Source: an uncultured Prevotella sp. (GTDB taxonomy: Bacteria > Bacteroidota > Bacteroidia > Bacteroidales > Bacteroidaceae). Taken from it: 33,861 nt of DNA. The notes beneath the pieces are model-generated. The model ran no database searches. It was not told the DNA's origin and saw only the letters and a program-made list of their open reading frames with translations. Shown piece after piece: positions 1-33,861 of the stretch. Made by a program: the position numbers and the translations under genes. The first letter of the stretch is position 1, and every line of letters begins with the position of its first letter. The stretch spans positions 1 through 33,861 of the forward strand of contig USSF01000018.1 in the NCBI GenBank assembly GCA_900557405.1, read 5' to 3'.

Positions 1-32
1 CAATGCTATACTTGCTGTCGTACAACAGTGAG

Positions 33-67
33 GTAACTACTCATGCCCTAGGGGTCTGAGTAGTTAC
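33..67 (+). terminator. Hairpin terminator of a gene upstream of the window
   Basis: Perfect 11-bp inverted repeat (33-43 against 57-67) around a 13-nt loop, followed by TTTCTT. It most likely ends transcription of a gene lying left of the window. Confidence 0.6.
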
Positions 68-91
68 TTTCTTCATGTCAGCCTCAATACT

Positions 92-99
92 TAATTTTG
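92..99 (+). promoter_or_regulatory. Promoter -7 box for the nitroreductase gene
   Basis: TAATTTTG matches the Bacteroidota -7 consensus TAnnTTTG and lies about 35 nt before the start codon. The -33 region (around 68-71, TTTC) is a weak match. Confidence 0.5.
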
Positions 100-133
100 T
101 AACAAGAAACATAATGACAACAAACAAATTATC

Positions 134-670
134 ATGACTATGACAACAAACGAAACTATAAAATGTCTCATGACACGCCGTAGTGTGCGCAGCTTTGACC
201 CGGAACGCATCCCAAGTGATGAACTTATCAAAGAGGTTGTAACTGCCGGCGAGTATGCTCCTACCGGCAGGGGGATGCAGTCACCACGGATAGTGGTAGT
301 TACCAACAAGGCCGTGCGCGACCGTCTGTCGCAGCTTAACGCCGAAGTGATGGGCACCACTTCCGACCCATTCTATGGGGCACCCGTCATTCTGCTCGTG
401 CTTGCCGACAAGGAGCGCCCCACCTATCTCTACGACGGTTCCCTCGTGATGGGCAATCTGATGAACGCCGCCCATTCCCTCGGACTGGGCAGCTGCTGGA
501 TTCATCGCGCCAAGGAGATATTCTCTTCCGCCGAAGGCAAGGCGATGCTCAAGGAATGGGGAATAGAAGGCGACTACGAAGGCATCGGCCACGTCGCCCT
601 TGGCTATGCACTTAACGAACCTGCAAAGGCGAAGCCGCGCAAAAAGGATTATGCCGTGTGGGTAAGATAA
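134..670 (+). CDS. Nitroreductase family protein (FMN-dependent oxidoreductase)
   Basis: A 178-aa protein of the short nitroreductase family. These cytoplasmic, usually dimeric FMN enzymes use NAD(P)H to reduce nitro groups, quinones or similar acceptors. The N-terminal RRSVRSF motif (about residues 15-21) is the family FMN-phosphate contact. The mid-protein GAPVILLVLAD strand, the GLGSCWI segment (about 116-122) and the C-terminal GHVALGYA segment are typical. Length is normal for a minimal member. Start ATG at 134 is used, with an alternative ATG at 140 giving MTTNE. It appears to be a single-gene unit with its own -7 box at 92-99 and a large hairpin downstream. The physiological substrate cannot be told from sequence. 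Confidence 0.93.
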   Translation: MTMTTNETIKCLMTRRSVRSFDPERIPSDELIKEVVTAGEYAPTGRGMQSPRIVVVTNKAVRDRLSQLNAEVMGTTSDPFYGAPVILLVLADKERPTYLYDGSLVMGNLMNAAHSLGLGSCWIHRAKEIFSSAEGKAMLKEWGIEGDYEGIGHVALGYALNEPAKAKPRKKDYAVWVR

Positions 671-690
671 GCGGTATACCGTATTCGATT

Positions 691-774
691 TACCCTCACA
701 CCCTCACACTTACCCTCACCACTGAAACCCCGATAAACATGGCGTTTCAGCCGGATTGTGAGGGTGTGAGGGTA
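691..774. repeat. Long nested inverted repeat between convergent genes
   Basis: Two perfect 18-bp arms (691-708 and 757-774) built from two CCCTCACA-like units enclose a second dyad (722-728 with 744-750, CTGAAAC/GTTTCAG). The right arm is followed by A-rich DNA. It lies between the convergent nitroreductase and lipoprotein genes. It could be a bidirectional terminator or a dispersed intergenic element, because its size and internal repetition exceed an ordinary terminator. Confidence 0.7.
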
Positions 775-803
775 AGAAAATAAAAAAATATTTATCTTAA
801 AAA

Positions 804-834
804 AACTCCTCTCCCTACATGAGGAAGAGGAGTT
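804..834 (-). terminator. Terminator of the lipoprotein/OmpA operon
   Basis: Inverted repeat AACTCCTCT (804-812) / AGAGGAGTT (826-834), followed on the minus strand by a run of Ts. It sits just past the stop of the last gene of the leftward operon. Confidence 0.8.
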
Positions 835-841
835 GATATGG

Positions 842-2416
842 TTAAAATGGTTTTCTTTTTACGTAAACCGGACGAATTGCTGTAGCATTCTCATCTCTAA
901 TTACATTCAGTTGCTCTACAACGATTCTATCTCCTTTCTTTTTAAAATACAAACACTTAACAGTTGACGGATTGCTTGGTACCAAAGCACTTGACCAACG
1001 GTAACCTCCAGATGATAATTCACTGAAGTATGCAAAGAAGATGTAGTTGTTGTTGATTTTAGATACGAACATTACGCCCAGCTTTCCATTGAGTGTAGAC
1101 TCCGTAACCGTACAGTTATCGATCAATTCCTGCATTTCGTTCCATGTCGGGTATCTCCATCCTTCTCCAAGTCGCAGATAGGCTACATCATCTTCCTTCT
1201 CAAGGAAATATCGCTTGTCACGGCTATCATACTTCGTGTATTGTCCCTTTACTATGTCAGTGAAGTAATAATAATCGGTTCCAATCTTTTCCCAGGTCTC
1301 GCCCCAAGAGTAACTGCTGCCAAAATTTTCAGGTCTTCTTGCGCCCAGGTCGCATTTTGCCCACTTTATACCGCTTGGCAATCCGAGGTCAACATACTTC
1401 ATGGTTTCCTTAGCCGTGCTTACGCCGGAGTTAAGCTTCAGTTCTTCAATCTTCCTGGCAATCTCCGCCATGGCGTCCGTCTCGCTCTTGCTGCCGTCTT
1501 TCACAGCCTGCAGCAGATTGATGATTTCCGTATTGATGGCAGTGATTTTCAGTCCGTAGTCCGGCATTGCCTTGATTGCCTGTTCGATGGCGGCGAGCTT
1601 CTTGCCGTTGTCGGAAATGGCACTTTGGATGCTCTCGAGTATGGCAAGCTTTTCGGTGAGCGTTGCGTTCATATCCTTCATTGCCTGCTCTATTGCCTTG
1701 AGCTGCTCGGAATAGTCGGGCATTGCCTTGATGGCGGCCTCGATGGCGACGAGCTTTTCGGAGTAGTCGGGCAGACTGGTGATTGCCTTGATGAGGAGTT
1801 CCATCTTGGCATCGAAGCTGCTGGTCTGGTCCTTGATGACCTGCTCTATAAGCGCCAGCTTGTCTTTCAAGGCGATGGTCTGCTCCTTCATAGCAGCCTC
1901 GATTGCTCCGAGCTTCACTTCGAGCGTGGTGTTCAGGTTGGAGAGGATGCCCTTGATGAGATCCATCTTCGCCTCCATGGATATGGTCTGCTCCTTCAAG
2001 GCTGCCTGGATGGCACCGAGCTTGGTCTCGAGCGTAGTGTTCAAGCTGCTGATTACCTGCTCTATGAGCGCCAGCTTGCTCTCCATGGAGAGGGTCTGCG
2101 CCCTCATGGCAGCCTCGATGGCGGCGAGCTTGGTCTCAAGGGTGTTGTTGACGGATGTGATGGCTTCCATGATGGCCTGGAGCTTGGTCTGCTGGTCGGC
2201 ATTCATCTGGTCGATGGCTGCCACGAGTTTGGCTATCGCCTGCTCATTGCTGAGCGAACTGTTGTTGATGGCGTCCACCACTTTGGTGAAGTCGTTGACC
2301 ACGGTCACTTTCATCTCGTAGTCTATCTCGGGAGCGTTCTCCTGACAGGAGCTGAAGAACGCCGGTGTCGCCAGCAACATCGCGCCGGCCAACACTATTG
2401 ATTTTAATGTTCTCAT
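842..2416 (-). CDS. Surface lipoprotein with 18-residue-repeat stalk and one Fib_succ_major-like head
   Basis: A 524-aa lipoprotein. The N-terminus is a signal peptide ending in lipobox FFSSC (Cys near residue 24). Residues about 35-330 form a regular helical stalk of 18-residue repeats with K-L-x-A-I-E-x-A-type cores, punctuated by MPDYSEQL-type breaks. The heptad-plus-hendecad period of 18 fits a coiled coil. From about residue 338 a head begins with VDLGLPSG and W-A-K-C, then S-W-G-E-T, and ends with AIRPV, the signature of the Fib_succ_major (TIGR02145-like) domain common in Bacteroidota surface proteins. It is the last gene of a leftward operon, 18 nt after the OmpA-like gene, with AAAGGA 7 nt before the start. 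It is paralogous to the 3819-6095 gene, with an almost identical stalk and a different head. Function is inferred only: surface structure or adhesin-like. Confidence 0.85.
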   Translation of the reverse strand: MRTLKSIVLAGAMLLATPAFFSSCQENAPEIDYEMKVTVVNDFTKVVDAINNSSLSNEQAIAKLVAAIDQMNADQQTKLQAIMEAITSVNNTLETKLAAIEAAMRAQTLSMESKLALIEQVISSLNTTLETKLGAIQAALKEQTISMEAKMDLIKGILSNLNTTLEVKLGAIEAAMKEQTIALKDKLALIEQVIKDQTSSFDAKMELLIKAITSLPDYSEKLVAIEAAIKAMPDYSEQLKAIEQAMKDMNATLTEKLAILESIQSAISDNGKKLAAIEQAIKAMPDYGLKITAINTEIINLLQAVKDGSKSETDAMAEIARKIEELKLNSGVSTAKETMKYVDLGLPSGIKWAKCDLGARRPENFGSSYSWGETWEKIGTDYYYFTDIVKGQYTKYDSRDKRYFLEKEDDVAYLRLGEGWRYPTWNEMQELIDNCTVTESTLNGKLGVMFVSKINNNYIFFAYFSELSSGGYRWSSALVPSNPSTVKCLYFKKKGDRIVVEQLNVIRDENATAIRPVYVKRKPF

Positions 2417-2434
2417 AGTTATTCCTTTTTTTTG

Positions 2435-3778
2435 TTATTCCTTGACTGTTATTGTCACACGGCGGCCTTCGTAGTTCCTCTTGCCGTTTCTGGCTCCGAC
2501 GGCGGTCTGCGGATGCAGGTCTTCGGGGGCGAAGCCCTCCTTGCGCAATATCTTCACCACCCGCTTCATGCGGCGCTCGGAGATGGTCTGGTTGTATCTG
2601 GCAGTGCCCGGTGTGCTTGCCTCGGCGAGGATGGCGAGCTTCCTGCCCTTCATGCTGCGGGCGAATGAGCGCAGGCGGTCTGCCTCCTCACGGCTCATGC
2701 TGGAGCTGTTGTGGGCGAACTGCACGTAGTGTTCGGGGGCTTTTGCCACGGCTTTCTTGCTTTCACGGCAGTCGTCGAGCTGGCGCTGCAGGTCGCTGTT
2801 CTGCTGCTCCGCCTTCTGCCGGAGGGCAGCTTCGCGGTCGGCGCGAGCCTTTTCGGCTTCAGCCTCCTGACGCAGGGTGTTGGCGCGGTCGTTGAGAGTG
2901 GCTATCTCTCCGGCATAAAACTCGCGCAGCTTGCTCGCACGGCTCCTCACGAAGTTGTAGCGCACTGTGGCAAGGGCGTAGATGAGGTTCTTGGGTGCCA
3001 CCTCCTTGCGGTTGAGCAGCCAGTCCATCTCGCCCTTCAGCCCCAGGGTGAACCGTCGGCTCACATCAGCCTCGATGTGGAGCGTGGCGGGGATGAAGAG
3101 CTTGTTGAACTTCTCGTGGCGGTTGGCTGTTGCCACCCTTCCTACGATGGTCACCGTGGCGTCGTTGCTGATGTTCAGGTCGCCGAACACCGGTGTGGTG
3201 GTCTCGCCTTCGGTGATGGTGTTGCCCACCCATATACCGTATTCGTTGCCGCGGGCGAAGGTTCCTCCCAGGCCCGTGCCCAGCCAGATGTTAAGCCACT
3301 GGGGCTTGCGGTTGGGCCATAGCTCCATGAAGTTGAACTGCACGCCGAGCTTCACGTTGTGGGTGTTGATTACGTAGTTGCCGTATGTCTTGGCAGGCGA
3401 TGTCTCGGTGTTGAGCGCCGAGAAGCGCTGCTCGCGGCGGTAGCGCGACCATATATAGTCGGCTCCTACGCGAATCCACGGACGTATGGTGAAGTCTACG
3501 CCGCCGCCCACGGCGGGCGACTGCTTGTAGCTCTTCTTTGCGTCCAGGTTCTGATACCACACGCCGGTTGCCCATGAGAGTCCGCCCTGGGCGTAGACGC
3601 TCCATGTACGGGTGCGAAGTTCCTTGTTGGTGTCGCGCGGCGGTTCAGCGATGCCCTCGCTTGCGGTCTGCGCCTGAGCGCCTACCGTGAAGAGCGATGT
3701 AAGCAATACGCTGAGCCCTGTTCTTGCCCATCTGCCAGATGATAGCGTAATGAGCTTTTTGGTTCGTATTGTGTTCAT
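2435..3778 (-). CDS. OmpA-like outer-membrane beta-barrel protein
   Basis: A 447-aa protein with a signal peptide ending VGAQAQ (about residue 37). Residues about 45-275 contain alternating aromatic/polar strands typical of an outer-membrane beta-barrel. Residues about 285-340 are a charged helical linker rich in A, E, K and R. The C-terminal about 100 residues form an OmpA-like peptidoglycan-binding domain (ISERRMKRVVKIL, then GARNGKRNYEGRRVTI). The usual D-x-G-start of the domain is not strongly conserved, so peptidoglycan binding is family-based inference. It lies between two paralogous stalk lipoproteins, 40 nt after one and 18 nt before the other, and very likely works with them at the outer membrane. 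The start has an AAAGGA Shine-Dalgarno-like site. Confidence 0.85.
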   Translation of the reverse strand: MNTIRTKKLITLSSGRWARTGLSVLLTSLFTVGAQAQTASEGIAEPPRDTNKELRTRTWSVYAQGGLSWATGVWYQNLDAKKSYKQSPAVGGGVDFTIRPWIRVGADYIWSRYRREQRFSALNTETSPAKTYGNYVINTHNVKLGVQFNFMELWPNRKPQWLNIWLGTGLGGTFARGNEYGIWVGNTITEGETTTPVFGDLNISNDATVTIVGRVATANRHEKFNKLFIPATLHIEADVSRRFTLGLKGEMDWLLNRKEVAPKNLIYALATVRYNFVRSRASKLREFYAGEIATLNDRANTLRQEAEAEKARADREAALRQKAEQQNSDLQRQLDDCRESKKAVAKAPEHYVQFAHNSSSMSREEADRLRSFARSMKGRKLAILAEASTPGTARYNQTISERRMKRVVKILRKEGFAPEDLHPQTAVGARNGKRNYEGRRVTITVKE

Positions 3779-3818
3779 ACTTAATTCCTTTTTAAATCAT
3801 TATCTTTTTTTCAGATAC

Positions 3819-6095
3819 TTATTTATTTGAGTAGAGGTCGAATACCGGTCGTATCACAACACCAAAATCACGGAATATTGATTTAAACGATGGTTCCTCG
3901 ATACCTTCGCTTGATGTCTCTTTAGCAAACATAGGCCATGTAAGCGCTACTGCCTTTTGGTATTTATATTCATTTGACAATTCATCAGCCGGCGGATATA
4001 GATTAGCTGTAGTATAGTAGATGTCTAAGTCAGGCTGGACACCCCATCCATCAGCTTTGAAACCACTGGTCATCGGTAAAACGATAGAGTTTCCGCTTGG
4101 TCCTGTCACTTTCCATCGTACAATGACTTTCTTCTGCGACGGATCTATTATCTCTGAAAGTGTGGTAGTAACGGCTTCCCATTTACAATCTTCAAGCAGC
4201 TCTTCCCAGTCTTCTTTTGTAGGAATGCGATAGCCTACACCTAAATTAACTCTTGCCGCATCGTCGTTGAGGTCAAGCACTTCCTTGCCGTCTTTCTCAT
4301 TATACTTTAATATATTTAGATTTTCATTAATCTTAAAATGCTTGTAGTTATCACTATAATATTTCTTCTTGGTAGAAGTCTCTCCCCAGGCATAGTAATC
4401 GCCAGGTTGTGTAGGATCAGTTGTACCCATATTGCACTTAGCCCACAGCAGTCCGCTATTCAATCCAAGGTCAACGCAATTGTTAGGAACCGGCACGCCA
4501 GGCCCCTTGACCGGACGAATTGATATTCCGTCAGGACGACGTTTGCCATAACGGCCAATGCGGTCATTCTGGAAAGCAAAGCTCCAAGCGTTGTATACCA
4601 TGTAGTCTATACGACGAAGGTTCGTCATGCATACAGCTACTGATTCGTCATCAGTGATTTCTCTGGTTATTGGCTTGTCACTCCTCTTAAAGCCGGCGCA
4701 AGGGATAAAGACAGACTTTCCGTTCTTCTTGCTCGTTATCTGATAGCCCGCAACACCGTTAAGCGTTGTTTTCTTGATTGTGGTTAATTTCTGATTGGTC
4801 AATTCTCTGAAGTCAGCCAGGCTCGGTGTGCGCCAGCCTTTTCCTAAATTCTGTATTACGGCATCGTCTTCATCTTCAAGCGTCAGCTTGCCGTCTTCAT
4901 TGTTATACTTGGTGAATCCCAGACTGGGTGCACCCTCCTTATACCACTTATGGTTGGGATAGGTGTATTCCTGCTTAGGCTTTGTTTCGCCCCAAGCGTA
5001 ATAGTCGCCATACTGTTCTGGAGAAGAAGCACCGAGGTTGCACGTTGCCCACAGGTTGCCACTCGGCAAACCGAGGTCTACAAACTCTACAGAGTCTTCA
5101 ATACCGGCAGCCGCTTTAAGTTTTTCAATCTTCTTGGCTATCTCGTCCAGGGCAGCCTTCTGACTCTTCTTGCCGTCCGTCACTGCCTTCACGAGGTTGG
5201 CAATCTCTGTCTTGATATTATTGAAGGCATCGGTATAGTCCGGCATGTCCCCGATTGCCTTGCCTATTGCCTCCAGCTTATTGCCGTTGTCGGAGATGGC
5301 ACTTTGGATGCTCTCGAGTATGGCAAGCTTTTCGGTGAGCGTGGTGTTCATATCCTTCATTGCCTTCTCTATTGCCTTGAGCTGCTCGGAGTAGTCAGGC
5401 ATTGCCTTGATGGCGGTCTCGATGGCGGCGAGCTTTTCGGAGTAGTCTGGCAGACTGGTGATTGCCTTGATGATGAGTTCCATCTTGGCGTCAAAGCTGG
5501 TGGTCTGGTCCTTTACGGCTTGCTCGATGAGCGCCAGCTTCTCTGACAGGGCGATGGACTGCTCCTTCATTGTGGCCTCGATGGCACCGAGCTTCACTTC
5601 GAGCGTGGTGTTCAGGTCGGAGAGGATGCCTCTGATGAGATCCATCTTCGCCTCCATGGAGATGGTCTGCTCCTTCAGGGCAGCCTCGATGGCACCGAGC
5701 TTCACATCAAGTGTTGTGTTCAGACTGCTGATTACCTGCTCGATGAGTGCGAGCTTGTTCTCCATGGACAGGGTCTGCGCCTTCATGGCAGCCTCGATGG
5801 CGGCGAGCTTGGCATTGAGCGTGTTGTTGACAGACGTGATGGCCTCCATGATGACCTGGAGCTTGGTCTGCTGGTCGGCATTCATCTTGTCGATGGCAGA
5901 AACGAGCATGTTTATCGCCTGCTCGTTTCTGAGTGTTCCGTTGTTTATGGCTTCCACCACCTTGGTGAAGTCGTTTGCCACGGTCACTTCCATCCTATAC
6001 TTCAGTAGGGTGCCGTCCTCCTCGCAGGAGCTGAAGAACAGCGGCGTAGCCAGCAGCATCGCACCAGCTAACAAAATGGATTTTAATGTACTCAT
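3819..6095 (-). CDS. Surface lipoprotein with 18-residue-repeat stalk and two Fib_succ_major-like heads
   Basis: A 758-aa lipoprotein. The signal peptide and lipobox FFSSC are nearly identical to the 842-2416 paralogue, as is the stalk of 18-residue repeats (about 35-330, units such as TLEVKLGAIEATMKEQ). Two heads follow: one from about residue 338 (VDLGLPSGNLWATCNLG, YYAWGET, GWRTPS, ISIRPV) and one from about residue 541 (VDLGLNSGLLWAKCNMG, YYAWGET, GYRIPT, VVIRPV). Each resembles a complete Fib_succ_major domain. It is the first large gene of the leftward operon, 46 nt after a small ORF and 40 nt before the OmpA-like gene. The conserved stalk with divergent heads indicates duplication and then head diversification. 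Role is inferred: surface binding or scaffold protein. Confidence 0.87.
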   Translation of the reverse strand: MSTLKSILLAGAMLLATPLFFSSCEEDGTLLKYRMEVTVANDFTKVVEAINNGTLRNEQAINMLVSAIDKMNADQQTKLQVIMEAITSVNNTLNAKLAAIEAAMKAQTLSMENKLALIEQVISSLNTTLDVKLGAIEAALKEQTISMEAKMDLIRGILSDLNTTLEVKLGAIEATMKEQSIALSEKLALIEQAVKDQTTSFDAKMELIIKAITSLPDYSEKLAAIETAIKAMPDYSEQLKAIEKAMKDMNTTLTEKLAILESIQSAISDNGNKLEAIGKAIGDMPDYTDAFNNIKTEIANLVKAVTDGKKSQKAALDEIAKKIEKLKAAAGIEDSVEFVDLGLPSGNLWATCNLGASSPEQYGDYYAWGETKPKQEYTYPNHKWYKEGAPSLGFTKYNNEDGKLTLEDEDDAVIQNLGKGWRTPSLADFRELTNQKLTTIKKTTLNGVAGYQITSKKNGKSVFIPCAGFKRSDKPITREITDDESVAVCMTNLRRIDYMVYNAWSFAFQNDRIGRYGKRRPDGISIRPVKGPGVPVPNNCVDLGLNSGLLWAKCNMGTTDPTQPGDYYAWGETSTKKKYYSDNYKHFKINENLNILKYNEKDGKEVLDLNDDAARVNLGVGYRIPTKEDWEELLEDCKWEAVTTTLSEIIDPSQKKVIVRWKVTGPSGNSIVLPMTSGFKADGWGVQPDLDIYYTTANLYPPADELSNEYKYQKAVALTWPMFAKETSSEGIEEPSFKSIFRDFGVVIRPVFDLYSNK

Positions 6096-6141
6096 AGTCT
6101 TATTGTTTTGGGTTATTGTTATTTTGAGTTGACAAGCTTAT

Positions 6142-6375
6142 TCAGAGTAAACTCCTCAGCCACCGCAGTAATGTGCATCTTCGTGGCTTGGCGTCGGGAG
6201 GCGGATTGCTGCATTGCGCCACTTCCCCTCTGCCAACCTCGCGATGGTCAATCTCCTCGTTTATCATCTCACGGATGGTGTCGAGCAGCTGGGTGCGGTC
6301 GTCAAGAAGCTGCTGCGCCTCATTCTTCTTGCTGCTCCGGTCGTCATGCCGTATGCTGTCGTATATATGTCCCAT
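6142..6375 (-). CDS. Small ORF at the head of the lipoprotein operon
   Basis: A possible 77-aa protein, not recognised. The first about 45 residues are charged and helical (KKNEAQQLLDDRTQLLDTIREM), the rest is basic with a leucine-rich end (LLRWLRSLL). No signal peptide or known motif is visible. Support comes from position: it is the first ORF after the operon promoter (-7 box 6500-6507) and ends 46 nt before the first lipoprotein gene in the same direction. It could instead be a non-coding leader. The start has no Shine-Dalgarno site, which is normal in this phylum. Confidence 0.4.
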   Translation of the reverse strand: MGHIYDSIRHDDRSSKKNEAQQLLDDRTQLLDTIREMINEEIDHREVGRGEVAQCSNPPPDAKPRRCTLLRWLRSLL

Positions 6376-6409
6376 AGTCGTAAGGTTTTTGTTTTTATGA
6401 TATGTCGTT

Positions 6410-6446
6410 ATACATTATTATATTATATGTAATACATTATTATATT
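6410..6446. repeat. 22-bp-period direct repeat in the operon leader
   Basis: The 15-mer ATACATTATTATATT occurs at 6410-6424 and again at 6432-6446. It is flanked by two copies of ATATGTCGT (6400-6408 and 6454-6462). The set lies in the predicted 5' untranslated region of the leftward operon. Confidence 0.75.
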
Positions 6447-6499
6447 GTGTGAAATATGTCGTATCAATTGATTCCCGGTTGTCCTTTATGTTGATGCTG

Positions 6500-6507
6500 C
6501 AAATTTA
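6500..6507 (-). promoter_or_regulatory. Promoter -7 box of the lipoprotein/OmpA operon
   Basis: Minus-strand TAAATTTG matches TAnnTTTG, which places transcription start near 6493. No good -33 TTTG is visible at the expected distance. This fits a promoter needing an activator, and a triple repeat lies directly upstream. Confidence 0.6.
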
Positions 6508-6530
6508 CATGTAAATCCACTTTAGCGTCT

Positions 6531-6598
6531 TGTGACTATCGGACAGAAATATGTGATAATCGGACTTTCTGCATATCAAAGTATTGTTCCAATCGGAC
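6531..6598 (-). promoter_or_regulatory. Three phased GTCCGAT-N4-ACA activator-like sites
   Basis: Minus-strand GTCCGAT-N4-ACA occurs three times: 6598-6585, 6565-6552 and 6544-6531. Start-to-start distances are 33 and 21 bp, close to three and two helical turns. The nearest copy ends 23 bp upstream of the -7 box of the leftward operon, which is where a class II activator would bind. AraC-type domains commonly bind two-part direct-repeat sites of this size, and the neighbouring HTCS gene encodes one. Binding by that HTCS is inferred. Confidence 0.65.
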
Positions 6599-6724
6599 AT
6601 CAGAACCGCTTAACAATCTGATTTCCAAAAAGAAAGCATGAACACAAGGCATTATCAGCAATTCCATGAACATCACTCCCCTCCAAACAATGGGGAAGGC
6701 CGAGGGAGAGTTTTTTTTCATGAT

Positions 6725-6758
6725 TTGTTTCACTTTTACAACATAATCACTATATTTG
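6725..6758 (+). promoter_or_regulatory. Promoter of the HTCS gene
   Basis: TATATTTG at 6751-6758 matches the -7 consensus. TTG at 6725-6727 is a possible -33 element, though the 23-bp spacing is longer than the usual 19-21. The start codon at 6796 follows about 37 nt later. Confidence 0.5.
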
Positions 6759-6795
6759 CAGACACAACCTGAATCATATCAAAAACTTGAAACCT

Positions 6796-9672
6796 ATGAA
6801 CGCTCCACGATGCTATGACACCGCCCTATGGTGGAACCTTATGACGATATGCCTGCTGCTGGTTTCCTGCGGACAGAAACCGGCGAGGATATCCCCTGCC
6901 GAACGAAAGGCACTGAACAGCACCATCTCCTCCTCGCACAATATCGACACGCTGTCCATGATGCAGAAGCGCATGGAGAAGGAGGGCAACATGCTGGGCA
7001 GCATCATCGCCTACAGACTGATGGGCAAGGAGATGCGCGACGACAGCCAGTTTGACAATGCACTGCGCCTGCACAGCGAGGGACTGAAACAGGCGGAGGC
7101 CATCGGCGACACGCTGGAGATGGTGCAGGCGCTCAACAACATCGGTACTGACTACCGCCGCATGGGAGTGCTCGACCTGGCGCAGAACTATCATTACCGT
7201 GCTTGGACGATAAGCAAGGTATGTCAGGACACTTCGTATGACGCAAGGAAAAGCCGGGTGGTATCGCTGAACGGACTGGGCAACATATATCTCACCTTGG
7301 GCAACTACGAACGTGCCGACAGCGCCTTGCGACTGGCTCTGGAGGGCGAGAAGGACCTGCACAGCGAACTGGGGCAGGCTATCAACTACGCCAATATCGG
7401 CTCCATATTCAGACATCGCGGCATGAGGGATTCGGCATGGGTGTATTTCCGCAAGTCGATGGAGATGAACCGCCGCATAGACAATACGCTCGGCATATCG
7501 CTCTGTCATACCGACTTCGGGTCGATGTATGAGCGCGAACACCAATACGACAAGGCGATAGCCGAATACGAGAAAGCATACGAGCTGATGAAAGCCTCGG
7601 ACGACAAATGGCACATGCTCAACTCGCTCATCGCCCTGGCAGGTGTGAACATGGCCACGGGCAACGAGAGCAAGGCGATGCTGCATCTCGCAAAAGCCAA
7701 GGGAGTGGCAGAAGAAATAAAGTCGCATGAGCATCTGGCGGAGATATACAACCTATACTATAAGCACTACAAACGCTCGGGCGACTACGGCGCTGCCCTC
7801 GCCTCACACGAGAAAGCCACAGCCATGCGCGACAGCGTGGTGGACATGGAGAAGATGAACCGCATACAGAACGCCGGACTGCTCATCGAGCGCAACCAGC
7901 AGGAAAGGGCGGTGAGCGAGGCGCACCTGAATCTCAAAAGCGAAAGGTCTGCACGCTTTCTTATCAGCGTGGTCTCCATCATCGTGGTGGTAATACTGGT
8001 GGGCGCACTGGCTGTATTCTTCTTTGCGCAGCGCATCCATCGCCGCAACCATCTGGCGCTGAAACGCCTTGCCGAGATGCGCGAGACTTTCTTCACCAAC
8101 ATCACGCATGAGTTCAGAACGCCTCTCACCGTAATCCTCGGACTGAGCCAGAAGCTACAGAAGAACGGACAGGAAGAGGTGAAGGACTCTGCGCAGACCA
8201 TCGAACGGCAGGGGAAAGGACTCCTGGCACTCATCAACCAGCTGCTCGACATATCGAAGATAAAGTCGCAGGTGGGCAGTCCGGACTGGCGGAACGGCAG
8301 CATCACCACATACGCCACAATGATTGTGGACACATACCGCGACTATGCCCGAACAAAGAACATTGAATTGCAGTTTTATGCCAAGGAAGCGGTGACGATG
8401 GACTTCGTGCCAGACTACGTAAGCAAGGTATTAAACAATCTGATATCAAACGCCTTGAAGTTCACACCGGAGTATGGCAGGATTAACGTGACGATGTGGC
8501 GCAAGGAGGACATCCTATACATGGAAGTGAGCGACACGGGGGAAGGCATGGACAAGGAGACGGCAGACAACGTGTTCAGACCTTTCTATCAGGGTGAGAC
8601 AGCGTCGAAACACATCGGAACGGGTGTGGGGCTGGCGCTCGTAAAGCAGGTGATAGATGCGGTAAACGGAAATATAAGCGTGGAGAGCAAAGTCGGCGAA
8701 GGCACCACATTCCACATGGAAATGCCGATAAGCAACGCATGCAACAACAAATTGGGCGAAAACATGGTGGCAAACGACATGCCGAAGATGCCGGAGGAGG
8801 AAAAGGCGCTTGCCGACAGCGACGCCGCAGACGACCAATGCACGGTGCTCATAATAGAGGACAACCGCGACATCGCGGCATACATAGGCGGTCTGCTGCA
8901 TGACAGATACAGCGTGGCTTACGCCGTGAACGGAGAGGACGCACTGCAGAAGGCAATCGACATAGTGCCCGACCTGATCATCACTGACCTGATGATGCCG
9001 GGCATGGACGGACTGGAACTGTGCCGCCGAGTGAGGGCAGACAACGTGGTGAACCATATACCGATAGTAATCGTTACGGCGAAGATTTCGGAACAGGAGC
9101 GCATTGCCGGCATCGAGGCTGGTGCCGACGCTTATCTCGCCAAGCCGTTCAATGCAGACGAACTGCTCACCGTGGTGGAACGGCTGCTCGACCGCCAGCG
9201 CTCACTGCGCAGCAAGTTCAGCGCCAGCATCGATGCCAACGGCAATATCGCCACCAGTGGCAACAAAGACTCCAATAACAACAAGGACTCCAACGGCAAC
9301 GGGGACAAGGAAGAAGAGGCTGTGAGGCTCACGGATGCCGAGCGACGCTTCCTGTCCAAGACCATAGACCACATCTATCTGCTGCTTGACAAGCAAAAAC
9401 TCGATGTCAGCACACTGGCAGACAAGCTCTGCATGAGTCCGCGACAGTTCCACCGCAAGATAGTGGCGCTCACAGGCTGTTCGCCGGCTTCGTTCATGCT
9501 GAAGATAAAGATGAAGCGCGCACGCCATCTGCTCGAGAACGACACAAAGATGAGTATTGACGAAATAGCCTCACGCTGCGGCTTCGAACACACCTCCAGC
9601 TTCTACCACGCCTTCCGCAAAGCTTATGGCGTGACGCCGAAGGATGTGAGAAGAGAAATGGGGGCTGGGTGA
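6796..9672 (+). CDS. Hybrid two-component system regulator (TPR-type HTCS)
   Basis: A single-chain sensor and transcription factor of about 958 aa. It has an N-terminal lipobox-like signal (LLLVSCGQ) and a periplasmic TPR-type helical sensor (about 45-370, with ALNNIGTDYRRMG and NGLGNIYLTLGNYERA). One membrane helix follows (about 388-410), then a histidine kinase domain with phospho-acceptor His about 438 in THEFRTPL and an ATPase (NNLISNALKF, DTGEGM, GTGVGLAL). A receiver with Asp about 731 (LIITDLMMPGMDG, Lys in AKPF), an Asn/Lys/Asp-rich linker and an AraC-type HTH pair (LDVSTLADKLCMSPRQF, then IDEIASRCGFEHTSSF) complete it. A TTG at 6787 is in frame, but ATG 6796 is the better start. No polysaccharide-utilisation genes adjoin. 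The natural target is the divergent lipoprotein operon, whose promoter has three repeats. Confidence 0.93.
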   Translation: MNAPRCYDTALWWNLMTICLLLVSCGQKPARISPAERKALNSTISSSHNIDTLSMMQKRMEKEGNMLGSIIAYRLMGKEMRDDSQFDNALRLHSEGLKQAEAIGDTLEMVQALNNIGTDYRRMGVLDLAQNYHYRAWTISKVCQDTSYDARKSRVVSLNGLGNIYLTLGNYERADSALRLALEGEKDLHSELGQAINYANIGSIFRHRGMRDSAWVYFRKSMEMNRRIDNTLGISLCHTDFGSMYEREHQYDKAIAEYEKAYELMKASDDKWHMLNSLIALAGVNMATGNESKAMLHLAKAKGVAEEIKSHEHLAEIYNLYYKHYKRSGDYGAALASHEKATAMRDSVVDMEKMNRIQNAGLLIERNQQERAVSEAHLNLKSERSARFLISVVSIIVVVILVGALAVFFFAQRIHRRNHLALKRLAEMRETFFTNITHEFRTPLTVILGLSQKLQKNGQEEVKDSAQTIERQGKGLLALINQLLDISKIKSQVGSPDWRNGSITTYATMIVDTYRDYARTKNIELQFYAKEAVTMDFVPDYVSKVLNNLISNALKFTPEYGRINVTMWRKEDILYMEVSDTGEGMDKETADNVFRPFYQGETASKHIGTGVGLALVKQVIDAVNGNISVESKVGEGTTFHMEMPISNACNNKLGENMVANDMPKMPEEEKALADSDAADDQCTVLIIEDNRDIAAYIGGLLHDRYSVAYAVNGEDALQKAIDIVPDLIITDLMMPGMDGLELCRRVRADNVVNHIPIVIVTAKISEQERIAGIEAGADAYLAKPFNADELLTVVERLLDRQRSLRSKFSASIDANGNIATSGNKDSNNNKDSNGNGDKEEEAVRLTDAERRFLSKTIDHIYLLLDKQKLDVSTLADKLCMSPRQFHRKIVALTGCSPASFMLKIKMKRARHLLENDTKMSIDEIASRCGFEHTSSFYHAFRKAYGVTPKDVRREMGAG

Positions 9673-9713
9673 AAAGCAAAAGTCGGAAATGCAAATATCA
9701 GTGGATTAATTAT

Positions 9714-9721
9714 TACCTTTG
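9714..9721 (+). promoter_or_regulatory. Promoter -7 box of the carbonic anhydrase gene
   Basis: TACCTTTG matches the -7 consensus exactly and lies 20 nt upstream of the start codon, implying a short leader of about 14 nt. Confidence 0.6.
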
Positions 9722-9741
9722 CAAAATAAAAACACCTAAAA

Positions 9742-10287
9742 ATGATTATAGAGGAAATACTGAAATACAACCGGGAGTTCGTGGAGAAGAAAGGTTACGA
9801 GAGATTCCTGACAAGCAAATATCCAGACAAGAAACTCGCCATACTGTCATGTATGGACACAAGACTTACGGAACTGCTGCCTGCCGCCTTAGGAATAAAG
9901 AACGGCGACGCAAAACTGATAAAGAATGCCGGAGGACTGGTCATCAGTCCGTTCGACTCCGCCATGAGAAGCATCCTCGTGGCGATATACGAGCTGCATG
10001 TGGAGGAGATTATGGTTATCGCCCACTCAAACTGCGGCGCATGCCACATGAACGGCAAGGCGATGAAGCAGGCTATGGTGGAACGAGGCATACGGCAGGA
10101 CGTAATAGATACCGTGGCAAAGTGTGGCATCGACCTTGACCATTGGCTCGAAGGATTCCACGACACGGAGGACTCCGTGCGCAACACGGTAGACGTAATA
10201 ACCCACCATCCACTCGTGCCGACAGACATCAACGTGCACGGATATATCATCGACTCGGAGACTGGCGCCCTGACAGAAGTGGAATAA
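9742..10287 (+). CDS. Beta-class carbonic anhydrase
   Basis: A 181-aa beta-carbonic anhydrase interconverting CO2 and bicarbonate in the cytoplasm, which supplies carboxylations and pH balance. Zinc ligands are visible as Cys37 (in SCMDTRL), His95 and Cys98 (HSNCGAC). The Asp39-Arg41 dyad that gates the zinc is present. Length fits the compact bacterial branch of the family. It has its own promoter 70 nt after the HTCS gene and is followed by a strong hairpin, so it is probably monocistronic. Nothing links it functionally to the HTCS beyond adjacency. Confidence 0.95.
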   Translation: MIIEEILKYNREFVEKKGYERFLTSKYPDKKLAILSCMDTRLTELLPAALGIKNGDAKLIKNAGGLVISPFDSAMRSILVAIYELHVEEIMVIAHSNCGACHMNGKAMKQAMVERGIRQDVIDTVAKCGIDLDHWLEGFHDTEDSVRNTVDVITHHPLVPTDINVHGYIIDSETGALTEVE

Positions 10288-10400
10288 CTGACGAGAAAAA
10301 GCGGATTTACGTTATAAAGAATATTAACAAGAAAACTCAGATGACCACAGCCAAGGATATCATCGAAACCATATGATCGGCAGAACCAACGAATGACACA

Positions 10401-10447
10401 ATAGGGGCGAAACCTTTGCAGAACAGTCGCAAAGGCTTCGCCCCTAT
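10401..10447 (+). terminator. Nested hairpin terminator after the carbonic anhydrase gene
   Basis: An 11-bp outer stem (10401-10411 / 10437-10447) and a 7-bp inner stem (10413-10419 / 10429-10435), followed by CATTTTAT. It lies between convergent genes. A second small dyad at 10454-10470 (ATGCGGT/ACCGCAT) abuts the stop of the leftward gene. The structure may serve both strands. Confidence 0.75.
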
Positions 10448-10471
10448 CATTTTATGCGGTAAAACCGCATT

Positions 10472-12580
10472 CTACTTCATCTTCATTCCCATATTATACA
10501 TTATGAATCCGTAGATGTCGGCTGTCTCCTCCATCACCTTCGACAGAGGCTTACCGCCGCCATGTCCGGCCTTGCTGTCGATGCGGATAAGTACCGGAGC
10601 CTTGCCTGCCTGACACTCCTGCAGACGGGCTGCAAACTTGAATGAATGGGCAGGAACCACACGGTCGTCGTGGTCGGCCGTAGTAACCATCGTGGCAGGA
10701 TATTCCACGCCCTCCTTCAAGGTATGGAGCGGAGAATAAGCCTTCAGATATTCAAACATCTCCTTGCTGTCGGCACTCGTGCCATAGTCGGGAGCCCAGT
10801 TCCAGCCGATGGTAAACTTGTGGTAGCGCAGCATATCCATCACACCCACTTCAGGTATGCACACCTTGAAGAGGTCCGGGCGCTGCGTCATGCAGGCTCC
10901 CACGAGCAGACCGCCGTTGCTGCCGCCCATGATGGCAAGATGCTCCTTGTCGGTATACTTGTTGCTGATAAGCCATTCGCCGGCAGAGATGAAGTCGTCG
11001 AACACGTTCTGCTTGCGCATCTTCGTACCGGCAAGATGCCATTCCTCGCCATACTCGCCGCCGCCACGCAACACCACATGGACATACACTCCGCCATTCT
11101 CCAGGAACGGCATGCGCATGGCCGAGAACGAAGGCGGATAGCTCACGTTGAAGCCGCCATAGCCATACATCAGCACGGGATTCTTGCCGTTGAGCTTCAT
11201 GCCCTTCTTATAGGTCAGGAACATAGGGATGCGGGTTCCGTCCTTGCTCGTGCAGAACACCATCTCCGAGGTGTAGTCGTTCAGCTTGAAGCCCACCTTC
11301 GGACTGCTCATCACCATACTCTTGTCTTCATCCAGGTCATACCTGTATATCGTTGTAGGCACGGTATACGAGGTGTAGCTGAAGAACAGCTCCTTGCGCT
11401 CCCTCTTTCCGCTGAACGAGGCGCTGCCAACTCCCGGAAGCTTTATCTCGCGAATCTTCTCACCGCTTATATTATAAAGGTACGCCCGGGAACAGTTGTC
11501 CTTGGCATAGAGAAGCACCATCTTGTCGCCATCCACGAAGACCACGTCTTCCAGCACGGCATCCGTCTCCGGAACGAGCTCCTTCCAGTCGTTATATCCC
11601 GGCTTGTTGATGTCGGCAACCATCATGCGGTATTTCGGCGCCCCGGCATTCGTTACCATATAGATCCTGTTGCCGATAATCTGCGCAGGAGAATAGTTCT
11701 TGCTGCAGTCGCCCGTCATCTGAATAAACTGCGAACCGAGTATACGCAAATCTCTTACGTACAGGTTTGTGCCTTGGTCCATGCCAGCCTCCGTGAGGAA
11801 CATCATCGTCTCCTCCTTGTTCACGCTCACGCTATAGAAGCGCAACGGGTTGGCAGGATTCTGGTAGAAGAGCACATCCTCGCTCTGCGGGGTGCCCATC
11901 TTATGATAATACACCTTCTGCACCTCGTTCTTGGCAGAAGTCTCCTTGCCCTTCTCCGGAGCGTCATAAGCGCTATAGTAGAAACCGTCGCCCAGCCAGT
12001 CGGCACCCGTAAACTTTGCCCATACTATATGGTCGGGGAGCAGCTTGCCCGTCTTGACGTCCATCACGTAAATCTCCTCCCAGTCGCTTCCGCTGCGGGA
12101 TATGACGTAGGCAAAATAACGTCCGTCGTTGGAGAAAGAGATATTCTTGAGAGCCACCGTGCCGTCGTCGCTCAGCTTGTTGGGATCGAGAAACACACGC
12201 TGCTCGCCGCCCAGACGGTCCATCTGGTAGAGTACGGCCTGGTTCTGCATACCGTCGTTCTTGTATACATACCATTTGCCGTTCTTCTCAAACGGCGTAT
12301 ACACCTTCTCGTAGTTCACCACCTGCTTCAGTCGCCTTAGATACTTGTCGCGCTGCGGAATCTTCGCCAGATAAGCGTTCGTAACTTTGTTTTCTGCCTC
12401 TACCCATGCCGCCGTGGCAGCGCATGTGTCATCCTCCAAAGGGCGGAAGGGGTCGGCAACCTTCACTCCGAAATACTCATCCACCGTACCGTCTTTCGGA
12501 GCCTGCGGATACTTGATAGTCTGTCCGCTTGCCGCCATAGCTGTTGCAGCCAGGGCAGCCGTAATAAATAGTGTTTTCAT
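10472..12580 (-). CDS. Prolyl oligopeptidase (family S9A), secreted
   Basis: A serine peptidase of the prolyl oligopeptidase family that cleaves short peptides after proline. An N-terminal beta-propeller is followed by an alpha/beta-hydrolase domain. The catalytic Ser about 554 sits in GGSNGGLL, Asp about 639 in ADHDDRVVP and His about 673 in KAGHGGG. The signal peptide (MKTLFITAALAATAMA, then ASGQ) indicates periplasmic location. The open frame extends to an ATG at 12604, but that codon falls inside the predicted -7 box (12602-12609). Start 12580 is therefore chosen, giving about 702 aa, typical for the family. It is a single gene, divergent from the 12712 gene. Confidence 0.94.
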   Translation of the reverse strand: MKTLFITAALAATAMAASGQTIKYPQAPKDGTVDEYFGVKVADPFRPLEDDTCAATAAWVEAENKVTNAYLAKIPQRDKYLRRLKQVVNYEKVYTPFEKNGKWYVYKNDGMQNQAVLYQMDRLGGEQRVFLDPNKLSDDGTVALKNISFSNDGRYFAYVISRSGSDWEEIYVMDVKTGKLLPDHIVWAKFTGADWLGDGFYYSAYDAPEKGKETSAKNEVQKVYYHKMGTPQSEDVLFYQNPANPLRFYSVSVNKEETMMFLTEAGMDQGTNLYVRDLRILGSQFIQMTGDCSKNYSPAQIIGNRIYMVTNAGAPKYRMMVADINKPGYNDWKELVPETDAVLEDVVFVDGDKMVLLYAKDNCSRAYLYNISGEKIREIKLPGVGSASFSGKRERKELFFSYTSYTVPTTIYRYDLDEDKSMVMSSPKVGFKLNDYTSEMVFCTSKDGTRIPMFLTYKKGMKLNGKNPVLMYGYGGFNVSYPPSFSAMRMPFLENGGVYVHVVLRGGGEYGEEWHLAGTKMRKQNVFDDFISAGEWLISNKYTDKEHLAIMGGSNGGLLVGACMTQRPDLFKVCIPEVGVMDMLRYHKFTIGWNWAPDYGTSADSKEMFEYLKAYSPLHTLKEGVEYPATMVTTADHDDRVVPAHSFKFAARLQECQAGKAPVLIRIDSKAGHGGGKPLSKVMEETADIYGFIMYNMGMKMK

Positions 12581-12601
12581 TCGCATTAAAAATTTATGCT
12601 G

Positions 12602-12609
12602 CAAACTTA
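12602..12609 (-). promoter_or_regulatory. Promoter -7 box of the prolyl oligopeptidase gene
   Basis: Minus-strand TAAGTTTG matches TAnnTTTG. Transcription would start near 12595, which excludes the upstream in-frame ATG at 12604 and supports translation from 12580. Confidence 0.6.
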
Positions 12610-12652
12610 CATAAAAATTCCCGAAATAAAGTACATCGGCGGAATAAATGCC

Positions 12653-12680
12653 TATATTTGAAAATATAATGTTACCTTTG
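12653..12680 (+). promoter_or_regulatory. Two candidate -7 boxes before the 12712 gene
   Basis: TATATTTG at 12653-12660 and TACCTTTG at 12673-12680 both match the consensus. The second leaves a leader of about 25 nt before the ATG and is the more likely. Neither has an obvious TTTG -33 element. Confidence 0.5.
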
Positions 12681-12711
12681 TATTGGAAACAAAGAACAAA
12701 AACATATATAT

Positions 12712-13260
12712 ATGGAACCGAAAAAAGACATACAGAATCTGGAACAGCTGTTCCACACCGACCTCCACAACTATCTGCTCTCCGTCGGAAAGGTGGACGA
12801 ACGCCTGCCCGAGGCTCCCGACATCGAGGAGCTGTGGCAGAAGATAGGCGAAAGCTACCTGACCGACGGCATGAGGGAGTTCAACGCCTACCCCACCGTA
12901 TCGCTCGGATGGATGATGTTCATCGGCATGGCAATAGCCAAATACTGGGACCTGGACTGGGAACTATACAGCAAAGTGGGCGACCTATACAAATACCTGC
13001 GCGACCAGCGCGACTTCGACCACATGGATGACTACATCTGCGAGAACGTGCTGCTGCTGACCGAAGAGGAGCACACCCTGACGACCAAGATAGTCGGCGA
13101 ATGTGCCTCGCGCACCTACAACCTGCTCTACCACCAGCATCTGGAGCCCGGTACGCCCGAAGCCTTCCAGGCCTACGTCTCCGCCATCCACCAGATGTAT
13201 CTCATGGGCATGTCGATGGAACTGAAACGCCTCGGCTACCACATGACAAGAATAAACTGA
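12712..13260 (+). CDS. Conserved hypothetical cytoplasmic protein
   Basis: A 182-aa soluble protein with no signal peptide or membrane segment. It is predicted to be mostly alpha-helical and rich in aromatic and acidic residues (WMMFIGMAIAKYWDLDWELY). I do not recognise a named family and see no catalytic motif. Coding is supported by good codon usage, a consensus -7 box 31 nt upstream and a strong hairpin 10 nt after the stop. It appears monocistronic, divergent from the prolyl oligopeptidase gene. Function unknown. Confidence 0.85.
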   Translation: MEPKKDIQNLEQLFHTDLHNYLLSVGKVDERLPEAPDIEELWQKIGESYLTDGMREFNAYPTVSLGWMMFIGMAIAKYWDLDWELYSKVGDLYKYLRDQRDFDHMDDYICENVLLLTEEEHTLTTKIVGECASRTYNLLYHQHLEPGTPEAFQAYVSAIHQMYLMGMSMELKRLGYHMTRIN

Positions 13261-13270
13261 CACCTTCCGG

Positions 13271-13306
13271 CTCATACCCTATCATCGCGTCATGATGGGG
13301 TATGAG
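13271..13306 (+). terminator. Hairpin terminator of the 12712-13260 gene
   Basis: A 15-bp stem with one G-T pair (13271-13285 / 13292-13306) and a 6-nt loop, followed by CGTTTTCG. Confidence 0.85.
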
Positions 13307-13418
13307 CGTTTTCGTGTGTATGCAGCAGCGGTATACCGGCTGCGGAGAATAGTAGAGAATGTTGGAAACATGTATTCATATACAAGCCCACCATATAAAC
13401 AATCAAATATCCGAGCAT

Positions 13419-16400
13419 ATGAAGAAACTATTATTTATATCGCTACTTTTATTCTGCCAATTGTCTGCAACAGCACAAGATGCAGACAAGACAGCAGGTC
13501 AACTGGTCAACAGCCAGAACTGGCTGGAACTGAACATGCAATATCCACAGCTGAAAACTCAGATGAAGTCTGAGATGCTGAAAAACATTGCCGAAGCGAT
13601 GATTGGATACCAATTCAACCGACCGGAACAGACTATACAGGCTATCAACATTTTGCTCAATAAGCATCAAGCAGAGCTTGGAACTCAAAACACATACAGT
13701 TTTATCATTCTTCTCGCCAAGACTCTCTGCCAAGAAGGACAGTATGCAAGTGCTGCTTCAATGATGGACAACATTCTCCCTGCGCTGTCTTCACAACCTC
13801 GAAATGGATTGGTGGGAGCCTTGTTCACATACAATAAAGAAATTCAGGCATTAAGAAATCAGCAGCCTATCAGAATCAGTCCTGTGTCACAGGATATTAT
13901 TGTTCCATGCAGTAATATGATGAACATCACAGCTGTCATAAACAGCAGGCCATTAGAATTTGTCATTGATCCATGCTGCGACCATACAGTAATTCCTATT
14001 GAAACGGCAAAAGCATTGAATATAAAGGTTCTGCCTGATACGGTCGAACACATGGGACAAAAAGTATTGCTGGGAATTGTAGACAAGATGAACATCGGGG
14101 ATTTGGAAATACACAACATCGTTGCAGAAATACCTTTAGCCTCAACCAAGCCTCTTACCATAGGTCGCGATATTCTGAGTGCTGCCGGAGAAATCCAGTT
14201 TGATATTGACAACAGCAAGATTATATTTCCCAAGAACCATACTCCTGCTCCTTCCACAGGCCCGTCTTTCTATCGGGACATGAAATTCAATATCTCCCCC
14301 AACCACCATAAGATGGTGATCAACTACAGGGATATGTTCATAAAGGAAATCGGCGAAGACAAAAGTTCCACGCTTTCATACGAAAAGCAATTGGACGAAG
14401 TGGAAGTATTGGCGGCAAGGAAACTGGTAAAGGTTGGCAGTGGGAAATTAACGTATGACGTTACCGGCGACGAAGAAGCAAAAGCAAGTTCGGTTTTTGA
14501 CATACTACGCAAAGTACCGCTTGTAACCATTGACGGTCAGGACAATATTCTGGTGAAAGGCAATTCTGCATATAAGATCTACCGTAACGGACATCTTGAC
14601 CCTACTCTAAGCTCAATATCGGCAAAAGATATCCTCAAGGCAATTCCGGCTTCCACAATAAGACAGATTGAGGTAATTACCGAGCCTGGGGCAAAATACG
14701 ACGCGGAAGGCACTTCTGCCGTACTGAATATAATAACAAGCAGCAACTCTTTAATAAAAGGTGCAACAGGTATGCTGTCTTCGAGTATCAACAACAACGG
14801 CACAAACCGCAGTTCGGCGTACACCGCTACAAGTATTGGCAAGACTACTGTATCGGCTAATTACGCCTTCACACAGTTTCCGACGAAGGAAAACGAAAGC
14901 AGCATACATTCTTCCGTGTTATACAGAAACGGGCAAGTTCTCGATATGCTGCAGCAGAGCCAAAGTCGCGGCAATGCTCATTATATGAATATTGCCGCAA
15001 GTTGTGATATTGACTCCCTTAATCTCCTGTCTTTCTCGGCAGGAGGTTATTTTTTATCATACAAGACAAATTCCATGTCAAGCTACAGTCGCTATGACGA
15101 CTTGAATGATTTGCTTTATTCCTATGATGAATACAATCTGAATCCCCGCAACCGATACAACAACTATAACTTGCGCATGGACTATCAACACAAGATGAGA
15201 AAACCGGGTAATGTATTTACGCTTAGCTACATGTTGAATGGTACACAGAATAAAGCAGACAACAATGTCGGGTATTCCAACCATTTCAATATGCCTATGG
15301 ATTATACTGCATACAGCAGATACGTGAAGAACAACAACACAGAACACACTGTACAGCTTGACTACACGACAAGGATAGACAAGCATAACACTCTGGATTT
15401 GGGATTGAAATACATTTACCGACTTAGCAAGAACACAACCGAACAGGATTATTCCGGAAAAGAAAAAGCCATGTCCTCGCTTTTCAATCATTCCACCAAC
15501 ATAGCCGCTTCGTATGCGGAATGGAATGTCCGGTATGGGAAATGGAATTTCCGACCGGGAATGCGTTATGAATTCTCCCGCTTGAAAGGTAGTTATCCTA
15601 AAGGAAGCGGTAATCCATACAGCTGCAACCTAAGTGACTTTGTCCCTTCCGTAAACATTCTCTATAAACTGAATGACGAGAACTCTATCCAATATAACTA
15701 TGCCATGAGCATCAACCGCCCGGGCATCAGCTACCTGAACCCGGCTGTTGTCGTTCAGCCTGAGTCCAAGTCTTACGGAAACACTAAACTAAAAAGCAGC
15801 AGAAGCAGTCAGATGGCTTTGACATGGACAAATATCACAAGCAAAACAACAAATCAAATGATTCTTGCATATGGGTTTACTGATAATTTCCTGACAAATG
15901 TAGATTTTATGACTGACAATATACGCACTACCACTTATGCCAATGCTCTTCATGTGCGCATGGCATCATTTATGGATTTCCTGCAATGGACTCCATCGCA
16001 GAAGACAAGGATTTCCATGAACTGCACTTTGGGATGGATGAAGGATTATTTTCCGGAACAGGGATTATACAACAAGGGACTGTACGGAAATGTCAACGGC
16101 AATATTTCTCAAAAATTGTTTTGGAACATTTTGCTTAATGTTGGTGGCGGAGCATCGTTCGGTCATAACTTGTCGGGCTTGTACGGCCGCACGGCAAACT
16201 ACCATTCAGACTACTTGAGCTTACAAAGGAGCTTTCTGAAAGAGGACAGGCTGACGGTTTCCCTATGGACAGTCTGTCCATTTGAACGGCATAGGGCACA
16301 GACACAATACACCACGCAAGGGGATTATACCGGTTTTACTCATACCATAAATGTCAGCAGACAATTTGGAGTTAAACTGTCTTTGCGATTTGGCAACAAC

Positions 16401-16478
16401 AAGATTGAAGTGAAGAAGACTGGCAAGAACTTGGACAATAAAGATGTTGTAGGTGGTTTGAAGGCTCCGAAAGAATAA
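13419..16478 (+). CDS. Outer-membrane beta-barrel protein with a degenerate retropepsin-like domain
   Basis: A protein of about 1019 aa with a signal peptide (MKKLLFISLLLFCQLSATAQ). Residues about 25-150 are helical, perhaps TPR-like. Residues about 168-270 look like a retropepsin-type aspartyl protease fold (PLEFVID, HTVIPIETAKALNI, IGDLEIHNI, TIGRDIL, FDIDNSKIIF). The active-site D-T/S-G is replaced by D184-P-C-C, so catalysis is unlikely. Residues about 355-440 form a TonB-receptor-like plug (VFDILRKVPLVTIDG, IRQIEVITEPGAKYDAEGT). The rest is a beta-barrel of the OMP_b-brl_3 type. The usual carboxypeptidase-like N-terminal domain is absent. ATG 13419 is chosen over 13359 because the signal peptide begins there. 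No clear TAnnTTTG box precedes it. Cargo or partner is unknown. Confidence 0.85.
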   Translation: MKKLLFISLLLFCQLSATAQDADKTAGQLVNSQNWLELNMQYPQLKTQMKSEMLKNIAEAMIGYQFNRPEQTIQAINILLNKHQAELGTQNTYSFIILLAKTLCQEGQYASAASMMDNILPALSSQPRNGLVGALFTYNKEIQALRNQQPIRISPVSQDIIVPCSNMMNITAVINSRPLEFVIDPCCDHTVIPIETAKALNIKVLPDTVEHMGQKVLLGIVDKMNIGDLEIHNIVAEIPLASTKPLTIGRDILSAAGEIQFDIDNSKIIFPKNHTPAPSTGPSFYRDMKFNISPNHHKMVINYRDMFIKEIGEDKSSTLSYEKQLDEVEVLAARKLVKVGSGKLTYDVTGDEEAKASSVFDILRKVPLVTIDGQDNILVKGNSAYKIYRNGHLDPTLSSISAKDILKAIPASTIRQIEVITEPGAKYDAEGTSAVLNIITSSNSLIKGATGMLSSSINNNGTNRSSAYTATSIGKTTVSANYAFTQFPTKENESSIHSSVLYRNGQVLDMLQQSQSRGNAHYMNIAASCDIDSLNLLSFSAGGYFLSYKTNSMSSYSRYDDLNDLLYSYDEYNLNPRNRYNNYNLRMDYQHKMRKPGNVFTLSYMLNGTQNKADNNVGYSNHFNMPMDYTAYSRYVKNNNTEHTVQLDYTTRIDKHNTLDLGLKYIYRLSKNTTEQDYSGKEKAMSSLFNHSTNIAASYAEWNVRYGKWNFRPGMRYEFSRLKGSYPKGSGNPYSCNLSDFVPSVNILYKLNDENSIQYNYAMSINRPGISYLNPAVVVQPESKSYGNTKLKSSRSSQMALTWTNITSKTTNQMILAYGFTDNFLTNVDFMTDNIRTTTYANALHVRMASFMDFLQWTPSQKTRISMNCTLGWMKDYFPEQGLYNKGLYGNVNGNISQKLFWNILLNVGGGASFGHNLSGLYGRTANYHSDYLSLQRSFLKEDRLTVSLWTVCPFERHRAQTQYTTQGDYTGFTHTINVSRQFGVKLSLRFGNNKIEVKKTGKNLDNKDVVGGLKAPKE

Positions 16479-16502
16479 AAAATGCAACCCGCTGACCACA
16501 TA

Positions 16503-16522
16503 AACCCTGCTGAACCCTGCTG
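16503..16522. repeat. Tandem 10-bp repeat
   Basis: AACCCTGCTG occurs twice in tandem (16503-16512 and 16513-16522), between the stop of the barrel-protein gene and the tRNA terminator. Confidence 0.6.
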
Positions 16523-16530
16523 ATTGCCAA

Positions 16531-16560
16531 AACAAAAAAAAGGATACTCAACGAGTATCC
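16531..16560 (-). terminator. Terminator of the tRNA-Arg gene
   Basis: Hairpin GGATACTC (16542-16549) / GAGTATCC (16553-16560), followed on the minus strand by eight Ts. Confidence 0.85.
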
Positions 16561-16566
16561 TCAAAG

Positions 16567-16641
16567 TGATTCTGCAGGGATTCGAACCCTGGACCCACGC
16601 CTTAGAAGGGCGTTGCTCTAATCCAACTGAGCTACAGAACC
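16567..16641 (-). tRNA. tRNA-Arg (anticodon TCT)
   Basis: A complete 75-nt cloverleaf on the minus strand. It has a 7-bp acceptor stem (GGTTCTG with CAGAATC, one G-T), D stem GCTC/GAGC and anticodon stem ACGCC/GGCGT with loop CTTCTAA (anticodon TCT, reading AGA). The T arm is CAGGG-TTCGAAT-CCCTG and the discriminator base is A. The 3' CCA is not encoded. It has its own consensus promoter and terminator. Confidence 0.97.
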
Positions 16642-16655
16642 CCTTTTTGCGGATG

Positions 16656-16687
16656 CAAAGGTACTACATTTATCAAACATGACCAAA
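16656..16687 (-). promoter_or_regulatory. Promoter of the tRNA-Arg gene
   Basis: Minus-strand TACCTTTG (-7, 16663-16656) and TTTG (-33, 16687-16684) separated by 20 bp. This matches the Bacteroidota sigma consensus exactly and is the best such promoter in the window. Confidence 0.85.
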
Positions 16688-16776
16688 TTTTAGTAAAAAA
16701 AGTTTTGAAAGGATTTCATGTGGCTATTTATCCGCAAGTGGGGAAAATGTAAATTATCGTTACCAAAGAAGTAAAG

Positions 16777-16819
16777 ATAAAAGAAAAGCAAGACTATCTC
16801 ACGCCTTGCTTTCTTTTAT
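16777..16819 (-). terminator. Likely terminator of the pyrKD operon
   Basis: Inverted repeat 16777-16792 / 16805-16819 (ATAAAAGAAA-type arm with one bulged base), 81 nt downstream of the pyrD stop. Confidence 0.6.
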
Positions 16820-16899
16820 ACAATATACATTTATTTACATTTTTAAACAAATGTCTTTCGTTTCCGATTTAAAACTTTTGTTTCTTTTTGTTAATACGT

Positions 16900-17811
16900 T
16901 TATGATTCAAGAGCACCGATTATTTCGGTTACAGATTTGCATCCATGACTGTCGAGCCAGTCGTTTATGCCATTCTTGACCTTCACTGTAACCTGCGGGT
17001 CAAGGAAGTTTGCCGTTCCGATTTCTATCGCCGTGGCTCCTGCAAGCATAAACTCAATGGCATCATGAGCATTACAGATGCCACCAAGTCCCACTACCGG
17101 AATGTTTACAGCCTTTGCCACCTGCCACACCATACGCACGGCAACCGGCTTCACGGCCGGTCCACTCAGTCCGCCGGTGTTGATGCTGAGCATCGGCTTA
17201 CGCCTCTCGATATCTATCGCCATCCCCATCAAGGTATTGATGAGCGACACACTGTCGGCTCCTTCTGCCTCAACAGCACGCGCAATCTCCGTGATATCAG
17301 TAACATTAGGGGAGAGTTTGACAATCAGCGTCTTATGATAGCGCTGGCGCACAGCCTTCACTACGCTTGCCGCTCCTGCACAGGTCACTCCAAACGCCAT
17401 TCCGCCGTCTTTCACATTAGGACATGAGATGTTGAGTTCTATTGCCGGAATATTGTCCAACGCATCGATGCGGGCAGCACATTCGGCATAATCCTCTGGC
17501 GAAGAACCACTTACGTTTACAATCATATTTGTATCGATATCCTTTATCTCTGGATAAATATGCTCGCAGAAGTAGTCCACGCCTTTGTTTTGAAGACCCA
17601 CGCAGTTAAGCATTCCCGACGCCGTTTCGGCCATACGAGGGTAGTCGTTTCCCTGGCGGGGATTCAACGTAGTGCCCTTCACAATAATGCCTCCAATCTC
17701 GCTAAGCTCCACAAAATCAGCATATTCCGGCCCATATCCGAAAGTGCCGGAGGCAGTCATAACCGGGTTTTTAAGTCCCAATTTGCCTATATTTACTCTT
17801 AAATCTGCCAT
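16900..17811 (-). CDS. pyrD: Dihydroorotate dehydrogenase, class 1B catalytic subunit
   Basis: A 303-aa FMN enzyme oxidising dihydroorotate to orotate in pyrimidine synthesis. It shows the N-terminal ASGTFGYG flavin loop, Lys45 in IIVKGTT and the catalytic Cys130 in [12 protein letters not shown] (cysteine marks the class 1 enzymes). NTLMGMAID and [19 protein letters not shown] form the phosphate-binding end. Class 1B enzymes need PyrK to pass electrons to NAD+, and pyrK lies immediately upstream with a 13-nt overlap, so the pair is translated as an operon. Confidence 0.97.
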
Positions 17812-18575
17812 GATAAGTCATTTACGTTAAACACTGGTCCTTCTTTACATACACACAGGTTGCCCTTCTTGGTGCCTTCCACACAACAGAGGCAGGCCCC
17901 GACGCCACACGCCATCTTGTTTTCGAGCGACGCCTCACAGAATATTCCCTCTGCATGAGCATATCTTGCCACGGCAACCATCATCGGCTTAGGGCCGCAG
18001 GTTGATATCTGGCCGAACCTAACCTGCTGAAGCACAGAATGGTTGGTCACGAAGCCCTTTTCTCCCTCCGAGCCGTCTTCCGTCGTTATGCACACCTCGC
18101 CATACTTCTTGAACTCATCTATCAGCAGGAGATCTTTGGCAGAACGGGCACCAAGCAGATAAACGGGGCGTATACCATTGTCGTTCAACACCTTACCGAA
18201 ATTCAGCAATGGGGCCACGCCCACACCGCCTCCTACGAGCAACACCTTGGTGCTCTTGTCTTGCGGCATAGTAAACGAGTTGCCGAGCGGCAGCATGCAG
18301 TTGAGCGTATCACCCGCCTTTAATCGAGCTAATGCCCGGGTGCCGTCGCCTATGGCTGCCACAAGCAGCCACAGCTCATTTGTCTGATAATCAACGAAGT
18401 TTATGGAAATGGGGCGGCGCAGAAACGTGGTTGACGACCCGTCAACCTTCACCTCAACGAACTGTCCAGGCTGCATTTCCGGCAGCGCCTCCGAATGGGT
18501 AAGCTTCAGCAGAACATATTTCTCGTTAATATGTTCCACGGAAGACACAATCAAGTCTAAAACGTATTTTTTCAT
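17799..18575 (-). CDS. pyrK: Dihydroorotate dehydrogenase electron-transfer subunit
   Basis: A 258-aa FAD and [2Fe-2S] subunit that carries electrons from PyrD to NAD+. It has the FAD motif RRPIS (53-57), the NAD-binding loop GGGVGVAP (115-122) and four cluster cysteines, Cys223, 228, 231 and 243, in CGVGACLCC and the following CVC. The open frame runs up to 18776, but the extension contains the predicted -7 box and has no family counterpart. ATG 18575 ([10 protein letters not shown]) is the start. It overlaps pyrD by 13 nt. Confidence 0.96.
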
Positions 18576-18596
18576 CAGTTTGTTAATAAGTTTCTG

Positions 18597-18604
18597 CAAA
18601 AGTA
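18597..18604 (-). promoter_or_regulatory. Promoter -7 box of pyrKD
   Basis: Minus-strand TACTTTTG matches TAnnTTTG, 22 nt upstream of the pyrK start. No pyrimidine-responsive leader is visible, and the leader would be about 15 nt. Confidence 0.55.
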
Positions 18605-18663
18605 GGCAAAATCTCCCGAAAACAGAATTATCCCACCTTGATTTTGCATCAAACAAACTGAAT

Positions 18664-19149
18664 TTATTTCTTAGGAACGAAACTTTCCCAAGTCTGGTCA
18701 TCATAAAAGACGCGTATTTCAGTAATTTTGCGCGGCTCCCTTTCCTTAAAGACCACGTCCGTGCGCACGGCAGCACGCGCCTGCGTCTGACTGTATGGTT
18801 TCGGATTATAGCCCTGATTATCCTTTACGCCATGAGCGGTCGCAGCGGGATCCGCAGCATCCATATCGCCGAAGTCAAGCATCTGCTCACCGGCCAGACC
18901 CTCCTGTGGGGTAGAGGAGGAACTGTTTCCTGGATTCTCGTCCAGAAACATCGATCCCTTTCCAAACATCAGCCAATCAATATTGATATTCGGAAATTTA
19001 TTTTTTATAGCCTCAATGGTGTTCAGCGTCGGCTTCGTCCTTTCGCTCAGGATGCTGCTCAATGTAGCTGGAGCCATTCCGAGGAACTGAGCGAAGTTCT
19101 GCTGGTTCATATGCTGGGCCTCCATCAGCTGTCTGATTCTATCTTTCAT
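18664..19149 (-). CDS. XRE-family helix-turn-helix regulator
   Basis: A 161-aa protein with an N-terminal Cro/C1-type HTH: residues about 1-35 contain NQQNFAQFLGMAPATLSSIL, and the domain ends near DWLMFGKG. The middle (about 70-130) is low-complexity and probably flexible. The C-terminus (ITEIRVFYDDQTWESFVPK) is a short conserved-looking tail. It probably binds DNA as a dimer. It lies upstream of pyrKD in the same direction with its own consensus promoter and a 700-bp gene-free AT-rich region behind. Target genes are unknown. Autoregulation is plausible, because the dyad ACCGC-N5-GCGGT (19171-19185) lies between promoter and start. Confidence 0.9.
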   Translation of the reverse strand: MKDRIRQLMEAQHMNQQNFAQFLGMAPATLSSILSERTKPTLNTIEAIKNKFPNINIDWLMFGKGSMFLDENPGNSSSSTPQEGLAGEQMLDFGDMDAADPAATAHGVKDNQGYNPKPYSQTQARAAVRTDVVFKEREPRKITEIRVFYDDQTWESFVPKK

Positions 19150-19202
19150 ATCTCTCTTTTATAGTGATGAACCGCTTTTTGCGGTGTTTTTGAATGACTT
19201 TA

Positions 19203-19233
19203 CAAAGGTAAACCTTTTTTGGAACATACACAA
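19203..19233 (-). promoter_or_regulatory. Promoter of the XRE regulator gene
   Basis: Minus-strand TACCTTTG (19210-19203) with TTG at 19233-19231, separated by 20 bp. It is a full match to the Bacteroidota consensus. Confidence 0.75.
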
Positions 19234-19239
19234 CATTTG

Positions 19240-19740
19240 TAGATAATATTTTAATTTTTAAATATCGAGTTTTGATATTCGGATTCACAAATACGAACAC
19301 GTAAAGTTGATATTACTGCGTTTTACAAACACAAATTCGAATTTACACATTTAAAATCATGTATAAGCCTTTATTTAAGGGAAATATGCAATTAATTGAC
19401 TGACGAGAGGTTATTTACGTCCATATATTAGTAATATGCGTGTATTCAGGTAGATATAAGGGGTATTTTACGTATTATACATGTAAATTATCGGAAATCA
19501 GAGCGGAAAAATGCTGAGTTTTAAGTATTTAGCAAGGATTTTAATGGTAGTATAAATATTCGTATCAATATCAAAACATAAATGTTTGAATTTAAAAACA
19601 TGTATTCAACTATAGTAAACAATGCTTGTTTGATTCGAAAACATAAATACATTTATAAATCAATGTTCACGATTTACATATTATACATTTACAAATTTAC
19701 CATTTGTGAATACAAACAAATGTTAACAATGAATTTTTAA
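19240..19740. other. Gene-free AT-rich region with clustered palindromes
   Basis: No credible coding frame lies between the XRE promoter and the holA terminator. The DNA is strongly AT-rich and holds several short perfect dyads: AAACAT/ATGTTT (19574-19587), TTGAAT/ATTCAA (19586-19609) and AAACAA/TTGTTT (19617-19631). AAAACATAAAT also occurs twice. No tRNA, rRNA or recognisable RNA is seen. It may be regulatory DNA or a decayed region. Confidence 0.5.
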
Positions 19741-19965
19741 GGTTCTGAGAAGGCAAAATTTTGAAATACGAAAGCATTCCGAACCGACGGAAAGAAGACT
19801 TGAAAACATGCCGTTCTCAGAGGGGAAAAAAGCTCCTAACCTCCTGATTCCATGTGGAAATACGTCAGAAATCCATGTACGGATAATGAATTTCTTTTTA
19901 CAAAAACAGTGCTTTTTTGATGGGAAAAACGGCAGAATCCAGCTCCGAAAACCATAAAAAACAAA

Positions 19966-19996
19966 TGCTCCGATGCCGGAACCAGACATCGGAGCA
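19966..19996 (-). terminator. Terminator of holA
   Basis: Perfect 10-bp stem TGCTCCGATG (19966-19975) / CATCGGAGCA (19987-19996), followed on the minus strand by TTTGTTTTTTATGG. It lies 40 nt past the holA stop. Confidence 0.8.
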
Positions 19997-20036
19997 TATA
20001 TATAATAAGGTATAAGGGTGGAAAATCAGAGTGGAA

Positions 20037-21071
20037 TCAGTGCATTATGAAAAAGACGAGCTCCTTCAGCAGTTCGCCAGGAGGGGTGTTCGGATTGTCG
20101 AGCCCCTTGACTTTCGTATCGGTTTCACGGATTTTCTCGATAATCTGCATCACTTTCAGTCCTGAGTAATTCCTCATTCCGAGCATGAATTCCTTGGCAG
20201 CCCACGGTCCGCGCAGATCGAGCCACCTCGCCACCTCGGCGTCATTGTTGCGGTTCGGAGCATAATACGCCAGCATGAGATTCTGGAAATACGAAAATAA
20301 AATAGGTATAAGCACGAACGCCCCACCCGTCTTCGGGTTGCTGTCGAAATAATCCACGATGCGGTTCGCCTTCATCACATCCTTCGCGGCAACTGCCCCG
20401 CGGAGCTCGAAGGCGTTGAAGTCCTTGCTGATTCCTATCCTCTGCTCCACCATCTGCGGTGTGATGCGCGTTTCGCCGTCGCCGAGCGAGAGCACGATTT
20501 TGTCCAGCTCACCGGTGAGCCGGCTCAGATCCGCCCCGATGTGGTCCGCCATCATCTGCGCCGCCTTATACTCAATGGTCGCCTCGGTGCGGCGCTTCAG
20601 ATAGCTCTCGATAAAGGCGGGCAGTTCGCTTTCGCGCTTCTTCTTGCTCTCAAACACCACTCCCGCCGCCTTGAACCTCGAAATCAGAGTTCGCTTGCGA
20701 CCGTCGATATTGCCGTTTTTATGACAAATCACCAGCACGGTGGTCTTTGCCGGTTTTTCGAGATATTTCTCCAGCTGCTCCCAATTCCTTATATTCTGCG
20801 CCTCCTTCACTATTATCACCTGCCTTTCCGCCATCACGGGATAACTGCGTGCGAGGTCGGCAATCTGGGCGGCGTTAGTGTCGGCCCCGAAAATTATCTG
20901 CTGGTTGAAATCCCTCTCTTCGGGTTTCAATGCATGCTCCGCAATGTAGTCGGAAATCCTGTCGATATAATACGACTCATCCCCCATCAACAAATATGTG
21001 GGCATGAATTTTCCGGCCTTCAGGTCAGCCATCACGCTGTCAAACGTCGGCGTTACTTGTTTTTCTGCCAT
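20037..21071 (-). CDS. holA: DNA polymerase III subunit delta
   Basis: A 344-aa clamp-loader delta subunit, which opens the beta sliding clamp at the replication fork. It shows the typical start (PTFDSVMADLKAGKFMPTYLLMGDESYYID), followed by EAQNIRNWEQLEKYLEKP and a C-terminal helical collar domain (FNAFELRGAVAAKDVMKANRIVDYF, PPGELLKELVFFIMH). Length is normal. It is a single leftward gene with its own terminator, divergent from the HSDR_N-type gene. No good -7 box was found in front of it. Confidence 0.93.
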   Translation of the reverse strand: MAEKQVTPTFDSVMADLKAGKFMPTYLLMGDESYYIDRISDYIAEHALKPEERDFNQQIIFGADTNAAQIADLARSYPVMAERQVIIVKEAQNIRNWEQLEKYLEKPAKTTVLVICHKNGNIDGRKRTLISRFKAAGVVFESKKKRESELPAFIESYLKRRTEATIEYKAAQMMADHIGADLSRLTGELDKIVLSLGDGETRITPQMVEQRIGISKDFNAFELRGAVAAKDVMKANRIVDYFDSNPKTGGAFVLIPILFSYFQNLMLAYYAPNRNNDAEVARWLDLRGPWAAKEFMLGMRNYSGLKVMQIIEKIRETDTKVKGLDNPNTPPGELLKELVFFIMH

Positions 21072-21283
21072 ATCATTTTTTAACTTATTTATACATTAGC
21101 CTTCATCCAACTGACAAACCATAAAATGTTTAAGTTTGTTAATAGAATTCAGACCATCTGCAATGTTCACTCTCTCACCTCATCGCAAAATCCATTCAGA
21201 AAAATACGCCGGTACAGTCATGCGAAAAAAATCCGGCCGCAAGATTTTCAATCCACCTGCCGCCGAATCTCATCAAATATTCT

Positions 21284-21291
21284 TACCTTTG
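21284..21291 (+). promoter_or_regulatory. Promoter -7 box of the HSDR_N-type gene
   Basis: TACCTTTG matches the consensus, giving a leader of about 70 nt. A second candidate, TAAGTTTG, lies far upstream at 21131-21138. Confidence 0.55.
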
Positions 21292-21366
21292 TATCTGTTG
21301 CACGGATTCCGCCGATTCGGTAATCTGATGCAAAGGAAATAAAAAAAATCCGATTACACGACAAAA

Positions 21367-21816
21367 ATGGAAAGATTAAACCTGCCACCATACGAATTCA
21401 AGACCAGGCAAGCCGACGGCAAGACATACATCCTCGACATTCTGCGCCGCCGCTTCATAGCACTGACACCCGAAGAATGGGTGCGCCAGCATTTCATCCA
21501 CTACCTCATAAACCACAAGGGCTACCCCTCGGCGCTGCTTGCCAACGAGGTGGAACTGAAAATCGGACAGAAGAAGCTGCGCTGCGACAGCGTGCTCTAC
21601 ACGCGCCAGCTCGCGCCGCGCATGATAATGGAATACAAGTCGCCGTCGGTGCAGATCACGCAGAAGACCTTCAACCAGATTTTCGCCTACAACACGCTGC
21701 TCCACGCCGACTACCTCGTGGTGAGCAACGGCATGACCCACTACTGCTGCAGGATTGACTACGAAAACAAATCGTACACCTTCCTCCCGGACATGCCCGA
21801 ATACAAAGACCTCTGA
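21367..21816 (+). CDS. Small PD-(D/E)XK-fold protein (type I restriction R-subunit N-terminal, HSDR_N-like)
   Basis: A 149-aa protein matching the stand-alone HSDR_N domain found beside holA in many Bacteroidales. PD-(D/E)XK nuclease-like residues are visible: Glu61, Asp74 (RCDSVLY), Glu89 and Lys91 (MIMEYKSPS), with a Q-x-F-N-Q helix after. The N-terminal half (ILDILRRRFIALTPEEWVRQ) is the conserved helical part. It has no helicase or specificity partner nearby, so a restriction role is unlikely. A housekeeping nucleic-acid role is guesswork. Confidence 0.85.
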   Translation: MERLNLPPYEFKTRQADGKTYILDILRRRFIALTPEEWVRQHFIHYLINHKGYPSALLANEVELKIGQKKLRCDSVLYTRQLAPRMIMEYKSPSVQITQKTFNQIFAYNTLLHADYLVVSNGMTHYCCRIDYENKSYTFLPDMPEYKDL

Positions 21817-21924
21817 CTGCAGCCCCGTCCCGATGGCAGGACATGCGGAGAAAACAAAATTCATAAAAACCTGCATCCCTGATAAAAAAAATACATAAAA
21901 CGGCATACGCTGCCCGAATAAAAT

Positions 21925-22021
21925 CACTACCTTTGCATAAAGTAGGCTGCACCTCGGCAATTGAAGCAAGTTTCATTGCGCTCGGTTTGCACTACCTTTG
22001 CATAAGGTAGGCTGCACCTCG
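21925..22021 (+). promoter_or_regulatory. Duplicated promoter/operator unit of the HU-HIG gene
   Basis: A 32-bp unit occurs at 21925-21956 and 21990-22021 (65-bp period) with one internal mismatch. Each copy contains the -7 box TACCTTTG (21928-21935 and 21993-22000), embedded in the dyad CTACCTT-N5-AAGGTAG, which is perfect in the second copy. Arranged this way, a dimeric repressor binding the dyad would cover the promoter. Similar units are, from memory, common in Prevotella and Bacteroides intergenic DNA. Confidence 0.7.
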
Positions 22022-22115
22022 ACATAACAACCAAGCAAGCACGAGCATGTTGTTCTGCACCAGATTTGCATTATATCTGCAAGGATAATCAAGATTAACA
22101 AATACCATAAAAATC

Positions 22116-22781
22116 ATGACAAAAGCATCAGGCTCCATCAAATACATGGAGCACCAGACCCCAATGACAGACGAGACAGGAAAACACCTCGTCCACCCAC
22201 AGTTCGTAAACAACGGCATCCACGACTTCGCTGCCATGACACGCAGCGTGGCCGAACACCGTCTGCTCGGCTCCCCACAGTTCATCGCTGCCATTGACGC
22301 CCTGGAGCAGGACACGCTCATGGCGCTCGCCATGGAAAAAGAAGTGCGCATAGGCAACATGTTCATCGTGAAGCCCAAGCTCTCAGTGCGGCACCACACC
22401 GATGCCGACGGCACCCCCTACCGCAACGTCTACCATGAGGGCGACCGCATTCCGCCCACCGACGTCAGCCTGACCGGCATCGAGGTGCGCCCCACCAAGG
22501 CATTCTTCAGCAAATTTCTCCTCCATCACTACCATGGCTGCAGCCGTGCCGGCCTAGTCCGCAGCAGACAGACCGCCGATACACAGCGCGAATTTTCAGC
22601 CGCCGCCGCAATCTGCCGCGAGAAAGGCTTCGTGACGGTGAGCGATCTCAGCCGCCACCTAAACATTTCCGGCTATATGGCGCGCAAGTTGCTAAGCACC
22701 TGGTGCCAGGGAGAATCACCATCCATGACCTGTACTAAAGCAGGTTATTCCAAGCTCTACCAGCTAATGACTACAGAATAA
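22116..22781 (+). CDS. HU-like (HU-HIG) DNA-binding protein fused to a winged helix
   Basis: A 221-aa protein. Residues about 8-145 match the Bacteroidota HU-HIG variant of the HU/IHF fold: an N-terminal helical dimer part (GIHDFAAMTRSVAEHRLLGS, FIAAIDALEQDTLMAL), EVRIGNMFIVKPKLS and the LTGIEVRPTKAFFSKF strand. Residues about 160-220 resemble a winged helix-turn-helix (VTVSDLSRHLNISGYMARKLLSTW). It probably binds or bends DNA and may regulate its own duplicated promoter. Start ATG 22116 follows a leader of about 110 nt. A hairpin terminator is at 22830-22886. Confidence 0.82.
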   Translation: MTKASGSIKYMEHQTPMTDETGKHLVHPQFVNNGIHDFAAMTRSVAEHRLLGSPQFIAAIDALEQDTLMALAMEKEVRIGNMFIVKPKLSVRHHTDADGTPYRNVYHEGDRIPPTDVSLTGIEVRPTKAFFSKFLLHHYHGCSRAGLVRSRQTADTQREFSAAAAICREKGFVTVSDLSRHLNISGYMARKLLSTWCQGESPSMTCTKAGYSKLYQLMTTE

Positions 22782-22829
22782 AAGGATCCGGTAATCCAAA
22801 CCTTGCTTTAAGAGACCATAATAATATCA

Positions 22830-22886
22830 AAGTTCTTCACCTCTCCCCAATCTTCCATAAGACAAAAGAGCCGAGGCGAAGGACTT
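22830..22886 (+). terminator. Terminator of the HU-HIG gene
   Basis: A 14-bp imperfect stem (22830-22843 / 22873-22886, one mismatch and one G-T pair), followed by TTCTTTTTC. Confidence 0.7.
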
Positions 22887-23016
22887 TTCTTTTTCGCCCG
22901 ACCAACTAACAGGAATAGAAGCACTTACGCCCTACTCCACCACAGTCCCTCATTTTCCCCCACGTATTGCCGTTTCCGCAGCCACAAGCCGTTACCCGCC
23001 CGGTAATCCCTCTACC

Positions 23017-23116
23017 GTGAAAAACATTTCTTACTATAGTGAAAAGCACTTACCACTATAGAGAGAAACACTTTTCTCTACAGTCGTACCTCCAAAGAGC
23101 AATGCTTTTTGACTAA
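23017..23116. repeat. Degenerate 22-bp tandem repeats
   Basis: Three adjacent 22-bp units (23017-23038, 23039-23060, 23061-23082) share GTGAAAA-CA-TT and end in CTATA or CTACA. A diverged fourth is at 23095-23116. They lie in the 650-bp gene-free stretch 22782-23432. Apart from these repeats and the two flanking terminators I see nothing else in it. Confidence 0.65.
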
Positions 23117-23340
23117 CGAACAGCACTATTCATGCCCCAGAAACGAATATTTTCTGACCGAACGCACATTCACAGAAAACAAAGGGACATAGGGAAACAT
23201 ACATTTGGGTAATTAGAAAATAAAAAAGCTATTGCCATAAAGAACAAGGCTGAATCTTTAGGTTTCACCATGGAATAAAAAGACCAAATAAGATTCAATC
23301 AATATAAAGGATTAAACGACTATCCCTTAAAAACAACTAT

Positions 23341-23384
23341 AAAGCAGAAGGAAAGCCACTCGAACATGATTTTCCTTCTGCTTT
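23341..23384 (-). terminator. Terminator of the Rpn/PDDEXK_2 gene
   Basis: Perfect 14-bp stem (23341-23354 / 23371-23384) with a 16-nt loop, 49 nt past the leftward stop. Confidence 0.7.
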
Positions 23385-23432
23385 AGATTTTATATTCTGA
23401 TTTTAATTTAAATATCTTCCATTATTCCACTA

Positions 23433-24500
23433 TCACGCCAGCAGGGCGTTCACATCGTCTATGGTCTTGCCTGTCAGCATTGCTATTTCTTCTGCCGACA
23501 TTCCTTTGCCGGCCATCGATTTGACCATAGATACAATCTGGGAAGTCGCTTCGGAGAGCCGAGCATCTTTTTCAGACAACTGAGCATCTTTTTCAGACAA
23601 CTGAGCATCTTTTTCAGACAACTGGGCTGCTTTCTCAGACAACTGAGCTGCTTTCTCGGAGAGCTGGGCATTTTTCTCGGAGAGCTGGGCTGCTTTCTCG
23701 GAGAGCTGGGCATTTTTCTCGGAGAGCATCTCGTTCAGCTTCATCACCTGCGTGTCGCGGGCTTCGATGACGGAATAGAATTCGTCCTCGTCGTTCATCT
23801 CCTGGCGCACTTCGGCGTTCATCGTGGCGAGGCTCAGGCGACGGAGGATATACATCATTTCGGTGTCGTCTTCATAGTCGTTCACATCGAGACAGACAAT
23901 CTGCTGGTTGCGCGAATCCCGCTGCGACTGGTCGAATACGCTCAGCACCTTGTCGAGCCGATTGTTTATCTTGCCGTGCAGGAGCGGTATCTGCACGATT
24001 ATGCTGTCGTGGACCAGACTGTTGATGAAGGGGTCCTTCATTCCGTTTTCCACCACCCTGCCGTCGTAGTCGTATGCGTTATGAGATACATAGACCACAT
24101 CCTTGTTGATATTCCCCACACGATGACCCAGCAGATATACGGCTATCATCGGCACAGCATATCCGTTCAGTCCGCCCTCCTTCACCATGTTCTCCTCGGC
24201 ATTGTATTGTGCGGCGAGATAACGGCGGAAGCGCAGGGTCTCCGTATCGAGCCACGTCTTCTGCAGCTCGATGAGTATAAGCCTCACGGTTCCGTCGTCT
24301 TCCTTCACTCTTGCGGCGAAGTCGATGCGGAACATGGAAATCTTGTCACGCGTCACGTTCGGATGCTCATGACGGCGCATCTCCACGCTCACCACCTCTT
24401 TCTTGAGCAGGGCGGAGAGCACGGTCTTGGCTATGCGTTCGTCTTCCATCAGGAACTTGAACACTGAGTCGTATATCGGATTTGCTACGGAATATATCAT
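23433..24500 (-). CDS. Rpn/PDDEXK_2-family nuclease (transposase-like) with heptad-repeat tail
   Basis: A 355-aa protein. Residues 1-230 match the PDDEXK_2/Rpn family, often annotated as putative transposase or recombination-promoting nuclease. Likely active-site residues are Asp60 (FRIDFAARV), Glu78 and Gln80 (ILIELQKTW), followed by RFRRYLAAQY. Residues about 257-319 are nine 7-residue units of the form L-S-E-K-x-A-Q, an ideal coiled coil. The C-terminal about 35 residues (MAGKGMSAEEIAMLTGKTIDDV) form a small helical cap seen in the family. No inverted repeats or partner genes mark it as an active mobile element. No consensus -7 box was found. Confidence 0.87.
   Translation of the reverse strand: MIYSVANPIYDSVFKFLMEDERIAKTVLSALLKKEVVSVEMRRHEHPNVTRDKISMFRIDFAARVKEDDGTVRLILIELQKTWLDTETLRFRRYLAAQYNAEENMVKEGGLNGYAVPMIAVYLLGHRVGNINKDVVYVSHNAYDYDGRVVENGMKDPFINSLVHDSIIVQIPLLHGKINNRLDKVLSVFDQSQRDSRNQQIVCLDVNDYEDDTEMMYILRRLSLATMNAEVRQEMNDEDEFYSVIEARDTQVMKLNEMLSEKNAQLSEKAAQLSEKNAQLSEKAAQLSEKAAQLSEKDAQLSEKDAQLSEKDARLSEATSQIVSMVKSMAGKGMSAEEIAMLTGKTIDDVNALLA
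23540..23728. repeat. 21-bp in-frame tandem repeat in the Rpn/PDDEXK_2 gene
   Basis: Nine consecutive 21-bp units encode L-S-E-K-x-A-Q heptads. Some neighbouring units are identical or differ by a single base, with two visible classes (GCTGCTTTCT-type and GCATCTTTTT-type), indicating recent expansion by slippage or recombination. Confidence 0.9.
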
Positions 24501-24660
24501 AATCTCTCGCTTCTTTTATTTTTCCGTCGCTAAGATAATGCTTTTCCCCGAAACCTCCAAAACTTTTACGCAAAAGGACGGAATATCGGCTAACGCAGGA
24601 ATCATTTTAGTTAAAAAAACGATTGCACGCCGCCTTTTTAGTTAAAATTGCCGAATTGCG

Positions 24661-24692
24661 TTGACTTGGATTCAAGGAAATGTATATATTTG
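24661..24692 (+). promoter_or_regulatory. Promoter of the secreted-protein operon
   Basis: TATATTTG at 24685-24692 with TTG at 24661-24663, 21 bp apart. It predicts a leader of about 130 nt that contains four copies of TTGATGA (24705, 24725, 24740 and 24754). Confidence 0.7.
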
Positions 24693-24830
24693 CTGCCGTC
24701 AAAGTTGATGATGACATATTTTGTTTGATGATACTAAAGTTGATGACGATGCTTTGATGATAACCGTATGAAGGACATAACGAGAACGTAATACTATATT
24801 TAATACTAACCTTTAAATTTAAGACACAAG

Positions 24831-26468
24831 ATGAAACAAATGTTCATTACTGCCTTATTGGCAACGGCATGTACACTTGGTATATCTGCACAGAGTATTG
24901 AAGTGACCAATACCGAGGGGCTGACATACAAGTTTGCTGCCGAAAGGGTTAAGGACATAACCTTTATCAAGACGACCGCTCCCGAAATCTGTGATTTCAG
25001 CGCTGTCGACGCCACAGCCTATTCATCGGGCTCCGTAGAGGCCACGTTTACCACCGCCGACAATTCCAAGGCGCTCACCCTGTGGATTGACGGCAAACAG
25101 GACGTCAATTTCCTGGATGCAGGAGTATACAACGTTTCGGCTGAAGCCGGAAATATGGTCATCGACCCCGACCCGAGGTCAACTTTCCTGAAAGAGGGCG
25201 ACAAGACTACTACGCTGAAGGCGGGCACGATGACCGTGGCCATCTCCGGCAGGGAATACACCATTACGTTCGACTTAACACTTGCCGACGACACGGAGTT
25301 CAAGGCGAAATACGTGGGCGAAATGCCCGGCGTGGTGAGCAAGGACTTCACGCTCGCCACTTGCAGCGAGCCGAAGGTGATGACCACCGACGTGAATGGC
25401 TATGTAAAGGGTGAATTCTATGTGAAGATGAATGATGCCGACTGGAACTACGAGATGGTGGTGGACTTCTTCGCCGATGCAGCTGCGGCCAAGCTGCCAG
25501 CCGGAACATACACGTATTCTGCAGAGAACAAGCCCGGCACGTTCGGCGCCAAAAGCTGTCTGGACACCTACTCGCCCAACAACAACTTCAAGTTTGCCGA
25601 GGGCAGCACGGTCACCGTGGCATACGAAGGCGAGAACATCAGCATCAAGATAAACGGCATCACGACCTGTGGCCGCAAGTTCGACATGACATACAACGGC
25701 AAGATCACATTCCCCGAGGCAGCGCCGGCTGAGGAAACCGTGTTCAGCTCTATCAAAGCCGATGTATATTCCAGCTACATGGAGGCTACATTCTCCACCG
25801 CCGACCAATCCAAGAGCATGACGCTGGAGATTTCCGGCCAATACCTGGAAGAAGGCGTGTATAACGTTACGGCGGTATCCGGCGACAAGACTATCAGCTC
25901 TGACGCAAGATATTCATTCGTGAAGGAAGGCCAGGAGAGCAAGGGCGTGGCATCAGGCACGATGACCGTGGCAATCTCCGGCAGGGAATACACCATCACC
26001 TGCGATTTCACGCTTGCCGACGGCAGTGAGATGAAGGCGAAATACACAGGCACGCTGCCGGGAATGATGAGCAAGGACTTCACGCTCGAAACATGTAAAG
26101 AGCCAACGGTGCTGACCACCGACGTGAATGGTTATGTAAAGGGTGAATTCTATGTGAAGATGAACGATGCCGACTGGAACTATGAGATGGTGGCAGACTT
26201 CTTCGCCGATGCCGATGCAGCCAAGCTGCCTGCCGGAACATACACTTATTCTGCAGAGAACAAGCCAGGCACGTTCGGCGCCAAAAGCTGTCTGGACATC
26301 TACACTCCAAACAACAACTTCAAGTTTGCCGAGGGCAGCACGATTACCGTGGCATACGAAGGCGAGAACATCAGCATCAAGATAAACGGCATCACGACCT
26401 GCGGCCGCAAGTTCGACATGACATACAACGGCAAGATTACATTCCCCGAGAATGCTCCGGCGGAATAA
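24831..26468 (+). CDS. Secreted protein of duplicated beta-rich modules
   Basis: A 545-aa protein with a signal peptide (MKQMFITALLATACTLGISA). A short N-terminal motif (EVTNTEGLTYKFAAERVKDITF) recurs in many Bacteroidota secreted proteins. Then come two 244-residue copies, each of two modules, with hallmark segments GTMTVAISGREYTIT-D-TLADG and VTVAYEGENISIKINGI. The copies differ most in their first modules, while the second modules are nearly identical. No lipobox, enzyme motif or sorting tail is seen. It is the first of three genes, with the next starting 57 nt later. I do not recognise a function. The modules resemble beta-sandwich or calycin-like folds by pattern only. Confidence 0.85.
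   Translation: MKQMFITALLATACTLGISAQSIEVTNTEGLTYKFAAERVKDITFIKTTAPEICDFSAVDATAYSSGSVEATFTTADNSKALTLWIDGKQDVNFLDAGVYNVSAEAGNMVIDPDPRSTFLKEGDKTTTLKAGTMTVAISGREYTITFDLTLADDTEFKAKYVGEMPGVVSKDFTLATCSEPKVMTTDVNGYVKGEFYVKMNDADWNYEMVVDFFADAAAAKLPAGTYTYSAENKPGTFGAKSCLDTYSPNNNFKFAEGSTVTVAYEGENISIKINGITTCGRKFDMTYNGKITFPEAAPAEETVFSSIKADVYSSYMEATFSTADQSKSMTLEISGQYLEEGVYNVTAVSGDKTISSDARYSFVKEGQESKGVASGTMTVAISGREYTITCDFTLADGSEMKAKYTGTLPGMMSKDFTLETCKEPTVLTTDVNGYVKGEFYVKMNDADWNYEMVADFFADADAAKLPAGTYTYSAENKPGTFGAKSCLDIYTPNNNFKFAEGSTITVAYEGENISIKINGITTCGRKFDMTYNGKITFPENAPAE
25000..26463 (+). repeat. 732-bp internal direct repeat
   Basis: The two halves of the 24831-26468 gene repeat with an exact 732-bp period. 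The segments 25385-25720 and 26117-26452 are almost identical at the DNA level. Confidence 0.85.
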
Positions 26469-26525
26469 CGGGAAAGGATGGCGACAAACACCACGAACTT
26501 TAAATTCACGAAAAAAACAATACTT

Positions 26526-27011
26526 ATGAAAAGTCTTATCATAACCCTTCTGGCAGTTTTTGCAACAGCCACTACAGCTATGGCGCAGCGAGTGGGCAAG
26601 GCTTACTCGATGCACGTAAACACCACTGACGGGAACAGCACCGAATATAAATTCATCAACGAGCCCGTGGCTACATTCAGCGACGGAAGCATGACCATCA
26701 AGACGATGGCCGGAAAAGGCGTGGCCTTCGTGCTCGACAACGTGAATAACATCACGTTCAGCGCCTTGGCCACGGCTATCGACGGCACCACGACCGACGG
26801 CAGCAAGCTCTCCGTTTCCGCCTCCGACAGCGAGATGGAAATCTGCGGAGCAAGACCTGGAGACAAGGTGGCCGTATATGATGCAGCCGGAAAACTGTGC
26901 GCATCAGCCAGCGCCGACGGCAACGGACGTGCCGTTATCGGCATCAGCAATTTAGGCAAAGGCGTGTTCGTAGTGAACACTCCTGCAAATTCCATCAAAT
27001 TCATCAAATAA
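26526..27011 (+). CDS. Secreted protein with T9SS-like C-terminal segment
   Basis: A protein of about 161 aa from ATG 26526, where a signal peptide begins (MKSLIITLLAVFATATTAMA). The open frame extends to 26478, but the extension is not signal-like. After the common N-terminal motif (VNTTDGNSTEYKF, FVLDNVNNITF), the last about 70 residues (VAVYDAAGKLCASA, then GISNLGKGVFVV, ending KFIK) resemble a type A type-IX-secretion sorting domain, although such tails also occur in species lacking that pathway. It is the middle gene of the operon, 15 nt before the next. Confidence 0.8.
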   Translation: MKSLIITLLAVFATATTAMAQRVGKAYSMHVNTTDGNSTEYKFINEPVATFSDGSMTIKTMAGKGVAFVLDNVNNITFSALATAIDGTTTDGSKLSVSASDSEMEICGARPGDKVAVYDAAGKLCASASADGNGRAVIGISNLGKGVFVVNTPANSIKFIK

Positions 27012-27026
27012 CACATTACTCGCGAT

Positions 27027-28721
27027 ATGAAAAGATTTATAATGGCAGTTTGTGCGATTGCATCAGCAGCTACGATGCTCGCACAGAGTTATCAGGTGGT
27101 AGTTACCACAAACGATGGCGAGCGCAAGGTTTTTGCAACCGACGATGTATCTGACATAAAATTCAACAACGCCCCCACATACATGGAGGCCAACCACATG
27201 ATAGAGGCGACTTACAGCCCGAACTCCGAAAACGGGACATACAGCCTCATCATTGGCACGGACGAGCCCGATGGCGACGGAATGCCGGCGGCGATGGGCG
27301 ACATGCAGATAGGACTCATCATGCACGCTCCGCTCAGCCAGGAGGCGCAGAACGCCGTCCTGCCCGAAGGATACTACCGCGTGGAGAACACCAACGCACC
27401 ATTCTCCGTGAGCCCCATCCGCTCGCTCGTATGGGTGCGCTATTCCGCTGAAGAGAACGGAGTGACTACAGGATACATCATCGACGGAACAGTTGACGTA
27501 CGCCACGAAGGCGAGAACTACGACCTGCGCGCCGAGATAGACCTCGTGGACGGATCACACCTCGACATTTCATACTACGGCAAGATAAAGTTCACCGTAA
27601 CGGCATCCGGCTCAGTAGACTTCGAGAGCGACCAGAACGTGACGTTCACCGAAGGCCAGGGCAGAATCTGGGCCAACTGGTTCGCTCCGTTCTGCGACGA
27701 CGGTTCGCTGCAGTTCTTCACCGGCACGTTTGACAATAACAACAAGCAGACAGAGGGCTACAGCCTCGTAGTGCCCTACTACATGCCGAAGAGCGACACC
27801 CACACGCCGACATGGAAGCCAGTAATGGCAGACGGCACATACAAGGTGGACCGCCGCGAGATAGTGACGAGCCAGACCTATCTGCCCTTCACGCTGCAGC
27901 AGGGCACGAGGATATCCGTGTTCGGAGAAACCGTGGTGAGCGGAGCATACATCACATACCTTGCGCCCGACGGACGCATATCCCTGGCCATCATCAACGG
28001 CGGAACGATGACCGTATCCGACAACGGAACGAAGTTTGAATTCGACTTCACCACCGTGGAGGGAATAAAAGTCACCGGAACATACGACGGCGCCCCATAC
28101 ATCGTGAACATGATTGACAACAGCAACAAGCCGGAGTTCCAGGACAACCTGACAGGCGACTACGAGCTGAACAAGTTCCCGAGCAACACGGCTATAGTGG
28201 ACTACAACCTGGGCGACTACATCATCGAGGGAGTGAACTCCCACGTGGTGATGTTCACCGAACCGGAAATGAAAACCGGCGACTACATCATGCTCGAGCT
28301 CCTCTCCGACTCCGAGGAAGAACTGAAAGACGGCGTCTACAAGATTGACAACTCGCTCACAGACTTCTCCGGCATCAAGGGCGTGGTGACATTCCAGGGC
28401 GGCATGGAATTCTCATGGTACGGCGACCTCGACTCCACCGACGATGAAGGATACCAGACCAGGCTCGCTCCGATTTCCGGCGGAACCGTGACCGTATCAA
28501 CCACGGAAGACGGCCAGCGCAAGTTCGACTTCGACCTCCGCGACCTGAAGGGCTACAAGATTACCGGCAGCCTCACAAGGAAGATGGCCTACGTGCCTAA
28601 CTCCCCGACGAACCAGGCCAAGCTGGAGCGCTTCAGCAAGCGTGCACTCGGCAAGGCAAAGCGCACATGGAGCAAGAGGAATACAGACTTCCAGCCGCGC
28701 GTATTGATGCCGCGCAAATAA
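27027..28721 (+). CDS. Secreted multi-module protein, related to the first gene of the operon
   Basis: A 564-aa protein with a signal peptide (MKRFIMAVCAIASAATMLAQ) and the shared N-terminal motif (VVVTTNDGERKVFATDDVSDIKF). At least three modules follow, marked by IDGTVDVRHEGENYDLRAEI, GGTMTVSDNGTKFEFDF and GGTVTVSTTEDGQRKFDFDL. Each pattern matches the GTxTV...DG...Y.G segment of the 24831 protein. The C-terminus is basic (KRALGKAKRTWSKRN) and unlike a sorting tail. It is the last gene of the operon, followed by a strong terminator. Function is unknown; surface or secreted role is inferred. Confidence 0.83.
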   Translation: MKRFIMAVCAIASAATMLAQSYQVVVTTNDGERKVFATDDVSDIKFNNAPTYMEANHMIEATYSPNSENGTYSLIIGTDEPDGDGMPAAMGDMQIGLIMHAPLSQEAQNAVLPEGYYRVENTNAPFSVSPIRSLVWVRYSAEENGVTTGYIIDGTVDVRHEGENYDLRAEIDLVDGSHLDISYYGKIKFTVTASGSVDFESDQNVTFTEGQGRIWANWFAPFCDDGSLQFFTGTFDNNNKQTEGYSLVVPYYMPKSDTHTPTWKPVMADGTYKVDRREIVTSQTYLPFTLQQGTRISVFGETVVSGAYITYLAPDGRISLAIINGGTMTVSDNGTKFEFDFTTVEGIKVTGTYDGAPYIVNMIDNSNKPEFQDNLTGDYELNKFPSNTAIVDYNLGDYIIEGVNSHVVMFTEPEMKTGDYIMLELLSDSEEELKDGVYKIDNSLTDFSGIKGVVTFQGGMEFSWYGDLDSTDDEGYQTRLAPISGGTVTVSTTEDGQRKFDFDLRDLKGYKITGSLTRKMAYVPNSPTNQAKLERFSKRALGKAKRTWSKRNTDFQPRVLMPRK

Positions 28722-28781
28722 GCCTCTCGACATTCATTCGCATTTAGACCGGCGGACAGCACGTCCGCCATATAACGACCG

Positions 28782-28816
28782 ATGCCCATAAGCAACAGCA
28801 ATGTGCTTATGGGCAT
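28782..28816 (+). terminator. Terminator of the secreted-protein operon
   Basis: Perfect 13-bp stem (28782-28794 / 28804-28816) with a 9-nt loop, followed by TTATTTTG. A smaller dyad GGCGGAC/GTCCGCC lies just before it. Confidence 0.9.
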
Positions 28817-28828
28817 TTATTTTGTATT

Positions 28829-28887
28829 GAACCCTAATCGGTCATTAGGGATGGCTCTCGTTTTTTTAACCCCAATCGGTCATCAGA
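28829..28887. repeat. Duplicated AATCGGTCAT element with hairpin
   Basis: A 20-bp sequence around AACCCTAATCGGTCATTAG (28829-28848) recurs with three changes at 28868-28887. The first copy forms a 7-bp hairpin (CCCTAAT/ATTAGGG, 28832-28850), followed after CTCG by seven Ts. It lies between convergent transcription units and could add termination. Confidence 0.6.
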
Positions 28888-30336
28888 CTATGCTCCGTGG
28901 AAGAGATATTCCTCCTGCACCTTCTTTGTCAGATGGGTAAAGAGAGTGTTGAGCAGCTCCTTCGTGAAGTCATACGCCCTCTTCTGCAGTCTGATATTGG
29001 CAGCGGTCAGCGCCTCTGCGGCATTCTCCGGAGCCTCCTTGTATGTGGCGAGATATTCAGCCTCGATATCCTTCTGCGCCTCGTCAAACTCCGCCTCAAG
29101 CTCAAGATATGCCTTCTTTATTATCGGGGCGAAGAAATTGTAGTCGGTCATACCCAAGGCGGCAATCTTGCGGAAAGTCCAATAAGCGGAATAATCGTCG
29201 CTTTCACTGTTGGCGCGATATGTATACCTCTCGTCCGCCTCTGTCGCACCCTGATAGAACGGAATGAAGACACTGAGGTCCGCCATACCAAATGCCACGT
29301 AGGTCACTTCGCCGATAGCCTCCGGCAGCTCCGGACGCACCTGCATGATATGCGTCTGCGTGGTGCGGAAGATGCTCACGGGACGGTATGGCTCCTTGCC
29401 GTTGGAGTGGAGATAAGGGTCGTGGTCGGTATTGTCATAGTGGAAGCGGAAAGCCTTGCGCAGGTCGGCAAGGGAGATTTTCCTTTCAGCCTCGGCAAAC
29501 ACGGGGAAAGTGTTTTTCTCCACATCATTCTTTATTGCCGGCGAGAACATCTGTTGCAGTCCCCACACGCGCGGATAATTATATGTAGTGTCGAGCTTCT
29601 CGTCTCTCGAATAAGCCTCGTGGAAATCAAATTCGCCGTCGGCAGGATTGTACAACCCGTTCTTCTCGGCAAACTCTATCAAGTCTGCCGATGCCAGGAA
29701 ATTCTCTTTGTCGTCGGGGTTATACTCGCGGTAGCGGCTTTGGTTTCCGGTCACGAAATACTTGTCCTTCGGCATCCGGCACGCCAGCCATCTGTGTCCG
29801 CCGGCATTCTCCAGATACCATGTCTCCTTGGCATCAATAAAACCGATGCCGAAACCTTCCGCCGACCCGTATTTCTCAATCAGCGCTCCCAGTCGCTCCA
29901 CACCCTCGCGGGCTGTATGCACATAAGGCAAAACGATATTATAGGTACAGTTCTCCGCCAGTCCGTCCTCCACATACGGGTCTGCCTCAAGAGCCTTCCC
30001 GCTGCTGAAGATAGTCTCCGTGGAACTCATTCCCACTCCGGCTGTGTTATATCCTGCACTGCCCCACTCTCCCGGATATGTATAGTCCGGCAGACCGGTA
30101 TAACCGAGGGCTTTCTTCGGCAGCGGACAGCGGAACTTGCTGTCCTTCGCCACGAACTCCTCCGGTCCGTCGTCGGTATCCCTGTGTATCTCCACGTTGA
30201 TAGCCATCAGAGCGTCAAAATCACTTGAGCGGCACAAATATCTCGCCCCGTCCGCACTCTGTTCCTCCCCCACGATAATCGTGGTACATTCAGAAGGAAG
30301 TTTTCCTGCAATCTTTTCTTTATTCTCCATAATCAT
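28888..30336 (-). CDS. C69-family dipeptidase (PepD type)
   Basis: A 482-aa N-terminal-nucleophile hydrolase cleaving dipeptides. Cys17, in ECTTIIVG, is the expected nucleophile, exposed after removal of a 16-residue propeptide. SSDFDALMAIN, TYNIVLPYVHTAREGVERLG and GIGFIDAKETWYLENAGGHRW are typical family segments. No signal peptide, so cytoplasmic. The start is either ATG 30336 or 30330. It is a monocistronic leftward gene with a -7 box at 30362-30369, next to the divergent Hsp20 gene. Confidence 0.93.
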   Translation of the reverse strand: MIMENKEKIAGKLPSECTTIIVGEEQSADGARYLCRSSDFDALMAINVEIHRDTDDGPEEFVAKDSKFRCPLPKKALGYTGLPDYTYPGEWGSAGYNTAGVGMSSTETIFSSGKALEADPYVEDGLAENCTYNIVLPYVHTAREGVERLGALIEKYGSAEGFGIGFIDAKETWYLENAGGHRWLACRMPKDKYFVTGNQSRYREYNPDDKENFLASADLIEFAEKNGLYNPADGEFDFHEAYSRDEKLDTTYNYPRVWGLQQMFSPAIKNDVEKNTFPVFAEAERKISLADLRKAFRFHYDNTDHDPYLHSNGKEPYRPVSIFRTTQTHIMQVRPELPEAIGEVTYVAFGMADLSVFIPFYQGATEADERYTYRANSESDDYSAYWTFRKIAALGMTDYNFFAPIIKKAYLELEAEFDEAQKDIEAEYLATYKEAPENAAEALTAANIRLQKRAYDFTKELLNTLFTHLTKKVQEEYLFHGA

Positions 30337-30361
30337 TGTATTTTATATGGTTCTATAGATG

Positions 30362-30369
30362 CAAAAGTA
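30362..30369 (-). promoter_or_regulatory. Promoter -7 box of the C69 dipeptidase gene
   Basis: Minus-strand TACTTTTG matches TAnnTTTG, 26 nt upstream of the start. No -33 match is evident. Confidence 0.5.
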
Positions 30370-30443
30370 TGAAAAAACAGAATAACACGAAACGAAAAGA
30401 CAGATTAAATATGTATAAAATAGAGAAAATCCTTTCACTACCA

Positions 30444-30501
30444 TGACACTATTCTGACATTTTTTCATATTCATGAGTCGTAAAACGTACAAATTGTCAG
30501 A
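30444..30501 (+). promoter_or_regulatory. Candidate enhancer-binding sites upstream of the sigma-54 promoter
   Basis: TGACA occurs at 30444-30448 and 30455-30459, one helical turn apart. The inverted pair TCTGACA (30453-30459) / TGTCAGA (30495-30501) brackets the region. The position, 20-80 bp upstream of the -24 element, suits a sigma-54 activator. Confidence 0.4.
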
Positions 30502-30522
30502 CACAAGCCATTGCAAAGCCAT

Positions 30523-30537
30523 TGGCACACATATTGC
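30523..30537 (+). promoter_or_regulatory. Sigma-54 (-24/-12) promoter of the Hsp20 gene
   Basis: TGGCAC-N5-TTGC at 30523-30537 matches the RpoN consensus (TGGCACG-N4-TTGCA) with invariant GG and GC ten bases apart. Transcription would start near 30549, giving a leader of about 120 nt. The usual TAnnTTTG box is not evident before this gene. Confidence 0.7.
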
Positions 30538-30655
30538 GATATGCCTTAATGAAAGCCGAAAGCCTTGAAGCTTGAGGCAAGAAAAAAGCATAAAACAACA
30601 ATCAGAAGTCCCGACGGATCCACATGGTGAAGGGAGGACGAGAAAAATAAAATTT

Positions 30656-30660
30656 GGAGG
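30656..30660 (+). promoter_or_regulatory. Strong Shine-Dalgarno site of the Hsp20 gene
   Basis: GGAGG lies 8 nt before ATG 30669. Such a strong site is rare among the other genes here, and it fixes the start at 30669, not the in-frame TTG at 30654. Confidence 0.75.
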
Positions 30661-30668
30661 TATTCACT

Positions 30669-31124
30669 ATGTTTATGATTCGCAGAAACAACTATTCTAA
30701 TTGGTTAGACAATTTCTTTGATGACTCACTTTCCGGCACAGAGCAGATGCCGCAACGCAACACGACGACTCCGGCACTCAACGTGAAGGAATCAGCCGAA
30801 GATTATATTATGGAAATGGCAGTTCCTGGACTGGAAAAGGAATGGGTGCGCATTAACGTTACCAACGAGGGACTTCTTCATGTTGCCATCGAGAACAAGA
30901 TGGAACACAAGGAGGAGAACAGGGACAACCACAAGTCTCGCCACATACACTACCTGCGCCACGAGTTTGCCTATGGCAACTACGAGCAGAGCTACACTCT
31001 GCCGGATGATGTAGACCGCGACAAGATTAGTGCCAGCGTTGCCAACGGCATCCTTACAATCACCATTCCAAAGACTACTCCTGAACAGGAGGCTAAGGTG
31101 ATGAGGAATATAGAGGTTAAGTAA
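30669..31124 (+). CDS. Small heat-shock protein, Hsp20/alpha-crystallin family
   Basis: A 151-aa ATP-independent holdase that binds unfolding proteins. The alpha-crystallin domain spans about residues 35-140. It includes NVKESAEDYIMEMAVPGLEKE at the start, the insert with LRHEF, and the family signature around ISASVANGILTITIPK. The C-terminal IEV of RNIEVK could be the I-x-I/V oligomer anchor. It has a sigma-54 promoter, a strong Shine-Dalgarno site and a 17-bp-stem terminator, so it is monocistronic and apparently highly expressed on demand. Confidence 0.95.
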   Translation: MFMIRRNNYSNWLDNFFDDSLSGTEQMPQRNTTTPALNVKESAEDYIMEMAVPGLEKEWVRINVTNEGLLHVAIENKMEHKEENRDNHKSRHIHYLRHEFAYGNYEQSYTLPDDVDRDKISASVANGILTITIPKTTPEQEAKVMRNIEVK

Positions 31125-31141
31125 TACCACTTAAAATAAGG

Positions 31142-31186
31142 ACAAGCCCCATACTTTTGCTATTAAGGTAAAAGTATGGGGCTTGT
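31142..31186 (+). terminator. Terminator of the Hsp20 gene
   Basis: Perfect 17-bp stem (31142-31158 / 31170-31186) with an 11-nt loop, followed by TTTATAC. Confidence 0.92.
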
Positions 31187-31198
31187 TTTATACAGAAT

Positions 31199-31447
31199 CT
31201 ACGATTGCCCATAGATAAATTTGTTGCTATAAATGATAAATCTATCATCTGTTCCAGACTGAATACCTGAAACGATACTACCAAAGAAGTGACTCCTGCG
31301 GTCACTATTATGGAGCTTCATCAAATCTTGGAACAACTGCTCACAGTTTTCCTCCTTCCAGTCGTAGTTGCGCTGATACAGAGGTATAATGAATCGCTTG
31401 TCTGACCCATCAAAGAATTTTATTAGGGGTTGCGCGTCGCCTTTCAT
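31199..31447 (-). pseudogene. Truncated DUF262 (GmrSD-type) protein
   Basis: An 82-aa remnant of a DUF262 protein, the family of GmrSD-type modification-dependent restriction enzymes. The conserved start is present (FIIPLYQRNYDWKEENCEQL, then HFFGSIVS), but the sequence changes at TDDRFII, exactly where D-G-Q-Q-R-L should follow. It stops 13 residues later, beside the Hsp20 terminator. Intact members are several hundred residues long. It follows the PUA/EVE-like gene by 2 nt in the same direction. It is not expected to be active. Confidence 0.8.
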
Positions 31448-31449
31448 AG

Positions 31450-31848
31450 TTAGAAAATAGATTTGATGTAACCAATAAGTTCTTTATTGTTGCAATTAGG
31501 AACTTCAAGAGATTTACCTCCTTTTAAGCCATATTTACACAGCTCTTTTTCAGAAAGCATTGTGCCTTCATATTCTTCAAGTAGTTCAAGTTTATAAGTA
31601 ATGTCATTAGGTGGCGTGGCGACCCAAAACGATTGGTCCTCACGTTCGCAATTTTCAGCAGTTACCACCATCTTGAAGCGCACACGGCGCTCATCTGACA
31701 TAAAAAGATACACAATATCTCCAATAGAAAAATGTGCTCTTCCCATTCTCCAATTGATGAATCCAAGACAATGGATCGCATCTGTATGTCTGCACCTTTT
31801 TCTGTTGGCAAAGGCAAGCCAAGTGCGATTATTCGACATAATTGTCAT
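31450..31848 (-). CDS. Small PUA/EVE-like domain protein
   Basis: A 132-aa protein without signal or membrane segment. The segment HFSIGDIVYLFMSDERRVRFKMVVTAEN resembles the strand-turn core of PUA-like folds such as EVE or ASCH domains, which bind modified bases or RNA and often accompany restriction systems. The assignment is by pattern and is uncertain. It sits 6 nt after the ATP-binding-protein remnant and 2 nt before the truncated DUF262 gene, all leftward. This suggests a former defence-type operon of which it may be the only intact member. Confidence 0.6.
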   Translation of the reverse strand: MTIMSNNRTWLAFANRKRCRHTDAIHCLGFINWRMGRAHFSIGDIVYLFMSDERRVRFKMVVTAENCEREDQSFWVATPPNDITYKLELLEEYEGTMLSEKELCKYGLKGGKSLEVPNCNNKELIGYIKSIF

Positions 31849-31854
31849 TTTAAG

Positions 31855-32310
31855 TCAAAAAACATCTAATTTCTTCCAAATCTTTGCCTTCTCCGTTAGG
31901 CGGTACATCTGCTTGGGATGATTTGGATGTTCTGGAAATTTTCGCTCAATACTGCCATCTGCCAGTGCAGGAGCGATATAACTATCATACATCGTTTTAC
32001 GTCTGACTATTGAACATCGTTTCATCATCTCAGAAACATCAACGTAATCATCGTTCATTACTGCCACTAATTTTTCTACTTGGGCGGTACTTGGGCGGTA
32101 CTTGGGCGGTACTTGGGCGGTCCAACTCCTTTTCCGCGGTCCATTCGGCCTTCAAAGTGGCCTTTAGAATGAAAGCGTCGAGGTGGAACGACAGGATGGC
32201 GCAGCCTTTTGTTTCCAGTTCGTTGCAGATGCGATCGATGCCCTCGCCAAACTCCTTGACGTATTTGTAGGCCTTGAGATACTGGGCAATCTTGGGGTTG
32301 CGAGAGTACG
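31855..32310 (-). pseudogene. Frameshifted C-terminal remnant of an AlbA_2/RecG-like ATP-binding protein
   Basis: Read leftward, one frame gives SRNPKIAQYLKAYKYVKEFG and EGIDRICNELE, typical of the HATPase_c_4 part of AlbA_2/RecG-like regulators. The reading is then disrupted in an 11-bp tandem repeat (32078-32121), and a second frame continues TAQVEKLVAV to a winged-helix end (YIAPALADGSIERKFPEHP, QMYRLTEKA). In relatives a T-x-Q-V repeat linker joins these two domains. A stop lies just before the first block, so everything N-terminal is missing. Confidence 0.72.
32078..32121. repeat. Four perfect 11-bp tandem repeats
   Basis: ACTTGGGCGGT is repeated four times without error (32078-32088, 32089-32099, 32100-32110, 32111-32121). 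On the minus strand one unit reads Thr-Ala-Gln-Val. Because 11 is not a multiple of three, the unit number changes the reading frame of the AlbA_2-like gene. Confidence 0.95.
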
Positions 32311-32372
32311 TGGAGAAGGATGGCTACCGTATCGAGATCCTCCCTTTGTGGAAGTGGCTGCTGGAGTATTAA
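32298..32372 (+). pseudogene. C-terminal fragment of an unidentified protein
   Basis: On the plus strand, LREYVEKDGYRIEILPLWKW followed by LLEY and a stop reads like a genuine protein C-terminus. It abuts the point (about 32310) where homology of the leftward AlbA_2-like remnant ends, and a terminator follows. No start or upstream coding remains. The family is not recognised. Confidence 0.35.
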
Positions 32373-32382
32373 TGCCAAGAAT

Positions 32383-32412
32383 CGGCTGGACTTAAAGCAA
32401 GAAGTCCAGCCG
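32383..32412. terminator. Bidirectional-looking hairpin
   Basis: Perfect 11-bp stem CGGCTGGACTT (32383-32393) / AAGTCCAGCCG (32402-32412). It lies 10 nt after the plus-strand fragment and 47 nt past the stop of the leftward 32459-32860 gene. Confidence 0.7.
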
Positions 32413-32458
32413 AATATACTGATTTGTTGTTTTACACGACAGAAAAGAAGGAAGTCTT

Positions 32459-32860
32459 TTATTCGCTTATTTCTCCGTCAATTACAGGCACAGTCATAGA
32501 CATACCATCCTTATTGATATAGCTATATGTTCCCACTCTTTGAGGATTCTTGACAGTAAGAATTTGATCGTCGTAGTAATTCTTGCCAAGCACTACAACC
32601 GTATTGCCTAGGTACCACTTCATCTCTTCACCAGAGATCTCCTTTTCATCAGAGATCTCCTTTGCTAATGCTCCATTGCTAAAAACCTGAAAGACCTTAA
32701 ACGAAGTTTCTGTCTTGTTCTCATAACAAACAGGATTGTCAAGGCGTTGTACTGGGACGTTTGTCTCATAATTTTGGATTATCACCCCAATTACAAATAG
32801 TGCAACCAATGTCAGGACTATGCCAGACGCAAAGCCTATGAAAAAAGATTTCTTGCTCAT
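32459..32860 (-). CDS. Small membrane-anchored protein of unknown function
   Basis: A 133-aa protein. Residues about 6-28 (FFIGFASGIVLTLVALFVIG) form one membrane helix, preceded by MSKKS, so the rest is probably periplasmic. The soluble part (about 35-133) has alternating strands (NTVVVLGKNYYDDQ) and no motif I recognise. The segment EISDEKEIS contains a short repeated ISDEKEIS-like pattern. A -7 box lies at 32955-32962, about 95 nt upstream. It appears to be a single gene, with no functional clue from neighbours. Confidence 0.75.
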   Translation of the reverse strand: MSKKSFFIGFASGIVLTLVALFVIGVIIQNYETNVPVQRLDNPVCYENKTETSFKVFQVFSNGALAKEISDEKEISGEEMKWYLGNTVVVLGKNYYDDQILTVKNPQRVGTYSYINKDGMSMTVPVIDGEISE

Positions 32861-32954
32861 GATTTCATATTTGAAGTTTTTAGTTTTGGAATATTCTTAT
32901 ACATGATCATATAAAAACGATCCTGGAATTACACCCAAATTCTGAATGCCATGA

Positions 32955-32962
32955 CAAAAGTA
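32955..32962 (-). promoter_or_regulatory. Candidate -7 box of the small membrane protein gene
   Basis: Minus-strand TACTTTTG matches the consensus. The leader would be about 88 nt. The rest of the gap to about 33180 shows no gene or clear structure. Confidence 0.45.
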
Positions 32963-33178
32963 CAAATAAAATCCGAGAAACTCGCTCCTTTTGGAGGATT
33001 TTTTCCGATTATAGAGCAGTTTGATGCTCTTTCAGCTCAAGTCATTGACGCAACCTTGGGTTGAGATGCACAAGATATGGTTATCAGTATAGCGAATTCC
33101 TTCGCTCATCCTCATGGAATGCATTTCGCTTTGCAGCATTTTCTACCCTATAAAACCATAAAAAGCCACGCGTTTCTG

Positions 33179-33207
33179 TTGCTTTTCCAAAAAATGTTTT
33201 ATCTTTG
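33179..33207 (+). promoter_or_regulatory. Promoter of the gene at the window end
   Basis: TATCTTTG at 33200-33207, with TTG at 33179-33181 (18-bp spacing). The leader of about 145 nt carries two dyads: GCGAC/GTCGC (33236-33248), followed by GCTTTTTG, and CTTGCAG/CTGCAAG (33279-33309). Confidence 0.55.
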
Positions 33208-33358
33208 AGTTTTTAATCAAGGCGTCCGCACCTCAGCGACCGAGTCGCGCTTTTTGTATTTGCCCTATCCTTTTGGCGCTTGCAGGCGGCGGAATCTTAG
33301 CGCTGCAAGTGTTGGCCCATAAATCATCATCAATACCAAAACAACCATCTAAGCAGCC

Positions 33359-33861
33359 ATGAAGAAAATAATGACTACTACTGGCGACATGAAAATCGCC
33401 TTGGAAGAAGACTTGCTCACGCTCGACGCGAGCATAGGTGAGAAAATTTACCACCCCTTCACCCCCGAGGACTACCGGCTCTTTAAGACGGAGACCATCC
33501 ACATGCGCGAGGAGGCACAATGGGTCATCGACGAGATAAATCGCCACATAAGCAACCGACGGACGGCCCTCAAGTATGTATTCCACGTCGCTCAGATACT
33601 CAGTACGAGCCTGGACGAATACCGCCAGCTGGTCAAAGACCTTCGCCACAAGGCCTACGTCACCCTCTACAACATCTACGATGCACGGTTGGAGCAGATG
33701 TGGCAGAGTCAGTTGAAATCCACGCTTGGCAAGATTGTGGCCTTGGGGGAGAAGATTCAGACTAACCTCATGGACTTTACCGAGTCCTGCCCTGCCTCCG
33801 TCTTTGAGAAGATTGTGAGAGCAAGCGACCCACAGGAGGAGCCCGGCATGATGCCCGCCGA
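33359..33861 (+). CDS. Unrecognised helical protein, 3' end beyond the window
   Basis: An open frame from ATG 33359 with no stop before the window ends (at least 167 residues). There is no signal peptide. The sequence is predicted to be mostly helical (HMREEAQWVIDEINRHISNR, LDEYRQLVKDLRHKAYVTLY, LEQMWQSQLKSTLGKIVALG), with a Pro/Glu-rich stretch near the edge (DPQEEPGMMP). Codon use is like its neighbours. A consensus -7 box lies about 150 nt upstream. I do not recognise the family. Confidence 0.75.
   Translation, partial: MKKIMTTTGDMKIALEEDLLTLDASIGEKIYHPFTPEDYRLFKTETIHMREEAQWVIDEINRHISNRRTALKYVFHVAQILSTSLDEYRQLVKDLRHKAYVTLYNIYDARLEQMWQSQLKSTLGKIVALGEKIQTNLMDFTESCPASVFEKIVRASDPQEEPGMMPA

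Follow-up and report, generated by a model that had tools for sequence, protein, structure and literature searches.

Four leftward genes in a 33,861-nucleotide stretch of DNA from an uncultured Prevotella sp. (hereafter, the window) raise the question of whether an OmpA-like protein and the lipoproteins encoded on either side of it form one surface system. As the first-pass annotation had described, open reading frames of 77, 758, 447, and 524 aa lie in this order on the minus strand, separated by gaps of 46, 40, and 18 nt; all operon coordinates given below refer to that strand. The genes encode a small protein without a signal peptide by reading (6142..6375), a 758-aa lipoprotein (LipoA, 3819..6095), a 447-aa OmpA-like outer-membrane protein (2435..3778), and a 524-aa lipoprotein (LipoB, 842..2416). 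LipoB is composed of a signal peptide, a cysteine at residue 24, an anchor segment, a helical-repeat stalk, and one head, and LipoA is a paralogue with two heads. That two paralogous lipoproteins flank the OmpA-like protein, also noted at first pass, is borne out by their stalk DNA, which is 84.9% identical. In most genomes, each barrel is accompanied by a single lipoprotein. The basic unit is one OmpA-like protein and one lipoprotein, and the window holds a 1:2 variant, in which the single barrel probably serves both lipoproteins. Relatives of the 77-aa protein were found 5' of the OmpA-like gene in eight loci, and a search upstream of position 6375 for a Bacteroidetes-type promoter pattern found no match.

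The first-pass annotation had proposed that co-occurrence and synteny be checked across Bacteroidales and had held that independent occurrence of the genes would argue against a system. Separate profile searches recovered both genes, side by side, in the same 9 of 399 genomes of one family, and the one-sided matches were all partial (two to the OmpA C-terminal domain and one to a signal peptide). Four of the genomes with both genes had supplied profile rows; when these were excluded, five genomes with both genes were left (Fisher p 1.6e-9). A genus sample of 249 genomes gave a neighboring OmpA-like gene in all eight lipoprotein-positive genomes, five of which had supplied profile rows and two of which (G006 and G791) had their adjacency taken from coordinates. 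Searches starting from the OmpA-like gene led to 22 genomes, in which every lipoprotein match (26/26) was on the strand of the barrel gene, and 23 of the 26 lay 26-191 nt downstream of it. Full matches to either gene apart from the other were not found in the sampled genomes at the thresholds used. Together, these results establish the barrel-lipoprotein pair as a recurrent unit in Bacteroidales genomes, more frequent than chance would give. In an order-wide sample of 393 genomes, the starting genome alone gave a match at E 1e-40, and one locus with 31% identity over 91 residues (L023, Neomarinimicrobiota) was excluded before counting. Neither DNA searches of plasmids nor protein searches of plasmids and phages gave a match that would indicate a plasmid or phage origin. 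As a side observation, a cytolysin-family gene lies between the two genes in locus L006.

The stalks of the two lipoproteins span residues 46-332 in LipoB (1421..2281) and positions 5085..5960 in LipoA. They had been called near-identical, which proved too strong, since the signal-plus-stalk proteins are 77.0% identical. According to the predicted model, short helices probably follow one another along the stalk in a 17/18-residue helix-turn repeat, and in the 17-residue units a proline occupies the turn. We made no use of stalk length classes assigned by pattern, as 115 of 143 proteins escaped the pattern. The projecting fibers first suggested are not predicted as fibers of long helices, and no result shows trimers. 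A long trimeric coiled coil, with the lipoproteins as true projecting fibers, nonetheless keeps a modest share of our belief, though we regard it as improbable. The 18-residue unit carries hydrophobic residues at positions 2, 5, 9, partly 12, and 16, and this 3-4-3-4-4 spacing also fits a 7+11 arrangement, with positions 2 and 5 having been fixed by the search pattern itself; moreover, a monomer model cannot show trimers.

At the end of the stalk, the proteins diverge. The LipoB head (residues 340-524; 845..1399) is 34.3 and 31.8% identical to the two heads of LipoA (4476..5078 and 3822..4475), and it contains all 16 alignment columns above 2 bits, which we term hypervariable. Head identity was lower than stalk identity in each of the 10 pairs compared. 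The clearest case is the pair L012/L022, in which the OmpA-like proteins are 98.9% and the stalks 97.6% identical, whereas the heads are 33.5% identical. DNA identity in this pair is lost at the head and returns immediately beyond the gene, so that the head has been cleanly replaced and both flanks are conserved; among eight locus pairs compared at the DNA level, L012/L022 was the only one in which identity resumed right after the head. Heads are thus replaceable on a conserved stalk, differing or being exchanged against a barrel and stalk that have hardly changed. The interchangeable projecting parts of the first-pass annotation accordingly stand as exchangeable heads, and not in the form of long-helix fibers. 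An obvious head is missing from two loci (L016 and L020), and in L021 there is a short tail only.

Diversity-generating retroelements limit the variable residues of their targets to those reachable from AAY codons. We considered such an element as the source of head variation and rejected it; E, K, Q, M, and W occur in the variable columns of the heads, and a Pfam scan of 16 window ORFs found no reverse transcriptase.

Domain searches place several heads near binding modules. Similarity to Lcl_C (PF07603) was detected in 6 of 12 heads at a threshold of 0.01 (best E 1.1e-6), and leucine-rich repeats (LRR) were recognized in the heads of L013 and L015. The Lcl_C likeness is distant, with the LipoB head scoring 19.5 bits and the relatives L005 and L008 scoring 25.7 and 26.5 bits against a gathering cut-off of 34.9 bits. 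The FISUMP model (TIGR02145) gave a weak match, under its curated cut-off, for LipoA and for 1 of the 12 heads. Parts of the LipoB head were modeled at low confidence in the monomer model, and a profile search against solved chains gave no credible match for the head fold; the VIA-align comparison covered mainly residues 33-330 and so bore little on that fold. C-terminal cassette exchange resembles that of polymorphic toxins, and together with the cytolysin-family gene in L006 this could suggest that the pair delivers its heads to neighboring cells as effectors or toxins of a polymorphic system. We consider this highly improbable, given that the recognized heads are binding-type domains and that no immunity-type Pfam family occurs in the four operon genes.

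We then asked what the conserved partner contributes. In its AlphaFold model, the OmpA-like protein is predicted to form a barrel of eight long strands (residues 58-275; 2954..3607), two of them extended (162-190 and 209-238), followed by a single long helix of 62 residues (280-341; 2756..2941) and an OmpA-type C-terminal domain (349-445; 2444..2734). Foldseek matched the model to the small eight-stranded barrels of the OmpA/OprF/Pal type, with E. coli OmpA as the best match. The C-terminal domain gave profile matches to Pal and OmpA in the PDB (E 4.7e-9 and 3.5e-10), and the Pfam OmpA score of the protein was 27.0 bits against a cut-off of 27.2. In Pal and OmpA, an aspartic acid of this domain contacts the peptide of peptidoglycan. 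All 33 aligned OmpA-like sequences have a serine at that position (Ser388; 2615-2617), and Arg403 is retained. Second copies of the gene in G005 and G008 have kept the barrel and helix and lost the OmpA domain. Because of this substitution and these two copies, peptidoglycan anchoring appears doubtful from the sequences; of the barrel/peptidoglycan protein originally proposed, the predicted barrel and OmpA domain remain. The same two copies fit a role for the barrel itself. Its predicted extracellular loops L2 and L3 are variable, and a clear docking surface was not seen.

Both lipoproteins have, by reading, a signal peptide with a lipobox-like cysteine at residue 24. The anchor segment that follows (residues 24-45) begins CQENAPEIDY in LipoB (2282..2347) and CEEDGTLLKY in LipoA (5961..6026), where it resembles that of the first L002 lipoprotein. 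The stretch from +2 to +6, counted from the cysteine, was net negative in 24 of 24 lipoproteins (net -1 in LipoB), although the search pattern itself required Glu at +3. This candidate export signal has Glu at +3 in all 18 rows of the lipoprotein alignment. Bacteroidetes surface lipoproteins carry a negative charge just after the cysteine, according to PMC5080379. From this charge, the one feature used here, we infer that LipoA and LipoB probably reach the outer face of the cell. Alternatively, the lipoproteins could face the periplasm, with the module serving as an envelope scaffold that joins periplasmic proteins to the cell wall and the outer membrane. The OmpA-like protein has a predicted long helix and a predicted periplasmic domain of the OmpA type, the neighboring regulator has a TPR region, and charge after the cysteine is a weak predictor of location. 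Nevertheless, we find such a scaffold unlikely, as hypervariable head columns and cassette replacement fit contact with ligands or enemies outside the cell, the charge is net negative throughout, with the pattern caveat above, and the OmpA domain lacks the aspartic acid and is absent from the two second copies.

These observations support, with moderate confidence, a modular outer-membrane system in which the barrel would be a dedicated dock for lipoproteins that are predicted to lie at the surface and whose replaceable heads would bind variable ligands, probably glycans. The segment after the cysteine, conserved in the family yet modeled at low confidence (to residue 40 in the LipoB monomer model), would dock on the OmpA-like barrel, and the stalk would hold the head at a distance from the membrane. 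The gene pairing could also stem from shared regulation or from transfer as a unit instead of from binding. The conserved segment directly after the cysteine, and the fact that each lipoprotein gene has one helper gene, nearly always adjacent to it, might mean that the OmpA-like protein helps to export or flip its lipoprotein and does not stay bound. Such a role would resemble that of Slam, which is mentioned in PMC12578637; the comparison of roles is our own. We hold this to be quite unlikely, since the fold matches the small eight-stranded barrels of OmpA/OprF/Pal and includes a large periplasmic part for which a flippase has no obvious need.

Divergent from the operon lies a gene for a hybrid two-component regulator with a TPR region, kinase, receiver, and AraC-type HTH by Pfam (6787..9672, plus strand). 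Of the 17 relative loci with at least 5 kb of sequence upstream, 9 carry a full-length relative of this regulator 5' of the OmpA-like gene, and a tenth carries a partial one (378 aa). The operon is likely regulated by this protein, which would govern its expression in the dock model. A more speculative version, to which we assign only a slender chance, is a contact receptor in which ligand bound to an exchangeable head shifts the anchor on the barrel and the long periplasmic helix signals to the TPR-sensor regulator; if true, Bacteroidales would have a system for sensing and adhesion whose heads can be swapped.

The literature searched holds no description of this barrel-lipoprotein system, in agreement with the initial view that no system of this composition had been described. 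In Ata/TpgA of Acinetobacter, as here, adhesin and partner genes are adjacent and gained or lost together, and the barrel-lipoprotein pair likewise has its partner beside the projecting protein and co-occurring with it; TpgA is called a periplasmic protein in the same source (PMC6363060). However, Ata is a trimeric autotransporter, whereas here the lipoprotein projects and the partner carries the barrel. Family scans found no autotransporter family or barrel in LipoA or LipoB, which have a lipoprotein-type signal instead, and the OmpA-like protein matched the TpgA NCBIfam model weakly (16.1 bits against a cut-off of 350). Lcl of Legionella shares a repeat stalk and C-terminal head (PF07603/DUF1566) with LipoA and LipoB, and its C-type-lectin-like Lcl-CTD binds sulfated glycosaminoglycans (PMC11162425). 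Lcl differs in its collagen-like stalk and as an extracellular peripheral membrane protein for which the text consulted mentions no OmpA partner, and the heads here are under the Pfam cut-off. SusCD and BtuB-BtuG of Bacteroidetes also pair an outer-membrane barrel with its own surface lipoprotein. Their barrel is a large TonB-dependent transporter, in contrast to the predicted eight-stranded OmpA-type barrel here, for which Pfam found no TonB receptor but OmpA and a weak OMP_b-brl match. The family definition of FISUMP domain proteins (TIGR02145) includes neither stalk nor barrel partner, and the match here is below the curated cut-off.

The operon is likely a modular surface-display system. 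It would give Bacteroidales a route to display exchangeable binding domains, with a fixed barrel and stalk taking different heads by recombination, and it poses the question of whether barrels of the OmpA type can be devoted to docking surface lipoproteins. The cassette break offers a direct means of studying what these bacteria adhere to, and how this changes between strains.

The first-pass annotation had described a leftward operon at 842..6375, and an ORF check bore it out: four minus-strand ORFs, separated by 46, 40 and 18 nt, encode a 77-aa small protein (6142..6375), the lipoprotein LipoA (758 aa, 3819..6095), a 447-aa OmpA-like protein (2435..3778) and the paralogous lipoprotein LipoB (524 aa, 842..2416). 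By reading, both lipoproteins start with a signal peptide, carry Cys24 and an anchor segment, and continue as a repeat stalk that ends in two C-terminal heads in LipoA and one in LipoB. The paralogues share 84.9% identity in stalk DNA and 77.0% in signal-plus-stalk protein, and the LipoB head compares with the two LipoA heads at 34.3 and 31.8% identity. Elsewhere in the window, 13359-16478 encodes a 1039-aa protein with an aspartyl-protease-like domain and a TonB-receptor-type barrel, a combination that looks unusual to us, and two closely spaced ORFs at 24831-26468 and 27027-28721 (545 and 564 aa) had no Pfam match at 0.001.

An alignment built from 11 OmpA-like sequences, used to scan contigs of genomes, returned 23 loci (weak L023 was set aside); the closest, L001, is from Leyella stercorea (best segment 77%), which suggests that the window comes from a Prevotella-like gut bacterium. 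In 21 of the remaining 22 loci the OmpA-like gene has a stalk lipoprotein gene next to it in the same orientation, with two deviating in detail: one gene intervenes in L006, and L020 has the lipoprotein upstream, with a weak blastp match. The contig of L017 ends within the OmpA-like gene, whose remainder lies, together with its lipoprotein, on another contig of the same genome. Across the 22 genomes, 26 lipoprotein N-terminal matches fell below 1e-17 (one G002 match at 2.4e-4, residues 4-35, was not counted), and all 26 had an OmpA-like match on the same strand: 23 of them lay 26-191 nt downstream of it, two 2,242 nt away and one upstream, measured from match end to match start. The intervening L006 ORF (3660-5792) is intact and carries fibronectin type III and thiol-activated cytolysin domains; G017 has a 2,242-nt spacing identical to that of L006. 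Second OmpA-like copies in G005 and G008 (L056:1312-2349 and L057:581-1579) keep the barrel and helix, and their OmpA-type domain is almost gone. Because these 22 genomes were reached through the OmpA-like gene and most supplied profile sequences, the set by itself shows only that orphan lipoproteins are absent from it.

A less biased sample comprised 399 genomes from the family of G003, searched separately with an OmpA-like profile (E 1e-20) and a 75-residue lipoprotein profile (E 1e-6), scoring per genome the best 4 and 14 candidates of an initial screen, respectively. The profiles matched 11 and 10 genomes. In agreement with the first-pass annotation, which had proposed one surface system, 9 of the 399 genomes had both genes, adjacent in every case, and the three one-sided matches were all partial (G456 and G608 from residue 243 or 283 onward; G761 residues 1-34). 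The Fisher p for co-occurrence was 8.5e-16, or 1.6e-9 without the four genomes that had supplied profile sequences. The G514 OmpA-like match contains an in-frame stop, and the lipoprotein precedes the OmpA-like gene in G020, G514, G569, G621 and G791. In a genus sample, the lipoprotein occurred in 8 of 249 genomes, each with an adjacent OmpA-like gene (G006 and G791 judged by coordinates); five of these eight had supplied profile sequences, the exceptions being G791, G917 and G999. In a further genus sample that overlaps the first, 2 of 80 genomes were positive. The module is sporadic, since an order-wide search of 393 genomes at 1e-40 returned the starting genome alone.

On this conserved pair of genes the heads diverge, being less identical than the stalk in all 10 pairs compared. 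OmpA-like, stalk and head identities were 98.9, 97.6 and 33.5% for L012 and L022, 93.8, 92.2 and 26.9% for L005 and L006, and 97.8, 90.1 and 56.0% for L003 and L004, titled Prevotella and Alloprevotella, whose identities also suggest transfer from one genus to another; the least extreme pair was L003 and L018 (head 79.9%). Among eight pairs compared as DNA, L012/L022 gave the clear-cut picture: an 8.49-kb stretch of 96.2% identity stopped no more than 13 nt from the head boundary that we had set, the head had no DNA match, and identity returned at 95.1%, 28 nt beyond the stop. The match extended into the head in L003/L004, resuming about 0.6 kb beyond the gene, and ran through it in L003/L018; in L003/L007 identity resumed only about 2 kb further on in L003. 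No identity resumed after the break within the sequence compared for L005/L006, L014/L015, L012/L019 and L012/L013. Hypervariable columns, above 2 bits, made up 16 of the 178 in the head and none of the 319 that cover signal, anchor and stalk (LipoB plus 116 of the best 120 of 4306 homologues, 4 dropped by length; columns under 60% occupancy excluded). A regulator-plus-module stretch is common to L003, L004 and L018 at 91-97% DNA identity across the two titled genera, which suggests recent transfer.

Twelve heads aligned together as one Lcl/FISUMP-like group, 6 of them weakly matching PF07603. Leucine-rich repeats occur in the L013 and L015 heads and weakly in L019, and a second copy in G008 carries a 906-aa lipoprotein in which, by eye, an Lcl-like domain seems to follow leucine-rich repeats. 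The heads of L001, L006, L009, L010, L012 and L022 had no credible Pfam match. L006 and L010 share a head type (82 of 138 identical) that also stands alone in L003 as a 199-aa lipoprotein (64 of 131). By reading, an obvious head is missing from L016 and L020, and L021 ends in a short tail. Downstream of the module, L018:14746-15948 encodes a protein matching the head and hardly the stalk, possibly a donor of heads.

Upstream of the window operon, position 6787 marks the start of a divergent regulator that combines TPR, kinase, receiver and AraC-type domains. Of 17 loci with 5 kb or more of upstream sequence, 9 have a full-length relative of it upstream on the opposite strand; the upstream stretch available for the other eight contained none, with a partial one in L007. 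Small-gene relatives (27-47% identity) precede the OmpA-like gene in 8 loci, seven from blastp and L009 added by eye. As for the two lipoproteins beside one barrel gene, anchor residues 24-55 of LipoA match the first L002 lipoprotein at 27 of 32 positions and those of LipoB the second at 28 of 32, with cross matches of 21 and 22. The L002 gene order is OmpA-lipo-OmpA-lipo, and the simplest story would be that an ancestral double module lost its first barrel gene in the lineage of the window, leaving one barrel to serve both lipoproteins.

From the lipid-bearing Cys onward, 18 of 24 proteins have the sequence CQEDAP, and most others are close to it; alone, the anchor segment gave no confident structure. 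Its conservation resembles that of a binding motif, and its obvious candidate partner is the barrel encoded next door. Its charge agrees with the export signals described for surface lipoproteins of Bacteroidetes (PMC5080379). Counted against docking, the predicted barrel loops L2 and L3 are variable, and joint transfer can explain the adjacency of the genes. In the docking reading, the anchor segment would bind the adjacent-encoded barrel. The variation of the heads fits a role in meeting changing ligands. For Lcl-type heads only, glycans are a fair guess as putative ligands, given the weak PF07603 matches and a Legionella member of that family that binds sulphated glycosaminoglycans (PMC11162425).
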